From an uncultured Caulobacterales bacterium (GTDB lineage Bacteria; Pseudomonadota; Alphaproteobacteria; Caulobacterales; Maricaulaceae), in contig CALKXY010000033.1 in NCBI GenBank assembly GCA_938003545.1, positions 62,001 through 126,000 on the forward strand: a stretch of 64,000 bases of DNA, given 5' to 3'. The position numbers and the translations under genes were made by a program. Positions 1-64,000 of the stretch are shown piece by piece; within the stretch, counting starts at the first letter, position 1, and every line of letters begins with the position of its first letter. Under the pieces are notes generated by a model, which was not told the origin of the DNA, did not search any database, and worked only from the letters and a program-made list of their open reading frames with translations.

Positions 1-40
1 CGCAGCGCAAGTAAGGCACCTGCATTTTGAAAGCTGAAGT

Positions 41-934
41 ATGAAAACCTTACGCACGCCTGATTCTCGATTTGAAGATTTACCAGATTATGATTTCGCG
101 CCGACATATTGCAAAGTCGGCAATGGTCTGCGTTTGCATTATGTCGATGTAGGTCCGCGCGAAGGCCGCACGATCATTCTCATGCATGGCGAGCCGAGTT
201 GGTCTTATCTGTACCGCTTCATGATTCGCCAACTCAGTGCGGCAGGCTTTCGGGTTTTGGCGCCTGATCTGATTGGGTTTGGCCGATCTGATAAACCCGC
301 AGAGATGAGCGATTATAGCTATACGGCGCATGTTGCGTGGATGCAGGGGTGGTTGGATCATGTTGATGTGTCCGACGCTGTGCTGTTCTGCCAGGATTGG
401 GGCGGTTTAATTGGCCTGCGTTTGGTTGCCGATAACCCAGAGCGTTTTGCGGCTGTAATGGCGGGGAATACGGGGCTTCCTATTGGCAAGGGCACGCCGT
501 CCGAAGCGTTTTTGAAATGGCAAAAATTCTCCCAAGTCGTGCCAGAGTTTCCAACGGGTATGATTTTGCAAGGCGCAACCGTGCGGGAGTTATCGATTGC
601 CGAAATCGCGGCTTATGACGCGCCATATCCCGATGAGAGTTACAAAGCAGGCGCACGTATTTTTCCAGCTTTAGTCCCCATGACGTCAGATATGGAAGGC
701 GTCGCGGAGAATATTGCCTCGTGGAACGTCCTCAAGACATGGGATAAGCCGTTCGTCACGGCGTTCTCGGATCAAGACCCTGTCAGCAAGGGCGGCGAGG
801 CCATCTTCCAAAAACTGATTCCCGGCGCAGCCGGTCAACCGCATCAAATCCTGAAGGGCGGCGGGCATTTCCTACAAGAGGATGTCCATGCGGAACTCAG
901 CGACATGCTGATTACCCTATGTGCGGGTTTGTAA
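41..934 (+). CDS. Haloalkane dehalogenase (alpha/beta hydrolase)
   Basis: Probable hydrolytic dehalogenase cleaving carbon-halogen bonds to give an alcohol and halide; cytoplasmic, no signal peptide. The 297-residue length and the whole fold match the family. Seen: an oxyanion-hole segment [11 protein letters not shown] near residues 49-59, the nucleophile elbow CQDWGG with Asp119 as nucleophile, Trp120 next to it as a halide-binding residue, a second Trp at 159 in the cap, an acidic residue at 243 or 245 and His275 in GGGHFLQED. The pair of Trp residues points to subfamily I. It stands alone; the helicase downstream is convergent. The 40 bases before it end one open frame at base 30, which may be the tail of a preceding gene, but nothing identifies it. 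Substrate cannot be told from sequence; an epoxide hydrolase is less likely because of the DWGG-Trp pattern. Confidence 0.88.
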
Positions 935-1002
935 TCGTTTGAGAGATTTTCTGTCTTTCCCCGAGCGTTTTTCAATGCGCCCGAGGGAAGAGAATAATTA
1001 CC

Positions 1003-3096
1003 TTACTTAGGCTTGCGGGTGCTTTTTCTAGCGCCTTTTTTGACGCCGCCCTTGCTGCCAAAGCTATTCGGCGCGCCGCCTTTTTCTTTGAGTGCGGCTG
1101 CGCGAGCGAGCTTTTTCTTATGCGGTTTTTTCCCACCATTCGCGCCGCTCTTTGGCTTGTCATAAGACGGCATGTCAGAGCCTGTCGCCTTGCGGGACTT
1201 GCGTTTGAACGTGCCTTCTTCGAAGTTTGAATCCCGCTTAGGCTTATCGTCATTGGATTTTTTTTGATCGCCAGACGGTTTATCGTCGTAAGATGTCTTC
1301 TTGTCAGCCCAAGGTTTCTTATCACCGCGAGGTTTCTTTTTGTCGTCCCATGGTTTTTTGTCGCCATATGATTTTTTCTTATCGCCGTAAGGTTTGCCCT
1401 TGCTGCGACCGGAATTATTGTCGCGATCTCGTCCGCGATAATTTTCTGTGGGCTGTGCGAGGTTTGGTTTTCCGTCGACGCGCGCCGCCGTAATCGCCGC
1501 TTCGATTTTCATGTCAGGGCCGATGTTTTCAAGGAAACGTTCGACGCCTTTCGGAGCCATTTCAACAAAAGTCTTATTGTCGATAATTTTGATCGCGCCG
1601 ATTTCACCCTTTTTGAGGCCACCAGATTTCATGAGCATTGGCAAAATCCATTTCGGTTCTGCCTTCTGCTTACGGCCCACATTAAGAGAGAACCAGACGC
1701 CGTCGTCGAAGTTTTCGCGTGGGCCAGAGCTGCGGGCATCTGGATGACGCGCACCGCGTTCGTCTTTGCTTGGCTTATAATTAGCAGGCAGGAGCTCTTC
1801 TGGTGCGGATTGGCCTTCACGATATTGGCGAATGAAGGCCGTCGCGATGTGTTCAGCGGAATGTGCTTTCAATAGACGCGCAACCATTGTGCTTTCTTCG
1901 TCCGTCACCTCGCCATTAAGGGTCATATTTTCAAGCAGGCGCTCATTATCTTTGGCGATGATCGACTCTGCGCTTGGCGCTTCGCCCCATTCTGCGGATT
2001 TAATACCGGCGTCGCGTAGTAAGCGTTCGGCATTACGGCGGCGGCTCGGCGCGACGATCAAGGCAGATACGCCTTTGCGGCCTGCACGGCCTGTTCGGCC
2101 AGACCGATGGAGCAGAGCTTCGCGGTTACGCGGCACATCCGCATGAATCACAAGCTCCAGATCAGGCAAATCCAAGCCGCGCGCCGCGACATCTGTCGCA
2201 ACGCAAACCTGGGCGCGGCCATCTCTTAGAGCTTGAAGGGCATTGCTGCGTTCGGCTTGGGACAATTCACCCGACAGCGCGACAACAGAGAAACCGCGAT
2301 TGTTAAAGCGTTGCGTCATGCGGTTCACGGCAACGCGCGTATCGCCGAAAACGATGGCGTTTTTCGCATTATAATAGCGCAACACGTTGATGATCGCATT
2401 TTCCCGATCTGCATTGGAAACGGTCATCACGCGATATTCGATGTCCAAATGTTGTTTGGCTTCGGCCGCAGTGTTTACGCGCACAGCATTTTTTTGATAT
2501 TTCTTGGTCATGCCCAAAATCGTTTTTGGCACGGTGGCAGAGAACATTAATGTACGGCGTTCCTCTGGGGCTGCGCCAAGAATAGTCTCCAACTCTTCAC
2601 GGAAACCCATTTTCAGCATTTCATCGGCTTCATCTAGGGCGATACATTTCAACTCGCTCATGTCGAGAGAGCCGCGTTTGATGTGATCACACAAACGACC
2701 CGGCGTACCGACAACGATATGTGCGCCGCGTGATAGGGCACCACGTTCCGTGCGCATATCCATGCCGCCGACGCAGCTGGCCGTTTTTGCGCCCGCATCT
2801 TTAAAGAGCCAATCCAGCTCGCGTTTGACCTGCATGGCAAGCTCGCGAGTTGGTGCGATACAGAGCGCCAAGGGCGCGTCGGCCCGAAGAAATGCGCTGG
2901 CATCGCCCAGTAATGTCGTTGCCATTGTCAGGCCAAAGGCAACGGTTTTACCTGATCCTGTTTGGGCGGAGACAAGAAGGTCTTTGTCTTGTAATTCTGG
3001 TGCAAGAACGGAGTCTTGAACAGGTGTGAGGGTTTCATAGCCCTTTTTTTCCAAAGCGATTGCGAGTGCTGGATGCACGTTTTCAATATTGGACAT
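1003..3096 (-). CDS. deaD: DEAD-box RNA helicase with DbpA-type RNA-binding domain and basic tail
   Basis: ATP-dependent RNA helicase, probably for ribosome assembly, RNA decay or cold growth. All core motifs are present: AQTGSGKT at 44-51, PTRELA at 82-87, TPGR at 131-134, DEAD at 155-158, SAT near 186, and HRSGRTGRAGRKG in the second RecA domain. Residues about 470-550 (from WFSLNVGRKQKAEP onward) look like the DbpA RNA-binding domain found in DeaD/CsdA. From about 560 the protein turns into a low-complexity Lys/Asp-rich tail with degenerate repeats of the form GDKK-x(3)-DDKK, ending in Lys/Arg-rich residues; such tails bind RNA non-specifically. The 697-residue length fits DeaD rather than the shorter RhlE. 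The gene is transcribed alone, towards the dehalogenase. Confidence 0.93.
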   Translation of the reverse strand: MSNIENVHPALAIALEKKGYETLTPVQDSVLAPELQDKDLLVSAQTGSGKTVAFGLTMATTLLGDASAFLRADAPLALCIAPTRELAMQVKRELDWLFKDAGAKTASCVGGMDMRTERGALSRGAHIVVGTPGRLCDHIKRGSLDMSELKCIALDEADEMLKMGFREELETILGAAPEERRTLMFSATVPKTILGMTKKYQKNAVRVNTAAEAKQHLDIEYRVMTVSNADRENAIINVLRYYNAKNAIVFGDTRVAVNRMTQRFNNRGFSVVALSGELSQAERSNALQALRDGRAQVCVATDVAARGLDLPDLELVIHADVPRNREALLHRSGRTGRAGRKGVSALIVAPSRRRNAERLLRDAGIKSAEWGEAPSAESIIAKDNERLLENMTLNGEVTDEESTMVARLLKAHSAEHIATAFIRQYREGQSAPEELLPANYKPSKDERGARHPDARSSGPRENFDDGVWFSLNVGRKQKAEPKWILPMLMKSGGLKKGEIGAIKIIDNKTFVEMAPKGVERFLENIGPDMKIEAAITAARVDGKPNLAQPTENYRGRDRDNNSGRSKGKPYGDKKKSYGDKKPWDDKKKPRGDKKPWADKKTSYDDKPSGDQKKSNDDKPKRDSNFEEGTFKRKSRKATGSDMPSYDKPKSGANGGKKPHKKKLARAAALKEKGGAPNSFGSKGGVKKGARKSTRKPK

Positions 3097-3402
3097 GGCT
3101 GTCGTCTTTCATTGGATTGGTAAAACCAATCTGACAAATATTTTGTCTGGCTGATCGATCACGTCGATCTCGTTGGCCAACTCAAAATTAACAGGCCGTG
3201 GGCGCTCCCTATGTTGTTTTGTCAGCGGTGCATAGCCTAACGCGCAGGGGGAGGCCGTAACCGCCCATCAAGGGAACGGCAGAGGATAAGCAGGACAGCC
3301 CGCGTGGTCGATATTCGCGATGGAATACCAAAATAGAAAAATGTTTTACGCAAATACCGCACGCATTGGGATGTCAGTCCAACATGTGCATACCACGCGG
3401 CA
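3097..3402. other. Intergenic region upstream of deaD, no gene seen
   Basis: About 300 bases between the deaD start and the structured element at 3403. No convincing reading frame, tRNA or mobile element was found. It must hold the deaD promoter on the minus strand and presumably the promoter of the RNA element on the plus strand, but I could not pick a clear -35/-10 pair for either. A GC-rich stretch at about 3240-3310 contains short complementary pieces and may belong to the same RNA. Confidence 0.5.
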
Positions 3403-3663
3403 GCGGTTTTTGGTGCGACGGTTGGGGGTCCCGCAGTTGGACGTACCGGTCAGACTCTCAGGGTGTAAATCCCAAGACCCCGGTTGACGCCCAGCAGTCA
3501 ACGCTCATCGCAAAAGGTCCGGCACACGTCTGGCTCTCACACCAAACCGCTCAACCCCACCGTCTCTCGGTACCAGCAAGCGAGGCCTCACCTGTCCCGT
3601 GTCCGAAAGAACCTGTGTACCGTATCATAGGTTTTGGGACCAAGGATCATTCTCTTGGTTTTT
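3403..3663 (+). ncRNA. Candidate structured RNA, possibly a group II intron 5' fragment
   Basis: No protein is supported here, but many complementary segments nest. GCGGTTT/GGTG at 3403-3415 pairs with CACC/AAACCGC at 3540-3550 (11 pairs, two-base bulge). Inside it, GGGGTC 3425-3430 pairs with GACCCC 3476-3481, GGG 3461-3463 closes with CCC 3471-3473, and GTTGAC 3483-3488 closes with GTCAAC 3497-3502. A second domain pairs CGGTACCAG 3568-3576 with CTGTGTACCG 3613-3622. A terminator-like hairpin follows at 3640-3663. The stretch starting GTGCGAC at 3413, with GGGTGTAAATCCC and the GTTGAC hairpin, reminds me of domain I of bacterial group II introns, but there is no reverse transcriptase and no domain V, and the outer helix would span the intron boundary. 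It does not show the hallmarks of RNase P RNA, SRP RNA or tmRNA. Confidence 0.5.
3640..3663 (+). terminator. Intrinsic terminator after the structured RNA
   Basis: CCAAG at 3640-3644 and CTTGG at 3654-3658 form a stem with a nine-base loop, followed directly by TTTTT. It lies on the plus strand about 180 bases before the next gene, so it most likely ends the RNA at 3403-3663 and separates it from the PIF1-like helicase. Confidence 0.6.
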
Positions 3664-3844
3664 GACGTAAGAAATTGAAACTGAACGATAGTTATTTTTC
3701 AAAAACAAGAATTATTCTCAAATCGTAGTGCGAGTTTAAGACATATGTCATCATTGAAGACACTGGTGGTCGGACGGATGTATAGGGGCTATGGTTTTGA
3801 CGAGTCTGCTGGTTTCAGGGGCAATATGAATATCTCGGTGTTGA

Positions 3845-5155
3845 ATGCCGGAAAGGGTCCTTGTGTCTACACTGAAAAATTACTCTGAAGCGTCCGAAAC
3901 GGACCCGACAGTTGATCATATTTTGGAACAACTTCGCTCTGACGACCGCTCCCCCATTCTCGTCACGGGCGAGGCGGGGACAGGGAAGTCTACGCTTGTC
4001 AATTATATCAAACGACTGGGCGATTTGGGGAATACGGTTGTCTTGGCCCCAACAGGCGTCGCGGCCTTGAATGTAGGGGGGCAAACGCTGCATTCGTTTT
4101 TCAGGCTTCCCTTTCAGGTGATTGATGAAGGCGCTTTGAGTGATCAACGTGCCAATCGCCTTTGGAAAAAGGTCGAGCTTGTTGTCATTGATGAAATCTC
4201 AATGGTGCGTGCGGATATTTTAGATGGGATCGATATTATATTGCGGCGCGCGCAAGCGTCGGATCTTCCCTTTGGGGGATGTCGTCTCTTGCTCGTCGGG
4301 GATTTCCACCAACTTCCGCCCGTAATTCCACAGCGTGAAACCGCTGTTTTGACGCAAATGGGCTATGCGGGGCCCTACGCATATGATGCGAAGGTTTTGC
4401 AAAATTACCCGCCTGTGCATTTCGAGCTCACCACTGTGTATCGCCAAAAAGACCCGCATTTCGTCAGTCTTTTGTCCGATATCCGCGTGGCGCGAAATGT
4501 TGCCTCTGCCGTAGCCAAGATTAATGACATTTGTGTGCGGCCGCATCGGGCGGAACATACGCCTGTCTTGCTGACGGCGACGAATGCGGTTGCGGATAAA
4601 TATAACAGGCAAGGGCTTGCCGATCTCGCCAACCAGCAGATCGAATATGATTGCGTGACGAAGGGGAAGTTTAATGAAAAACGCGCCCCCGCCCCGCCGC
4701 ATCTGAAGCTCAAAAAAGGCGCGCGGGTCATGGCGGTCAAAAACGATCCGCAAAAACGATGGGTTAATGGCTCTTTGGGGACGATCACTGACCTCACTCA
4801 GGAAGAGGTCTATGTGAAGTTTGACAGCGGCGGCGGCGTTCGGAAAATAGAGCGACAAAAATGGGATGCGATTACTTATAAATGGAGCGAAGCCGATCAG
4901 AAGATGATTGAGGCTACAACGGCGAGTTTCGAACAAATTCCATTGATCTTGGCTTGGGCCGTGACGATCCATAAGGCGCAAGGCTTGACGTTGGACGATG
5001 TTCGTATTGACCTCGGGCGAGGCGCCTTTGCATCAGGGCAAACCTATGTCGCCTTATCACGCGCCCGTACGCTTTCGGGGCTTTCGTTAACGGCGCCTCT
5101 GCGTGTTGGAGACATTCCTCCAAGCCAGCACAGCGCAACCATGTCGCGCTGGTAA
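3845..5155 (+). CDS. PIF1/RecD-like DNA helicase
   Basis: ATP-dependent 5'-3' superfamily 1B helicase, likely acting on DNA forks or structured DNA. Seen: Walker A GEAGTGKST at 42-50, Walker B VVIDEISM at 113-120, GDFHQLPPV, and the C-terminal motifs TIHKAQGLTLD and YVALSRART typical of PIF1 and RecD2. At 436 residues it is a minimal core without extra N- or C-terminal domains. Start choice is uncertain: the ATG at 3845 lacks a ribosome site, whereas the in-frame GTG at 3863 has GGAAAGG five bases before it, so the protein may be six residues shorter. It appears monocistronic, between the RNA element and the exported SDR. Confidence 0.88.
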   Translation: MPERVLVSTLKNYSEASETDPTVDHILEQLRSDDRSPILVTGEAGTGKSTLVNYIKRLGDLGNTVVLAPTGVAALNVGGQTLHSFFRLPFQVIDEGALSDQRANRLWKKVELVVIDEISMVRADILDGIDIILRRAQASDLPFGGCRLLLVGDFHQLPPVIPQRETAVLTQMGYAGPYAYDAKVLQNYPPVHFELTTVYRQKDPHFVSLLSDIRVARNVASAVAKINDICVRPHRAEHTPVLLTATNAVADKYNRQGLADLANQQIEYDCVTKGKFNEKRAPAPPHLKLKKGARVMAVKNDPQKRWVNGSLGTITDLTQEEVYVKFDSGGGVRKIERQKWDAITYKWSEADQKMIEATTASFEQIPLILAWAVTIHKAQGLTLDDVRIDLGRGAFASGQTYVALSRARTLSGLSLTAPLRVGDIPPSQHSATMSRW

Positions 5156-5221
5156 ACACGGATGAAGTATTCTTTCGCGTGAAAAGCTGGTAAGCTCGCG
5201 GCTCGCTACAGGAGCTTTACC

Positions 5222-6226
5222 ATGTCAGATACTTTCAACCTCAATCGCCGCGCCCTTATGCTCGGGGCGTCTATGACGGCTGCGGCTTATGTGGCGGCAT
5301 GTTCGAAAGCGCCTGAAGCGACGGCTGAAGAGGCGATCGATCTGACGGGTATATCCATTCTCATCACGGGATGTTCCTCTGGTTTTGGCCGTTTGGGTGC
5401 GGAACATTTCGCGCGTCTTGGCGCGAAAGTGTTCGCGACCATGCGCAATCTTCCGCGGCCTGAGGCGGCAGAACTGGAAGTTCTTGCGGCGTCTGATGCG
5501 CTCGACATTACTGTTTTAGAGATCGATGTAACCAAAGACGATCAAGTCGAAAGCGGCGTTGCAGCGGCGATAAAAGCGGCAGGTGGCACGCTGGACGTAT
5601 TGATCAATAATGCGGGTATGTCGATTGCGGGGCCAATCGAAGCGCAAGATATGGCGGCGACGCAGCTGATTTTTGATACAAATGTTTATGGCGCGCAGCG
5701 TATGATACGCGCGGCATTGCCGTCGATGCGGGCCAATGGAAACGGCCATATTTTCAATGTCACGTCACAGCTGGGCCGCATTATCATTCCAGGTTTTGGG
5801 CAATATTCACCGACAAAATTTGCGCTCGAAGCCTTGAGCGAACAACTGGCATATGAAGTGGCGTCGCACGGTATTGAGGTCACTATTATTCAACCGGGCG
5901 GGTATCCGACCAAAATTTGGTCAAACCAAAACCCGCCATCTGCGGCCCTCAAAGCGCGCCTGAGCGAAGATGTTATCTCGGCCTATCCACAATTCACGGC
6001 AGGTATGGGGAAACGCGAAGCGGGCGGGGGCGAGTCTGATCCGATGGATATTCCGCGCGCCATCGCAGGGGCCATCGCCCTTCCAAAAGGCACGCGTCCA
6101 CTGCGCATCGCATTGCATCCAACTGCGCGTCCGCAAGAGGCGGTGAACAAAGTCTCGGCGCAAATGCAACTCGCCGTATTGGGGGATTCACCCTTTGGTC
6201 CGAGTGTGAAGGGCGTCTTGGATTAG
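5222..6226 (+). CDS. Tat-exported lipoprotein of the short-chain dehydrogenase family
   Basis: A classical SDR domain behind an export signal. N-terminus: twin arginine in LNRRALMLGAS (residues 7-17), a hydrophobic stretch, then lipobox YVAAC with Cys27. The SDR core follows: TGCSSGFG cofactor loop at 49-56, NNAG near 137, a Ser in VTSQLG and the YSPTK catalytic Tyr/Lys pair near 200. This combination implies a folded, nucleotide-loaded oxidoreductase sent through the Tat pathway and anchored by lipid in the periplasm. The substrate is unknown. It has a purine-rich GGAG site eight bases before its ATG (CAGGAGCTTTACC). The convergent DUF1294 gene begins five bases after its stop. If the N-terminus were not cleaved it would still be membrane-tethered. 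Confidence 0.85.
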   Translation: MSDTFNLNRRALMLGASMTAAAYVAACSKAPEATAEEAIDLTGISILITGCSSGFGRLGAEHFARLGAKVFATMRNLPRPEAAELEVLAASDALDITVLEIDVTKDDQVESGVAAAIKAAGGTLDVLINNAGMSIAGPIEAQDMAATQLIFDTNVYGAQRMIRAALPSMRANGNGHIFNVTSQLGRIIIPGFGQYSPTKFALEALSEQLAYEVASHGIEVTIIQPGGYPTKIWSNQNPPSAALKARLSEDVISAYPQFTAGMGKREAGGGESDPMDIPRAIAGAIALPKGTRPLRIALHPTARPQEAVNKVSAQMQLAVLGDSPFGPSVKGVLD

Positions 6227-6230
6227 GGGA

Positions 6231-6521
6231 TTAAAGGGACCGCCGAATAAGCATCACAATCACTAAAGCCGCCTGTATGACGGCGATGGAATACAGCCAG
6301 AATTTAAAGGGCTGTTTTTGCGTTTTATGCCGAAATTGATGTTGCGCCGTAATCGCACCAAGGCTTCCGCCGAGACATGCCATGAGTAGCAGCTTGGATT
6401 CTGATATCCTGCGGTGTCGTTTTTGTGCGCGCCTTTTATCGATGAAAAACGCGCCATATGCGATTAGATTGAGGGTCAGACTATAAAGCGTGACGCCTAG
6501 AATGAGGCTGTGACTTTCCAT
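6231..6521 (-). CDS. DUF1294 family small membrane protein
   Basis: A 96-residue protein with an N-terminal membrane segment (about 9-27), a central basic region with FIDKRRAQKRHRRISE and GGSLGA, and a C-terminal membrane segment (about 74-92). This arrangement, including the conserved Asp-Lys near the first helix and the Gly-Gly-Ser-Leu-Gly motif, is that of DUF1294. Its function is unknown. The start ATG at 6521 has no clear ribosome site; a 12-base tandem repeat lies directly upstream. Confidence 0.82.
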   Translation of the reverse strand: MESHSLILGVTLYSLTLNLIAYGAFFIDKRRAQKRHRRISESKLLLMACLGGSLGAITAQHQFRHKTQKQPFKFWLYSIAVIQAALVIVMLIRRSL

Positions 6522-6549
6522 AAGCGAAATTTTCCAAAAGCGAAATTTT
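6522..6549. repeat. 12-base direct repeat upstream of DUF1294
   Basis: AAGCGAAATTTT occurs at 6522-6533 and again at 6538-6549, separated by four bases. It covers the position where the DUF1294 ribosome site should be. Either a recent local duplication or a binding site; nothing else supports either. Confidence 0.6.
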
Positions 6550-6597
6550 GAAGCCTCTAGAAGTGCAGCGCCTAAAACGGGTGAGGGCTGTTTCCAT

Positions 6598-6627
6598 AAA
6601 AAAACCGCCGCCTAATAGGCCGCGGTC
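6598..6627 (-). terminator. Intrinsic terminator of the trmD-rplS transcript
   Basis: On the minus strand a GC-rich stem (ACCGCGGCC / GGCGGCGGT around a TATTA loop, one mismatch) is followed by a run of seven T. It lies 27 bases after the rplS stop codon. Confidence 0.8.
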
Positions 6628-6653
6628 ATTTATTCAAAATCTATTGAAGAAAA

Positions 6654-7052
6654 CTACTTCTTCTTTACGCGTCCGCCAGCCATGCCGCGGCCTGTTGTGC
6701 GTTCTGTGATACGTGCGGATTTACCACGGCGATCACGTAGATAGTAAAGTTTGGCGCGACGGACTTTACCGCGACGTTTGACTTCGATTTCCTCAACAAG
6801 TGGGGAGTAAAGTGGGAATACGCGTTCGACGCCTTCACCATAAGAGATTTTGCGAACTGTGAAGCTCTCTTTGATGCCAGCACCAGAGCGGGCGATACAT
6901 ACGCCTTCAAAAGCCTGCAAACGTGTCCGCGTGCCTTCTGTAATACGGACTTGGACGACGAGTGTGTCACCAGCCGAGAAATCAGGGATAACTTTGTCAC
7001 CGGAGAGCAGACGCTCTTGTTCGGCTTTTTCGATCTTTTCAATGACGTTCAT
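6654..7052 (-). CDS. rplS: 50S ribosomal protein L19
   Basis: Ribosomal protein of the large subunit located at the 30S-50S interface. The 132-residue protein shows the family pattern: [11 protein letters not shown] start, [33 protein letters not shown], and [19 protein letters not shown]. The reading frame is open further upstream through trmD, but ATG 7052 is chosen because it has GGAGACGG just before it, matches the family start, and overlaps the trmD stop as ATGA, which suggests translational coupling. The C-terminus carries a short extra basic tail after [10 protein letters not shown]. Confidence 0.97.
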
Positions 7053-7771
7053 GATCCGTCTCCTGTTTGCATTTTGGCCCACATATCTGGCCGCCGTGCC
7101 TTCGTTGTCTCTTCGCTCTGGGTGTGTCGCCACTGCGCGATCTTTTTGTGATCGCCGCTTAATAACACGTCCGGAATGTTCCGGTTTTCCCACTCTCTCG
7201 GTTTAGTATAGAGAGGGTACTCCAACAAACCGTCTTCAAAACTCTCTTCCGAGGCGCTGTCTGCTGCGCCCAAAACACCGGGCAACAGGCGTACGCACGC
7301 CTCGATCATTACTTGTGCCGCAACCTCGCCCCCTGCGAGAACGAAGTCGCCGATGGAAATCTCTTCCATCTCGCGGGCTTCGATCACCCTTTGGTCAAGG
7401 CCTTCGAACCGTCCGCAAAACACAATAAGACCCGGTCCCGTGGCTAACGCTCTAACGCGTTTCTGCGTGAGAGGTTTGCCCCGAGGGGTCATATAGATAA
7501 GCGGTCTGTCGTCAGACACACTGTCGATGGCCCTTGCTGCCACGTCAGGTTTTAAAACCATGCCGGGACCGCCACCCGAAGGCGGACTATCAACGCTGCG
7601 GTGCCTATTAGTCGAAAAATCACGAATGTCTACCGTGTCGAGCTGCCAAATACCGCTTTTTTCAGCCCCGCCAATGATGGATGTGCCCAAAACACCCGGA
7701 AAGGCGTCAGGGAAGAGTGTCAAGGCGGTCGCGCGCCATGGCGTAGGTGGAGATTTTGGGCGCGTTGACAT
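7049..7771 (-). CDS. trmD: tRNA (guanine-N1)-methyltransferase
   Basis: Methylates G37 of tRNAs with SAM, which prevents frameshifting. The 240-residue length fits. Seen: the N-terminal [16 protein letters not shown], the [14 protein letters not shown] loop, [14 protein letters not shown], and the [11 protein letters not shown] knot region that binds SAM. It is cotranscribed with rplS. Many proteobacteria have rpsP and rimM immediately upstream; here trmD is first, divergent from an I78-like lipoprotein, so the usual rpsP-rimM-trmD-rplS operon is split. Confidence 0.97.
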
Positions 7772-7972
7772 ATCTTGGGCTACCTAATGCGGGGGGCGAA
7801 TGAAAGCTAGCGTGCAATGCGATATCGACATCGTTAGGCGCTAACAACGCCATTTGTTGATCTGATTTTGTACGCTGGCAGTGCTTTGGGCCTAGGTCAG
7901 TGAGTAAATCGACAGCTCGATTTCAACACTATGGTTAACGCGGTCTAAACGCTTTGGGCTCAATTTGGGGCT

Positions 7973-8449
7973 ATGATTCGCTCTTTTGCATTTTTCGCTG
8001 CGCTTAGCTTGCTTTCGGCTTGCACATTTGGCGGGCCCGTTAGCACCTATCCTGAATACCGCCCAACACCAGGGCAGGGACAATATGTGCGCCCACAATA
8101 TCTAAATCCGCAACCGACGCCGCGCATTCAAAACATCGATGCCTGTGAGTCCCGTCTCTATGCAGGTCTTGTTGGCCAGCATGAGGGGGCGATTTTCATT
8201 GCGGGACTTCCGGGACGAAAGCGCGTCATCAAACCTGCGGAATTGGAAGGGTTTGGTTATTCTCGAGATGATGTTTTTTATACCGAAACGCCTTATGTCG
8301 AAGTCCGCGAGTTCCTTGCGGGGCAATCGCTTTATGCATCGGCGATCTCCAATATGACTGACCGTTTGAATCTTGGGCCTGAAATTGGCGATCGCCTGAC
8401 GATTGAACTTGATGAAGAAGGCTATGTGCAACAGGTTGACTGCCGTTAG
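7973..8449 (+). CDS. I78-like peptidase inhibitor lipoprotein
   Basis: A 158-residue envelope lipoprotein: signal peptide with lipobox LLSAC (Cys17), a Pro/Tyr/Gln-rich linker of about 35 residues, then a small domain from Cys53. That domain has the order seen in the peptidase inhibitor I78 family: GLVGQ, a central RVIKP, and the C-terminal DRLTIELDEEGYVQQVDC. The match is by pattern and is partial, with an insert before the last strand, so inhibition of a serine protease is an inference. The gene is preceded by the divergent trmD and overlaps the next, convergent gene by four bases. Confidence 0.65.
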   Translation: MIRSFAFFAALSLLSACTFGGPVSTYPEYRPTPGQGQYVRPQYLNPQPTPRIQNIDACESRLYAGLVGQHEGAIFIAGLPGRKRVIKPAELEGFGYSRDDVFYTETPYVEVREFLAGQSLYASAISNMTDRLNLGPEIGDRLTIELDEEGYVQQVDCR

Positions 8450-9312
8450 GCTCGCATAGCTGTCGTTTGCATCTGATGGGGCGCGCGCCGTGCGCGAGGT
8501 TCCGCTAGCATCTGCAAGACGGCTAAATCTTCTGCATGACTATCTACCTGCTTGCAGGCTTGATGTACCTTGCGGCGGAAGGTTTTGGGCATGCGTGTGC
8601 CATAGGTCGCGATGATTTGCTCTGCAGATTGCCGCCGAATGCGCAGCCCAAGGCAGGTCGCGAAACAAAGTGAATTTTGAACGATTCGTTGCGGGACAGA
8701 GCGAAGGTCGCTTTGGGATGTCATGAACTTTGAAACGTCATGCGGGAGGTTGGCAAGGGTGAAGCCTTGACGACAATATGCAGCCGAGACCAGCGTCACC
8801 ATACGTTTCATGAGCGGCGAAAGGCCATGCTCGCTTTGGAAGTCGGCGCACCGAAACTCGGCGAGTTGCAAGACGGCATGCGCCGTAAAATATCCTGGCT
8901 CCACGCAATCGCGGGGGTCGTAATAAATCTCCGCACGGCCTTGCGTAACATATGGGTTGCGACCCGCAGCCAACGCGTCCAACCGCAGGCTGGCGGCGAC
9001 TTGCGTTTGGTCCAAACCGTCTCCTGCTGGTATTAAATCAATCGGCCAATCTTGCATATGGCATTCGGATTTGATCGTGTTGAAGTTATCTTCTGCCCAA
9101 TCAAAAATAGAGCGTGTGTCGAGGTCCTCCCACGCGAGACTTTCAATCCCTGGCGTTTTGTGAAGCGGTGAGGGTACGGGCGGACGCGGTGGCGAGCCAT
9201 AGGTTTGGATCAACCAAGCCATGACTTCGAAGTGTAGTTTCGCATCTTGGTCGCGAATTAGTCGTGTTTTTAACATGGCAAAAACCATCCCCTGATGCTG
9301 CGGCCCAGCCAT
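8446..9312 (-). CDS. Conserved-looking protein of unknown function
   Basis: I do not recognise this 288-residue protein. It is soluble, has no signal peptide, is mainly helical by composition, and contains several Cys (CRADFQ, CRQG, CFATCLGLRIRR, ACKQ) but no paired CxxC metal site. A Pro-rich stretch lies at about 41-51 (PPRPPVPSP). The start ATG at 9312 has no strong ribosome site; Met9 and Met13 are alternatives. It follows the ABC-F gene by 30 bases on the same strand, so it is likely cotranscribed with it, and its stop overlaps that of the convergent I78-like gene. Confidence 0.7.
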   Translation of the reverse strand: MAGPQHQGMVFAMLKTRLIRDQDAKLHFEVMAWLIQTYGSPPRPPVPSPLHKTPGIESLAWEDLDTRSIFDWAEDNFNTIKSECHMQDWPIDLIPAGDGLDQTQVAASLRLDALAAGRNPYVTQGRAEIYYDPRDCVEPGYFTAHAVLQLAEFRCADFQSEHGLSPLMKRMVTLVSAAYCRQGFTLANLPHDVSKFMTSQSDLRSVPQRIVQNSLCFATCLGLRIRRQSAEQIIATYGTRMPKTFRRKVHQACKQVDSHAEDLAVLQMLAEPRARRAPHQMQTTAMRA

Positions 9313-9342
9313 GAATTCCGCAGCGGTTACTTTACACCCCCG

Positions 9343-11262
9343 TCAATCTAACCCCTCACGTTCGCGGGCTTGCTCATATAATTCGAGCGCCGCGAACCAG
9401 TCCAACTCAAGTGATTCGATCAACGCCTCTGTCTTCGCACGGCTTTGTCCCAGGGTGACAGCTTCATCGGGGTTTATGGTAAACAAATCCTCAGTAGCGA
9501 GCCGAGCATCAATCTTTGCCAAAGCGGTCTGCGCTTGCGTGATTTTCTTTTCGAGGGTCTCGGTTTTACGCTTTAATGGCGCGATTTCCTGTATGGCTCG
9601 GGCGCGGTCTTGTCTATTTCGTTTACGCGAGTTTTCTTCCGTAGGTTTTTGTTTTTTATCAGCTTTAGTTTTCTCTAATTGGAGTTTACGGTAATCATCT
9701 AGAGAGCCTTCGTAGGGTTCGACGCGGCCAGAGTCGACCAACCATAAGCGATCTACGACGGCTTCCAGCAGGTTTCTATCATGAGAAATTACGATAACGG
9801 CGCCTTCGTAATCATTGAGGCTACGAATTAATTCGGCACGACTATCAATGTCCAAATGATTGGCTGGCTCGTCCAGCACGAGTAGATGCGGCTTGTGAAA
9901 TCCGATCAGTGAAAACATCAGGCGGGCTTTCTCTCCGCCTGATAAATCTCCAGCGGGTGTCTCCGCATTTTTGAGGCCTAAGCCAAAACTTGCGAGGCGC
10001 GCGCGGCGTTGGGCTTCTGTCGCCTCTGGCATTAATTCGACAATATGGTCATAGGCGCTGGCGCGCGGGTTCAACCCGTCAATTTGGTGTTGCGCGAAAT
10101 ACCCAATCCGCAGTTTTTTGTTTCGCTTTATGAAGCCTGGCTTTGCGGGGTTGAGAAGCAGCGGCGACAGCTCTCCCATGATGGCTTTGGCAAATGTCGA
10201 TTTACCCTGACCATTTTTACCCAAAATCCCAATGCGGTCATCGGGGTCAATGCGTTGATTGACATTGCGCAGAACGATGAGGGGATCCTCTGTTTTATTG
10301 GCATAGCCAAGCGCGACGTCGTCAAATCGAACGATGGGCGGAGAGAGCGCACGTTCAGGCCCCGGCAAGCTGATGGCGGCAATTGGGTCGCTGATGATCG
10401 TCGCAACGGGTTGCATTTTTTCTAGGCGTTTGACGCGGCTTTGTGCTTGTTTCGCTTTGGAGGCTTTGGCTTTGAAGCGGTTGACGAAGGCTTCCAGCTT
10501 GCGGCGCTCGTCCTCTTGTTTGCCCATAAGGGCCATGTCCATACGATTACGTTCGGCCAGTTGGCGTTCGAACGTGTCATAATTTCCCGTATATCCAACT
10601 AGCTTTCCGCCGCGCAAATGCGCGATATGGGTGACGGCCGTGTTTAGGAAATCGCGGTCATGGGAAATAACAAAGACTGTGCCAGAATATTTGCGGATAT
10701 GCGCTTCCAACCAAACCGCGCCTTCCACGTCCAAATAGTTTGTTGGCTCATCAAGAAGTAAGATGTCGGGTTTCGCGAATAGCATCGCGGCGAGGGCGAC
10801 CCGCATTCGCCATCCGCCCGAAAAATCAGAACAGGGTTTGAGCTGATCTTGTGCTGTAAATCCCAAACCCGACAAAATAGATGCGCCGCGGGCTTCTGCG
10901 GAATAGGCGTCAATATCGGACAAACGAGTATGAATTGCGGCAATCCGCATGGGATCTGTAGCTGTGTCAGCTTCAGCCAGAAGGGATTTCCGTTCCGTGT
11001 CTGCGTCCAAAACGGTTTGAATCAGGCTTTGTGGTCCGCTGGGAACTTCTTGGTCGACCACGCCCAGTTTCATGTTCTTGCGTAAATTGATCTCGCCGTC
11101 ATCAGGGCTGATTTCGCCTTTAATCAGACGAAAGAGTGTGGATTTTCCAGTACCATTTCGTCCCACAAGGCCAACTTTATGGCCTTCATTGATGGCTAAT
11201 GTGGCCTGCTCGAACAGGGGGCGGCCTTCGATACGATATGTCAGATCATTAATATGTAACAC
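9343..11262 (-). CDS. ABC-F family ATPase, YheS-like
   Basis: Ribosome-associated ABC-F protein with two nucleotide-binding domains and no membrane segment; family members rescue or tune translating ribosomes at the E site. Domain 1: GRNGTGKST near 35-43, FSGGWRMR signature, LLLDEPTNYLD. Domain 2: GKNGQGKST near 348, LSGGEKAR signature and LVLDEPANHLD. Between them lies the basic linker with KAKASKAKQAQSRVKRLEKM, and after domain 2 a Lys-rich coiled coil to the end. The 639-residue length, FSGGWRMR and the linker resemble YheS more than EttA or Uup. Confidence 0.92.
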   Translation of the reverse strand: MLHINDLTYRIEGRPLFEQATLAINEGHKVGLVGRNGTGKSTLFRLIKGEISPDDGEINLRKNMKLGVVDQEVPSGPQSLIQTVLDADTERKSLLAEADTATDPMRIAAIHTRLSDIDAYSAEARGASILSGLGFTAQDQLKPCSDFSGGWRMRVALAAMLFAKPDILLLDEPTNYLDVEGAVWLEAHIRKYSGTVFVISHDRDFLNTAVTHIAHLRGGKLVGYTGNYDTFERQLAERNRMDMALMGKQEDERRKLEAFVNRFKAKASKAKQAQSRVKRLEKMQPVATIISDPIAAISLPGPERALSPPIVRFDDVALGYANKTEDPLIVLRNVNQRIDPDDRIGILGKNGQGKSTFAKAIMGELSPLLLNPAKPGFIKRNKKLRIGYFAQHQIDGLNPRASAYDHIVELMPEATEAQRRARLASFGLGLKNAETPAGDLSGGEKARLMFSLIGFHKPHLLVLDEPANHLDIDSRAELIRSLNDYEGAVIVISHDRNLLEAVVDRLWLVDSGRVEPYEGSLDDYRKLQLEKTKADKKQKPTEENSRKRNRQDRARAIQEIAPLKRKTETLEKKITQAQTALAKIDARLATEDLFTINPDEAVTLGQSRAKTEALIESLELDWFAALELYEQAREREGLD

Positions 11263-11348
11263 GACAGTGCAGCTAACACGGCTTTACACCGATGCAACCC
11301 CGCATTAAGGGCGCGCGAAACTGAAATTTAGCCTTCATGGAGTTACCA

Positions 11349-11771
11349 ATGGCCGTTCAACGTACTTTTTCCATCATCAAACCTGACGCGACGAAGCGTA
11401 ACATCACAGGTAAAGTTAATGCCAAGATCGAAGAAGCCGGTCTGCGCATCATCGCGCAAAAGCGTTTGCAGCTGACTGAAGCGCAAGCTGGCGGGTTCTA
11501 CGCTGTGCATAAAGAGCGTCCATTCTACGCTGACCTCGTGAAATTCATGATGTCTGGTCCGGTCGTTGTTCAGGTGCTCGAAGGCGAAAATGCTATCGCT
11601 GAATACCGCAAAGTCATGGGCGCGACGAACCCAAGTGAAGCTGATGCAGGCACAATCCGCGCTGAATTCGCAGAATCAATCGATGCGAACACCGTTCATG
11701 GATCTGATGCGCCAGAAACAGCTGCAGAAGAAATCGTCTTCTTCTTCTCTGAAGACGAAATTGTTGGCTAA
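11349..11771 (+). CDS. ndk: Nucleoside diphosphate kinase
   Basis: Transfers the gamma phosphate between nucleoside triphosphates and diphosphates through a phosphohistidine. The 140-residue protein starts [17 protein letters not shown] and has the active-site motif [12 protein letters not shown] with the catalytic His near 117. ATG 11349 is chosen over an in-frame ATG at 11337 because GGAG lies six bases upstream and the length then matches the family. Divergent from the ABC-F gene; ended by a strong terminator. Confidence 0.97.
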
Positions 11772-11797
11772 GCTGTTTCAGCTTAATTTTGAACATA

Positions 11798-11826
11798 AAA
11801 AAGGCCGGGGTGACCCGGCCTTTTTC
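11798..11826. terminator. Bidirectional terminator between ndk and the TadG-like gene
   Basis: A perfect stem AAGGCCGGG / CCCGGCCTT with loop GTGA, flanked by an A run on the left and a T run on the right. It can end ndk on the plus strand and the TadG-like gene on the minus strand. Confidence 0.92.
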
Positions 11827-11849
11827 TATGCGTGAATGTAAATCGTATT

Positions 11850-13232
11850 TTACGACTTAATGCGGATTAGCTCTTTAACGATCGCGTTTTGAATTTGGTC
11901 AAATGCGCCTTCGAGTTCCGTGCCGCTTCCAGCTTCAATGAAGTTTTCAGGCTTTGATGCACAAGACGAGAGAAGTGCATAGGCCGTAGCCTGCGTTCTT
12001 TCGCTAACTGGCTGCGGTTCATCCGGGTTTAGCGGATCATAATAGTGACCGACTTCGAGGCCATAACCGATTGTGAAGATTTCTGTGCCTTCAGCCTGCA
12101 TGGCGCGGCAGCTTTCGACAGTTACACGATCAGAGTTGAGTTCCAGATTGCCTTCCAAGAAATCAGAGTCGAAGGGCCTGTTTCTGGAGACCCACCATTG
12201 TGCTGGTCGTCCGAAGAGGGGTTTGAAAGCATAAAAACGGTTTGTTGTATCGTTTGCGACAAATTCCAAGTCACCACTCGTATTCTGTCCATCCGTCATA
12301 AAGACAACGAATTTAAGCGGTTGGCGATATTCTTCACTGACGCGATTGGCCTCTTTGCGATGTTCTTCATCTTCTTGTCCTAACCAGACTCTAGCCTTGG
12401 CCATAGGCGGGTTAGAGTTTGTTGAGCCTTGCGCTTGCATCGGATTGATGAAGGCGTCACCGATCCCTAGGAAGCCCCATTTCATTTTGCGGCTGCCTTC
12501 CGTCGCGGCTTGAGCCGATGTCAGAGCGACGATTTCAGAGTTATAAGGCAAGATACCTGTCCGAAGAACAACTTGTCCTTCACTCGTGGTTTGGTTGCCA
12601 ATGCGGCTTTGTAATTCTGACCTGAAGGTTCTGATCGATGTTTTAAGCACATCAATTCGAGCCCGCGGCGATGATGGACGTTGCCCTGAAGGGCTAATTC
12701 TTTGGTCATCCCAACGCATGGAACCAGAGTTATCTAAGACCATAACGATTGAAGCGGGATGCGTTTCGTCCACTTGCAGATAAGACACAACGGATTCAGC
12801 TGTGAAGTCGAGCGATTGCTTGCCGAAAATCTGCATGAAGGTTGGAACAGTTTTACCCGTAACCGTAACACGCGCTTCTTTGGCATTATCATCATATACG
12901 ACATTAACGCCAACATTTTGCGCGCCGCCGTCGACCCAGCCTTTATATTCATACCCCATTTCGTCAGCTGTATATTGACCCGGGGCGTAACCATCATCAC
13001 CTTCTGCGGGTGGACGATCGTAGTTTTTCATGAAGATCGCGGCGCTCAGTGCGGTTTGATCCGCGATGGACTGACTTCGGGCTTCAGCGTTACTCAGTGT
13101 TGAAAAGTCCATTGCCGCGCCCATACTGCCAATGATGGCTACGGTACTCACGGCGAATGTTAGCGCAATATTGCCGCCTTCATCATCACGGTAACGCTTA
13201 AGGAGCGATAATCCTCTATTAAAATTCAACAT
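11850..13232 (-). CDS. TadG-like protein with von Willebrand factor A domain
   Basis: A 460-residue envelope protein. The N-terminus has DDEGGNIALTFAVST leading into one membrane helix (about 21-42), the pattern of TadE/TadG pseudopilin-like proteins processed or anchored at the inner membrane. After a domain ending near 155 comes a vWA domain with the metal-binding DNSGSM at about 167-172, and later FMTDGQNTSG. TadG proteins take part in Flp pilus assembly; here no other tad/cpa gene is nearby, so it may serve a pilus encoded elsewhere or act alone. It is monocistronic, with the ndk terminator at its end. Confidence 0.85.
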   Translation of the reverse strand: MLNFNRGLSLLKRYRDDEGGNIALTFAVSTVAIIGSMGAAMDFSTLSNAEARSQSIADQTALSAAIFMKNYDRPPAEGDDGYAPGQYTADEMGYEYKGWVDGGAQNVGVNVVYDDNAKEARVTVTGKTVPTFMQIFGKQSLDFTAESVVSYLQVDETHPASIVMVLDNSGSMRWDDQRISPSGQRPSSPRARIDVLKTSIRTFRSELQSRIGNQTTSEGQVVLRTGILPYNSEIVALTSAQAATEGSRKMKWGFLGIGDAFINPMQAQGSTNSNPPMAKARVWLGQEDEEHRKEANRVSEEYRQPLKFVVFMTDGQNTSGDLEFVANDTTNRFYAFKPLFGRPAQWWVSRNRPFDSDFLEGNLELNSDRVTVESCRAMQAEGTEIFTIGYGLEVGHYYDPLNPDEPQPVSERTQATAYALLSSCASKPENFIEAGSGTELEGAFDQIQNAIVKELIRIKS

Positions 13233-13358
13233 AACCTTAGTATCCCACTTGGTCCCACAGTCATCCCTAGCAGGGAGAACCTTTGGGACTTCAGTAGAGA
13301 AGAAGGTTTAGTCAGAGTTTACGTAAAAGGGTTACCAGAGTCTTAATCACAAACAGGG

Positions 13359-13967
13359 TTAATGAGACGTTAGGGCCTGCCGTAATGCGTTGGGATATAG
13401 GCCGTGTTCCAAGGTTTGAACGCGGCGCGCTAAACTCTCTGGTGTATCATTTGGACTTATGTTGAGGGTCGATTGTGCAATAACTTCGCCTTCATCTACG
13501 CCTTCAGTGACCCAATGAACTGTACAGCCATGTTCAATGTCACCAGCTTCTATCGCCCGTTTATGTGTGTGCAGTCCTTTATATTTCGGTAACAGAGATG
13601 GGTGGATATTGATGAGTTTTCGGGTCCAGCCTCTTACGAAGTCTGATCCCAATACGCGCATGAAACCCGCGCAAACGACAAATTCGATCTCGTGAATACG
13701 AAGCGCGGCGTCTAAGATGGCTTCAAAATCTGCGCGCGTCTCATAGTCTTTGTGATCAATCGCAATAGCTGTCACGCCGAGGGCTTCCGCTTTATCCAAA
13801 CCTTTTGCTCTTGGGCGGTTAGAGATAACGAGCTGAACATCCGCCGGATAGTCCCGATCCTGTGCCGCCTCAATCAAGGCAACCATGTTGGAACCTGTTC
13901 CGGAGATCAGGATCGCAGTCCTCACACGTTTCGCCGCTGGAGGCGTTGTTTTAGGCACAAGTCGCAA
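13359..13967 (-). CDS. purN: Phosphoribosylglycinamide formyltransferase
   Basis: Third step of purine synthesis: formylates GAR using 10-formyl-THF. Seen: [16 protein letters not shown] near residues 18-33, the catalytic Asn-His-Asp set in the [17 protein letters not shown] region and in [17 protein letters not shown]. The assigned start at 13967 is a TTG; an in-frame GTG at 13958 is equally possible, and neither has a clear ribosome site, so expression probably relies on coupling with purM, whose end it overlaps by 17 bases. Confidence 0.95.
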
Positions 13968-14982
13968 CGCGTTTAAGCTGTCCTATGACATGGGCATGTT
14001 CGCCAGCCGCTTCCAATCGGGCCAATACATCCGGCATGGCTGCGGGTTTCACACATAAGACCATGCCGATACCGCAGTTAAAGGCGCGGCGCATTTCATC
14101 TTCCGCGACTCCGCCTGTTTCCTGCAGCCATTTAAAGACAGCCGGGCGTTCCCAGGCCTCAAAATCAAATTCAGGGACGAGGCCATCTGGCAACATGCGC
14201 GGTGTATTATCTGTCAGCCCGCCGCCTGTGATATGCGCCAAGCCCGAAATTGACCCGTCACGTAGAAGTGGGAGTAGAGATTTGATGTAAAGTCGTGTTG
14301 GGGTCAGCAAGGCTTCCGCCAATGGCATATCAGCGAATGGTGCAGGTGCATCCCAATCCAGCCCTGATCGCGCGACGATTTTGCGAATCAGTGAATATCC
14401 ATTTGAGTGTGGGCCAGAGCTTTCCAAGCCGATCAACATATCGCCTGCGTCCATGTCGTCATGGCGCGGCAGCATTGCATCGCGCTCTACGGCGCCGACA
14501 ACGAAGCCCGCGAGGTCAAAATCATCACCTTCATACATGCCGGGCATTTCAGCGGTTTCGCCCCCGACCAATGCGCATCCCGCTTGGCGGCACCCTTCGG
14601 CGATGCCTGACACGACAGCTGCAGCATTATCGGATGTTAATTTTCCAGTGGCGTAATAATCGAGAAAGAACAGCGGTTCTGCGCCGTTAGCCAGCACATC
14701 GTTAGCGCACATCGCAACGAGGTCGATCCCAACCGTGTCCAAACGGCCCGTATCAATGGCAATTCGCAGTTTTGTGCCCACGCCATCCGTACCTGAAATC
14801 AGGATAGGGTCGGAGTAGCCTGCCGCTTTTAAATCAAATGCGCCGCCAAAGCCGCCAATCGTTCCATCTGCGCCAGATCGGCGGGTGGATTTCACCATGG
14901 GTTTTATGCGATCGACGAGCGCGTCTCCCGCATCGATTGAAACGCCTGCATCGGCGTAGGAAAGACCTTTTTCGTTGGTCAT
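13951..14982 (-). CDS. purM: Phosphoribosylformylglycinamidine cyclo-ligase
   Basis: AIR synthetase, the fifth step of purine synthesis, closing the imidazole ring with ATP. The 343-residue protein has [17 protein letters not shown] at the start, [48 protein letters not shown], and [14 protein letters not shown], all diagnostic. First gene of the purM-purN operon and divergent from the DUF2066-hdaA pair, an arrangement common in alphaproteobacteria. Confidence 0.97.
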
Positions 14983-15116
14983 GTGAATAGCCCTGTTAAG
15001 GAAATCTGGAAAACTCTCGCGCTTGGACCATTTTGACCGCGTGGACGCAAGATGGTGCTGTCAGAAAGCTGTGTGAAGGCTTGGTGTTATGGGGTGTCTG
15101 CGCTATCTATTTACAC

Positions 15117-16121
15117 ATGACACGTATTTTTGCTTTCGTTTTTACCTTTATGTTACTGGTTGCGCCGCGCGCATTCGCGTCTGACCCCTTTACAGTGGGC
15201 GGTATTAATGTGGACGCCACGGCGGCAACCGCGATTGAGGCGCAGACAAAAGCGATTCAAAACGGACAGCTTCGCGCCGCGACGGTCTTGATCAATCGCA
15301 TGACATTGGAAAGCGAACGAGCTGCAAACCCTCTTCCTGATCTGACCGCCGAAATGGTTGGCCGTATGATCCGTGCGCTGGAAGTTGGCCAAGAGCGCCG
15401 CTCTGCCAATCGGTATCTGGGCGAAATTACCGTCGCCTTTAACCCGTCCCAAGTGCAACAATTTCTACGTGATAATGAACTGACCCTTATTAACTCCCAA
15501 GCCCGTGAGCGGCTTGTTCTCGTCCGTGAAGGTGGCCTTCGCGGTAGTGGCCCATTGCAAGCCGCTTTTTCCGATCCACGCTTATCCTACGCGCTGACGC
15601 CTCTACAGGCTGGGTCGGCGGAAGATGCTAGCGTGCTTTCGGGTGTACCGTCTGACGCGGAGTTGAAATCTATCGCGTCGAAATATGGCCTCAACCAAAT
15701 TTTGCTCGTTGAGGCACGGGATGGATCATTGTCAGGGACGATTACAGATATTTCTTTGGATACGGGCAACCGTCAAACCTATTCTGTTTCAAATGCCGCC
15801 AGCGCCGCCGACTTTGCGGATCGTCTGGTCGCGCAATTGGAATCGGATTGGAAGCAGGCCTCCAGCATTGGAACGGGCGAAATGATCACAACCCCTGTGT
15901 CTGTTCTCTATCAGTCACATATGGATTGGATCACGTTGCAAGACGCCATCAATACGTCAGCGCAGATCAAAGGCGCACGTTTGGACGCTTTGTCAAAAGA
16001 CGGCGCGCTGATGACGATTTCTTACGGCGGCGATATTGATCGTTTGGCGACAGAGCTTCGGTTCAAAGGCGTGAAGGTTGAGCAGGACCCTAAGCTCGGA
16101 CTTGTCTTCACACGTTCTTAG
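15117..16121 (+). CDS. Secreted DUF2066 domain protein
   Basis: A 334-residue periplasmic protein of unknown function. The frame is open from 15033, but ATG 15117 is preferred because it begins a clean signal peptide, TRIFAFVFTFMLLVAPRAFA, cleaved before SDPF. The mature part is the DUF2066 type, with a repeated alpha/beta arrangement and Asn/Asp-rich strands. Genes of this family regularly sit just before hdaA in alphaproteobacteria, as here (10 bases apart). No catalytic motif is apparent. Confidence 0.8.
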   Translation: MTRIFAFVFTFMLLVAPRAFASDPFTVGGINVDATAATAIEAQTKAIQNGQLRAATVLINRMTLESERAANPLPDLTAEMVGRMIRALEVGQERRSANRYLGEITVAFNPSQVQQFLRDNELTLINSQARERLVLVREGGLRGSGPLQAAFSDPRLSYALTPLQAGSAEDASVLSGVPSDAELKSIASKYGLNQILLVEARDGSLSGTITDISLDTGNRQTYSVSNAASAADFADRLVAQLESDWKQASSIGTGEMITTPVSVLYQSHMDWITLQDAINTSAQIKGARLDALSKDGALMTISYGGDIDRLATELRFKGVKVEQDPKLGLVFTRS

Positions 16122-16131
16122 GCCGTCTATA

Positions 16132-16746
16132 ATGTCTCAGATCCCTTTTAATCTGCGGCCTAAAGCTCAGCCGAGCTTTTCCAACTTTCATATCGCGCCT
16201 GGAAACCAAGCCGCAGTAAGCATGTTACGCGCACGGGAGCGTTGGACGAGCCCTGTTCTGTTGCTGCTCGGCCCAAGTGGGTCGGGAAAGACGCATTTGG
16301 GGCAGGCTTGGCAAGCGCGCTATTCTGGCGAATTTATTGACGATGCCCAATTGATGGAGGAGGCGGCATTATTTGACGCAATCAACCGGGCCTTAGCGGG
16401 ACAGATTGCGGGACTTCTTCTCTCCAGTCACATACCGCCGACAGAATGGGGTGTTACCCTGCCGGATCTCAAATCACGGCTGAATGCTGTTCCTGCGATA
16501 ACGCTGACGGAACATGACGAGGCCTCGCTAGACCCCATTTTACGCGAATTATTCGAGCAGGTAGGGCGCACAGTGGGGCAAGACGTCGTCGCCTATGTGT
16601 TGCGCCAGTCGGAACGATCCGTCGATGTATTGCGCGAACTCGTGCATGAACTAGATATCGCGGCAGGGTCTGCCAAAGCGGACCTCACCAAAGCCTTTGT
16701 TGCGAAATATCTTCGTGCACGATCAGAACTCGACTCGCTCGCCTGA
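16132..16746 (+). CDS. hdaA: HdaA, DnaA-related regulator of replication initiation
   Basis: A 204-residue AAA+ protein related to the ATPase part of DnaA. In Caulobacter HdaA, with the beta clamp, stimulates ATP hydrolysis by DnaA and prevents re-initiation. Seen: the N-terminal SQIPFNL (residues 2-8), which fits a clamp-binding motif, Walker A GPSGSGKTHL at 47-56, a Walker B-like FIDDAQLM near 69, and a C-terminal helical lid with VLRELVHELD. The frame is open from 16078, inside the previous gene, but ATG 16132 gives the expected N-terminal clamp motif. Its last 24 bases overlap the convergent SDR gene. It lacks the DNA-binding domain of DnaA. Confidence 0.9.
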   Translation: MSQIPFNLRPKAQPSFSNFHIAPGNQAAVSMLRARERWTSPVLLLLGPSGSGKTHLGQAWQARYSGEFIDDAQLMEEAALFDAINRALAGQIAGLLLSSHIPPTEWGVTLPDLKSRLNAVPAITLTEHDEASLDPILRELFEQVGRTVGQDVVAYVLRQSERSVDVLRELVHELDIAAGSAKADLTKAFVAKYLRARSELDSLA

Positions 16747-17463
16747 CCAGTCGAATAAGTTCCCACTATCGCTAGGTGATAATCCGTCGATGACGCCGAG
16801 TAGCTTTTCTGATGAGAACGCAGTCGTGAATAATTTACCTTCTGGAACGTTGGTTTGAAACGGTTTGGATAAATCTGTGTCGACTGTACCGGGATGTAGG
16901 GCGACGATGATTTGATCTGAAAACCTGCGGCCAATCTCTATCGACAACGTTTTCAGCACCATATTCAACGCGGCTTTTGATGCACGATAGGCGTACCAAC
17001 CGCCCAAGCGATTGTCCGATATACTTCCCACACGTGCGGAGAGGGCCGCGAAGACGGCCTTTGCATCGCGCCGCAGAAGTGGCACGAAATATTTTGCCGT
17101 CATAGCGGGGCCGATGGTGTTGATTTCAAAACTCTTGGCAAATCCTTCGTGGGATAGCGCACGAAGGTTCTTCTCTGGAGAAATGCCGTCGCCTTGTAAC
17201 AAACCAGTTGCGACGAGGATCATGTCGAAAGGTTTGACTTCTTGCAGAGCTTGCGCCGCCGCGATCAAGCTATCCTCATCCGTGAAGTCGAATGTCAGAT
17301 TTGCGACCTTAGGGGAGGGATGGCTGCGCCCACCGCGTGAAAGGGCATGAATGCGTGTGACTTGTGGGCTGTTGACCAATTGTTCAACAAGCGCCGCGCC
17401 AATGCCGCCAGAACTGCCCACAACAACAACGCGCAGGTTTTCACCAAAAGTTTCGAACTTCAT
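16723..17463 (-). CDS. Short-chain dehydrogenase/reductase, cytoplasmic
   Basis: A 246-residue SDR, closest in look to the C-factor/CsgA-like group. Seen: VVVGSSGGIGAAL cofactor loop near 12-24, ALSARVGSISDN with the catalytic Ser, and YRASKAALNMV with the Tyr/Lys pair. It starts at ATG 17463, which overlaps the stop of the DUF2256 gene as ATGA, so the two are translationally coupled. SDR, DUF2256 and photolyase genes recur together in marine alphaproteobacteria as far as I recall, which hints at a light-related role; the substrate is unknown. Confidence 0.85.
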   Translation of the reverse strand: MKFETFGENLRVVVVGSSGGIGAALVEQLVNSPQVTRIHALSRGGRSHPSPKVANLTFDFTDEDSLIAAAQALQEVKPFDMILVATGLLQGDGISPEKNLRALSHEGFAKSFEINTIGPAMTAKYFVPLLRRDAKAVFAALSARVGSISDNRLGGWYAYRASKAALNMVLKTLSIEIGRRFSDQIIVALHPGTVDTDLSKPFQTNVPEGKLFTTAFSSEKLLGVIDGLSPSDSGNLFDWSGERVEF

Positions 17464-17609
17464 GTTGAGTGTCCTTTGCTGGTGCGGCGGCACCGCTCGC
17501 TGCAATATTTAACCTCATCCCAAACTCGTTCCCATTTTTTACGCCAAGCAAACGGCTTGTCGCAGACAGGACATATTTTGGTCGGGAGGTTCGGTTTCTT
17601 ATGGGCCAT
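17460..17609 (-). CDS. DUF2256 small Cys-rich protein
   Basis: A 49-residue protein. It begins MAHKKPNLPTKICPVCDKPF and continues with AWRKKWERVWDEVKYCSERC, ending in a basic RRTSKGHST. The two Cys pairs (CPVC at 13-16 and CSERC at 36-40) suggest one zinc site, and the whole matches DUF2256, which is usually found beside cryptochrome/photolyase genes. The stop overlaps the SDR start. The divergent photolyase begins 87 bases away. Function unknown. Confidence 0.85.
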   Translation of the reverse strand: MAHKKPNLPTKICPVCDKPFAWRKKWERVWDEVKYCSERCRRTSKGHST

Positions 17610-17695
17610 GAAGATAATACGCATGGGCGCGGCACATGGCGTCGTTTTCGGATCATATATTTAGAACCGAGCCGTGTGCGGTGCGTATGTAGAAT

Positions 17696-19246
17696 ATGTC
17701 AAAAACGCTCATTCCAATTTTCGCTGATCAATTGAGTCATGGACTGTCGAGCTTGGCCGCGTCTGACCCAGATGATTCTGTCGTTTTAATGATGGAGGTC
17801 GCGGAGGAAGCGCAGTCTGTTCCACATCACCGCACAAAGCTAGCCTTCCTCTTCTCCGCGATGCGCCACTTCGCAAAGGAACTGCGGGAGGCTGGCTGGA
17901 GTGTGGACTATGTTGAGTTGACAGACCCAGAGAATACAGGCGATTTTACGGGCGAAGTAAAACGCGCCATCGCGCGTCATGATGTCGATTTGGTTCGGGT
18001 GTGTGAGCCATCGATTTACCGCGTGCTGGAGGTCGTCAAAAGCTGGGAAGCGGCACTGGACTTACGCATCTCTATAACTTTCGATGACCGCTTTATTGCA
18101 ACGAAAGAAGAATTTGCGGAATGGGCGGCAGATCGCAAGCAATTCCGCATGGAGTATTTCTACCGCGATATGCGGCGGAAAACGGGCTTGCTGATGGATG
18201 GGGACAAACCCGAGGGCGGGAAATGGAACTATGACAAAGAGAACCGTAAACCGCCCAAGTCAGGTTTGGACGTCCCAGACCCGCTCCGCTTTGAACCGGA
18301 TGCGATTACTCAAGACGTCATTGAGATGGTGAAGACGCGCTTTACGTCACGTATAGGAAATCTTGACGGGTTTTTCTACGCGGTGACGCGGGGCGGCGCG
18401 CTGGAGGCCTTGGACTATTTTCTCGATTACGGATTGGAACGGTTTGGGGATTATCAAGACGCGATGGTCGGAGGGCAGGCGTTTTTGTTCCACTCGCTGC
18501 TTTCACCATATATGAATGTCGGGCTGCTGAACCCTGTCGAAGTCTGCAAAGCGGTTGAGACGCGGTATCTCGCGGGGGATGCGCCGTTGAACGCAGCTGA
18601 GGGCTATATTCGTCAAATCATAGGCTGGCGGGAATATGTGCGCGGGATCTATTGGTTGGATATGCCGAACTATGTGGTGCGCAATCATCTCGAGGTGAAA
18701 CGGCCCTTGCCTGATTTTTATTGGACGGGCGAGACAGATATGAACTGCCTGTCCCAGAGTATCGGGCAGACGTTGGAACATGCCTATGCGCATCACATAC
18801 AACGCCTCATGGTCACGGGTAACTTTGCGCTTCTTATCGGCGCGGACCCTTTTGCCGTCCATGAATGGTATCTGGCGGTGTATCTTGATGCGTTTGAATG
18901 GGTGGAACTACCGAATACACTCGGCATGAGCCAATTTGCTGATGGCGGTATGTTGGGCTCGAAACCCTATGCGTCGTCTGGCGCTTATATAAACCGAATG
19001 AGCGATTATTGCGGGTCGTGTAAATATAACGTCAAAAAACGTGTCGGCGAAGACGCCTGTCCGTTCAACGCGCTTTATTGGCATTTCATGGCCCGTAATG
19101 AAGACACGCTGCGCGGTAATAACCGTCTCGCGATGCCCTATCGTAATCTTGATAAAATGGACGCGGATGTGCGGCAGGGATTAATGGATCAAGCGGATGG
19201 GTTTTTGGATAGTCTTTCAGCGTCAAAGTCTGAAGACTATCTCTGA
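17696..19246 (+). CDS. Iron-sulfur bacterial cryptochrome/(6-4) photolyase
   Basis: Flavoprotein of the FeS-BCP (CryB/PhrB) class that repairs (6-4) photoproducts or senses blue light. The 516-residue length fits. Four cysteines that can hold a 4Fe-4S cluster are at 351, 439, 442 and 455 (in MNCLSQ, YCGSCKYN and DACPF); this spacing equals that of Agrobacterium PhrB as I remember it. The helical FAD domain has IIGWREYVRG and HAYAHHIQRLMVTGNFALL. The N-terminal domain would bind a lumazine-type antenna. It is divergent from the DUF2256-SDR pair, with a shared 87-base promoter region. Confidence 0.93.
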   Translation: MSKTLIPIFADQLSHGLSSLAASDPDDSVVLMMEVAEEAQSVPHHRTKLAFLFSAMRHFAKELREAGWSVDYVELTDPENTGDFTGEVKRAIARHDVDLVRVCEPSIYRVLEVVKSWEAALDLRISITFDDRFIATKEEFAEWAADRKQFRMEYFYRDMRRKTGLLMDGDKPEGGKWNYDKENRKPPKSGLDVPDPLRFEPDAITQDVIEMVKTRFTSRIGNLDGFFYAVTRGGALEALDYFLDYGLERFGDYQDAMVGGQAFLFHSLLSPYMNVGLLNPVEVCKAVETRYLAGDAPLNAAEGYIRQIIGWREYVRGIYWLDMPNYVVRNHLEVKRPLPDFYWTGETDMNCLSQSIGQTLEHAYAHHIQRLMVTGNFALLIGADPFAVHEWYLAVYLDAFEWVELPNTLGMSQFADGGMLGSKPYASSGAYINRMSDYCGSCKYNVKKRVGEDACPFNALYWHFMARNEDTLRGNNRLAMPYRNLDKMDADVRQGLMDQADGFLDSLSASKSEDYL

Positions 19247-19263
19247 TTTTCTACGAAACGACC

Positions 19264-19947
19264 TTAAAAGTCGCACTCAGCTTCGAACAATATATGCGTA
19301 CCGTCTTTGGGGTGGCGCAATCCTAGCTTCCACGCATGGAGCTGCAAGCGCGGCGCGGCGTCAAAGACTTCATCTACGGCATATATCCTGTCACCTAAAA
19401 TCGGATGCCCCATCGCCCAACAATGTACGCGGAGTTGATGACTGCGGCCTGTGATTGGATGTAGCGCGAGGCGGGTTGCATGTGTCTCGCGGTCGATCAC
19501 TTCCCAATCTGTGACGCTGGGTTTCCCTTTTTCCCAGCAGACCATTTGGCGTGGACGATTGGGCCAATCTGCGATGAGAGGCATATCAATGCGCCCGCTT
19601 TCGCCCAACACCTGTCCCGCCACCCGCGCGATGTAAGATTTTGTCGTGTGGCGGCGTTCAAATTGTAGGCCTAAGTGCCGCTGCGCGGGTTTGTTGCGTG
19701 CAAATACCATCAAGCCCGATGTTGCCATATCCAAGCGATGCACCAGCAGGCTTTCGGGGTGTAGCCCCAATAAGCGGTTTTGTGCACTGTCAGGATTATC
19801 ACGTCCGGGAACGGACAAAAGACCAGATGGTTTGTCGATCACGAGCAAGTCGTCATCGGCATGAAGTATCTTTAGCGGGTCCGTTGGCGGCGTATATTCA
19901 AACGCACGCCGTTCAGGGAGTTTAGTCCAGTCTTTCGGCGACAACAT
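19264..19947 (-). CDS. RluA-family pseudouridine synthase
   Basis: Isomerises uridine in rRNA or tRNA. The 227-residue protein has the catalytic Asp in LVHRLDMATSG, ILHADDDLLVIDKPSGLLSV before it, and the C-terminal ALHPITGRSHQLRVHCWAMG and GDRIYA. No S4 domain is present, which suggests an RluA-type enzyme rather than RluC/D. The frame is open upstream to 20109 but ATG 19947 has GGAGGGCG six bases ahead and gives the usual N-terminus. It overlaps the end of rnd by 26 bases. Confidence 0.93.
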   Translation of the reverse strand: MLSPKDWTKLPERRAFEYTPPTDPLKILHADDDLLVIDKPSGLLSVPGRDNPDSAQNRLLGLHPESLLVHRLDMATSGLMVFARNKPAQRHLGLQFERRHTTKSYIARVAGQVLGESGRIDMPLIADWPNRPRQMVCWEKGKPSVTDWEVIDRETHATRLALHPITGRSHQLRVHCWAMGHPILGDRIYAVDEVFDAAPRLQLHAWKLGLRHPKDGTHILFEAECDF

Positions 19948-21076
19948 TTTCGCCCTCCAGACGCAAGGCAATGTGACCGCGCAGCATATCGATGGCGTCT
20001 TGGCCAAATATGTCGCGACGCCACCCTTTGAGTGCATCAATATCTGCGGCCTCACCAAATGCGGCCAGTTGTTCAATGTCGCGTGCATTCGCGACGAGGC
20101 GCGTCGCAATACCTTCGACTTCGGTCCGCAGACGCAGCAGCGTTTTCAGCATTTCGATACGCGGGCCAAGAGAGGGCGGCATATGTTTGGTTTTTGGTGC
20201 GGGTGGGGCGTAAGTTTCAGCGTTATCAATGGCTGCACCGAGGCTTTCGACTAATTCCTTTGCCGAAGATGATTTTTCAAAGCCGCGCGGAATACCGCGT
20301 AACTTCGCCAGCGCCTCAATCGTGCGCGGTCGTTGCTGGGCAAGATCGTAAATCGCATCATCTTTCAACACTCGGCGACGCGGAATGTCTTTTTTGATGG
20401 CTTGGCGCTCACGCCAGGCCGCGGCAGCTTTCAACGAGGCAAGATAATGTTTCTTATTTCCGCGTAGCTTCAGACGCTGCCAGGCATCTTCAGGTTCAAA
20501 TGTATAGAGGTCTTCACGCATGTGCTGACCCATCTCTTCCATGACCCAAGAGAGGCGGCCACTTTCTTCGAGTTCGGCCACAACATCTGGATATAGGTCG
20601 CGCAAATGTGTGACGTCAGCGATGGCATAGGTCAGTTGTTTCTCTGATAATGGACGGCGTGACCAATCTGTAAAACGCGCGCCTTTATCTAGATTGATAT
20701 TCAGGCGCTCTTTAACGAGTGCGCCATATCCGGCGCTATCGCCCAGACCAATGGCCATGCCCGCAATTTGCGTGTCGAAAATAGGCCCTGGAACAGCGTC
20801 GCAAATCTTGTAAAAAATTTCCATGTCCTGACGCGCGGCGTGCAGAACTTTGGTGATGCTTTGATCCATCAGCAACGCTTTCAGCGGCGTCAGGTCGATG
20901 CCCTCCGCTAAAGGGTCGACAATGGCTTCATCCTCTGTCGTGGCCATTTGGACCAAACAGAGGATCGAGTAGAAGGTGGACTCTCGCATGAACTCCGTAT
21001 CGATACAGACGAAATCATGGGTGCGGGCTGCGTCGCAAAATGCCTGCAAACTCTCTGTATCGCGGATAATGTTCAT
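19922..21076 (-). CDS. rnd: Ribonuclease D
   Basis: 3'-5' exoribonuclease that trims tRNA precursors. The 384-residue protein has the DEDD active site: CIDTEFMRES at 24-33 (Asp, Glu), the VLHAARQDMEIF segment near 97-108 (Asp) and ADVTHLRDLY near 150-160 (Tyr and Asp). The HRDC domain follows, with EALAKLRGIPRG. Its start overlaps the stop of the dienelactone hydrolase by one base (TAATG), and its end overlaps the pseudouridine synthase, so the three form one operon. Confidence 0.95.
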   Translation of the reverse strand: MNIIRDTESLQAFCDAARTHDFVCIDTEFMRESTFYSILCLVQMATTEDEAIVDPLAEGIDLTPLKALLMDQSITKVLHAARQDMEIFYKICDAVPGPIFDTQIAGMAIGLGDSAGYGALVKERLNINLDKGARFTDWSRRPLSEKQLTYAIADVTHLRDLYPDVVAELEESGRLSWVMEEMGQHMREDLYTFEPEDAWQRLKLRGNKKHYLASLKAAAAWRERQAIKKDIPRRRVLKDDAIYDLAQQRPRTIEALAKLRGIPRGFEKSSSAKELVESLGAAIDNAETYAPPAPKTKHMPPSLGPRIEMLKTLLRLRTEVEGIATRLVANARDIEQLAAFGEAADIDALKGWRRDIFGQDAIDMLRGHIALRLEGENVVAERLD

Positions 21077-21816
21077 TAAGCGGCATCAGTTCCATGTAGG
21101 GCGAATTTTTCGCTCAAGAGATCGAGCATCGCATTGGTTGCGCGCTTTTCAGCTAATTCATTATAGATAATGCCCATTTTTTTGTTGTTTGCTGCTGGGT
21201 TCATAAAACCATGCAGGACATTGCCATAGGCATGTAACTGCCAGTCACAGTTCTTTTCGGCCATTTCTTCGCCGAAAGTTTTAACGACGTCTGGGGTTGC
21301 CATTGGGTCATCCCAACCGTGGCAGACAAGCACGCTGGCTTTACATTTTTTCTTCGGCAAGCCTTCAGGCGCATCAAGCAATCCGTGGAAAGAGATCGCC
21401 GCGTGAAGATCGAGCCCTGCGCGGGCCATATCCAATGTGCAGAGACCGCCAAAACAATAGCCAATTGCAGCCATATGTGTTTCGTCAACTTCGTCGAGTT
21501 TCGCAGCGGCTTTATAACCAGCTTTCAATCGCTTTAGCAGCGCCGCGCGATCTTCTTTCAACGGGGTCATCATTGCGGAACACGCGTCTGTCGTCTCAGG
21601 ACGTGCGCCTTCGCCGTAATTATCAAGGGCAAAACCGACATAGCCGAGAGCCGCCATTTGAACGGCTTTATCCATGGCAAACTCATCTAATCCGCCCCAA
21701 GCGTGATTCACGAGCACGCAAGGCAGAGGGTCGGCGCGGTTGTCGTCCCAAGCCAGATAGCCAATACATTTTGTTTTTCCGTCGAAATATTCAACGGGGC
21801 GGGTTTTGATGTTCAT
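21076..21816 (-). CDS. Dienelactone hydrolase family protein
   Basis: An alpha/beta hydrolase of 246 residues with the Cys-Asp-His triad of the dienelactone hydrolase family: nucleophile Cys in AIGYCFGGLC, Asp in CHGWDDPMATPDV and His in YGNVLHGFMNP. Physiological substrate unknown; a role in lactone or ester hydrolysis is likely. ATG 21816 is chosen because GGAGAGA stands just before it; an in-frame GTG at 21831 is the alternative. First gene of the set leading into rnd. Confidence 0.88.
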   Translation of the reverse strand: MNIKTRPVEYFDGKTKCIGYLAWDDNRADPLPCVLVNHAWGGLDEFAMDKAVQMAALGYVGFALDNYGEGARPETTDACSAMMTPLKEDRAALLKRLKAGYKAAAKLDEVDETHMAAIGYCFGGLCTLDMARAGLDLHAAISFHGLLDAPEGLPKKKCKASVLVCHGWDDPMATPDVVKTFGEEMAEKNCDWQLHAYGNVLHGFMNPAANNKKMGIIYNELAEKRATNAMLDLLSEKFALHGTDAA

Positions 21817-22027
21817 TTGATCTCTCTCCACAGTCGAGTTTGTGTCGGGGGAATTTTAGGGATGTGTGCTGTTTTTTGCCCTAGTTTTCAACCCTATTCC
21901 TCAATGCTGCCCCGAGAGAAAACAGGGTTTTGATTTTGAATGATGAGAGTCACAGCTCGCACTTATCTTAACTAAAAATTAGCCATACCCGATGAAGATT
22001 ATAAGCAACATTTTGATGAGGTCCGTC

Positions 22028-22717
22028 ATGCGTATCGTTTTGCTTACAACTCTTTCTGCTGCTCTTTTGAGCGCCTGTATTACAACACAGGAAAACCCGA
22101 ACTATGAGTTTTCCAGTAAATACAAAGGTGAGGCGGCCGAAACAAACCAATATGCGCAGACTGTTCCTAGCTATGGGGCGGCAACGACGACATCGGCAAC
22201 GTATGAAACAGCTCCAACTCAACCTGTATTTATTCAGCAACCTGTTGGTCAAGCGACAGCCAATGTGTCCGGCATTGCGCCAACAGATTCGACTTATGGC
22301 GCGCGCGCTGTCAACGGCACTCCAGGCTTCATGGCACTGGAATCCAATGCCCAAGCTGGATCACCCGATAGTCTCGCGCCAGCCTTGCCATCCGCGCAGA
22401 TGGTTGCAACGGCACCTTTGGCGGCAGCAGGAACGCCGATTGAATATGATTATTCTGGCAATTTGATTGTCGCCGATGTGGCAACAACAGGGTCGCAGCT
22501 TCCTGATACTGTTCGTATTTTGCCCCGTGTTGGCCAGCAAGGCATTGCCCAAAATACACTTGGCCAAGCCTACATCGTGCAACCCGGTGATACAGTTTAT
22601 AGTCTGTCTCGCCGTACCTGCGTTGGTGTCAATGTCATCCAATCTATGAACGGTTTAAGTGCCAATTATGGTATCAATATTGGACAAAAACTGACCTTGC
22701 CAACCTCTGTTTGCTAA
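22028..22717 (+). CDS. LysM-domain lipoprotein
   Basis: A 229-residue envelope lipoprotein. Signal peptide RIVLLTTLSAALLSAC with Cys17 as lipid site; then a long Ala/Thr/Gln/Pro-rich unstructured linker; then a C-terminal LysM domain of about 45 residues (AYIVQPGDTVYSLSR through IGQKLTLP) that should bind peptidoglycan. No NlpD-type peptidase domain follows, so it is probably a structural or anchoring protein. ATG 22028 is preferred to 21992 because of the clean signal peptide and the GAGGT site. Confidence 0.85.
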   Translation: MRIVLLTTLSAALLSACITTQENPNYEFSSKYKGEAAETNQYAQTVPSYGAATTTSATYETAPTQPVFIQQPVGQATANVSGIAPTDSTYGARAVNGTPGFMALESNAQAGSPDSLAPALPSAQMVATAPLAAAGTPIEYDYSGNLIVADVATTGSQLPDTVRILPRVGQQGIAQNTLGQAYIVQPGDTVYSLSRRTCVGVNVIQSMNGLSANYGINIGQKLTLPTSVC

Positions 22718-22799
22718 CAAAGTTCGTTTTCGAACAGAAAACATGTGATTCCGCATGGAACAGGCGCTAAGGCGACCTCAATATTTAAGGAGTCACGTC

Positions 22800-24212
22800 A
22801 TGCGCAATCGTTTTGCTAAAATCCTCGCGACAATCGGACCTGCCAGCCGTGCGCCAGATACACTACGTCTTTTACATGATGTCGGTGTGGATGCCTTCAG
22901 GTTGAATTTCAGCCATGGTTCTCATGAGGACCACGCGGCCAGCGTGAAAGCGATTCGTGCAATCCAAAAAGAGACAGGTAATCCGATCTGCATTGTTGCA
23001 GATATGCAGGGACCGAAACTACGCTGCGGTACATTTGAAAACGGTAAGATCGAATTGCGCTACGGCGAGACGATTGAAATTCGTAAAGGCACAGAGCCAG
23101 GCCGTGACGGCCTCATCATCATGCCGCATGCAGAGCTGATGAATGCCATGGTCGAAGGTACGATCCTAAAATTTGATGACGGCAAGATGCAAGTGACGGT
23201 TTTGTCCAATGATGGGACCATCGCCAAAGCGCGCGTTGATGTGCCGGGTCCTCTCTCCGAGCGAAAAGGTATTAATGTTGTTAATACGGTCCTGCCGATG
23301 TCCGCCATGACAGATAAAGACAGGGTCGATATGGCCTTCGCGCTGACGCAAGATGTTGATTACATTGCCTTGTCATTTGTCCAAACGTCACAAGATGTGC
23401 GCGACGCCCGCGCGATTATTGGTGATAAAGCTGGCATCATTGTCAAAATTGAAAAGCCGTCCGCCGTCGAGGATTTAGACTCCATTTTGATCGCTGCCGA
23501 CGCAGCCATGGTTGCGCGCGGTGATTTGGGCGTAGAGCTTCCGTTGGAAGAGGTCCCTGTCGTGCAGCGCCGGATTATCCGCAAATGCCGCGCTTTGGGT
23601 AAACCCGTCATCGTTGCGACGCATATGTTGGAGTCCATGATTGATGCGCCAACGCCAACACGGGCCGAAGCGTCAGATGTGGCGACAGCGATATATCAAG
23701 GTGCTGATTCTGTGATGCTATCTGCAGAAACAGCCGTTGGTCGTCATCCCGCGACAGCCGTTGCGATCATGGACCGTATTATCAGTGCCGCAGAGCGCGA
23801 CCCGATCTATTGGGAGTATTTCCAGTCAATCCAACTGCCGTATGACGCCACAGCAGAAGATGCCATTTCAGGCGCTGTCAGCGGTATCGCGACGAAATTA
23901 AACGCGAAAGCTGTCTTTGGTTACACGTTGACGGGATCAACGGTGCAGCGCATCAGCCGCGAACGCCCGCCGTGTCGTATCGTCGGTCTCACTCCAAATG
24001 AGAGCACGGCCTCGCGACTGGCGCTGAGTTGGGGGGTGTTGCCGATCGTCAGTAAAGACCCTGCGGACTTTAATGATATGATCGGTCAGATCAGCGGCGT
24101 TGCGAAAGATCGCGTGGCGTTGAAATCCGGTGATACGGTTATGATTTCTGCGGGCGTGCCTTTTGGCGTGCCAGGGTCAACCAACACGCTCAATATTTCA
24201 AAGATTAAATAA
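22800..24212 (+). CDS. pyk: Pyruvate kinase
   Basis: Last step of glycolysis: PEP + ADP to pyruvate + ATP. The 470-residue protein has AKILATIGPASR at the start, FRLNFSHGSHEDH, the active-site MVARGDLGVELPLEEVP and the K+/Mg2+ site IVKIEKPSAVEDLD. ATG 22800 has AAGGAG nine bases upstream; the open frame before it is not needed. Convergent with the TonB receptor, with two bases between the stop codons. Confidence 0.97.
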   Translation: MRNRFAKILATIGPASRAPDTLRLLHDVGVDAFRLNFSHGSHEDHAASVKAIRAIQKETGNPICIVADMQGPKLRCGTFENGKIELRYGETIEIRKGTEPGRDGLIIMPHAELMNAMVEGTILKFDDGKMQVTVLSNDGTIAKARVDVPGPLSERKGINVVNTVLPMSAMTDKDRVDMAFALTQDVDYIALSFVQTSQDVRDARAIIGDKAGIIVKIEKPSAVEDLDSILIAADAAMVARGDLGVELPLEEVPVVQRRIIRKCRALGKPVIVATHMLESMIDAPTPTRAEASDVATAIYQGADSVMLSAETAVGRHPATAVAIMDRIISAAERDPIYWEYFQSIQLPYDATAEDAISGAVSGIATKLNAKAVFGYTLTGSTVQRISRERPPCRIVGLTPNESTASRLALSWGVLPIVSKDPADFNDMIGQISGVAKDRVALKSGDTVMISAGVPFGVPGSTNTLNISKIK

Positions 24213-24214
24213 GG

Positions 24215-26260
24215 CTATAGCTTCGCGCTGATCGAAAACCGGATATTCCGTCCCGGTAGTGGGACGAGGTCTTTTAGGAAGCTCGTATGTTGACGAGCTT
24301 CCGCGTCGAAAATATTTAGAACCGACACCCGTAACTCTACATTTTGCGCATCAACTGGCGCTTTCCACGTCAAAAATGCGTTGATGAGGTTGTGGCTATC
24401 TGTCGGGAGTTCAAAAGCAGCCAAATCATTTGCTGCCGTGACATGTTCCCATTCGGCCCGTAGTCGCAATCGATCAGACTCGGCTTCAATGCCTGATAGA
24501 ACTGACAGCGGCGGAATACGTGGTAAGTTGCCTGTTTCCGTTTTCGCTCGCACATATTCGACCAAAGCATCTGCAGAAATATCGAAGGCCCCGAGCTGCG
24601 TTACCTCGGTTTGACCTACGGCTTCGAAGCCGTAAAACTCTGCATTCTCAGCTACATATTGAAAAACGGGTAGGCCGTCTTCTTCCAACGCGGTTTGTGT
24701 CTCAAAGATATAATCTGAGTAATCCGTATAGAACACATTAAGCGTGATATTATGGCCGTCTTCGCGGTGACGAATGGCGCCTTCAATACCTGTTGCGATC
24801 TCTTTACCGAGCGTTTCATCACCCAGTTCAAATTGAGATGTTGCCAAATGTGGACCGTTAGAAAATAGCTCTTCAGTCGTCGGTGCACGTTCCGTGCGGA
24901 AGACCGTACCGCCGATCCGTACAGCTTCAGTTAGGTGAACATCACCACCGCCGCTGACGCTGAAAAGATCGAAATTTCGTTCTGAAGTGCTGGCGTTATT
25001 CTCTTGATCAGTACGTTCATAGCGCGCGGCAGCCTCAATGTGACCATCGCCAATTTCTAGCTCGTGGAATGTATAGGCCCCTAATTGCTTCGTTAGGGTT
25101 GGCGGAACAAAGGCTTCTTCACCAATCGCAGAAAAATCACGCTCACGATATTGAACGCCATGCGCGGCGCGCCAATTACCAATGGAAAGTTCTTTTTCGG
25201 ATTGAATGGCTTCTACGCGAATTTCGTAACCCTCATTTGAGAAGACCGTTCCAACCTCTCCATTGCCTTCGAATTCGGTGTGGCGGTAATCTGCAAAACC
25301 GCCGAAGGCTTGAACGCGCTCAATGGGGCCGTCAAAATCCCAGCCTGCATTAAAGTCGATGCGTTGTTGGTCCAGTTCGATGCTTACGCCGCCTTCTTCT
25401 TCCTCTTCTTCAGCACCTTCCTCTTCGCCTTCATCGCCGTGTCCGCCAGGGACGCCATACGTCGAATTAAAGTCATGCACGGCAAACCCAATGAAGCCTT
25501 TGTCCCCAATATAAGACAGGCCGCCTGTGAGGCTGTTGGAGCGGGCGAAGCTATTCTCTAGGCGGCGGTTATCTTCAAAATCCTCTGGCACCTCTTCACC
25601 TTCTTCGGCCAGCAGAATACGGCTCTCGCCCTCGACCGGAATGCGGTAATCTTGGGCTTCGCGGCGCGTACCGTCCAAATGCAGGACAAAATTGCCGACA
25701 CGTTGATCTAGTGAGATGGCCGCTTCGGAGCCCGCGTCAACCGAACTGGCACCAAGACGAAGGGAAACATCTGTCTGGCCATCTGGGAAGTCATCGGGAA
25801 TACGGCCGTCAATTGTGTTCACGACACCACCAGCGCCCGAGCTGCCGTAGCGCAGTAAGGCTGCGCCGCGGAGGACTTCGATGCGTTCGGCTTGTGCAGG
25901 TTCAACCGCGACGGCGTGATCAGGAGAGGCGGATGAGGCATCAATGGATCCGATACCATTGGTCAAAATGCGAACGCGGTCTCCGCCTTGGCCGCGAATG
26001 ATTGGGCGGGATGCACCAGCGCCAAAACTTGTTGATGAGACACCAGGTTCGAGTTTGAGGGTTTCGCCAATCGTTCCAGCCAGACGGTCTTGGAGCGCAT
26101 CGCCCGAGAGGACGGATTGGCCGGTAATCGCTTCGTCAAGAGAGCGGCTTAGCGGGGAGGCCGTAACGATGATAATATCTTCATCGATTGGCGTTTGTGC
26201 GTGTGCGAACGCAGGAAAGCAGAGAGCGGTCGTCAAAAGACCAATAGAAAAACGGGACAT
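24215..26260 (-). CDS. TonB-dependent outer-membrane receptor, probable zinc type (ZnuD-like)
   Basis: A 681-residue receptor: signal peptide RFSIGLLTTALCFPAFAHAQ, plug domain with TGQSVLSGDALQDRLAGTIG and the IRGQGGDRVRIL motif, VLRGAALLRYGSSGAGGVVN, then a 22-strand barrel ending in Leu. An extracellular loop around residues 270-293 starts GVPGGHGDEG and continues as an almost unbroken run of Glu. Such His/Asp/Glu loops and the plug sequence SSASPDHAVAVEPAQAER resemble ZnuD-type zinc receptors. The GTG at 26284 is an alternative start; ATG 26260 gives the clean signal peptide. The small secreted protein upstream is likely cotranscribed. Confidence 0.88.
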   Translation of the reverse strand: MSRFSIGLLTTALCFPAFAHAQTPIDEDIIIVTASPLSRSLDEAITGQSVLSGDALQDRLAGTIGETLKLEPGVSSTSFGAGASRPIIRGQGGDRVRILTNGIGSIDASSASPDHAVAVEPAQAERIEVLRGAALLRYGSSGAGGVVNTIDGRIPDDFPDGQTDVSLRLGASSVDAGSEAAISLDQRVGNFVLHLDGTRREAQDYRIPVEGESRILLAEEGEEVPEDFEDNRRLENSFARSNSLTGGLSYIGDKGFIGFAVHDFNSTYGVPGGHGDEGEEEGAEEEEEEGGVSIELDQQRIDFNAGWDFDGPIERVQAFGGFADYRHTEFEGNGEVGTVFSNEGYEIRVEAIQSEKELSIGNWRAAHGVQYRERDFSAIGEEAFVPPTLTKQLGAYTFHELEIGDGHIEAAARYERTDQENNASTSERNFDLFSVSGGGDVHLTEAVRIGGTVFRTERAPTTEELFSNGPHLATSQFELGDETLGKEIATGIEGAIRHREDGHNITLNVFYTDYSDYIFETQTALEEDGLPVFQYVAENAEFYGFEAVGQTEVTQLGAFDISADALVEYVRAKTETGNLPRIPPLSVLSGIEAESDRLRLRAEWEHVTAANDLAAFELPTDSHNLINAFLTWKAPVDAQNVELRVSVLNIFDAEARQHTSFLKDLVPLPGRNIRFSISAKL

Positions 26261-26330
26261 AGGGGACTCATAAAAAGCAAACACAAAAGGACCGATACTG
26301 CGAGAGTATCAGGTGATAAAAAGTAAGTGT

Positions 26331-26630
26331 TTACAGAGTCGGGGGGCCACGCGGCGGAGGGGCACGGCCATCAAAATTGCGCGGAAGGTTACTATTCGCA
26401 CGCACGTGCCAAAGGAGAGCGTCTGCCTGTTCAACAGGTTCCACATTCGGCGTTGGAGGCATCAGGACGGTTTGTTCGGCTGCGACCAAGGTCACATCAC
26501 AGGCAATCCCGTCATGTGTATGGTCTATGCTGCCGTTGGCAACCGCATGGGCTTGCGCTAAACCTTGAACCGAAAGGAACAAGGCCGCGAAGAGGACCAA
26601 TGCGGTCTTTATGAGCGAATGTTTCGTCAC
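26331..26630 (-). CDS. Small secreted protein (DUF2946-like) upstream of the zinc receptor
   Basis: About 99 residues with an N-terminal hydrophobic segment (ALVLFAALFLSVQGLAQAHA), then DHTHDGIACDVTLVAAEQ, a Pro-rich part and the ending FDGRAPPPRGPPTL. The HxHxGIxCxxC-like core with a single Cys here, and the Arg-Ala-Pro-Pro-Pro tail, resemble small proteins found before TonB metal receptors. Function unknown; metal handling is inferred. The start is uncertain: GTG at 26630 or TTG at 26666. Tandem AGCGTTA/AGCGTTT copies at 26632-26638 and 26645-26651 sit just upstream and could be an operator. Confidence 0.65.
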   Translation of the reverse strand: MTKHSLIKTALVLFAALFLSVQGLAQAHAVANGSIDHTHDGIACDVTLVAAEQTVLMPPTPNVEPVEQADALLWHVRANSNLPRNFDGRAPPPRGPPTL

Positions 26631-26712
26631 AAGCGTTACGTTATAGCGTTTAGGTAAACCCCGCAATCGCTTTTTACGTAGGAACTATCAGTCAGCTATT
26701 TTATTCTGCCTG

Positions 26713-28056
26713 CTAGGAGTCTGTGAGTTTTGAATTTACTTGGCTTTCGACAACGTGTTTGATCGTCAAACCTTGGACGATGATTGAGAAGACAACGACG
26801 GCATAGGTCGCGGTCAGGATCAACGGCTTATACTCATTGTCGGGCAAGGAGAGCGCCAGCGCCACAGAGATACCGCCGCGCACGCCGCCCCATGTCAAAA
26901 CGGGCACCGCGCCTTTGGTGAAACTTTTGAATGTGCCGATGACTTTCATAGGGACATAGACAGCGCAGAGACGCGCCAGCAGGACGAGTGGAATCGCAAC
27001 CGCGCCAATCAATGCATATTCCGGGACGAGGCCTAGAACGAGGATTTCGAGGCCGATCAGTAAGAAGAGAACGGAGTTCAGAATTTCGTCAATCATCTCC
27101 CAAAAGCCAAAGAGATATTGTTGCGTATGTTCGCTCATCGCGACACTCGCGCCTTTATTCCCAATCATCAAGCCTGCAACGACTACGGCGATAGGGCCGG
27201 AGAGGTGATGCCCTAAAATTTCAATGCGTTGCGCGAGGGCATATGTGCCTGCAACGCACGCGAGGCTAATCAGAATTTCGATGGCGTGTTCGTCAATTCT
27301 GGCCATCATCTTATATGTAATAAAGCCAGCGATCCCGCCCAAAATTGCTCCGCCTACGGCATCAACAACAAACAATTCTATGACGTCTAATATTCCAATG
27401 GATCCACCAGCTGGCGCCGCGGCCATGATCGGTCCCGCAAGTTGGAAGTCGCCAAACATAGCGTGTCCGCCTGCGCCGCTCGTGGCAATCGCAAGGATGA
27501 GTGTGAAGACAACAACGCCAACACCGTCATTAAACAGGCTTTCGCCCGCAATTTTAGTCTCAAGAGACTTTGGCATTTTGACTGTTTTAAGAATGGATAG
27601 CACGGCGACAGGGTCGGTTGGACTGATCAATGACCCAAACACAAGGGCCCAGATGAAGGGCACGTCTAGGCCAAAGAGCTTGGAGAGGCCCCAAAAACCT
27701 GTGCCAACGATAAAGGTGGACAGAACAACGCCAAATGTTGCCATAGAGCCGATAGCCCATTTAGCATCGCGTAGTTTCCCAAGGTCAACATGAAGTGCAC
27801 CAGCAAAGAGCAAGAAGCCCAACATGCCTTTCATCAGAGTTTCGTTGAAATCAATTTGCCCGAGGGCGGATTGCATTGTGTCGGTGAGGCCAATGCTTGG
27901 CACTAAGGCTTGCATCGCCATCAGAATGAAACTGGCAAATAAAGCCATGACTAATAAGCCAATGGTGTGTGGCAGTTTCAGATAGGCTCGGTTTACCCAA
28001 GACAGTCCCGCTGAGAGAACAAGGAGTAGGGCGGCGATTTCAAAGAGTGATAACAT
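26713..28056 (-). CDS. CPA1-type cation:proton antiporter
   Basis: A 447-residue inner-membrane transporter with about 12 membrane helices, exchanging Na+ or K+ for H+. Diagnostic segments are GSLISPTDPVAVLSIL and ESLFNDGVGVVVFTLIL, which carries the Asn-Asp ion site of the CPA1 (NhaP/NHE) family, and the late WGGVRGGISVALALSLP. No cytoplasmic regulatory domain follows the last helix. Stands alone between the metal receptor genes and pth. Confidence 0.93.
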   Translation of the reverse strand: MLSLFEIAALLLVLSAGLSWVNRAYLKLPHTIGLLVMALFASFILMAMQALVPSIGLTDTMQSALGQIDFNETLMKGMLGFLLFAGALHVDLGKLRDAKWAIGSMATFGVVLSTFIVGTGFWGLSKLFGLDVPFIWALVFGSLISPTDPVAVLSILKTVKMPKSLETKIAGESLFNDGVGVVVFTLILAIATSGAGGHAMFGDFQLAGPIMAAAPAGGSIGILDVIELFVVDAVGGAILGGIAGFITYKMMARIDEHAIEILISLACVAGTYALAQRIEILGHHLSGPIAVVVAGLMIGNKGASVAMSEHTQQYLFGFWEMIDEILNSVLFLLIGLEILVLGLVPEYALIGAVAIPLVLLARLCAVYVPMKVIGTFKSFTKGAVPVLTWGGVRGGISVALALSLPDNEYKPLILTATYAVVVFSIIVQGLTIKHVVESQVNSKLTDS

Positions 28057-28138
28057 GGACCCGTCCTAACGTGTGTAGTCAGCGGGGCAAGATAGAGGGT
28101 AAAATTATTTTGTCCAAAGTTGAATTTGAATGATGGGG

Positions 28139-28711
28139 TTAGCGCGCAATATATTCCGTCACGCGGGTCTGGAATAAATCACGTTTACCTTCGGCCAGTA
28201 GGTCTGCATGACGGCTAAAGCCATTTATCATGTCATCTCGCACGTCATGCTCATCTTTGGCGAAGTCAGAGAGAACATAGGCTGCGACACGGTCTTTATG
28301 ACCTGGATGGCCAATGCCAAGACGAATGCGGTGGAAATCGGGGCCGCCGCAAAGTTTATTGATGGACCGCAGGCCATTATGCCCCGCCAAGCCGCCACCT
28401 GTTTTTACGCGGAATTTCCCCGGCGCGAGATCAAGTTCATCATGCAGAACGGTGAGGTCTGATAGACCAAGTTTGTAGAAGGAGAGGGCCGCTTGAACCG
28501 CTTGTCCGCTCTCATTCATAAATGTGGATGGTTTGAGGAGGAGGACCTTGCGTCCTCCGATAAGGCCCGTCGTGGTCAGGCCTTTGAATTGTGACTTCCA
28601 TGCCGGGAAGTTGTTGTCCTCGGCGAGTGCGTCGAGGACAAGGAAACCGATGTTGTGGCGATTGCCGTGATATTTGGCACCGGGGTTTCCGAGGCCACAC
28701 CAGATTTCCAT
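28139..28711 (-). CDS. pth: Peptidyl-tRNA hydrolase
   Basis: Releases peptides from dropped-off peptidyl-tRNA. The 190-residue protein begins MEIWCGLGNPGAKYHGNRHN with the catalytic His in NRHNIGF, has KPSTFMNESGQAV, the Asp in LHDELDLAPGKFRVK, and GGLAGHNGLRS. ATG 28711 is chosen over 28762 because GGAGG stands upstream and the family starts here. It directly follows rplY, the usual pair. Confidence 0.97.
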   Translation of the reverse strand: MEIWCGLGNPGAKYHGNRHNIGFLVLDALAEDNNFPAWKSQFKGLTTTGLIGGRKVLLLKPSTFMNESGQAVQAALSFYKLGLSDLTVLHDELDLAPGKFRVKTGGGLAGHNGLRSINKLCGGPDFHRIRLGIGHPGHKDRVAAYVLSDFAKDEHDVRDDMINGFSRHADLLAEGKRDLFQTRVTEYIAR

Positions 28712-28762
28712 TATATTATCCTCCGTCCGGCGGGAAAAGAGCCGTCGTAGGAGAGAAAGCAA

Positions 28763-29407
28763 TTAGCCTTCTGCGCCTTCGGCAGCCGCATCAGTTGCTT
28801 CGCCTTCTGCAGCAGCGTCTTCAGCTTCTTCTTCAGCTGTTTTCGATGTGCGGGATGCGATGATTGTCGCGATTGTAACATCACGATCCGAGATGCCTGG
28901 CTTCACGCCTTTTGGAAGTGTAACTTCCGAAAGATGGATTGAGTCGCCAATGTCCATTCCAGAAATATCGACTTCGATGTTCTCAGGGATGGAGCCCGCG
29001 GGGCATTTTACTTCAATGTTGTAACGCACAACGTTCAATGCGCCGCCGGCTTTCATGCCTGGTGATACGTCTTCACCAACAAATACGGCTGATACATTTA
29101 CGTCGATGATTGTTTTATCTGTCACGCGGTAGAAGTCGACGTGCATTGGCGCGTCTGTCACAGGATGAAACTGAACATCTTTTGTCAGAACTTTGTGTGG
29201 CTTACCTTCAAATGTAAGCTCAACCATGTTGGACAGGAATTGACCTGAATTGATTGCTTTCAATATTTCATTGAACTTAACGCCAATAGAGGCGGGGGCT
29301 TTATCACCACCATAGATCACACCGGGAACCATACCATTACGGCGGGCTTCACGGGAATTTCCGGTTCCGGTTTCTTCGCGGACGACGACGTCGAGAACAA
29401 CACTCAT
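28763..29407 (-). CDS. rplY: 50S ribosomal protein L25 (CTC/TL5 form)
   Basis: Binds 5S rRNA. At 214 residues it is the two-domain form: the N-terminal 5S-binding barrel (VREETGTGNSREARRNGMVP, VIYGG) and a C-terminal TL5 domain (PAGSIPENIEVDISGMDIGD, SIHLSEVTLPKGV). The last 25 residues are a low-complexity Ala/Glu tail. ATG 29407 matches the family; the upstream open frame to 29491 is rejected. Cotranscribed with pth. Confidence 0.96.
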   Translation of the reverse strand: MSVVLDVVVREETGTGNSREARRNGMVPGVIYGGDKAPASIGVKFNEILKAINSGQFLSNMVELTFEGKPHKVLTKDVQFHPVTDAPMHVDFYRVTDKTIIDVNVSAVFVGEDVSPGMKAGGALNVVRYNIEVKCPAGSIPENIEVDISGMDIGDSIHLSEVTLPKGVKPGISDRDVTIATIIASRTSKTAEEEAEDAAAEGEATDAAAEGAEG

Positions 29408-29567
29408 TGTACTGGCCTTAAGTTTTGTGTCTGGGCCCAAAAAACGAACCGCTCCAAGAGTTTGAAGCGGCGAGTGGTCGAGCTGAATCAATTATTGCCG
29501 CGCCCTTTAGCTAATAGGCGCGAGGTACGCAAGGGGCTTTGCGCGTTCGTGTCAGTGTAATTTGCGC

Positions 29568-30509
29568 TTAGTCGAAGAGTTTCGAGACACTCTCGTCATT
29601 GGCAATCCTGCGAATGGCTTCACCCAAGAGCGTCGAGGTCGAGCATTCGCGGATTTTCTTGCAGGCTTTTACCTTATCAGGCTGAGCAATTGTGTCTGTA
29701 ATCACAAGTTCCGTCAGTTCGGATTTTGTGATCCGTTCGACAGCAGGGTCTGAGAGTACGCCGTGGGTGATATAGGCCGAAACTGAGTTCGCGCCGTGAT
29801 CTTTCAACGCTTTTGCCGCGTTACACAGCGTCCCGCCCGAATCGATGATGTCGTCATAAAGGATGCAGGTTCGGCCCGCGACGTCGCCGATGATATTCAT
29901 AACTTCGCTTTCGCCCGCTTTTGGACGACGTTTATCAACAATGGCGATGTCCGCGTTAAATTGTTTCGCAATCGCGCGTGTACGCACAACGCCGCCTGTA
30001 TCGGGTGATACAAACAGAAGTTTTTCGCGGTCTTTTCTGGAAAATTGTTCTTTGATATCAGAGATAAAAACGGGTTGCCCAAACAGGTTGTCTGTTGGGA
30101 TATCAAAGAACCCCTGAATTTGTCCTGCATGAAGATCGACAGTCAAAACGCGGTCTGCGCCAGCTTTTGCAATCAAATTTGCAACGAGTTTAGCTGAAAT
30201 AGGTGTGCGTCCGCCTGTTTTGCGGTCCTGACGCGCATAACCGAAATATGGAATGACAGCCGTAATACGTTCTGCCGATGCGCGCATGAGGGCGTCAATC
30301 AAAATCAGGAGTTCCATCAAATGATCATTTGCAGGGGCTGATGTGGGTTGGATAAGGAAGATATCTTCGCCGCGCACATTTTCATTAATGCGTGCAAAAA
30401 TTTCTTGGTCTCGGAAGCGTTCGATATCCACACTTGTGAGTGGAATATCGAGCACATCTGCTATGCCTTGCGCCAAAGGGTGATTGGCGGTGCCGCTGAT
30501 GAGTTTCAT
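29568..30509 (-). CDS. prs: Ribose-phosphate pyrophosphokinase
   Basis: Makes PRPP from ribose 5-phosphate and ATP, feeding the purine genes found elsewhere in the window. The 313-residue protein has the PRPP synthase features [35 protein letters not shown] and the binding loop [12 protein letters not shown]. It is the first gene after pgeF on this strand, 65 bases downstream of it. Confidence 0.97.
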
Positions 30510-30574
30510 GCCGAAGGTCCTGTGCAGGCTTGAGTTAAGGTCCGTTACAGTTCTGTCATATCTGAGTCTATGCG

Positions 30575-31318
30575 TTAGGGCAGAACGATTGCGGATAAAT
30601 TGCGCCCATATCCGTTTTCGCCTTCATGTGTGTTGCGGCGATAGCTGAAATAGTCGCTTTTATGCGTATATGTGCAATGCCCCGTCCAAGATGCACTCAC
30701 GCCCATGACGTTCAAACGGGATAAAATAAACGCAGGCAGGTCAAAATGCGCTTTCTTATTGTCCGGTGTGTGGAAGAAACGATCATAGGTTTCGTCCATA
30801 TCTAAGAACTCGGCGCGGAAGTCCTCGCCAACTTCGTAATTTTCTGGCCCAATACAGGGACCAAGGACCGCCGTGATGTCTGCGGGTGTTGCGCCGATCT
30901 CGCACATGGCGGCAACTGTGCTTTCGCAAATGCCACCCAACGCCCCGCGCCATCCTGCATGGCAGGCGCCGATCACGCCAGCTTTGGTGTCGGCAAGGAG
31001 GACCGGGCCGCAATCTGCACTCAGGGCTGAAATGGCGAGGCCGGGGACCGTTGTGACAAGGCCGTCAGCTTCAGTGTCAGAGACAGGCGCGTCTGTTGCA
31101 ATGACAACGCGGTCCGAATGGACCTGATGCAAGCTGACGAGATAGTCTGCGCCGAGAGCCGTGCGGATGCGTGCGCGGTTTTCTACGACGTGGTCTGTGT
31201 TGTCGGCTGACCGCATGCCCGCGTTCAGGCTCTCATAGATGCCTTCGGATACGCCGCCTTTCCGCCCAAAAAACCCATGCCGAAAGCCGAGGGCGTCAGA
31301 TGTAAGGTGAGGGGTCAT
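30575..31318 (-). CDS. pgeF: PgeF/YfiH multicopper purine nucleoside phosphorylase family protein
   Basis: A 247-residue protein of the DUF152/YfiH family, linked to editing of peptidoglycan precursors in E. coli and to purine nucleoside phosphorolysis. Seen: [42 protein letters not shown] and the metal-binding [13 protein letters not shown] with Cys and His, then [12 protein letters not shown]. The start overlaps the end of midA by four bases (ATGA type), so lgt, midA and pgeF form one operon. Confidence 0.93.
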
Positions 31319-32421
31319 CGGAGTCCTAAAGGCGGAGGGAGATCAGCGGAGGAAAGACAGATGGCTTTGAAAAGCTCACCCATTTCGTCATCCGCGCTCA
31401 GGCGATGTAATTGCCGCGCGATCACGGCTTTGGCGTCAGGCTGGCTTCGCGTTAATGCCACGGCACGCATTTCAATGCCAAGTTTCGAGAGAAATTCGCG
31501 TTGCGGTACGGTGGCGCTAGTCGTCAGACCCGCGTTTTTGGCGGTTTCAGACAGGGCCGCGAAATCGACGCGCGCAGTTAGATCCGTGTTTCCGGGGTCT
31601 GAGAATACGCCAACTTTTTGATGTCGTTTGAGAGCTTGCAGCGTGTCGCCGAATTCCGTGTCTTCAGGTCCATAATCTATGAACAAAGCGCGGCCGGGGT
31701 GATCGGCGAAACGATGAACCAGTCCGTCGATGATTTGCGCAACGGCAGGGCAGGTTTCTAAAAGGTTATCTTTACGGGCCTCGCTTGCGCCGTCTGGCAA
31801 GTGTTGGGTCAACGCCGCCGCAGCGGGCACATCAATGCGAACGAAACAAAGGCGGCCTTCATCATCCAGTCCCACACGCCGTTCTACCCAGCCATCTTTA
31901 CCTGCAAAAGGATCATTACAGATCATTTGCTGGATTGGGAGGCAGTCTAAAAATTCATTCCCGATAATCAGGCTATGGCCTGCGGGGACGTCTTCTAGCC
32001 GCGCAGCCCAATGCACGGGGACACCTGCATTAGCGAGTGTACGGCCTTGAACGGCTTCAAGGGCTGCAGAGGCCTCAATCAGCCAGACTTGCACGGCAGA
32101 TTTGAAATCAGCATCGAGGGACGCTGCACGTAACATATCACTCATCATGATGCCGCGCCCCGGACCGAGTTCGATCAGCTGCACTGTCTCGGGCCGTCCC
32201 AAATCAATCCAACTTTGTACGCACCAAAGGCCAAGAACTTCGCCGAACATTTGTGAGATTTCAGGCGCGGTGATGAAGTCACCATCCGCCCCTAAGGGAT
32301 CCCGCGTGGGGTAATAGCCTTGAACAGGGTCCAGTAGGCAGATCGTCATATACTCTGCGACGCTCATTGGCCCAGCTTCGCGAATACGGTCCTTAATCTT
32401 GTCTTCAAGAGATTTAGGCAT
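31315..32421 (-). CDS. MidA-family SAM-dependent methyltransferase
   Basis: A 368-residue methyltransferase homologous to mitochondrial NDUFAF7/MidA, which methylates an arginine of complex I. Seen: MSVAEYMTICLLDPVQGYY near 19-37, FITAPEISQMFGEVLGLW, the SAM-binding ELGPGRGIMMSDMLRA, and NEFLDCLPIQQ. In bacteria the target is probably a complex I subunit, but no nuo gene is in the window. Four bases separate it from lgt upstream and it overlaps pgeF. Confidence 0.92.
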   Translation of the reverse strand: MPKSLEDKIKDRIREAGPMSVAEYMTICLLDPVQGYYPTRDPLGADGDFITAPEISQMFGEVLGLWCVQSWIDLGRPETVQLIELGPGRGIMMSDMLRAASLDADFKSAVQVWLIEASAALEAVQGRTLANAGVPVHWAARLEDVPAGHSLIIGNEFLDCLPIQQMICNDPFAGKDGWVERRVGLDDEGRLCFVRIDVPAAAALTQHLPDGASEARKDNLLETCPAVAQIIDGLVHRFADHPGRALFIDYGPEDTEFGDTLQALKRHQKVGVFSDPGNTDLTARVDFAALSETAKNAGLTTSATVPQREFLSKLGIEMRAVALTRSQPDAKAVIARQLHRLSADDEMGELFKAICLSSADLPPPLGLR

Positions 32422-32424
32422 GAC

Positions 32425-33315
32425 TTATTTTTTCTGACCTTTGACGGGTTCAGGCAGACGTTTGGGCGAAACTGGCGCACGCCGTATTGCCCAAATAATG
32501 ATCACTGCTCCAATGAAGACCATTGGCAGACTGTAAGCCATGCCGCGGGTTAATGGGCCAAATTGCGCAATGTTATCTGGTTCACGCGCAAATTCGACGC
32601 AGAAACGGAAGAGGCCGTAAAAGAAAGTCAGCGACCCAAAGATCACGCCAGGCTTTGTCAGGGCTTTATATTTTACTGTTAGGAGCCGTAGGATGAGGAA
32701 CAAAACAAGGCCTTCTAGAAAAGCTTCATAAAGTTGGCTCGGATGGCGTGCGATGAAGTCAGGGTCTTTTGGAAAACGCATCGCCCAAGGTAGGTCAGTA
32801 TAACGGCCCCAAAGCTCTTGATTGACGAAATTGGCAAGGCGGCCAAGGCCCAATCCAATGGGCGCGCCCACTGCGGCCATGTCGCCAATACGGAATTTAT
32901 CAATTTTGTGCCGCCAGCTCGCGTACAGACCCGCAAGGACAACACCTGTAAATCCGCCATGAAAGCTCATGCCGCCCTGCCAAACTTTAAAGACATCTAA
33001 GGGGGCGGATATGAAGGTCTCAGGCGAGTAGAGGATAATATACCCCAACCGTCCGCCAGCAATGATCCCGATCAGGGCGTAGAACATGATGTCCGACAAT
33101 ATAGGTTCCGTTGGGACGATCTCGGGCGTCCGCGTAGCTGTGCCTGAAATCCAAATATCACGTCGTTTCGTTAAGCGAACCGCATAGAGATAGGCGCTGA
33201 ACAAGCCGACGACATAGGCCAAGCCATACCATTTCAGGGAAAAGCTGCCGATAGAGAAGACGTCTTCTGACAGCCAGCTAGGGAAATCGATGGCGGTGAT
33301 GATCGAAAGAATCAT
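32425..33315 (-). CDS. lgt: Prolipoprotein diacylglyceryl transferase
   Basis: Inner-membrane enzyme that attaches diacylglycerol to the lipobox Cys of prolipoproteins, needed by the many lipoproteins in this window. The 296-residue protein has about seven membrane helices, GGMSFHGGFTGVVLAG, the GRLANFVNQELWGR signature and HPSQLYEAFLEG. The last 20 residues are basic. First gene of lgt-midA-pgeF, divergent from ubiK. Confidence 0.96.
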   Translation of the reverse strand: MILSIITAIDFPSWLSEDVFSIGSFSLKWYGLAYVVGLFSAYLYAVRLTKRRDIWISGTATRTPEIVPTEPILSDIMFYALIGIIAGGRLGYIILYSPETFISAPLDVFKVWQGGMSFHGGFTGVVLAGLYASWRHKIDKFRIGDMAAVGAPIGLGLGRLANFVNQELWGRYTDLPWAMRFPKDPDFIARHPSQLYEAFLEGLVLFLILRLLTVKYKALTKPGVIFGSLTFFYGLFRFCVEFAREPDNIAQFGPLTRGMAYSLPMVFIGAVIIIWAIRRAPVSPKRLPEPVKGQKK

Positions 33316-33424
33316 GGGCTGTTGAACTCAAGTGGTAGAAAATCGTTGAAGGCGTCCCTACATCAGGTGCAACGGCAATCAAAGCGAAACAGGTCCTCTT
33401 GGGCTGACGTAAAAAGGAACTGGC

Positions 33425-33676
33425 ATGACCGGCAAGAACAAACCCCTCGACGATCTGTCCAATTTAATGACCAATGCTGTTGGGGCAATCAAAGGCGTTG
33501 GCGATGAGGTCAAAGCGATGGGCCGCTCTCAAGCTGAAAAATTCGTCCAAGATATGGATTTAGTCTCGCGCGAAGAGTTTAACGTTTTGAAAGCGCGGTT
33601 GGACGCGGCGTTGCTAGAGATTGAAGCGTTGAAAGCGCCAAAGAAGCCTGCGCGCAAGACGGCGGCAAAGAAGTAG
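33425..33676 (+). CDS. ubiK: UbiK, ubiquinone biosynthesis accessory factor
   Basis: An 83-residue protein of the BMFP/UbiK family that helps the Ubi complex make ubiquinone under aerobic conditions. Seen: an amphipathic N-terminal half (LMTNAVGAIKGVGDEVK) and a coiled coil in VSREEFNVLKARLDAALLEI, followed by a Lys/Ala tail. Standard length. It stands alone between lgt (divergent) and dnaB (convergent). Confidence 0.88.
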   Translation: MTGKNKPLDDLSNLMTNAVGAIKGVGDEVKAMGRSQAEKFVQDMDLVSREEFNVLKARLDAALLEIEALKAPKKPARKTAAKK

Positions 33677-33693
33677 GCGGAATTTCGTCTAAG

Positions 33694-33752
33694 GTATTCC
33701 TGGGGCAAGCCCAAAGATACTTATTCAGGAATACTTATCCGGGAATACTTAT
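33694..33752. repeat. Short repeats and inverted repeat between ubiK and dnaB
   Basis: GGAATACTTAT occurs twice, at 33728-33738 and 33742-33752, with a related GATACTTAT at 33716-33724. In addition GTATTCCTG at 33694-33702 is the inverse complement of CAGGAATAC at 33726-33734 and could form a hairpin ending one or both convergent transcripts. There is no T run, so a terminator role is unproven. Confidence 0.6.
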
Positions 33753-33769
33753 ATAGACAGCGCATGCGC

Positions 33770-35284
33770 CTAAAACGCGCTGCCACCACCGCCGCCAGCA
33801 AAATCTTCTTCGACCCAATTGCCGAATTTTGTGAGGTGAGGTGTAAAGGAGAGGGCGACGGTTCCGATGGGGCCGTGACGTTGCTTGCCGATGATAACTT
33901 CGGCCTTACCGTGTAGTTTTTCCATCTTGCCCATCCATTCTTCATGCGCGGCGACGTCGTCTTCGGACGGTTCAGTCCGCGAGAGATAATATTCTTCGCG
34001 GAACACGAACATCACGACATCTGCATCTTGCTCAATGGAGCCAGATTCGCGCAAGTCTGAGAGTTGAGGGCGTTTATCATCGCGTTGTTCGACTTGCCGT
34101 GAGAGCTGCGCAAGGGCGAGAACAGGCACGTCGAGTTCCTTGGCGAGAGCTTTGAGGCCCTGCGTAATCATAGACACTTCTTGTACGCGGTTGGAATTTG
34201 ACCCCATGCCCGCGCCGCCTGTCAAAAGCTGCAAATAGTCGACTACGATACAATCGAGACCGCGTTGACGCTTCAGACGCCGCGCCCGCGCAGAGAGTGC
34301 GCCGATAGACAAGCCGCCTGTGTCATCAATATGCAGCGGGATTTGGATGATCGTATCTGCGGCTTCTCTAATTTCTTCATATTGTGCCGCAGTGATGTCG
34401 CCGCGCCGAATGTGATGCGAAGACACACGTGCTTCTTCTGCGAGCAATCGTGTTGCCAGCTGTTCAGAGCTCATCTCAAGACTGAAAAAACCAACGACGC
34501 CACCATCTATTGTCTTCTCAATGCCGTTTTCGTCTTTCTCTTTTTTGAAATGTTTTGCGATATGAAAGGCAATGTTCGTCGCCAATGAGGTTTTACCCAT
34601 TGATGGCCGCCCTGCGAGAATGATCAGATCAGATTTGTGAAGCCCGCCAAGCTGACGGTCTAGATCAATCAATCCCGTTGAAATCCCAGAGAGGTTGCCG
34701 TCCCGTGTAAAGGCAGCAGACATCATTTCAATCGAGGCGACGAGCGCGGTCTCAAAGTCGACAAAACCTTGCTGCGTTCCGCCCAATTCGGCGAGATTAT
34801 AGAGCTGGCTTTCGGCTTCAATAATTTGCGCCTGCGCATTCGCTTCGCTGTCGGGATCCGTAGCGGTGGCTTTGATCATTTCAGATAGGCGGATCAGTTC
34901 CCGTCGCATGGCGAGATCAAAGATGAGCTTTGCATATTCAGGCGCGGTCGTCGACGGCGGGGCATTGTCCAGCAAAAGCGCAAGATATTCAACGCCGCCA
35001 ATATCGACGAGTGTTTCGTCCTGCGAGAAGCGGTTTTTCAGGACAATGGCATCGGCGAGCCGGCCTGTTTCAATCAGGCGCGCAATTGCATCGAAAATAC
35101 GAACATGGACGGGATTGTAGAAATGCTTGGCTTGGGTGATCTGAGAAATCTTGTGATAGACTTCGTTATCATAGAGCAACACACCGAGTAGCGCGGCCTC
35201 GGCCTCTTGACTCTGCGGGGTAGAATCGAGCTCTCCATTTGAGCCTCCACTGGGGAGCGAATCATTATCTGCAACAAAAACCAT
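33770..35284 (-). CDS. dnaB: Replicative DNA helicase DnaB
   Basis: Hexameric 5'-3' helicase of the replisome. The 504-residue protein has the N-terminal domain (PQSQEAEAALLGVLLYDNEV), the Walker A AGRPSMGKTSLA near 215, FFSLEMSSEQLATRL, Walker B CIVVDYLQLL and GKQRHGPIGTVAL near the end. The C-terminus ends in Asp-Phe-Ala-Gly-Gly-Gly-Gly-Gly. ATG 35284 has AAGG six bases upstream and is preferred to a GTG at 35317. No intein is present. Confidence 0.97.
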   Translation of the reverse strand: MVFVADNDSLPSGGSNGELDSTPQSQEAEAALLGVLLYDNEVYHKISQITQAKHFYNPVHVRIFDAIARLIETGRLADAIVLKNRFSQDETLVDIGGVEYLALLLDNAPPSTTAPEYAKLIFDLAMRRELIRLSEMIKATATDPDSEANAQAQIIEAESQLYNLAELGGTQQGFVDFETALVASIEMMSAAFTRDGNLSGISTGLIDLDRQLGGLHKSDLIILAGRPSMGKTSLATNIAFHIAKHFKKEKDENGIEKTIDGGVVGFFSLEMSSEQLATRLLAEEARVSSHHIRRGDITAAQYEEIREAADTIIQIPLHIDDTGGLSIGALSARARRLKRQRGLDCIVVDYLQLLTGGAGMGSNSNRVQEVSMITQGLKALAKELDVPVLALAQLSRQVEQRDDKRPQLSDLRESGSIEQDADVVMFVFREEYYLSRTEPSEDDVAAHEEWMGKMEKLHGKAEVIIGKQRHGPIGTVALSFTPHLTKFGNWVEEDFAGGGGGSAF

Positions 35285-35376
35285 ATCTGACCTTAGGGGA
35301 GTCGGTTCCTCTTGCACATCGCTCTAGCATATTCTGTTTATAGGAGTAAATTCCTAATGTGTGTAAGTCTAACTCT

Positions 35377-35500
35377 GGGGATAAAATAAAACAGACGCGG
35401 GGGAGAGAGGCCCGCGCCTGTTGCCCCGCCATCCGATGCAGCCTCTTTGGGGGAGGCAGCTACATCGAAAGAGCCCGGCGGATGTCTGACGCTCATATTG
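35377..35500 (-). ncRNA. Candidate small RNA or structured 3' end with strong terminator
   Basis: On the minus strand, between the gene at 35518-36153 and dnaB. A long hairpin pairs CATCCG (35479-35484 read in reverse) with CGGATG (35430-35435), with an inner stem GCCTC/GAGGC around a CCCCAAA loop. It is followed by ACAGGCGCGGG/CCCGCGTCTGT (35391-35421, one mismatch) with a pyrimidine loop CCTCTCTC, and then a TTTTATTTTAT tract: a textbook intrinsic terminator. The CCTCCCCC and CCTCTCTCCCCC pyrimidine stretches resemble anti-Shine-Dalgarno loops of known alphaproteobacterial sRNAs. It may be an independent RNA, an RNA processed from the 3' UTR of the upstream gene, or just that gene's terminator. 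Confidence 0.6.
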
Positions 35501-35517
35501 AGCGGTGTGGATAAGTC

Positions 35518-36153
35518 TTATGTCAGCGTGTTCAACACGCGCTCCATGTCATCTGCGAGGTATCCAATGTTATAGGTGATGTCGTTTGCCTTCGCCGCAC
35601 CCAGAACTTCACCCGTATGCGTGTCAACGAGGAGGGCTTTTGCCTTTGCTTTGTCCCAGCTGTCGCAATCTTCATGAACTGTCAGGCCGGTTTCGGCTAA
35701 GGCTTTGCCGCCAAAGCTGGACCAATAGGCGTCTGCGCCCATGCCGTAGAGGATAACGTGGGAATAACCTTCATTCGCGGCCGTCAAACGGATTTCGTCA
35801 ATCTTATTATCTGTGTCGATGCCGTCGAATGGGATTTCAGGGATATATTTCAGATAGTCACCTGCATTCATGATCTCGATATCTAGGTCGACGCGCTTGT
35901 CGAGCATCTTCCAGTCAAACTCTTCACCGTAAGGGGTGGGGATCATGCGACCCCCATCAAGGCGGGCCACGCCAATTTTCGCATTGCTCGACAAATATGT
36001 TTTTTCTGCATCCAAATGAACCGTTTCTCCGGTCAATGTTTCAATCCCAATGCCAGCTTCTGCAATCGGATTCGTGATTTCCAAGGCATTGGCGGTGTTA
36101 GCAAAGCCTGTGATTAAAGCGGCGATTGCTGCGGTTTTTAAAAGTGTTTTCAT
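35518..36153 (-). CDS. Secreted protein of unknown function
   Basis: A 211-residue protein with a Sec signal peptide, KTLLKTAAIAALITGFANTANA, cut before LEITN. The mature part is acidic, with a mixed alpha/beta look and a likely sensor- or stress-type fold: EGYSHVILYGMGADAYWSSFG, LVDTHTGEVLGAAKAN. The last piece resembles parts of secreted lipoproteins that include an LVDxxTGEVL strand, but I cannot name the family. Divergent from the L,D-transpeptidase; the candidate small RNA follows it. Confidence 0.7.
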   Translation of the reverse strand: MKTLLKTAAIAALITGFANTANALEITNPIAEAGIGIETLTGETVHLDAEKTYLSSNAKIGVARLDGGRMIPTPYGEEFDWKMLDKRVDLDIEIMNAGDYLKYIPEIPFDGIDTDNKIDEIRLTAANEGYSHVILYGMGADAYWSSFGGKALAETGLTVHEDCDSWDKAKAKALLVDTHTGEVLGAAKANDITYNIGYLADDMERVLNTLT

Positions 36154-36250
36154 GTTTAAGCCCTCTTGGTTGTTGTGTTGATCCTTTAATGACAGGCGGA
36201 AAGGGCAGAGCTTGGACGCGTCTGTGCTGATATTGCGGCAATGTTTTGGT

Positions 36251-36291
36251 AATGTGGCGGAAACTGCGACGAAACGCGCAAATGTGGCGGA
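36251..36291. promoter_or_regulatory. Direct repeat in a divergent promoter region
   Basis: AATGTGGCGGA occurs exactly at 36251-36261 and 36281-36291, start to start 30 bases, about three turns of the helix, so a protein could bind both on one face. It lies between the divergent secreted protein (start 36153) and the L,D-transpeptidase (start about 36356). No known operator matches by eye. Confidence 0.45.
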
Positions 36292-36355
36292 GATCTGGCG
36301 ATAGAATGAGCGTGGGGTGAACGCCTTTGCATCTGGCGTGCCTTATCCGCTAAGC

Positions 36356-37039
36356 ATGATTATGCGTCGTATTTTATTCTTACTTGGGTTGTTTGTCTGT
36401 TTGGCCTGCCAGCCGGCGGGACAGACAGACGCGGAAGTTCCTGTAAACCCTGTACTGACAACAGAGCTCTTCATTCGAGTTATCAAAACAACACAAGCTC
36501 ATGAAAAAGGTGTTTTGGAAACATGGCGGCGCGGCGTGGATGGGCGGTTTCATCTGGACCGGACATTTGAAATTTGCACATGGTCGGGTGCGTTGGGGCC
36601 GAAATTACGTCAAGGTGATGGGCAATCGCCAGAGGGTTTCTACTTCATTCGGCCATCATCGCTGAACCCGAACTCTAGCTATCATCTCTCTTTTAATCTT
36701 GGCTACCCTAACGCCTATGATCGCGCGCATGGCCGAACGGGGGATTTTTTAATGGTGCATGGCGAATGTGTGTCGATTGGCTGCTACGCCATGACGAATG
36801 ATGGGATCGAAGAGATTTACGCCGATGTGGAAGCGGCCTTTACCGATGGGCAATCGTTTATTCGTGTCCACATTTTCCCCTTTGAGATGACAGAGGAGAA
36901 TTTAAAAGCACGGCGTGACAATCCAAATGCTGCGTTTTGGCAAAACTTAAAAACAGGCTGGGACTGGTTTGAAAGTGGAAACATTCCACCAAATGTCACT
37001 GTTGCGAATAAAACCTATCAATTTGACGGCGGAGAGTAA
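36356..37039 (+). CDS. YafK-type L,D-transpeptidase lipoprotein
   Basis: An L,D-transpeptidase (YkuD) domain that can cross-link peptidoglycan or handle attached proteins; family members of the YafK/DpaA type may instead cut Lpp from peptidoglycan. The 227-residue protein has a lipoprotein signal (RRILFLLGLFVCLAC, lipobox Cys), then LDRTFEICTWSGALGPK, SPEGFYFIRP and the active-site MVHGECVSIGCYAMT with His and Cys. ATG 36356 is chosen over the GTG at 36317 because it starts the hydrophobic signal; Met at 36362 is also possible. Confidence 0.85.
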   Translation: MIMRRILFLLGLFVCLACQPAGQTDAEVPVNPVLTTELFIRVIKTTQAHEKGVLETWRRGVDGRFHLDRTFEICTWSGALGPKLRQGDGQSPEGFYFIRPSSLNPNSSYHLSFNLGYPNAYDRAHGRTGDFLMVHGECVSIGCYAMTNDGIEEIYADVEAAFTDGQSFIRVHIFPFEMTEENLKARRDNPNAAFWQNLKTGWDWFESGNIPPNVTVANKTYQFDGGE

Positions 37040-37084
37040 GTCTAGGGTCGAAGTCTGTCTGATATTTGAGAGAGGATGAAAAGC

Positions 37085-37238
37085 CCCAGCCGCGGGTCTG
37101 TGCATTTGCACAACCGCGCGACTGGGAAAGTATATGGGCGGAAGGGGATCCGCCCTATGGGCATTTTCCAAATCAAGGCGGGGAACCAAGATTGAGAAAA
37201 TTAAGGAACACAGATCATAGGGTCTTAAGGGAAAAGAC
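37085..37238. other. Structured intergenic region between the L,D-transpeptidase and ruvC
   Basis: The 392-base gap 37040-37431 has no supported gene. It holds three stacked hairpins: CCCAG-CGCGG-TGTGC closing with GCACA-CCGCG-CTGGG at 37085-37126; GGGCGGA/TCCGCCC at 37136-37155; and GTCTT/AAGAC at 37222-37238. The first is long and nested and, read on the minus strand, is followed by CTTTTC, so it could be the 3' end of a minus-strand RNA; the opposite reading fits a plus-strand RNA starting near 37080. Neither strand shows 6S, SRP or tmRNA signatures that I can confirm. The rest (37240-37431) should hold the ruvC promoter. Confidence 0.45.
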
Positions 37239-37431
37239 ATACGCTCTAATGTTGTCTCTCTATAGGCAGGCCGTGCCAACACGCACAAAACAACAGAGAG
37301 TGTGTTTAACGTGATGTTGAGTCTCGAAATCGTGAGATAGGTATATACCGCTTTTATGTGGACTTTATGATTTCGACCTGTGCTTCGAATCAAGGGTTGG
37401 CATATGCTTTGTGTTCACGTAACGTTCTTTT

Positions 37432-37938
37432 ATGATAACGACGCGTATACTCGGGATTGATCCCTCTCTTGTCGCTTGCGGCTGGGGTGTGATGGATAAG
37501 ACAGGGACGAAAATTTCCCATGTTGCACACGGCGTCATTCGGCCGCCTGCAAAAGAACCGCTAGCGTCACGGCTACACTTTATTTTTGCGGCGTTGACAG
37601 ATGTTATCTCTGAATATCGGCCATCAGAGGCGGGTGTCGAGGAAGCCTTCATGAAAAACAATGCGATGAGTGCGCTAAAATTAGGACAAGCGCGCGCCGC
37701 TTGTATTCTTGCGGCCACGACAAATGGTTTAAATGTTGGGGAATATGCCGCGCGTTTTGTAAAAAAATCCGTTGTCGGTACGGGCGCAGCGGAGAAATCG
37801 CAGGTCGCACATATGGTCAATCTGCTTTTGGCGGGCGCGAATGTGAAAGCAGGCGATGCGGCAGATGCCCTCGCCATCGCGATTACCCATGGAAACAGTT
37901 ACATTTCCGTGGCTCAACTCGCACGCCGTGCGGGTTAG
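37432..37938 (+). CDS. ruvC: Crossover junction endodeoxyribonuclease RuvC
   Basis: Resolves Holliday junctions. The 168-residue protein begins with RILGIDPSLVACGWGVMD (first acidic residue of the active site), has GVEEAFMKNNAMSALKLGQA, and ends with the AGDAADALAIAITH acidic pair. It is separated from ruvA and ruvB by an oppositely oriented lipoprotein gene, so the usual ruvCAB operon is interrupted. Confidence 0.96.
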   Translation: MITTRILGIDPSLVACGWGVMDKTGTKISHVAHGVIRPPAKEPLASRLHFIFAALTDVISEYRPSEAGVEEAFMKNNAMSALKLGQARAACILAATTNGLNVGEYAARFVKKSVVGTGAAEKSQVAHMVNLLLAGANVKAGDAADALAIAITHGNSYISVAQLARRAG

Positions 37939-37941
37939 AGA

Positions 37942-38412
37942 TTATTTACGTGTGGGCAACCAAGGCTCGACAGGCGATTCAGGTGTCGGCCAGCTTTGCG
38001 GCGGCGGAATATATACAGGTGGCACTGGCTCAGGTGCAGGAGGTTCAACATAGACGGGCGGCTCTGGAATAGGGTCCGGTATCATAACAACGGGTGGCTG
38101 CGGTGCAGGCGGTTGAATGACAGGCGGCAGAGGCGGCGGTGTCAAGGTTTGCGGCAGGCCACAACAGACTGTGGTTGGAACATAGGCCATGTGATCCACG
38201 CGGTAGATAGGGCCGGTTACGCCACAAGGCTGGACGTGAATATCGCAAGATGGCCGCAAAGTTGGAGCCGTAGTGTTTAGGGTAACAGGCGCGCCATATC
38301 GCGATACATATTGAGACTGTCCCTGATGCGTAGGAGCGCAGGCCGTGACCAGACTTGCCAGTGCCAAAAGACGAATAAGAGGGTTTCGATATATAATGTG
38401 CGCCGTTTTCAT
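37942..38412 (-). CDS. Proline-rich lipoprotein of unknown function
   Basis: A 156-residue lipoprotein: signal with LIRLLALASLVTAC, a region with four Cys (SCDIHVQPCGV and TTVCCG), then a Pro-rich C-terminal half (PPPLPPVIQPPAPQPP and similar) with repeated PPVY. It should be an extended periplasmic linker; the partner is unknown. It lies on the opposite strand between ruvC and ruvA, three bases from the ruvC stop. Confidence 0.7.
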   Translation of the reverse strand: MKTAHIIYRNPLIRLLALASLVTACAPTHQGQSQYVSRYGAPVTLNTTAPTLRPSCDIHVQPCGVTGPIYRVDHMAYVPTTVCCGLPQTLTPPPLPPVIQPPAPQPPVVMIPDPIPEPPVYVEPPAPEPVPPVYIPPPQSWPTPESPVEPWLPTRK

Positions 38413-38563
38413 AAAAGCGGCTTACGTTAAAATGATTAAATCTCAGCTAAAGCCTCTGAGCGAAGGCAATCTGATTTCACAATATTTGCCTTTCATGGCG
38501 GAGAGCCTAGACGATGCATATGCGATTACTTACTGATTCCCTCTCTAAAACAGGTGCAACTCG

Positions 38564-39202
38564 ATGATCGGGATGCTCAGCGGTGTCTGTCTTATGGCCG
38601 GAACGGGCGAGGCAATCTTGGACTGCGGGGGTGTGGGGTATTTGGTGCAGTGTGGCTCCAAAACACTCGGAAACCTGCAAGAAGGCACGCCGGCGCGCCT
38701 GCATATTGAAACGCTTGTCCGCGAAACATCTATAACGCTTTATGGGTTTTCGACAGAGGAATCGCGGGCTTGGTTCGTGCGTCTGCAATCCGTGCAGGGT
38801 GTGGGTCCAAAAGCGGCACTTGCCATTCTTGATATATTGACGCCCGGCGAAATCATGAGCGCAGCGGCGCTGGAAGATAAAACGGCGTTTTCTCGTGCCA
38901 GCGGTGTCGGGCCAAAACTGGCGACGCGGATTGCGACAGAATTGTCAGGGAAAAAACCACCAACAGGTCGCGGGTTTCAAGCGGCGTTCACGCCGCCTGT
39001 TACGGTCGCTGATGGTGAAGCTGCGCGAAACGAAGGCCTGTCAGATATGCAGCTACGCAATGACGCGGTTAGCGCGCTGGAAAACCTAGGCATTGGACAA
39101 AGCGAGGCCTTGCGCGCTGTGGCGAAGGCTTATGGCACGTTCCCAGATGATCCCGACTTGGATGACTTGATTAAGACAGCCCTTAAAGAGTTGAGTAATT
39201 GA
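38564..39202 (+). CDS. ruvA: Holliday junction branch migration protein RuvA
   Basis: Tetrameric junction-binding protein that loads RuvB. The 212-residue protein has the N-terminal OB domain ([26 protein letters not shown]), two helix-hairpin-helix motifs ([13 protein letters not shown] and [16 protein letters not shown]) and the C-terminal RuvB-contact domain ([19 protein letters not shown]). Eleven bases precede ruvB. Confidence 0.96.
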
Positions 39203-39212
39203 GGCCGTTCGC

Positions 39213-40238
39213 GTGAGTGAAGATCGCCTCATATCCCCCGAAACCCAAACGGGCGACGTCCGTGATCGGGCTTTGCGTCCCTTGGCATTTGATGATTTTG
39301 TCGGGCAAGCTACGGCCATTGCGAACCTGAAAGTCTATGTTCAAGCCGCGAAAGGGCGGGGCGAACCGCTGGACCATCTTTTGCTCTCTGGCCCGCCTGG
39401 CTTGGGTAAAACGACATTGTCGCAAATTGTGGCACGCGAATTAGGCGTGAATTTCCGCTCGACCTCTGGCCCGATTATTTCAAAAGCAGGTGATCTTGCG
39501 GCCCTTTTGACCAATCTAGAGCCAAATGATGTTCTCTTTATTGACGAAATCCATCGCCTCAGCCCGATTGTTGAAGAGGTCCTTTATCCTGCGATGGAAG
39601 ATTTTGAGCTAGATTTGATTATCGGCGACGGTCCTGCAGCGCGGTCCATCAAGATTGATATTGCACCTTTTACACTGGTCGGCGCAACGACGCGGGCAGG
39701 GCTGTTGGCAACGCCTTTACGGGACCGCTTCGGTATTCCTGTACGCTTAGAGTTTTATGATGTTGATGATCTGACGCATATTGTGACCCGCGCAGCTGGA
39801 AAGCTCGGCATGAATATGACGCCAGACGGTGCGCGTGAGATTGCAAGCCGTGCGCGCGGCACGCCTCGCGTCGCGGGTCGTTTGCTGCGACGTGTCCGCG
39901 ATTTGTCCGAACATGCAGGGCATTCCGTTGTTGATGCCGTCGTGGCGGATAGCGCGTTAAAACGGCTCGAAGTCGATGATATTGGCCTGGATAAACAAGA
40001 CAGACGTTATCTTCATGCGCTCTGCGAAATGTTCGGCGGTGGGCCGACAGGTGCAGATACGCTGGCGGCGGCGTTGTCTGAAGCCCGTGATGCTTTGGAA
40101 GATGTGATCGAGCCCTATTTGATTCAACAAGGTTTCTTGCAGCGCACACCACGCGGACGCGTCGCAACGCCGCGCGCCTATGCGCATTTGGGACTGAACG
40201 CACCAATAGAAGCCCCGCCGCCTGTGTTTGAGGGTTAA
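39213..40238 (+). CDS. ruvB: Holliday junction branch migration ATPase RuvB
   Basis: AAA+ motor that drives branch migration with RuvA. The 341-residue protein has [17 protein letters not shown], Walker [12 protein letters not shown], Walker [21 protein letters not shown], the sensor [21 protein letters not shown] and a C-terminal winged helix ([18 protein letters not shown]). It starts with GTG and is followed after two bases by ybgC. Confidence 0.97.
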
Positions 40239-40240
40239 AT

Positions 40241-40723
40241 ATGACCGATGCATTCAAAAAAGATGAAAGTCATATCGCTGCGCGGGATTTGCCCTCCATC
40301 GGCTATTTCGAAGGGCGCGCACATTACTATCCTATTCGCGTGTTTTACGAAGATACGGATTTTTCAGGTGTGGTGTATTACGCGAATTATCTACGGTTTT
40401 TAGAGCGCGCACGCTCGAGTTTTTTCCGCCTCGCAGGTGTGGGACATGCCGAGTTATTGGACCGTGACCCTCCGCTGGCCTTTGTTATACGCAAGATCAA
40501 TCTGGACTATAAAGCTAGCGCCAAGATCGACGACGTTCTCTCGGTCATGACGACATATGATGTCTTCAAGGGGGCGAGACTTCTTGTGACGCAAAAGATT
40601 TTCAGGAATGGGCAGCTGATTTTAACAGCAGACAGCGAAGCGGCCTGCATAGACCTAAGCGGCCGACCAAGACGCGCGCCTAAAGAGATGATGGAAAAGC
40701 TGCGGCCATATTTGGCGAATTAA
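40241..40723 (+). CDS. ybgC: YbgC, acyl-CoA thioesterase of the Tol-Pal locus
   Basis: Hot-dog thioesterase of 160 residues. It has YEDTDFSGVVYYANYLRFLE, with the catalytic Asp, and ERARSSFFRLAG. It usually opens the tol-pal operon; here it follows ruvB closely and is parted from tolQ by a four-gene accessory block. Confidence 0.93.
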   Translation: MTDAFKKDESHIAARDLPSIGYFEGRAHYYPIRVFYEDTDFSGVVYYANYLRFLERARSSFFRLAGVGHAELLDRDPPLAFVIRKINLDYKASAKIDDVLSVMTTYDVFKGARLLVTQKIFRNGQLILTADSEAACIDLSGRPRRAPKEMMEKLRPYLAN

Positions 40724-40740
40724 GCCACCACCCCTGCGGC

Positions 40741-41082
40741 TTAAAAAGAAATCGCGTTTTTCCTTGGTCGCATATTTCCAATTTTAATGTTTCCAAAACG
40801 AGTGAATTTACAAAGATATGTCAACATAACGGCTTTGATCATGCTGATTACGATTGTTATCAAGAGAGACATTGAAATTATCATCGCAATGTTCTTACCG
40901 CTGGCTTTTATGCCCAATCCAATTGCGACGACCTGATCATATGCCCCAGAAATTGTCGGCACAGGTTCAGAAAAGAGAAGTGCTATTATTATTACGAGGG
41001 GAGCGAAGAGCAAGCCGAGTAAATATTCAACAACAAAAATGAGCTTAAAGAAGTCCCAATGATTTAAATCTCTTAATTTCAT
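40741..41082 (-). CDS. Small membrane protein of unknown function
   Basis: A 113-residue protein with two or three membrane segments (about 13-38 and 65-92) and a basic C-terminal tail (FTRFGNIKIGNMRPRKN). It is clearly more AT-rich than its neighbours, with many ATT/AAT codons, so recent acquisition is likely. No family recognised. The start ATG at 41082 has no strong ribosome site. Confidence 0.6.
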   Translation of the reverse strand: MKLRDLNHWDFFKLIFVVEYLLGLLFAPLVIIIALLFSEPVPTISGAYDQVVAIGLGIKASGKNIAMIISMSLLITIVISMIKAVMLTYLCKFTRFGNIKIGNMRPRKNAISF

Positions 41083-41139
41083 AGAACATTGTTTGTCGTT
41101 GAGCCTGTAAATGTCAAATTATTGCTTTAAGACGGTCAG

Positions 41140-41664
41140 ATGACCGAAATCACACATACATCCTATACACCTTGGCCTGAACGGAAGACGGCGGACCCGC
41201 GGGTTGCGACACAGGCGCAATATAATCACGGTTTGGCTGAAATTGTCCAATATCAGGGACCGATGCAGGCTCTTGAGTTGTTCCAAGCCTATGGCAAAGC
41301 TAGTGGCCTGTTGAAAATCGCGGCCTCTGTGCGTCGACGCTTTGAACATGCGTTGTTAAAAGCTGAAAAAGCTGGCGTCTTACTCATCACGCGCGAGACC
41401 GACTCAGAGGCAAAAGACGAAAATGACAGCATCGGATGGATTGTCCGTTTACCGAACCAGCCACCCGTTATTGTGCGTGATTTAGGAACCCGAGGCTTCG
41501 CCGAAATCCCAATGAGCGAACTGGCTGCGGTTGTTGAAGAAATTCTTTTCCATAATGAGACAGCCGAGCGCGAGGAAGTGTATCGTGGTGTGTTGGAGCA
41601 TTACGGATTGCAAAAACTGACGGCGCTGGTGAAGCGCAGGTTAAATGTTGTACTCGAAGACTGA
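41140..41664 (+). CDS. Protein of unknown function, DUF3320-like
   Basis: A 174-residue soluble protein. The segment from about 29 to 70 (HGLAEIVQYQGPMQALELFQ, YGKASGLLKIAASVRRRFE) and the repeat of the same idea at 121-172 (AAVVEEILFHNETAEREEVY, GLQKLTALVKRRLN) look like two helical, winged-helix-type modules related to DUF3320 from helicase-like proteins. That is a low-certainty pattern match. Five bases before the DUF3088 gene, with which it forms a pair. Confidence 0.55.
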   Translation: MTEITHTSYTPWPERKTADPRVATQAQYNHGLAEIVQYQGPMQALELFQAYGKASGLLKIAASVRRRFEHALLKAEKAGVLLITRETDSEAKDENDSIGWIVRLPNQPPVIVRDLGTRGFAEIPMSELAAVVEEILFHNETAEREEVYRGVLEHYGLQKLTALVKRRLNVVLED

Positions 41665-41669
41665 AACGA

Positions 41670-42026
41670 ATGACCCGAGATCATCTATATCTTCTGCCAG
41701 CCGGTTTTGCTGATAATGCGCGCCGAGAATATTGCCCGGAATGCGCCGAAATTTGGGGTGTGCTGGCGTATTATCCCGCCATAAAAGAGTCCGTCGAGAT
41801 TGTGTATCAACCCATTGCGAAACCGCGTGCTAATTTGGTTGAACGTTTGGGTGATAAGAATCAAAACTGCCCGACACTCATTTTAAGTGCGGACAGTCCA
41901 GATTTTGAAAATTGTGGAATCATGACTCGGCGCGGCGAGCGTTTTATCAATAATGCGCGCGACATAGGCCGCTATTGGGCGAACCGTTTCGGCGCGGCTG
42001 TTCCGCGAGGAACAGGCCCGCTTTAA
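41670..42026 (+). CDS. DUF3088 family protein
   Basis: A 118-residue protein matching DUF3088 in layout: HLYLLPAGFADNARREYCPE with Cys, CAEIWGVLAYYP, DKNQNCPTLILSADSP, and RGERFINNARDIGRYWANRFG. The thioredoxin-like outline and the CPECAE cysteines suggest a redox or metal site, but no function is established. Translated with the gene before it. Confidence 0.78.
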   Translation: MTRDHLYLLPAGFADNARREYCPECAEIWGVLAYYPAIKESVEIVYQPIAKPRANLVERLGDKNQNCPTLILSADSPDFENCGIMTRRGERFINNARDIGRYWANRFGAAVPRGTGPL

Positions 42027-42036
42027 GTTTTAGGTC

Positions 42037-42441
42037 CTAGCCTCGTGACGGCGCGCCAATGACTTCGCCTGGCGCAGGACCAACGGACCCGATTTCAACT
42101 GCGTCATCGCAGAAATTCGTGACTTCCGTTTGATTGCCTGTCTCTGGGTCAGTAACGACATAGAAAACTTGAGCTTGTTTCATGACGATTTTTTGCTCTG
42201 TACGCTGTTCAATCGGGTCATAGGGCGGATTTTCGATAAGGCTGATACCGACAACGGTTTTTGTTTCCGCTGGAATTTCAACGCGTTGCAGGGCCGACAC
42301 TTCATAGCATACGGGCGTAGTCGGAACTTCGACAACGGGGGCCTGAATGACAGGCTCCACAGGTTCAGGAACCACTAAACAGCCAGATATGACTACAGAT
42401 GCGGCGGTAGAAAGAGCAATTGCTTTGATAGATAAACGCAT
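42037..42441 (-). CDS. Lipoprotein of unknown function
   Basis: A 134-residue lipoprotein. Signal peptide RLSIKAIALSTAASVVISGC, then a Val/Pro/Glu-rich linker, and a small domain with ALQRVEIPAETKTVVGISLI, QVFYVVTDPETGNQTEVTNF and Cys. ATG 42441 is chosen over ATG 42468 because GGAGACGCC stands before it and it opens the signal peptide. Convergent with DUF3088 and divergent from tolQ. Confidence 0.7.
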   Translation of the reverse strand: MRLSIKAIALSTAASVVISGCLVVPEPVEPVIQAPVVEVPTTPVCYEVSALQRVEIPAETKTVVGISLIENPPYDPIEQRTEQKIVMKQAQVFYVVTDPETGNQTEVTNFCDDAVEIGSVGPAPGEVIGAPSRG

Positions 42442-42673
42442 GGCGTCTCCAATTCGGGTTTTCATCAACCCTCTGTTATGATTCCGTCTAAATTACGACA
42501 GAATTGAGCGGAATTTAGGTCCCGATATATAAAAGGTTTAAGGATAGGGTTAAGGTTTTGTTATTAGAGCTTACAAACGCTTAACTGGCCCTGAACGGAT
42601 CAGACCGCTATCGCCAGCGTGAATATTGAGGCTATAGCCGACCCATAGTGCAAAGAATTAGACAGGGACTTCC

Positions 42674-43429
42674 ATGATCGACCTTATCTTCCAAGCTAGC
42701 CCTCTTATTTTTCAGGCGAGTCCATTGGGTGATGTGCATAGCAGCGGGGACTTCTCGTTCGTGTCGCTTTTCCTCCGCGCAGATTGGGTTGTGAAATCTG
42801 TGATGATCCTCTTAGCTTTGGCTTCCATCTGGTCTTGGGTTGTTGCGGTTGATAAATTTATAATGTTCGTCATGCTGAAACGGCGGGCAACGGCATTTGA
42901 GGATACATTCTGGTCGGGGCGAACCCTGGATGAGCTTTCTGCGGCCTTAGGCAGTGATACCCGGGATCCTATGGCTCGCGTTTTTGCGGCGGCCATGCGA
43001 GAATATAATGAGAGCCGAAATGCGAATGCGGCAACGGGCGTGTTGGGGCGCTCAAATGCAACGCATGAACGTATCGATAGTGTCATGAACCTCGTGATCA
43101 ATCGAGAACTGGCGAAAGCCGAGCGCGGGATGACCGTATTGGCAACTGTCGCATCGGCCTCCGTGTTCGTAGGCCTCTTCGGAACGGTTTGGGGTATCAT
43201 GAATGCCTTCCGCGCGATTGCAGCCAGTCAGAATACGAACCTCTCTGTTGTGGCGCCTGGTATTGCGGAGGCCCTTTTTGCGACGGCTTTGGGCTTGATC
43301 GCGGCGATTCCAGCATTGATTTTCTACAATATGTTCACCTCTGACCTAGACAAATATGGCGGTCGCTTAGAGGGGTATTCTGATGAGCTTTCGGCTATTC
43401 TCTCGCGCAAACTCAGCAAAGGCGCATAG
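42674..43429 (+). CDS. tolQ: TolQ, proton-channel subunit of the Tol-Pal system
   Basis: Inner-membrane protein with three helices that forms the stator with TolR. The 251-residue protein has ADWVVKSVMILLALASIWSW, the AKAERGMTVLATVASASVFV helix, GLFGTVWGIMNAF and APGIAEALFATALGLIAAIP with the conserved pore residues. Its N-terminus carries a tandem copy of LIFQASP (residues 4-10 and 11-17). Three bases separate it from tolR. Confidence 0.96.
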   Translation: MIDLIFQASPLIFQASPLGDVHSSGDFSFVSLFLRADWVVKSVMILLALASIWSWVVAVDKFIMFVMLKRRATAFEDTFWSGRTLDELSAALGSDTRDPMARVFAAAMREYNESRNANAATGVLGRSNATHERIDSVMNLVINRELAKAERGMTVLATVASASVFVGLFGTVWGIMNAFRAIAASQNTNLSVVAPGIAEALFATALGLIAAIPALIFYNMFTSDLDKYGGRLEGYSDELSAILSRKLSKGA

Positions 43430-43432
43430 GTC

Positions 43433-43885
43433 ATGGGTGCTACAATACAGCGCGGTGTGGGGCGAAACTCTGGACGTCGTCGCAACCGCCGAAGCGGCTT
43501 GAATGCCGAAATTAACGTCACGCCGCTGGTGGATGTTATGCTTGTGCTGTTGATTGTCTTTATGGTCGCCGCGCCATTGCTGAGTGTCGGTGTTCCGATT
43601 GAATTACCGAAGACAGATGCAAAATCGCTACCATCACAAACAGAGCCGATTACGATTTCCGTCAATGCGACAGGTCAAATTTTTATCCAAGAGGCCGAAA
43701 TTTCGCTTGAAGATGTCGCGACACGCCTCGTCGCGATTAGCAATAATGGCTATGATGAACGTATATATTTACGCGGTGACGGCCAGGCGAATTATGAGGC
43801 CGTAATGAAAGTCATGGCGCGTGTTAATGCGGCAGGATTTAGCAATTTGGGCCTCGTGACCGATCCTGTGAGCGCCGGAAATTAA
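43433..43885 (+). CDS. tolR: TolR, stator subunit of the Tol-Pal system
   Basis: ExbD/TolR family, 150 residues: one membrane helix with the proton-binding Asp in TPLVDVMLVLLIVFMVAAPL, and a periplasmic domain that includes LPKTDAKSLPSQ and YLRGDGQANYEAVMKVMARV. A basic stretch (GRNSGRRRNRRSG) precedes the helix. It is directly followed by tolA, whose coding frame overlaps its end (see tolA). Confidence 0.96.
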   Translation: MGATIQRGVGRNSGRRRNRRSGLNAEINVTPLVDVMLVLLIVFMVAAPLLSVGVPIELPKTDAKSLPSQTEPITISVNATGQIFIQEAEISLEDVATRLVAISNNGYDERIYLRGDGQANYEAVMKVMARVNAAGFSNLGLVTDPVSAGN

Positions 43886-43916
43886 GTTAGGCCTTCCTAT
43901 ATCCCTTGCCCTGCAT

Positions 43917-44702
43917 GTGGGCGTATTTGGCGGCTTCACCTTATTCGCTTCGGATGCGCGGCCTTTGGCGGATGCGGTGATCATACCCGTAGAGATATTG
44001 ACGGTCGCATCTGAAACAAATGTGTCAGCGGCCATCAAACCGCCAAAACCTCAAACTGAAACGCCGCAACCTGATATTATGACGACTCCGACGCCTATGG
44101 AAAATGCGGCGGAGGAAGCGCCGGAGGTCAAAGTTACGCCGCAGGAAGACCAAGCCGAGACGGTGGCTGAAATTACACCTGAACAGACTGAGGCAGATGA
44201 CCCCATCCCAGACCCTGAACCTGATCCAAAGCCTGCGGAACCGACATTTGATTTGGATGCGCTGTCAGGCTTGATTGATAAAACACGTGAAACCGCGCCA
44301 GAGGCGAATCAACAAGTCGCATTAGAAAACGAAGCTGCGCAGGCGCGTTATGAAGACAGTGCGCGCCGCGCCGAAGGTGAGGGCAGCGGCCTATCGGCAA
44401 CAGAGGCCGATCTCGTTGCAAACGCTATGTATAAATGTTGGCGCATGCCTGCTGCCGCTAAAGATGCGGAGAACCTCCGCGTCCGTCTGAAGGTGAAACT
44501 TGTTATTGGTGGTCATGTCGAAAATGTCGAGCTTATCGATAAAGCCGCGTCGCGCCGGTTATCGCCTGGAAATGAATATTGGGAGATCGCAGAACGCAGC
44601 GCGATTTCCGCCGTGAATAAATGCTCGCCCTATGATTTCCTATCGGACGAGAGATATGGCGTTTGGCGCGAACTCATCTTGAACTTACGCCCACAATTGT
44701 AA
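43917..44702 (+). CDS. tolA: TolA, energy-transducing linker of the Tol-Pal system (start uncertain)
   Basis: Links TolQR to TolB/Pal across the periplasm. The frame has a membrane anchor, a long Pro/Glu-rich periplasmic arm, and a C-terminal domain with [20 protein letters not shown] and VNKCSPYDF typical of alphaproteobacterial TolA. Oddity: the hydrophobic anchor ([20 protein letters not shown]) is encoded partly upstream of the GTG at 43917, and the frame is closed by TGA at 43869. Between them there is no ATG, GTG or TTG before 43917, only ATT at 43881, which overlaps the tolR stop, and CTG at 43911. So the real start is either a rare codon or the anchor is shortened by starting at 43917. 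Confidence 0.85.
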
Positions 44703-44713
44703 AGACTGTGACC

Positions 44714-46036
44714 ATGACACGTATCACGCGAATTTTGCCGATGCTTTTGGGCTGGCTCCTTCTTTTAACTTTTTCTACGTCTGCGCATGCGCAGCTGGAA
44801 ATTGATATTACCAAGGGGAACCTCGATCCCGTACAAATAGCCGTGCCTGATTTTCTGGCGACAACGCAGGCGGAACGTGAGCTCGGCGAGAAAGTATCGG
44901 CCGTTATACGCGCTGATCTGGAACGCTCAGGCCTCTTTAAGGCGCTGGACCCCGCCAGCTTTTTAGAAACTCAAACTAATATCGACTATAAACCGACCTT
45001 TGCAGACTGGCGCGTTATCAAGGCCGATGCCTTGGTGTCTGGCCGTATTAAGACAGAGAGCGATAGCCGCGTCTTGGTCGAATTCCGACTTTGGGATGTT
45101 TTTGCGGGGCAACAGCTCAAGGGCGTACGCTTTGCGACCACGCCAGATAATTGGCGCCGAACCGCGCATAAAGCTAGTGATGCGATCTATGAAGCCCTCA
45201 CAGGCGAGAGCGGATATTTCGATTCCCGCATTGTTTTCATTGATGAAAAAGGCCCGAAGATAAATCGGACCAAACGTCTCGCGATTATGGATCAAGACGG
45301 GGACAGCCCTGTTTATCTGCTTGGCGGGTCTGACCTTGTTCTTACGCCTCGCTTTTCCCCGAATAGCCAGACGATTGTCTATATGAGTTATGAGAATGAT
45401 AATCCGCATATCTACCTATTGGATATCGAAACGGGCCGCCGTGAATTACTTGGCGATTTCCCGGGTATGACTTTTGCGCCGCGCTTCTCTCCCAAGGGGG
45501 ATAAGTTGATTTTGTCGATGGCCCGCCGCGGGAATTCCGATATTTACTTGATGGATTTACGTACACGCAGCACGACTCGCCTGACTACGGACCCAGCGAT
45601 TGACGTCTCTGCCAGCTTTGCGCCGGATGGACGGAAAATTGTGTTCAACTCTGATCGAGGTTCCAGCCCACAGATTTACCAAATGGATGCAGATGGTAAA
45701 AATGTGAAACGTATTAGCTTTGGGAAAGGCCGTTATTCTGCCCCCGTCTGGAGTCCACGCGGCGATAAGATTGCCTTTGTTCGCAGTCAAAAGGGCAAAT
45801 TTGGTATCGGTGTCATGGATGTTGACGGCAAAAATGAGCGTATGCTGACCGAAAGCTACCTCGATGAAAGCCCAACTTGGAGCCCAAATGGCCGCGTTAT
45901 TCTTTTCTCGCGAGATAACCGAGGGTCGAAAAATGGCTCTGAAGTCTGGTCGGTTGATTTGACAGGTCAAAATTTACGACGGGTTGAAACGCCAGGGCAA
46001 GCGTCAGATCCAGCATGGTCGCCATTACTGCCATAG
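44714..46036 (+). CDS. tolB: TolB, periplasmic beta-propeller of the Tol-Pal system
   Basis: A 440-residue protein: signal peptide [20 protein letters not shown] ending AHA, an N-terminal domain ([20 protein letters not shown]) and a six-bladed propeller with repeats such as [20 protein letters not shown] and the Asp/Trp blade motifs, ending [14 protein letters not shown] 44714 is chosen because it opens the signal peptide; the frame is open from 44663. Confidence 0.96.
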
Positions 46037-46177
46037 ATATAGGTTTCAGGGCTAACCTAACCAATTTGAAAGGTAAATTGATCGGATTGACAAAATTCAG
46101 CCTTGATTGCGCCGCAAACCCTGCGTTTAACTAAAGCTAGGTTCGGCGAGTTTTACCCGAATTTGATGGAGAGACGA

Positions 46178-46750
46178 ATGAAACGTATTTTGATAGCGGG
46201 CGCCGCGCTTTTAGTCCTTTCAGCCTGTGCCACCAAACCTGATCCTGAAGTAGAGGTCGTCGAACGACCTGTTGTAGAGGAGCCGCGCCCAGTATTTGAA
46301 GCGCCTAAGGATGTTTTGCCGCCAGTTGCGCAGCAACCTGACACGTTTGAGGTTGACCCAAACCTGCCTACGCCAGGGTCAATTGATGATTTTGCATATC
46401 AATCGGGTGGGGAACCTCGGGTCTTCTTTGGCTATGACCAATATGACCTCTCAGCGGAAGCCCGCGACGTATTGCGCCGCCAAGCCAATTGGTTGAACGT
46501 CTATACGAACTCGACGGCTATCGTTGAAGGCCATGCGGATGAACGTGGAACACGCGAATATAACCTCGCATTGGGCGCACGACGTGCAGATAGTGTGAAA
46601 GCCTTCCTCGTTAGTCAAGGCGTTGCGCCAAATCGCTTGCGCACGATTTCTTACGGGAAAGAGCGCCCGATTGATGGCCGTCCGTCCGCAGATGGATGGG
46701 CGCGAAATCGTAACAGCCTTACTAATGTGCGTTTAGGCTCAATCAGCTAG
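46178..46750 (+). CDS. pal: Pal, peptidoglycan-associated lipoprotein
   Basis: Outer-membrane lipoprotein of 190 residues. Signal peptide with lipobox LVLSAC, a Pro/Glu/Val-rich spacer, and an OmpA-like peptidoglycan-binding domain: FFGYDQYDLSAEARDVLRRQ, GHADERGTREYNLALGARRA and RLRTISYGKERPI. ATG 46178 has GGAGAGACGA right upstream; the open frame from 46103 is not used. Confidence 0.96.
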   Translation: MKRILIAGAALLVLSACATKPDPEVEVVERPVVEEPRPVFEAPKDVLPPVAQQPDTFEVDPNLPTPGSIDDFAYQSGGEPRVFFGYDQYDLSAEARDVLRRQANWLNVYTNSTAIVEGHADERGTREYNLALGARRADSVKAFLVSQGVAPNRLRTISYGKERPIDGRPSADGWARNRNSLTNVRLGSIS

Positions 46751-46856
46751 CCGAGACAAAATTTAGATAGCGTTCATAACCCTGACCGCGATTTAAGACG
46801 TAAAACGTAACGCTGTCGGTTAAGCTGGCAGCGTTATTTTAATTTTGCCCCCCATC

Positions 46857-47765
46857 ATGAGACTCATCATGCCAAGTTATTTCAAATCGACCATCCTTGC
46901 ATTTTTCATGCTTGCGATTTTCGCGTTTAGCCCCGCGCAGGCGCAATCAAAGAAAGAGCTCGCTGCGCAAAATACGGCGCTGGCGGAACGGTTGACGCGC
47001 CTAGAATCGCGTATGCTGACCGGTGATCCCGCTGCGGAGCGTTTAATGGCAAGAATTGATGCGCTGGAATCGGCGCAGCGTGCCTTACGCGGTGAATTGG
47101 AGCGTGTTGCCTATGAGCGTGATGGTCTGAAGGGCGAAGTCATGCAGCTCCGTACAGAGTTGCAGTTGATACAAGATATGGCCGGCCGCATGTCCGTGCA
47201 TTTGGATGCGGTTGATTTGATCGCGCAGGAGCAAACGCGCCCGGTTGAACGTCGTTTGGGCCCTATTTCATTGGGCCCATCTACGCCTCTTGATCCACTA
47301 GGCGGCGCGCCAGTTTTTAATGAAAGACCCTTGGATATCGGACAAACAAGCCAGGCGCCGACTGCGCAATCTCCCGTCACAAATGACGTCGCACAGCTTG
47401 GTCAAACGGGTAAACGCCTTTTATCGGAAGGTGATTTTACGGGCGCACAAATTTCCTTGAAACAATATTTGCAATTCAACGCCGATGCGCCGGATGTTGG
47501 CGAGATGAATTATTATCTCGGCGAAAGCTATTTCGTACGCGGCGGATATGCCGATGCAGCAGATGCATATATTACGAGCATGAAACGAGACCCGCGCGGC
47601 GTGAAAGCGCCTGACGCTATGGTGCGTTTGGCCGCATCTTTACGCGAACTCGGGAAACCACAAGACGCTTGCGCAACCTTGGCCAGCTTGCCGCGCCAAT
47701 ATCCAAATGCGTCGCCTACAGTGAAAGATAAGGCAAAACTGGAAGCGGCCCGCGCAGGGTGTTAG
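46857..47765 (+). CDS. cpoB: CpoB/YbgF, Tol-associated TPR protein
   Basis: Periplasmic regulator that links Tol action to peptidoglycan synthesis at division. The 302-residue protein has a signal peptide (FKSTILAFFMLAIFAFSPAQ), an N-terminal coiled coil rich in Arg/Leu/Glu (LAERLTRLESRML, LIAQEQ), a spacer, and C-terminal TPRs with GDFTGAQISLKQYLQ and YLGESYFVRGGYADAADAYI. ATG 46857 or 46869 is the start; TTG 46845 is less likely. Confidence 0.92.
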   Translation: MRLIMPSYFKSTILAFFMLAIFAFSPAQAQSKKELAAQNTALAERLTRLESRMLTGDPAAERLMARIDALESAQRALRGELERVAYERDGLKGEVMQLRTELQLIQDMAGRMSVHLDAVDLIAQEQTRPVERRLGPISLGPSTPLDPLGGAPVFNERPLDIGQTSQAPTAQSPVTNDVAQLGQTGKRLLSEGDFTGAQISLKQYLQFNADAPDVGEMNYYLGESYFVRGGYADAADAYITSMKRDPRGVKAPDAMVRLAASLRELGKPQDACATLASLPRQYPNASPTVKDKAKLEAARAGC

Positions 47766-47774
47766 TCCGTTTGG

Positions 47775-49022
47775 GTGACGTTACCCCGCCCTAAATTATC
47801 AGGCCCCGCTGCGATTGCATTTTCAGGCGGCGGCGACAGTGCCGCGATGATCCATGCCTTTCGGGATCATCCGATGATCACGCATGTTTTTATCATCGAC
47901 CATAATTTGCGTGCAGGGAGTGCGGTAGAGGTCTCGCAAGCTGCGAAATTAGCGCGGTCATTGGGATATATCGTGGCGACGGATCGATGGGATCACAACG
48001 GCATTACATCGGGCATACAGGTAAAGGCGCGAGAGTACCGATATACGGCCCTTGGACAATTGTGTCGTGATGCAAGTTTGGCACATTTGCTAACGGCGCA
48101 TACGGCAGATGATCAGGCCGAGACACTGTTGATGCGATTGGATCGACAAACTGGGTGGCGCGGTTTGGCTGGTATGCCTGCACGTGCTTATGCTCCGCTC
48201 TGGCCTGCATTGGCGGGGGTTACGCTCCATCGTCCTTGGTTGGGTGTGTCGCGGTCTTCTCTTCGGGACTACAACCATATTGAAGATGTTACCTTTATTG
48301 ATGACCCCTCCAATGAAAACCGAGATTTCACACGTGTTCGCGCGCGGCAGGCTTTGTCTGCGGATAGGCGACTGAGAATCGACTTACTGGAACAGCAATG
48401 CGCGGCGCGAGTAAGGCTAAATGCGGAAAGAGGTGTTCATGCGGAATGGCTCTCCAAATACGCCCGTGTTAGCCCTCATGGGTTTATTGAAACAGATGCC
48501 GTGCCGCCGAAAGAGTTGCTATTGCATTGTCTGAACAGTGTTGCCGGGAAGGGCGGACCGATTGATGCCGCCAAGCGTGGATATTTAGCGGCCCAGATGG
48601 ATCGCTCCACATTTAAATCTGCGACATTAGCGGGCGCTTGGGTCACAAAAACGTCTCAAACTTTCGTGTTTGCGCGCGATATGGTCGCAGTGACGGGGCG
48701 AAAAGGACAGTCGGGCTTGACCCGTGAAGACATACCACAAGGGCGAAATAGGCTTTGGGATGGGCGATTTTGGATAAGGGCCAAAGGCGAGAGTATGAGC
48801 GTAGAACCTGCGTTCGGGCATTTGCAAAATATACGACAAGCCCATGATTTAAAACATATTTTTAATCTACCAAAAGTCGTTCGATCAAGCCTGCCGCTTT
48901 ATAATCGCGCCGATGACGTTCTTGGTTTTGGGGCTATGGACGGGAAATATATTCAGGCTGAAGCCACCACGGCCTCGCGTTTGCATGACCTATATCCAGG
49001 GGCAATACGTGTCCCTGTTTGA
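47775..49022 (+). CDS. tilS: tRNA(Ile)-lysidine synthase
   Basis: Converts C34 of the minor tRNA-Ile to lysidine so that it reads AUA. The 415-residue protein has the PP-loop AIAFSGGGDSAAMIHAF near 12-28, LTAHTADDQAETLLMRL, the LHRPWLGVSRSSLRDY motif and FIDDPSNENRDFTRVRAR. It starts with GTG and its last bases (GTTTGA) run into the upstream part of the ftsH leader. Confidence 0.95.
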   Translation: MTLPRPKLSGPAAIAFSGGGDSAAMIHAFRDHPMITHVFIIDHNLRAGSAVEVSQAAKLARSLGYIVATDRWDHNGITSGIQVKAREYRYTALGQLCRDASLAHLLTAHTADDQAETLLMRLDRQTGWRGLAGMPARAYAPLWPALAGVTLHRPWLGVSRSSLRDYNHIEDVTFIDDPSNENRDFTRVRARQALSADRRLRIDLLEQQCAARVRLNAERGVHAEWLSKYARVSPHGFIETDAVPPKELLLHCLNSVAGKGGPIDAAKRGYLAAQMDRSTFKSATLAGAWVTKTSQTFVFARDMVAVTGRKGQSGLTREDIPQGRNRLWDGRFWIRAKGESMSVEPAFGHLQNIRQAHDLKHIFNLPKVVRSSLPLYNRADDVLGFGAMDGKYIQAEATTASRLHDLYPGAIRVPV

Positions 49023-49120
49023 ACCGTATGAAACTTGCTGCATGTCGCCGCTTTATTTTGGCGATTGCCGCACCATATGCTAGAGACAGTCATTCCGTAC
49101 CCCTTAAAGGTCCAATCCGC

Positions 49121-51061
49121 ATGAAAAACGCTAATACTCGCAATTTCATTATCTGGGGCGTTGTTATCGCTCTGCTTCTGGCCATGGTTGCTGCCAGCAA
49201 CTCGCCTATTCAGAGCGCATCCAGTGATGAAATCACATATTCTAAATTTGTCGAACGCGTTGAAGCGGGCGAGGTCGCCTCAGCTTTGATCGACAAAGGT
49301 GACGGGGTTATTACGGGTACGCTCAAAAATGGCGATAAATACCGTACAAATCTGGGTGACTTCGCGATTAATTTTGACCCTGCAGAGTTTTTCGAAGGCC
49401 GTGCTACGGATTACGATAATGCGCCAGTTCAGCAGTCTTCGATGCTGGGAACGCTTCTTATGAGCTTTTTGCCAATCTTGCTAATCGGCGGATTGTTCAT
49501 CTTATTCTTCCGCAACATGCAGGGCGGCGGCGGTCGCGGGGCGATGAGTTTTGGTAAATCGAAAGCCAAACTGCTGACAGAAAACAGCCAACGCAAGACG
49601 TTTGACGATGTGGCTGGCGTAGAGAGTGCGAAAGAAGACCTGAAAGAGGTCGTCGAATTCTTACAAGACCCGACACGGTTTACACGCCTTGGTGCAAAAA
49701 TCCCAACAGGAGCCTTGCTCGTTGGCCCTCCTGGTACGGGTAAAACACTCCTCGCTCGCGCCGTTGCGGGTGAAGCTGGCGTTCCGTTCTATACGATTTC
49801 GGGGTCTGATTTTGTCGAAATGTTTGTTGGCGTAGGTGCTTCCCGCGTACGGGAAATGTTCGCCGAGGCGCGCAAGCAAGCCCCATGTATCATCTTCATT
49901 GATGAGATTGACGCCGTTGGCCGTCATCGTGGTGTCGGTACATCAGGTGGTCATGAAGAACGCGAACAAACGCTCAACCAGCTCTTAGTCGAGATGGATG
50001 GTTTTGAAGGTGATGAAGGTATTATCATCATTGCGGCGACGAACAGACCTGATGTTTTGGACAAAGCCTTGCTGCGTCCGGGTCGTTTTGATCGCCAGAT
50101 CGAAGTGCCATATCCGGATATTCAGGGCCGTGAAAAGATTTTGGAAGTTCATCTTAAGGGCAAACCTATCGCAGCCAACGTTGATGTGTCCTACGTCGCG
50201 CGCGGCACACCAGGTTTCTCTGGTGCAGATTTGATGAACCTCGTCAATGAAGCGGCCTTGCTTGCGGCGCGCCGCAATAAGCTGAAAATCAGCCAACGTG
50301 AATTCGAAGACGCGCGGGATAAAGTCCTCATGGGCGCGGAACGTCGGACGTTGTCAATGACAGACGAAGAACGTGCAAACACAGCCTATCATGAAGCTGG
50401 CCATGCGATTGTTGGCCTGAACATGAAAGGTAGCTTGCCAATCCATAAGGCCACCATCATTCCGCGTGGCCGTGCATTGGGTATGGTTCAATATTTGCCA
50501 GAACGTGACCAAATCAGCCAGTCTCGCGAAGAGATGATCGCGCGTATGGCTATGGCTATGGGCGGACGTGCGGCGGAAGAGCTTCACTTTGGTTATGACA
50601 AGGTCACATCGGGTGCGAGTTCTGACATCGAGCAAGTCACACGCATTGCGACGGCGATGGTCACAGAATGGGGTCTCTCAGATGCCATTGGCCCGATTGC
50701 GTATAAGCAGCAAGATAATGGATCATTCGTTCCAGGCATTGGTCGAGGCTCTGCGATTTCTCCTGACACCGCAAAATTAATAGAGTCTGAAATCAAGCGT
50801 TTCGTGACAGAAGCGCATGAGAAAGCCCTTCAAATCTTGAAGAAGAAGAAGAAGGATTGGGTCAAACTCGCCGAAGCTCTCCTTGAATATGAGACGCTCT
50901 CCGGCGACGAAATCAAGGCCTTGCTTGAAGACGATACGCAACCAAAACGTCAAGACGGATCAGGCGGGGGCAAACCCGCTGTCGCAGCTGTACCAACAAC
51001 GCGGAAGCCTAAACCCAAACCGCTTGGCGGGACATCAACGGCGAAAGATACGTCGGAATAA
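49121..51061 (+). CDS. ftsH: FtsH, ATP-dependent zinc metalloprotease
   Basis: Membrane-bound AAA+ protease for quality control of membrane proteins and regulators. The 646-residue protein has two N-terminal membrane helices (about 9-25 and 110-131) around a periplasmic part, Walker A GPPGTGKT near 201, Walker [13 protein letters not shown], the [23 protein letters not shown] and the zinc site HEAGHA with a distal Asp. The Asn/Lys-Lys run before the end ([14 protein letters not shown]) is a coiled coil. ATG 49121 is preferred to the open frame at 49019. Followed by a strong terminator. Confidence 0.97.
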
Positions 51062-51065
51062 AATC

Positions 51066-51092
51066 AGCCCGGCCAATTGGTCGGGCTTTTTT
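51066..51092 (+). terminator. Intrinsic terminator after ftsH
   Basis: AGCCCG at 51066-51071 and CGGGCT at 51082-51087 pair, with CC-AATT-GG inside, followed by six T. It ends the transcript of ftsH and separates it from folP. Confidence 0.9.
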
Positions 51093-51158
51093 GTATGCCT
51101 AGGGCTTAGCAAAGCTAAGGCATCTTGCCTTTGGGCAGGTAAACGATAAATCAGTCCA

Positions 51159-51974
51159 ATGTTCTCTCGACCTCGCATAATGGGCATTTTGAATGTCACG
51201 CCGGATAGTTTCTCTGACGGGGGGCAATATGAAACGGCAGAGCTGGCCGTGAAGCAAGCTCTGCGCCTGATTGAAGACGGCGCGGATATTATTGATATTG
51301 GCGGCGAGAGCACACGGCCCGGAGCAGAGGAAGTCGAGACCAAAGACGAAGTTTTGCGAACGGTGCCTGTGATCAAAGCGATTCGAGAGGCGACAAAGGA
51401 CTTTGACGAAGAGCCGTTAATTTCAATCGACACCCGTAAACCCGATGTGGCCGAGGCAGCGATCTTGGCCGGCGCTGACATCTGGAATGATGTGTCTGCC
51501 TTGGGGTTTGATCCGCGCTCGCCAGAGGTCGCAGCGGATTTGGGGTGTCCCGTTATTCTAATGCATGCACAAGGCACGCCTGAAAACATGCAGGATGATC
51601 CGAATTATACTGATCCCGTCGCAGACATATTGATGTGGCTATCGCGCCGCATAGATGAGGTCTGCGCGGCAGGTGTTGAACGGGCCTCCATTACCATTGA
51701 TCCGGGGATTGGGTTTGGGAAACGGCAGGCAGATAATCTCTCGATATTACATCATCTCGAACGTTTCAAAGCTCTAGGGTTTCCACTGTTGATGGGAGCG
51801 TCGCGGAAGAGTTTCATTGGGCGTATTGACGGTTCCAATGCGGATGATCGCCTTGGCGGTTCCATCGCTGCCGCGCTTTGGTCCGCGCAAGCGGGGGCGG
51901 ATATTTTACGCGTTCATGATGTCGCTGAGACGGTTCAGGCCGTGAGGGTTTGGGAGGCGATGACGAATGGGTAA
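51159..51974 (+). CDS. folP: Dihydropteroate synthase
   Basis: Condenses pABA with the pterin pyrophosphate in folate synthesis; target of sulfonamides. The 271-residue protein has IMGILNVTPDSFSDGG near 8-23, IDIGGESTRPGAEEVE, DTRKPDVAEAAILAG, WNDVSALGF, and GIGFGKRQADNLSIL. The stop overlaps the start of the next gene by eight bases. Confidence 0.96.
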   Translation: MFSRPRIMGILNVTPDSFSDGGQYETAELAVKQALRLIEDGADIIDIGGESTRPGAEEVETKDEVLRTVPVIKAIREATKDFDEEPLISIDTRKPDVAEAAILAGADIWNDVSALGFDPRSPEVAADLGCPVILMHAQGTPENMQDDPNYTDPVADILMWLSRRIDEVCAAGVERASITIDPGIGFGKRQADNLSILHHLERFKALGFPLLMGASRKSFIGRIDGSNADDRLGGSIAAALWSAQAGADILRVHDVAETVQAVRVWEAMTNG

Positions 51975-52569
51975 GTCAGATTCTGAGCGGAAGCCTTGGT
52001 TAAACTATCACAAACCTGGTGCGCCCGTCCGAGAATTTAATGTCCCTAGTAGAACAGCTCGTAGTTTGTTTATCGCTCGAATTTGGTTGTTGGTTGGCGC
52101 GAATATGGGGGCTCATAGATTTTACCTTTGGAAGCCTAGAACAGCTATCCTCTTTGCCCTAATTTTTCATCTCCTCATATATGTTCCATCTTTAATGTTT
52201 GAGCATGCCTATCCTGAACTTAACCCGCTTTACGGCACTCTTCTGTCATTCCTGTGCTGGACTGGATTATTTGTGTTTGAATACTATCGATTGAAGATGT
52301 TGACTCTAAATGCGAACCACCTTGAATTTGGACAAGAGACTTCAAATTCGGATAAAATGGAACGTAAGATAAGGCCATACTATGCGTTGAGGCCCGCGGG
52401 TATTGCATTGGGTGTTTTCTACTTTCTTGCCTTTCTATTCACGAATTTACTTCCAAACACAGTTTTTGTGAACATAACTATTGGGTTGTTTTTCTTTGCT
52501 GCGGTGGTGGGGTTGGTTCATTATATTATAATCACATATCGTATTCGAAAAGGCGTTCAAGATGACTGA
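51967..52569 (+). CDS. TM2-like membrane protein, AT-rich insert
   Basis: A 200-residue protein with four hydrophobic segments (about 29-45, 57-78, 85-105, 140-185). The first has GANMGAHRFYLWKPRTAILF, which follows the TM2 domain pattern Gly-x-Gly-x-His-Arg-Phe-Tyr. The base composition is markedly AT-rich compared with folP and thiD, so it looks horizontally acquired. It is inserted between the two and overlaps each by eight bases, sitting between GATGACGAAT and GATGACTGAAT. Function unknown. Confidence 0.72.
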   Translation: MGKSDSERKPWLNYHKPGAPVREFNVPSRTARSLFIARIWLLVGANMGAHRFYLWKPRTAILFALIFHLLIYVPSLMFEHAYPELNPLYGTLLSFLCWTGLFVFEYYRLKMLTLNANHLEFGQETSNSDKMERKIRPYYALRPAGIALGVFYFLAFLFTNLLPNTVFVNITIGLFFFAAVVGLVHYIIITYRIRKGVQDD

Positions 52570-53428
52570 ATCCCAAGGCCGCGTTCTCATTATTGCTGGG
52601 TCTGACTCTGGTGGTGGGGCCGGTATTCAGGCTGATATTAAAACCTGTGCCGCCTTTGGCGCTTATGCGATGACGGCTGTCACGGCCGTTACGGCTCAAA
52701 ATACGTTGGGCGTTCAGGCTATTGAGATGATGCCTGCCAAACTTGTGCGGGCCCAAATTGATGCGTGTCTGTCCGACATTGGCGCGGACGTTGTGAAAAT
52801 CGGCATGCTTGGCACGAAAGCCATTATTGAAACCGTCGCAGAGGCGGTTGCGGACTTGGATGCATTTATCATTTTAGATCCCGTCGCAGTCGCGACGTCA
52901 GGCGATGCATTATTGGAAGATGATGCCGTCGAGGCTCTACGCGAGACGCTTTTGCCTTTGGCGGATCTTGTGACGCCAAATGTGCCAGAGGCAGAATTGC
53001 TGATGGGATTGAAAATATCTGATGTGGATGACCTCACCAAGGCGGGCGATGCTTTGCTAGAACGCGGTGTTTATGCTGCCCTGATGAAGGGAGGGCATTT
53101 GGACAGTAAATCTGTTGTTGATGTTCTGGTCAGTGAACAGGGCGCGAATATCATGTCTGGGCCGCGTTTGCGCACGCGTCATACGCATGGGACGGGCTGC
53201 ACATTGGCGAGTGCTGTAGCTGCGAATATGGCTTTGGGCTTAGGTTTGGACGAAGCCGTCATGCGCGCGCGGGAGTTCGTATTTGAAGCTATTCGCACCG
53301 CCCCAGGATTTGGATCAACAAAAGGGCAAGGGCCGCTCAATCACGGATTAGCCCTTGGCGAGGAAGAGGCGGATGATACGCCGCCCTCCAATAACCCATT
53401 CGCGGCGTTAAAAGGTTTGACTAATTAG
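52562..53428 (+). CDS. thiD: Hydroxymethylpyrimidine/phosphomethylpyrimidine kinase
   Basis: Phosphorylates HMP and HMP-P for thiamin synthesis. The 288-residue protein has IIAGSDSGGGAGIQADIKTC near 10-29, AVTAVTAQNTLGV, ILDPVAVATSGDALL, VTPNVPEAELL and the anion hole RTRHTHGTGCTLASAVAANM. It overlaps the previous gene by eight bases. A short Glu/Asp-Pro-rich tail (EEEADDTPPSNN) follows the fold. Confidence 0.94.
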   Translation: MTESQGRVLIIAGSDSGGGAGIQADIKTCAAFGAYAMTAVTAVTAQNTLGVQAIEMMPAKLVRAQIDACLSDIGADVVKIGMLGTKAIIETVAEAVADLDAFIILDPVAVATSGDALLEDDAVEALRETLLPLADLVTPNVPEAELLMGLKISDVDDLTKAGDALLERGVYAALMKGGHLDSKSVVDVLVSEQGANIMSGPRLRTRHTHGTGCTLASAVAANMALGLGLDEAVMRAREFVFEAIRTAPGFGSTKGQGPLNHGLALGEEEADDTPPSNNPFAALKGLTN

Positions 53429-53430
53429 GC

Positions 53431-54342
53431 TTAGTCAGCCCCGCCAAATTTTGAGATGATGACGCCAAAGATGATGACACATAGCGCAACATATATGCGC
53501 CAGTCCAAAGCTTCGCCTAGCAGCCAAACGCCTAAAACAACCGAGCAGGCCGGGACAAAATAATTAATCCTCGCCATCACACTGGGGCCAGCAACATCAA
53601 TAACCCAGAGGAAGACGACTGTGGCCACACCCGTAGAGCCAACGCCCAAGCCAAGAATACAGAGCAAGGCCGCCGTGTCTGGGATAGGCGGTAAGCCCGA
53701 ATTTGAAAGCGCCCAACCAACGGACATAATGGCCCCCATGAACAACATCATGGCGGCAGCCAAAGGCGAGGGTGTTTCGGGCGCGCGACTGGCGATGATA
53801 GTGGTGGCAGCGTAGCTAGAGGCTGCGATCAATATCAAGATTTGAGCTTTCCAATCTTGGACCAAGGTGAACGATAGAGTTTCCGGCAGGAATAAGACTA
53901 CGATTCCTATAAAGCCGACGATGAAGCCCAAGAGCTTCCACGCGTTTAACTTTTCATTAGTGAAAAAATGCGCCAGAATAATCGTGATTAAAGGCATCGA
54001 GCCAACAATGATCGCGGTCAGGCCACTATCCACGATTGTTTGACTTCTGGCGAGTAAGACAAAGGGAAAACTGGCCCCCGTAAATCCCATGATGGCATAC
54101 CAAAGCCACCTTTTATCGCGCAAAGACGGTAAGCGGTGACCGCGGATGAAACTATAGGCTAAAACTAACGCTGCGCCGAAAGACATACGAAACCCAACAA
54201 GCCAGTCGGGAGATAGTGTGCGAACGGCAACATCCACCATTGTGAATGCACTGCCCCAAACAACAATCAAGAAAAGGGCGACACCCAATAAGGGTAAACC
54301 GCTTAAGCCTTGATGAGGCGGTGTGAGGGAACGCGTGATCAT
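53431..54342 (-). CDS. EamA/DMT-family transporter
   Basis: A 303-residue inner-membrane exporter with ten membrane helices in two EamA repeats. Seen: ALFLIVVWGSAFTMVDVAV in the first helix, GLTAIIVGSMPLITIILAHF and the second repeat with SSYAATTIIASRAPETPSP and YFVPACSVVLGVWLLGEALD. Substrate unknown, possibly an amino acid or metabolite. Convergent with thiD. Confidence 0.9.
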   Translation of the reverse strand: MITRSLTPPHQGLSGLPLLGVALFLIVVWGSAFTMVDVAVRTLSPDWLVGFRMSFGAALVLAYSFIRGHRLPSLRDKRWLWYAIMGFTGASFPFVLLARSQTIVDSGLTAIIVGSMPLITIILAHFFTNEKLNAWKLLGFIVGFIGIVVLFLPETLSFTLVQDWKAQILILIAASSYAATTIIASRAPETPSPLAAAMMLFMGAIMSVGWALSNSGLPPIPDTAALLCILGLGVGSTGVATVVFLWVIDVAGPSVMARINYFVPACSVVLGVWLLGEALDWRIYVALCVIIFGVIISKFGGAD

Positions 54343-54465
54343 GCGCTCCCGTGACAGCCTGATTGTAGGAAAACAAGTTTCATTTTTGCAGGGCGGTTTC
54401 GCCTTTCAGCAGGCTAGAAACCTATGCTTAACATGGGTCGAGTTGGTTTGTTTTGCCTTTCAGCC

Positions 54466-55758
54466 TCAGGCTTTGAACGGGTCACGCATCAAGATGACGT
54501 CTTCGCGTTCAGGCGAGGTTGAAACCATGCTGACGGGGCAACCAATCAGCTCTTCGACGCGGCGTACATATTTTACGGCTTCTGCTGGCAGATCGGCCCA
54601 GCTGCGCGCGCCGCGTGTACTACCGTCCCATCCAGACATGCTCTCATAAATAGGTTCGACAGAGGCTTGGTTCGCCGCTCCGGCAGGCAGGCGTTTGATG
54701 ATTTTTCCATCCAAACGATACCCTGTGCAGATTTTAAGCTCTTTCAAGCCATCGAGTACATCCAACTTCGTAAGGGCAATACCTGTAATACCGCCCGTTA
54801 TGATGGCTTGGCGTACCATAACGGCGTCAAACCAACCGCATCGGCGTTGGCGACCTGTGACGGTTCCAAACTCATGGCCGCGTTCGCCCAAACGTTGCCC
54901 TACTGCGTCGAAAAGCTCTGTCGGGAACGGGCCTTCGCCGACACGTGTTGTGTAGGCCTTTGTAATTCCTAAGACATAGTTCAGCGCGCCAGGGCCAATG
55001 CCTGTACCTGCTGCGGCTTGTCCGGCGATCGTGTTGGAGCTTGTGACGAAGGGATATGTGCCGTGGTCAATGTCCAGCATCGTGCCTTGCGCACCTTCAA
55101 ACAAAATTCGTTTTTCGGCTTTGGAGGCCTCATTGAGGACATGCCAAACAGGCGCCATGAACGGCAGAATATGCGGCGCGACGTCGAGTAGTTTTTGCGT
55201 CAATTCACCTGCATCTGATTCAGGTTGCCCGAGACCGCGGCGAAGGGCGTTATGATGATGCAGAAGGTTTTCAACGCGGGCTTGCAGATGTTCTGCATCG
55301 GCTAAGTCACATACGCGGATCGCGCGGCGGGCAACTTTATCTTCATATGCGGGGCCAATGCCGCGCTTTGTCGTGCCGATCTTTACGCCGTCTACGCGGT
55401 TCTCGCGAATGCCGTCTAATTCGGAATGAATCGGCAGGATAAGGGCTGCTGATTCTGAAATTTTCAAACTTTCCGCGTCGATCGTAATACCTTGCGCTTT
55501 GATCCGTTTCACTTCGTCAAGAAAGGCCCAAGGATCTAGCACAACCCCATTGCCAATCACGGAGAGTTTTCCGCCGCGCACAATGCCTGATGGCAAAAGA
55601 GACAGTTTATATGTCGTTCCATCGACGACGAGCGTATGGCCCGCATTATGTCCGCCTTGGAACCGTGCAACAACATCGGCGCGGCTGGAGAGCCAATCGA
55701 CAATTTTGCCTTTACCTTCGTCTCCCCATTGGGAGCCTACAACGACGACATTGGCCAT
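54466..55758 (-). CDS. purA: Adenylosuccinate synthetase
   Basis: Joins IMP and aspartate with GTP in AMP synthesis. The 430-residue protein begins [20 protein letters not shown] with the GTP loop, has [13 protein letters not shown], the conserved [17 protein letters not shown] and [19 protein letters not shown], and [19 protein letters not shown] 55758 is chosen because GAGG stands before it and it matches the family; the open frame to 55812 is not used. Confidence 0.97.
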
Positions 55759-55887
55759 GATGAACCTCGTAAAACGAAAAAACGCGACAAACTGTGAAGC
55801 TGCCGCGTCCAAATATTGGAATGAATGACTTCGTTTAGCGCATAGCCGAGTCGAAAGGGGAGGGCCAGCGCGCTTAACGCCTATCTG

Positions 55888-56541
55888 TTAGAAATGTCGG
55901 GACAAACGGAAGCCGAGTGTGTCTAGACCTTCATTTGGTCGATTTTTGACGAGAATATTCCCGTGAGAGAGATGTTCGACGAATATATGAGCAGACCAGT
56001 CTTCAGACCAGCGATACCCAATCGCGATTTGCTCACGGAATAAAACACGACTGCCGTAATCGATTTCTGTACTTTGTCGGTTACGGAATTCCGCGAGGTC
56101 TTGCGTGAATTGCGCGCGTTCAACTTCAGACAATCCAGCTTGTACGGTCGGGTCATCGATAACACTTTGCACGATTGCACTGGGCCGTGCTTCAATCGTG
56201 CCGTCATGGACGACGAGCCCCAACGAGAAATCGAGATAGAAGTTCTCAGCGAAAGTTTGCCGCCACAGCAGGCCGCCACCGCCATAGCTGGTCTCGCCTT
56301 CCAGATTTAATGCGCCGCCCAGATAAGGCTGTGGAGAGAACGCCCATTTTAGAAATTCAGGTTCTTCAAAAACGATTTCGCCATTGAGGGCGATAGAGCG
56401 TTCTTTGTCAGAGCCGCTGCCGAGCCCTGTCCAATCAATATCATGAAAATTTGCGCCAAGACGCACTTCGGAAACCTGCGCATAGGCAGGTGTTGTTATT
56501 GCGATCACGCCAGCCGCGATGAGAAGTCTTTTGAAAATCAT
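55888..56541 (-). CDS. PagL-like lipid A deacylase (acyloxyacyl hydrolase)
   Basis: Outer-membrane beta-barrel enzyme that removes acyl chains from lipid A. The 217-residue protein has a signal peptide (IFKRLLIAAGVIAITTPAYA), an eight-strand barrel with alternating hydrophobic residues, and the C-terminal HLSHGN...NEGLDTLGFRLSRHF, which carries the catalytic His-x-Ser pair and a Glu as in PagL. The terminal Phe is typical of outer-membrane proteins. Alternative: a general acyloxyacyl hydrolase family member without proven substrate. Confidence 0.85.
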   Translation of the reverse strand: MIFKRLLIAAGVIAITTPAYAQVSEVRLGANFHDIDWTGLGSGSDKERSIALNGEIVFEEPEFLKWAFSPQPYLGGALNLEGETSYGGGGLLWRQTFAENFYLDFSLGLVVHDGTIEARPSAIVQSVIDDPTVQAGLSEVERAQFTQDLAEFRNRQSTEIDYGSRVLFREQIAIGYRWSEDWSAHIFVEHLSHGNILVKNRPNEGLDTLGFRLSRHF

Positions 56542-56647
56542 GAGGTGCCCCTAGTTTGCAGATCGTATTTACGGGGCAATGTGTTGAAATCAAGTGGTCA
56601 AATGTAGACCAAGATTACGGATTTCCCGATTGAATCATCTACTTATT

Positions 56648-56683
56648 ATGTCGGTCGACGCTTTCATTTGGATCGACCGACAT
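56648..56683. repeat. Perfect inverted repeat after serA
   Basis: ATGTCGGTCGA at 56648-56658 and TCGACCGACAT at 56673-56683 are exact inverse complements of 11 bases around a 14-base spacer, 21 bases after the serA stop. No T run follows on either strand. It may be a Rho-independent-like hairpin of serA or a binding site; the 160-base gap has no other gene. Confidence 0.6.
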
Positions 56684-56703
56684 GATATTAAGTTTGGTCG
56701 TGT

Positions 56704-58278
56704 TTAGAGCGACACAACATCAACGATTTTGACTTGGCCAATATCGGCAATTTGTTTTGCGACGCCATCTGAGACGGGGCCGTCAACGCTAACGAGACAA
56801 ACTGCTTCTTCGTCTTGTTTCATACGTCCTAAGGAGAAGGTCGCGATATTGACTTTGTTCTGACCGAGGACGCCGCCAAGTTCGCCAATGAAGCCGGGTT
56901 TATCTTCATTGCGAACATAGATCATATTTGGCGAGAACGCCGCGTCCATCGGAACACCAAACAAACGTACGATGCGAGGTTCGCCGCGATAAATTGTGCC
57001 AACAATTGCATATTTCCGCTCTGTTGTCTCAACCGTCAGGCGGATCAAGCTCTCGGCACGTTCTGCTTCGTCAATATAGCTTTCCTTAATCTCAATCCCG
57101 CGTTCTTTTGCAAGACCTGGGGCTGAGACCATATTCACATCTGGCATGGCGGCTTTTAACAATCCGGCCAAAGCTGCAGCCGTCATTGGGTTTGTGTTCA
57201 AATCCGTAACGGCGCCTTTATAGGTGAACTCAACGGATTTGATCGGAGCGTGTAGAAGTTGTCCGGACATGCGGCCCAATTTGTCGGCAAGGTCGACGAA
57301 AGGCTTAAGGCGCGGTGCTTCTTCTGCTGAAATCGACGGCGTATTTAGCGCGTTGGAAACGGCACCCGTTAGGAGAAAATCTGCCATTTGTTCAGCCACT
57401 TGTACGGCGACGTTTTCTTGGGCTTCCAAAGTGGATGCGCCCAAATGCGGCGTCGCGATAAAGTTCGGCGTTCCGAAGAGGGGATGCTCTTTCGCAGGTT
57501 CGATTGCGAAAACATCCAAAGCGGCGGCGCGGACATGGCCCGCATCCAAAGCGTCTTTTAAGGCGTCCTCATCAACCAATCCGCCGCGGGCGCAATTGAC
57601 AATGATGATCCCTTTTTTCGTCATGCCAAGGCGTTCTCGGGACACAATACCCTTTGTGCCTTCGACGAGTGGCGTATGTAATGTAATGGCATCGGCGCGT
57701 TGGAAGAGTGCATCGAGTTCGACTTTTTCGACGCCCAATTTCACGGCGCGTTCTTCGGTGAGGTAGGGATCAAAAGCGATCACTTTCATCTTCAGTCCGA
57801 GCGCGCGTTCTGCGACGAGTGCGCCAATGTTTCCGCACCCAATAATACCAAGTGTTTTGTTAAACAGCTCAACACCTTTGAAATCAGACTTTGGCCACTC
57901 CCCATTTTGCGTCCGCGCAGAGGCTGCCGGAATTTGGCGGGCAGCGGAGAACAACATGGCGATAGCGTGTTCTGCTGTCGTGATGGCGTTACCGAATGGT
58001 GTGTTCATAACAACGACACCGCGATCTGTTGCGGCTTTGATGTCGATATTGTCAACACCGATACCAGCGCGGCCGATGACTTTTAGATTGTTTGCGGCGG
58101 CGATGATTTCGGCGTCTGGACGTGTTGAAGACCGGACAGCAAGACCATCATAATCTGGAATGATCTTGATGAGTTCTTCTTTTGAAAGACCTGTGATGAC
58201 GTCAACATCGACGCCGCGTTGCTTGAAAACCTGCGTTGCAGCAGAGGACATTTTATCAGCGATAAGAACCTTAGGCAT
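56704..58278 (-). CDS. serA: D-3-phosphoglycerate dehydrogenase
   Basis: First step of serine synthesis: oxidises 3-phosphoglycerate. The 524-residue long form has the NAD-binding GIIGCGNIGALVAERALGL, the catalytic Arg in NCARGGLVDEDALKDA and the Glu-His pair in DVFAIEPAKEHPLFGTPNF, the intervening domain (SVEFTYKGAVTDLNTNPMTA) and a C-terminal ACT domain (EDKPGFIGELGGVLGQNKVN). Three bases after serC, so an operon with it. Confidence 0.97.
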   Translation of the reverse strand: MPKVLIADKMSSAATQVFKQRGVDVDVITGLSKEELIKIIPDYDGLAVRSSTRPDAEIIAAANNLKVIGRAGIGVDNIDIKAATDRGVVVMNTPFGNAITTAEHAIAMLFSAARQIPAASARTQNGEWPKSDFKGVELFNKTLGIIGCGNIGALVAERALGLKMKVIAFDPYLTEERAVKLGVEKVELDALFQRADAITLHTPLVEGTKGIVSRERLGMTKKGIIIVNCARGGLVDEDALKDALDAGHVRAAALDVFAIEPAKEHPLFGTPNFIATPHLGASTLEAQENVAVQVAEQMADFLLTGAVSNALNTPSISAEEAPRLKPFVDLADKLGRMSGQLLHAPIKSVEFTYKGAVTDLNTNPMTAAALAGLLKAAMPDVNMVSAPGLAKERGIEIKESYIDEAERAESLIRLTVETTERKYAIVGTIYRGEPRIVRLFGVPMDAAFSPNMIYVRNEDKPGFIGELGGVLGQNKVNIATFSLGRMKQDEEAVCLVSVDGPVSDGVAKQIADIGQVKIVDVVSL

Positions 58279-58281
58279 GAT

Positions 58282-59457
58282 CTAGCCCTCCACTTCGAGT
58301 TTGGCGATTTCAGTTTCAAAGGCCCAATCGAGCCAAGGCAAGACAGCTTTCACATCCTCAATAGGTGTCAGGCCAGAGACCCAGAGGCGAAAGCCAGGAG
58401 GGGCCGTGCGATATGCCCCGAAATCAAGCGCGACATTTTCTTTACCCAAGAGCGTGACAATAGATTTGGCAAATGCGGCTTGCTCATCTTTCGGTAGGGC
58501 CGCGACGCGTGGGTCTATGATTTTCAGGCAGACACCTGTGTTGGAACGTTGGGCTTCGATTTCGCAAAGATTCGCAATCCAATCACGTTGTTCGACCCAA
58601 TCCCAAATCGCTTGCGCATTGGCATCGGCCCGATCGTACATGCCCTGCAGACCATTATTCGCTTTAGCCCAGTTGAGCGCATCAAGATGGTCTTCGGCGC
58701 AGAGAAGGGAGGGCGTATTAATGGTCGATCCTTCAAAAATACCTTCGATCAGTTTGCCGCCTTTGGTGAGGCGGAAGATTTTCGGTAGCGGCCATGGCGG
58801 ATTATATGACTCGAGACGTTCAACCGCTTTCGGAGAAAGAATGATCATACCGTGCGCCGCTTCGCCGCCCATGACTTTCTGCCAAGAGTAAGTGACGACA
58901 TCTAGTTTTTCCCAAGGTAACTCTTGCGCGTAAACAGCCGATGTTGCGTCACAGATTGTCACGCCGTCACGGTCATTGGGAATGAAGTCATAATCGGCGA
59001 CTTTGACGCCAGATGTTGTGCCATTGGCTGTGAAGACAAGGTCTTGTGATCCGTCATAGGCTGAGAAATCAGGGAGCTTGCCGTAATCAGCCGTTAAAAG
59101 GGTGAGGTCTTTGAGGGGGAGCTGCTTTTCAGCATCTACGACCCAGGCTTGTCCAAAGTTTTCCCACGCAGCGACCATAACAGGACGTTCGCCGAGCATT
59201 GTCCACATGGCCATTTCAACCGCGCCTGTATCGGACGCAGGCACAATACCGATGCGGTAATCATCAGGCACTTGAAGAACTTCGCGGGTGAGGTCGATGA
59301 CCTCTTTAAGTTTTGCTTTACCCAGTGCGGAACGGTGAGAACGGCCCAGTGCAGCATCGGATAATGCATCCAACGACCAGCCAGGGCGCTTGCGTGTAGG
59401 TCCAGCAGAAAAACGGGGGTCAGCTGGCTTCGCAGCTGGTTTAGTGGCGATCGCCAT
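58282..59457 (-). CDS. serC: Phosphoserine aminotransferase
   Basis: PLP-dependent enzyme converting 3-phosphohydroxypyruvate to phosphoserine; works with SerA downstream. The 391-residue length is the alphaproteobacterial form. Seen: [18 protein letters not shown] near the start, [32 protein letters not shown] and the Schiff-base Lys in [16 protein letters not shown]. First gene of the serC-serA operon, preceded by a structured leader. Confidence 0.95.
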
Positions 59458-59560
59458 AGTGATGTCTCCTCAGTTAGCGTTTTTGTACTAACATCAAAGT
59501 GCGCCTCAGTGGGGAGGCGGGGCCCGCGCGGTCGATAGGACAGCGCGGGGGCGTGAGTCA
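59458..59560 (-). promoter_or_regulatory. Structured 5' leader of serC-serA
   Basis: On the minus strand, upstream of serC, two hairpins lie close together: CCCGCGC closing with GCGCGGG over a 12-base spacer, and GCCTC/GAGGC around CCCACT. A GAGGAG-type ribosome site is just before serC (ACTGAGGAGACATCACT). Position and GC-rich double hairpins fit the reported alphaproteobacterial serC RNA motif, as far as I remember it, but I cannot match its consensus base by base. Confidence 0.5.
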
Positions 59561-59642
59561 AGTCCATCGGCGGTACTGTTAATCACTAAATTGTCACTCA
59601 ACTCTCCCTTAGTTTTTACCGGGATATATTGTAGTTGAGCAT

Positions 59643-61283
59643 GTGCTTAACGTAAAAATATCTCATTTATCTAAGTTTTCGATAGCGTCAGCTCTGCTTT
59701 TATCTGCATGCGGCGGAAGTGGCGGCGGGACCTCGTCGTCATCCACATCGACAGCTCCCTCTGTAGATGTGACTTTGTCTGGTCAACTGACCTATGATCG
59801 TGTCCCTTTGAATGTGAGGACAAGTGGCTTGGATCATGACCGCACAACGCAGCTCCCCATTCGTCAAGCTCCTGTCGAGCTACTCAATTCTGCGGGCGCG
59901 GTTCTCATGTCCACAGTCTCTGATGATAATGGCGACTATAGTTTCACCGTTGCGTCTGGGCAGACCCTTCGCGTGCGTGTTCGGGCCGAAGTGCAAAAAG
60001 GTGCACCGAATGAGATCGACTTTAAGGTCGTGGATAACACGTCTTCCGATGCGCTTTATGCCATCCAAGGGACGCTTTCTGAAGTGTCCAGGGTCAATCA
60101 AACGCGTGATTTAAACGCTGCCTCAGGCTGGGGCGGAACAAGTTATACGTCTACACGTGCGGCGGCACCTTTTGCGTTGCTCGATACGATATATGGCGCG
60201 TTAGAAGATTTTATCGCTGTAGATGCTGATATTGATTTCCCCACGTTCAATGTTTTGTGGAGTCCCCGAAACCGAAGCGAGAACGGAAACCCTGCAGTCG
60301 GAGAGATAGGGACTTCATCGTTTACGGTCGCAAATGGCGTGCCTGTCATTCGCATTCTTGGTGATGCGGATAATGATACGGATGAATTTGATTCCCACGT
60401 CGTTGTGCATGAGTTTGGGCATTATTTTGAAAATTCATTGAGCCGCTCTGACTCCCCAGGCGGCGGACACTCGATAGCAGATCGATTGGACGCCCGCATC
60501 GCATTTGGGGAAGGTTGGGGAAATGCCCTGTCTGGTATGATTTTAGAAGACCCGATATATCGAGACAGTTTTGGTGCGCGACAGTCGCAAGGCTTCGAAA
60601 TTGATGTCGAGAATAATGTATATGCTTCGACGGGCTGGTTTTCAGAAGGCTCTAGTCAGTCAATTTTGTATGACCTTTTCGATGCGGCGAATGACGGAGC
60701 AGATCAGGCTACATTTGGGCTGGGGCCGATCTATCGGACGTTCACTGATCCTGAATATAGAAGTGGTCCAGCGTTCACGAGTATTTTCGCATTTCTTGAC
60801 GCGCTGGGTAATCAAACTGGGATTGTCGAAAGCGAGATAGAGGCACTTGCAGCGGCGCAATTGATTTCAGGGACTGATAAATTTGGTCTGGGCGAGAATA
60901 ATAACGGCGGCTTGCCGGACATTTTACCCGTCTATGAGGTTTTGCCAACGAATGGGGCAGCCGTCGCATTTTGCTCGGTCGATAATTTTGGCGATTTTAA
61001 TAAACACGGAAACCGCCGTTTTTTCAGGATCGAAGTTCCAGCGGCGGGCGTTTATCGCTTTACGATGACACAGACAACGGCAGGGGCGGGTGACCCTGAA
61101 TTCATCGTTTATAAAGACGGCATGGAAGCTGGATTTGGTGGAAGCCGAACCAATCGTGTGGAGCAACAAACTTTCACGCTGACCGCTGGGACACATGTGA
61201 TGGAGGCCTATGCGTCCAGAAATGTTGAAGACGGGGCGACCACTGGCGATGTTTGCTACGATTTCACAGTTGAGGCACGATAA
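59643..61283 (+). CDS. Lipoprotein zinc metalloprotease
   Basis: A 546-residue envelope protein. Lipoprotein signal with lipobox LLLSAC (Cys23), then a Gly/Ser/Thr linker, a beta domain about 42-150 (VDVTLSGQLTYDRVPLNV, DDNGDYSFTVASGQTLRVRV) like a carboxypeptidase-regulatory/CARDB type, then a catalytic part with HEFGHYFEN at 256-264 and GEGWGN at 289-294, whose Glu can be the third zinc ligand (gluzincin). The C-terminal part (about 440-546) is another beta domain with FRIEVPAAGVYRFTMTQTTA. Starts with GTG. Its stop overlaps the next gene by one base. Substrate unknown. Confidence 0.8.
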   Translation: MLNVKISHLSKFSIASALLLSACGGSGGGTSSSSTSTAPSVDVTLSGQLTYDRVPLNVRTSGLDHDRTTQLPIRQAPVELLNSAGAVLMSTVSDDNGDYSFTVASGQTLRVRVRAEVQKGAPNEIDFKVVDNTSSDALYAIQGTLSEVSRVNQTRDLNAASGWGGTSYTSTRAAAPFALLDTIYGALEDFIAVDADIDFPTFNVLWSPRNRSENGNPAVGEIGTSSFTVANGVPVIRILGDADNDTDEFDSHVVVHEFGHYFENSLSRSDSPGGGHSIADRLDARIAFGEGWGNALSGMILEDPIYRDSFGARQSQGFEIDVENNVYASTGWFSEGSSQSILYDLFDAANDGADQATFGLGPIYRTFTDPEYRSGPAFTSIFAFLDALGNQTGIVESEIEALAAAQLISGTDKFGLGENNNGGLPDILPVYEVLPTNGAAVAFCSVDNFGDFNKHGNRRFFRIEVPAAGVYRFTMTQTTAGAGDPEFIVYKDGMEAGFGGSRTNRVEQQTFTLTAGTHVMEAYASRNVEDGATTGDVCYDFTVEAR

Positions 61284-61804
61284 TGACTATGTTTTCAAAG
61301 CTCGCCTTATCATCTGTTTTTCTACTTGGTTTGGTGGCCTGTGCTGCGCCTAGTAAAGAAGCAGAACTAAATCCTAAGATATCTGTTGCAACCGTCAAAC
61401 CTGGCGCGAGCGTTACGTTGAATTCCGTTTTGCCAAAGCGAATGGTTGCGGGAGAATTTCAGACTGTCCAGCTCACTTTCAAAGACGGATATGCAGGCGG
61501 AACCCTTGAGGTGGATATAGAACCAAGTGCAGGCGTTCGTCTGTTTGGAGGACAATCTAGTAAAAGTTTCGATATGTCAGACTCAGGGTCTCATGTCTGG
61601 GACGTTGATTTTGTAGCAGACGCCGACGGCGTATATTTTTTGAATGTCTTTGCCTCGGCCAATGGTCTGCCACGCAGTTTTTCTGTTCGCCTTAATGTGG
61701 GGACGATTACGCAGAAGATGTCAGATGATGCGATGAAGGTGGACGGCGAAATGACAGACGACGGAGCCATGCGCGTTATGGAGGCGCAAGAAACTATCCG
61801 TTAG
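61283..61804 (+). CDS. Small lipoprotein partner of the metalloprotease
   Basis: A 173-residue lipoprotein: signal with LALSSVFLLGLVAC (Cys20), then a single beta-sandwich (MVAGEFQTVQLTFKDGYAGG, LEVDIEPSAGVRLFGG, SHVWDVDFVADADGVYFLNV) and an acidic Met-rich tail. It overlaps the protease stop by one base (TAATG), so the two are made together. It may assist or bind the protease, or its substrate; no family is recognised. Confidence 0.7.
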   Translation: MTMFSKLALSSVFLLGLVACAAPSKEAELNPKISVATVKPGASVTLNSVLPKRMVAGEFQTVQLTFKDGYAGGTLEVDIEPSAGVRLFGGQSSKSFDMSDSGSHVWDVDFVADADGVYFLNVFASANGLPRSFSVRLNVGTITQKMSDDAMKVDGEMTDDGAMRVMEAQETIR

Positions 61805-61883
61805 GCGCTGCTTCACAAAGCCGTCACTTTTCATTGTCTCGCAGACCGCGTAGTCAAGAAAACGCATTCTATGGAGAGACGAC

Positions 61884-62732
61884 ATGAGCGAGCAGACTTT
61901 ATCCGATTGGACGCCGCCCAAGATTTGGGAAAACAAAGCCTCTGGCGGGAAATTTGCGAATATCAATCGTCCCACTGCCGGTAAAACGCATGAAAAAGAC
62001 TTGCCTGTAGGTGAGCATGATTTCCAACTCTATTCTCTTGGCACGCCGAATGGCGTCAAAGTCACCATTATGCTGGAAGAGCTGTTGGAAGCTGGAATCA
62101 GCGATGCAGAATATGACGCATGGCTGATTAATATTGGTGAAGGTGATCAATTTGGGTCAGGCTTTGTCGACGTTAATCCGAACTCTAAAATTCCAGCCTT
62201 GATGGATCATTCTGGCGATACGCCGCAGCGTGTTTTTGAATCAGGGGCTATTCTGATGCATCTCGCAGAGAAGTTTGACCGATTTTTACCCAAAAGTGGT
62301 TCCGCACGAACAGAATGTTTGTCTTGGTTATTCTGGCAAGTCGGCAGCGCGCCATATTTGGGCGGCGGTCTCGGACATTTCTATGCCTACGCACCGATGA
62401 AAATCGAATATTGTATCGACCGTTTTGCGATGGAAACGAAACGTCAGCTTGATGTGTTGGATCAACGTCTCGCGAAGAGCGAATATATCGCGGGAGATAA
62501 CCTCACGATTGCAGATTTCGCGATTTACCCTTGGTATGGCGCGATGGCGCGCGGTCTTTTGTATGAAGCAGGCGAATTTCTTCAGGTCGAAAGCTACACC
62601 CATTTACAGCGTTGGACACAGCAACTTGCGGCGCGCCCTGCGTTTCGCAGAGGGCAATTGGTCAATCGCTATTGGGATGATAAAGGCTTGAAAGAGCGTC
62701 ACGCCGCGTCCGATTTCGACGGCTTGCTCTAG
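61884..62732 (+). CDS. yghU: YghU-like glutathione S-transferase (disulfide-bond oxidoreductase)
   Basis: A 282-residue GST of the Nu class with activity on disulfides. Seen: the extended N-terminal region before FQLYSLGTPNGVKVTIMLEE, VNPNSKIPALMDHSG, VFESGAILMHLAEKF, and a C-terminal helical domain with GGGLGHFYAYAPMKIEYCID. The usual Cys is replaced by Thr/Asn in the active loop, as in YghU. Convergent with the aldo/keto reductase, with four bases of overlap. Confidence 0.92.
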   Translation: MSEQTLSDWTPPKIWENKASGGKFANINRPTAGKTHEKDLPVGEHDFQLYSLGTPNGVKVTIMLEELLEAGISDAEYDAWLINIGEGDQFGSGFVDVNPNSKIPALMDHSGDTPQRVFESGAILMHLAEKFDRFLPKSGSARTECLSWLFWQVGSAPYLGGGLGHFYAYAPMKIEYCIDRFAMETKRQLDVLDQRLAKSEYIAGDNLTIADFAIYPWYGAMARGLLYEAGEFLQVESYTHLQRWTQQLAARPAFRRGQLVNRYWDDKGLKERHAASDFDGLL

Positions 62733-63610
62733 GGCATAAGTTTGCCGCGATAGGCTTCCACGACATCATAAAATTCCCGCCCAGTTAGATTGATCTGGGC
62801 GGCATAGCCCAACTCGGTAATACGTGTTGGGTTTTGCGTACCAATAATCGGGATGACATGTGCAGCATGCGCGCGCGTGAAGGCGAGGGCTGCTACGGCG
62901 CGTGTTGTTCCGTAGCGAGTAGCGATGCCATCTAAAACGGCTTGAACAGGGCCATCTTTCTGGGGGATACGCCCTCCGCCAAGCGGGGACCAGGCCAATA
63001 TGGTTGCGCCTGTTTCCGACGCATAATCCAATATGCCATCTGTCATCGGGTCTTGATGCACAGCGGAAAACTCAGGTTGCAGCGTCGCGAGCGGATGATC
63101 CAAATGGGCCTGCAAAGCACGGGTCTGCGCGACTGTGAAATTGGACACGCCAATCGCACGGGCTTTGCCGCTTTTCACAATTTCATTTAGGGCCCGAGCT
63201 GTCTCTTGCATCGGCGTCGTCACATCGGGGCGATGGATTTGATAAAGGTCGACATAGTCCGTTTGGAGGCGCTCTAAAGATGCATCTATTGCGGCCATAA
63301 CGTAGCGAAAAGAGCTATTGTAAGGTTGCACGGCGTCTATTCCGCCTTTTGTGGCAATGACGATTTGTTTGCGAAGGCTGGGCGCGGCAGTCAATATGTC
63401 ACCTAAGCGCGCTTCGGCTTGACCAAAGCCTTTATCTGCGCGGTCAGGAAATCGGTTGAAGCCATAAATATCGGCCGTATCAATCAGGTTCATGCCTGCG
63501 TCTAATGCGGTTCGAATGATGCGGTCGGCTTTGGCGCTATCATTTTGTGAAAAACGCCAGCAGCCATACGCGATTTTTCCAACCGATATGTCGCTTTGCC
63601 CGAGTTTCAT
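62729..63610 (-). CDS. Aldo/keto reductase
   Basis: NADPH-dependent TIM-barrel reductase of 293 residues, YdhF-like. The catalytic set is visible: Asp and Tyr in LIDTADIYGFNRF, Lys in IVIATKGGIDAV and His in LYQIHRPDVTTPM. The C-terminal nucleotide site has IPIIGTQNPTRI. Nine bases after the truncated GST gene, likely cotranscribed with it. Confidence 0.93.
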   Translation of the reverse strand: MKLGQSDISVGKIAYGCWRFSQNDSAKADRIIRTALDAGMNLIDTADIYGFNRFPDRADKGFGQAEARLGDILTAAPSLRKQIVIATKGGIDAVQPYNSSFRYVMAAIDASLERLQTDYVDLYQIHRPDVTTPMQETARALNEIVKSGKARAIGVSNFTVAQTRALQAHLDHPLATLQPEFSAVHQDPMTDGILDYASETGATILAWSPLGGGRIPQKDGPVQAVLDGIATRYGTTRAVAALAFTRAHAAHVIPIIGTQNPTRITELGYAAQINLTGREFYDVVEAYRGKLMP

Positions 63611-63619
63611 AAGTGGACC

Positions 63620-64000
63620 TTATCCTTCGAATTCTTTGGCATCAGCAAAGGCGAGTTGGAACGCGGGCCGCGCTTTCATACGTCCCATATATGATTTGAA
63701 AACAGGGTTATCGCAAAGCCCGTAAGCCCGGGCCCAATTCAAATTTTGTCCAGTCATACAATCGGCTGCCGTGAATGTGTCGCCGCAAATGAAGTTCCCT
63801 TGTTCGAGACGTGCGAGCAATTGCGGCGCGATTTCATTCTCTATTTTGTCGCGATTGAATTGGGCAAAGTTCTGATTTCGCGCAGGTTTTGGCAAAATTG
63901 TCTCATGTAAGCGGATGTTCCAAAGCATTTGGTCCATCCACGATCCGCCGAGGGCCATGATTTGCAGATAAATTGCGCGAGAGCGATGATCATTAGTTTG
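63620..64000 (-). CDS. Glutathione S-transferase, C-terminal domain (cut by window edge)
   Basis: The frame is open to the right edge, so the N-terminal thioredoxin-like domain lies outside the window. The visible part contains DHRSRAIYLQIMALGGSWMD, QMLWNIRLHETI, IAPQLLARLEQGNFICGDTF and AADCMTGQNLNWARAYGL, the helical C-terminal domain of a GST with the TxAD capping motif. An internal Met at 63958 is not the real start. Paired with the aldo/keto reductase. Confidence 0.85.
   Translation of the reverse strand, partial: QTNDHRSRAIYLQIMALGGSWMDQMLWNIRLHETILPKPARNQNFAQFNRDKIENEIAPQLLARLEQGNFICGDTFTAADCMTGQNLNWARAYGLCDNPVFKSYMGRMKARPAFQLAFADAKEFEG

Follow-up and report, generated by a model that had tools for sequence, protein, structure and literature searches.

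The HEARO or OMEGA RNAs of IscB-type elements are large, structured and multi-copy, and their distribution is of the mobile type. Integron cassettes and CALIN arrays consist of single-gene inserts with hairpin or core repeats behind a fixed boundary, and the consensus of the attC site is RYYYAAC ... GTTRRRY. In PMC11109978, mobile/repeat sequence candidates (MRSC) are described as having a covarying structure and often dozens of copies per genome, and are read as selfish or repeat elements.

The locus described here lies in a stretch of 64,000 nucleotides (the window) from an uncultured Caulobacterales bacterium, whose own genome (G000) is a 2.3-Mb assembly that is 76% complete. A 750-base gap in the window holds one copy of a folded, apparently non-coding RNA element, much as an initial annotation of this DNA had proposed, and covariation across homologues supports the RNA fold. 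The main fact was invisible from the window: the element is a high-copy dispersed repeat. The base-paired fold and the repeat family are firmly supported, whereas transcription, function and mobility are inferred. On balance we favour the reading that this is a family of structured-RNA repeats of about 430-480 bases, non-autonomous, intergenic and dispersed, whose 3' end would be a point of gene insertion or exchange. Novel in any case are its copy number, the sequence exchange at fixed sites and the one-sided turnover of genes.

The blastn matches to own-genome copies span mostly window positions 3287-3714, and the 5' hairpin domain and the 3' repeat were recognised by aligning copies (Table 1). 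The element takes in the originally proposed extent of 3240-3663 and is wider. In many copies a sequence close to CAAGCG-NNNN-CGCTCACAGCC precedes the 5' hairpin domain, as judged by eye. The direct repeats R1 and R2 lie 65 bases apart; counterparts were seen by eye in other genera and in distant congeners (e.g. G015, G104, G109 and G028), and persist even where the CCAAG/CTTGG hairpin is absent. Because R1 and R2 sit at the boundary of the gene turnover described below, this 3' module may have a role in attachment. The CCAAG/CTTGG block itself (3641-3659), first taken for an intrinsic terminator, proved to be present in many own-genome copies and absent from relatives, where it reads e.g. GCGGGGATCATTCTCTTGAA, and a terminator scan did not return it.

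Table 1. Features of the element copy in the window and its two neighbour genes (window coordinates).
Feature	Positions	Strand	Remarks
DEAD-box RNA helicase gene, upstream neighbour	1003-3096	-	
Whole element, this copy	about 3240-3719	+	5' limit uncertain by about 20 bases
5' variable hairpin domain	3240-3287	+	other copies have different hairpins in the same place
5' domain hairpin of this copy, GCCGT/ACGGC	3254-3258 with 3276-3280	+	
P1 5' strand, GGACAG	3293-3298	+	partner 3592-3597
P2 5' strand, CCGCGTGGT	3300-3308	+	partner 3392-3400
P3 hairpin	3310-3329	+	3310-3316 with 3323-3329
Unpaired block TGTTTTACGCA	3342-3352	+	highly conserved in the alignments
P5 variable hairpin	3366-3382	+	3366-3369 with 3379-3382; module swapped between copies
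P2 3' strand, ACCACGCGG	3392-3400	+	partner 3300-3308
Central variable domain	3401-3497	+	a minority of copies, this one included, have its GUGCGAC and GGGTGTAAATCCC motifs
P8 hairpin	3516-3556	+	3516-3518/3554-3556, 3521-3523/3549-3551, 3528-3533/3542-3547
P1 3' strand, CTGTCC	3592-3597	+	partner 3293-3298
3' conserved block GTCCGAAAGAAC	3601-3612	+	near-invariant among own copies; pattern for the collection scan
R1, first direct repeat, AGGATCATTCTC	3643-3654	+	
R2, second direct repeat, here AGAATTATTCTC	3708-3719	+	
PIF1-like (PIF1-type) helicase gene, downstream neighbour	3845-5155	+	

Support for the fold comes from three alignments: A1 holds 19 own-genome copies, A2 has 32 3'-domain sequences, and A3 has 25 5'-domain sequences from the own genome and relatives. 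The rows of A2 descend from 57 pattern matches, which gave 52 cores; a 3' domain was present in 49 of these, 33 were left once near-duplicates and long sequences had been removed, and 32 were used. Those of A3 were taken out of 42 5' sequences. Compensatory changes of the kind that the initial annotation had named as a check were found in all three. Cells in which both partners had changed numbered 38 over the 37 pairs of A1 (10.0 in shuffles), 74 in A2 (30.1) and 56 in A3 (18.9; double changes in 14 of 23 pairs), a level reached by none of 500 shuffles in any alignment; nor did any of the 500 match the observed covariation score or fraction of paired cells. Sliding the partner strand by 1-3 columns destroyed the signal in each alignment; the shuffle controls keep the relatedness of the sequences, and the slid versions remove it. 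Weaker measures gave a weaker contrast: the number of A2 pairs with a double change was 10 against 8.7 in shuffles (99/500 as high), and further pair types were matched by 11/500 (A2), 24/500 (A3) and 27/500 (A1) shuffles.

Among the individual helices, P1 is paired in 98.2% of cells in the 19 copies of A1, nearly invariant and without double change; the next pair outward is G-C in 55, A-T in 18, A-C in 22 and other in 11 of 118 copies, with 12 not scorable. P2 is paired in 97.3% of cells, with double changes in 5 of its 9 pairs across the 25 sequences of A3, in which P3 (78.0%; 3 of 7 pairs) and P5 (77.6%; 6 of 7 pairs) covary as well. The P8 helices of A2 are paired in 93.8% and 81.6% of cells, with double changes in 7 pairs, and retain one G-U pair in 31 of 32 sequences, which favours RNA over DNA as the folded molecule. 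A third candidate helix in A2 was paired in only 36.6% of cells and was dropped. The fold had originally been thought to be closed by an 11-pair helix (3403-3415 with 3540-3550). Its letters exist here and pair better than slid versions (75.1% of cells against 27.8-49.8%), but its covariation does not rise above background (0.137 against a shuffled mean of 0.140, with 319 of 500 shuffles as high), and its 3' strand overlaps the strongly covarying hairpin 3528-3533/3542-3547. An RNA is not evident from single-sequence folding (z = -1.33 on the plus strand and -1.73 on the minus strand), and its support comes from the homologues.

The reading frames crossing the gap had been put down to chance, and five such frames had no Pfam family at E<=0.1. 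The homologues show no coding pattern, and in those own copies that were inspected the frames running across the element are likewise chance ones. A coding element was considered and rejected: some frame was open over 80% of the core length in 59 of 118 cores, the best frame of A2 was open in 24 of 32 rows with positional variability of 0.19/0.15/0.20, and core lengths were spread over all three residue classes. Rfam gave no family match to the element in the window, in the region at E<=10 or at the relatives' loci; whether at gathering, E<=10 or E<=2, it returned only a tRNA near the G034 copy and sub-threshold chance matches. The single copy found in G034 ends beside a tRNA gene on the opposite strand (L123 1020-1093). 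The models that had been suggested for comparison (Rfam group II, tmRNA, RNase P and 6S) do not match the element, and neither Rfam nor ARAGORN gave a tmRNA, RNase P RNA, 6S RNA or tRNA match in the window or region. No match to the element was returned by blastn against phage and plasmid collections or by one exact pattern against IMG/VR, no paper on noncoding RNA of Litorimonas was found, and the wider literature searches gave no account of the element, judging by titles and the openings of abstracts. The earlier suggestion of a new RNA class is supported by the absence of an Rfam match, the strong covariation and, in the genomes searched, matches confined to one Caulobacterales family.

Compared with its own genome, the gap gave 44 matches, the non-self ones at 70-96% identity; grouped, these amount to about 40 copies (some matches are pieces of one copy), and the covariance model gave 40. 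In 23 of the 44 cases a contig end is no more than 100 bases away, which shows the assembly breaking at the repeat. The flanks of the own copies are mutually unrelated except for short terminal stretches and, behind some copies, a second repeat of about 100 bases. This second repeat, CATCCCAGC...GCTGGGATCC, has inverted halves and was observed downstream of the G000 copies L011, L015, L016, L029 and L036. Across the genus, a census with a covariance model (model R2, E<=0.001, 150 candidates scored per genome) placed the element in 13 of 18 genomes with 1-51 copies each (G008 51, G013 44, G000 40, G012 38, G002 38, G005 35, G016 30, G010 26, G004 26, G009 22, G003 9, G015 8 and G007 1), and gave none in the other five. 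At least 20 of 137 genomes of the family, in at least 4 of 19 genera, carry it, as do at least 13 of 398 genomes of the order, all 13 belonging to the same family; these two censuses undercount, since their filters were stricter and 26 and 9 candidates, respectively, were scored per genome. A pattern scan of a genome collection gave at least 97 stretches, and the titles of the 80 matches listed all name Caulobacterales, Litorimonas cladophorae or Hellea sp., so that the named carriers include Litorimonas cladophorae. In the genomes searched, the RNA element is confined to one family of Caulobacterales.

Copies keep their addresses on one side. By synteny, 77 of 144 sampled copies fall into 27 clusters; the upstream side is common to the members in 26 of them and the downstream side in 9 (restricting the set to clean copies leaves 26 clusters with 70 copies; the 144-copy sets used for synteny and for the flank test, like the 129-copy set of the hairpin-repeat scan below, still include some false pattern matches). 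In the flank test, 88 cross-species copy pairs had a flank in common: the near upstream gene in 58 and the near downstream gene in 10, with the downstream gene common but further off in another 20; the pairs are non-independent and the counts are therefore given without a p-value. The distance from the RNA to one such downstream gene, at a single locus, is 119 bases in G000 and 2334 bases in G005. The stability of the sites speaks for old copies rather than for an active mobile element. Neither a target-site duplication nor a clean empty site could be defined at the DEAD-box locus or at L022/L138/L189, because the intergenic sequence was not alignable. A preference for a convergent downstream gene, strong in the own copies, came to 40 against 29 in 69 copies (p = 0.23) and was set aside.

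The neighbours of the window copy follow the same pattern. The DEAD-box gene and its adjoining RNA copy are common to G000, G008 and G013; in G010 the RNA copy is further off, and 8 of 13 DEAD-box loci are without one (one of the 8 is truncated where its contig stops). G002 has an RNA copy at this locus too (L234), oriented opposite to those of G000, G008 and G013. A block resembling GCGCTCCCTATGGTGTTTT...TGCATAG, conserved by eye, precedes the DEAD-box gene (L226-L238; window 3097-3235) in genomes with and without the RNA element, and is probably the promoter and leader of that gene. Downstream, the PIF1 gene of G013 follows a different RNA copy (L062), and that of G008 comes about 1.9 kb after an RNA copy; also in G008, an 86% homologue of the SDR gene of the window lies behind yet another copy (L206). 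A swapping of downstream segments among copies would account for these placements as well as insertion would. No neighbour gene common to the RNA copies was found. The PIF1-like helicase was considered as a partner of the RNA. Its gene is present in G000 and 8 congeners, all of which have 22 or more RNA copies, and was not found in the remaining 9 genus genomes. It thus accompanies high copy numbers, with the exception of G004, where there are 26 copies and no such gene, and it may only mark a clade.

The sequences of the copies tell a different story from their sites. For identity comparisons, 118 of 144 copies were kept by match score and 114 remained after four unlike the rest were dropped (one of these, from G034, is probably true but mis-anchored), giving a cleaned set with 244 core columns. 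Median identity was 0.754 within genomes, 0.705 between copies at orthologous sites and 0.672 in other cross-genome pairs (0.749, 0.705 and 0.664 for the 118 copies). Within a given genome pair, orthology adds only 0.005 to 0.011: orthologous-site and other pairs stood at 0.754 and 0.749 for G000-G008, 0.720 and 0.709 for G000-G013, and 0.698 and 0.687 for G008-G013. The nearest relative lay within the own genome for 80 of 114 copies (13.7 expected) and at an orthologous site for only 6, though 70 have such a partner. Homogenisation is uneven, with within-genome medians of 0.815 in G000, 0.747 in G008 and 0.667 in G013, so that the median within G008 resembles that of G000-G008 and the median within G013 falls below that of G000-G013 (0.709). 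Among 23 own copies, all four combinations of the two module types occurred in 3 of 6 module pairs, as expected from recombination or gene conversion. Judged by these comparisons, many copies stand at orthologous sites and yet appear to be rewritten by copying from one another, through gene conversion or copying. Concerted change of this kind is familiar for rRNA genes; we know of no such familiar case among dispersed RNA elements.

The main rival to a repeat family draws on these same observations. It holds that the copies are functional, trans-acting RNA genes (a scaffold, a sponge or a ribozyme), which selection keeps at promoters of the upstream flank and which are homogenised in the manner of rRNA genes. 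Conserved linkage on the 5' side, strong covariation together with conserved unpaired blocks, and the similarity of copies in the same genome are all as such genes would have them. The distribution is patchy, however, with no copies in 5 of 18 congeners and 117 of 137 family genomes (the latter at the stricter setting), a common upstream promoter was not seen by eye, and several copies begin a few bases past an upstream stop codon. We regard a trans-acting RNA gene family as a possibility, if an unlikely one; it predicts transcription, as does the repeat-element reading that we prefer.

What lies behind the copies bears on how the 3' side changes. A hairpin repeat close to GAGYGKCTTA...TAAGACRCTC, often with a GCGGACGTTAG-like core, follows several copies. 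With three substitutions allowed, it was found 125-160 bases after GAAAGAAC in 13 of 101 clean copies (9 with at most two substitutions), and in the 1.5 kb upstream of 19 of 101, at scattered distances; the loose pattern also gave false matches at 28-36 bases, inside the element. A second hairpin often stands at the far end of a single-gene insert (the two lie at 141 and 865 in L138, 144 and 1273 in L184, and 153 and 1305 in L205). Of the insert genes, 7 of 9 are without a Pfam family, the others being a DUF3137 and a glycosyltransferase gene. Terminal inverted repeats of 24 bases (88%) are present in the insert L016, and no clear ones were found in the other 7 of the 8 insert regions inspected. 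The core pattern was matched 4 times in G000, 2 in G013 and 7 in G008, against 0, 0 and 1 in controls; the RNA-free G006 has 4 weak matches against 1 in its control, and the hairpin/core repeat is for this reason not specific to the RNA element. The hairpin/core repeats may form a family of their own, with a preference for the 3' end of the element.

A bolder interpretation, which we hold to be doubtful, would make each copy an RNA-headed platform for gene capture without an integron integrase, R1-R2 being the dedicated entry site for single-gene cassettes that have hairpin/core repeats at their boundaries. On similarly doubtful ground, a genome would then carry tens of small cassette loci, with fixed addresses and exchanging sequence.

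The inserts also raise the possibility that the element acts at the DNA level, as folded single-stranded DNA serving as an attC-like recombination site. Such a site would suit the insert boundaries found behind the element, which have hairpin repeats and a core of the GTTAG type, and the single-gene inserts, mostly without a Pfam family. Against it, the G-U pair of P8 and the U-A/U-G/C-G exchanges point to RNA, and none of the 18 genus genomes has an integron integrase over the cut-off. By eye, GTTAGAC/GTTAGGC cores stand behind some copies, and many others depart from RYYYAAC/GTTRRRY, the attC consensus. We consider a DNA-level repeat improbable. Sub-cut-off integron integrase matches occurred in 17 of 18 genus genomes and in 14 of 14 control genomes, and are probably Xer-type recombinases. 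An RNA copy was also observed beside the same gene in L020 (G000), L175 (G008) and L172 (G012); in G000 this gene (C4:82071-82871) has a sub-threshold integron integrase match and is itself probably a Xer-type recombinase.

Stand-alone copies of an OMEGA-type guide RNA (IscB/HEARO or TnpB) would be alike in size, copy number and branched fold, but Rfam HEARO has no match in the window or region at E<=10 and TnpB was found in 0 of 18 genus genomes with working controls (positive in 6 of 14), which makes this reading very improbable. RRXRR (IscB) was likewise found in 0 of 18, a weak argument because the controls were equally silent.

A degenerate group II intron, or 5' relic of one, was the original suggestion for this copy on the strength of its GUGCGAC and GGGUGUAAAUCCC letters, and it is rejected here as extremely improbable: the motif is variable, lies mid-element and occurs in few copies, Rfam has no match, and the copies of this genome stand between genes and share another fold, one that covaries. 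The GTGCGAC at 3413, once taken as the intron start, recurs in only two further copies of those compared (L030 and L047), its place being taken elsewhere by TGATGCAACGG, TGTTGCGACGG or TGACGAAGCGG; the GGGTGTAAATCCC and GTTGAC hairpins, read as intron domain I, belong to a central module that is found in a subset of copies and is lacking or replaced in others. Reverse transcriptase and domain V had been noted as missing; Rfam gave no group II match, and no reverse transcriptase was found in the own genome (76% complete) or in G013, these being carriers of 40 and 44 copies; the enzyme occurs in 6 of 18 genus genomes, uncorrelated with those that bear the RNA. What stands from that first reading is a structured RNA with a corrected anatomy.

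For the dispersed repeat family that we favour, a plausible course of events would be as follows. The RNA element would be transcribed and bind a protein partner, and would have spread through copying machinery provided in trans, together with recombination between copies. The searches for a mobility enzyme speak against this, integron integrase (over the cut-off) and TnpB being found in 0 of 18 genus genomes and reverse transcriptase being uncorrelated with the RNA. Such spread via an enzyme in trans probably took place in the past, leaving copies that would now be old at most shared sites and would exchange sequence with one another. The 3' module R1/R2 may be the entry or exchange point for single-gene inserts bounded by hairpin repeats. 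Since the element is present in the cultured Litorimonas cladophorae KCTC 23968, its transcription and function are directly testable.

A multi-domain covarying RNA with up to about 50 dispersed copies that combine fixed addresses with sequence exchange is unusual in bacteria, and if the 3' turnover is site-specific insertion, it would represent an unrecognised route of gene capture in Alphaproteobacteria. To our knowledge, OLE, GOLLD and ROOL do not form dispersed families of tens of copies per genome. The element resembles integron and CALIN arrays in that a fixed boundary is followed by single-gene inserts and hairpin/core repeats, and differs from them in lacking an integrase over the cut-off, in the mixed orientation of its genes and in the large RNA at the boundary. 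From the HEARO/OMEGA RNAs it is set apart by the lack of an Rfam match and by the absence of TnpB from all 18 genus genomes, RRXRR being equally absent but with a silent control. OLE, GOLLD and ROOL are large ornate RNAs that are long and highly structured like the RNA element. With the MRSC of PMC11109978 it has in common a covarying structure and many copies per genome; MRSC-65-2, as described there, consists of one long stem and is represented in diverse phyla, whereas the RNA element is a multi-domain RNA of about 430 bases, found in one family and often at orthologous sites.
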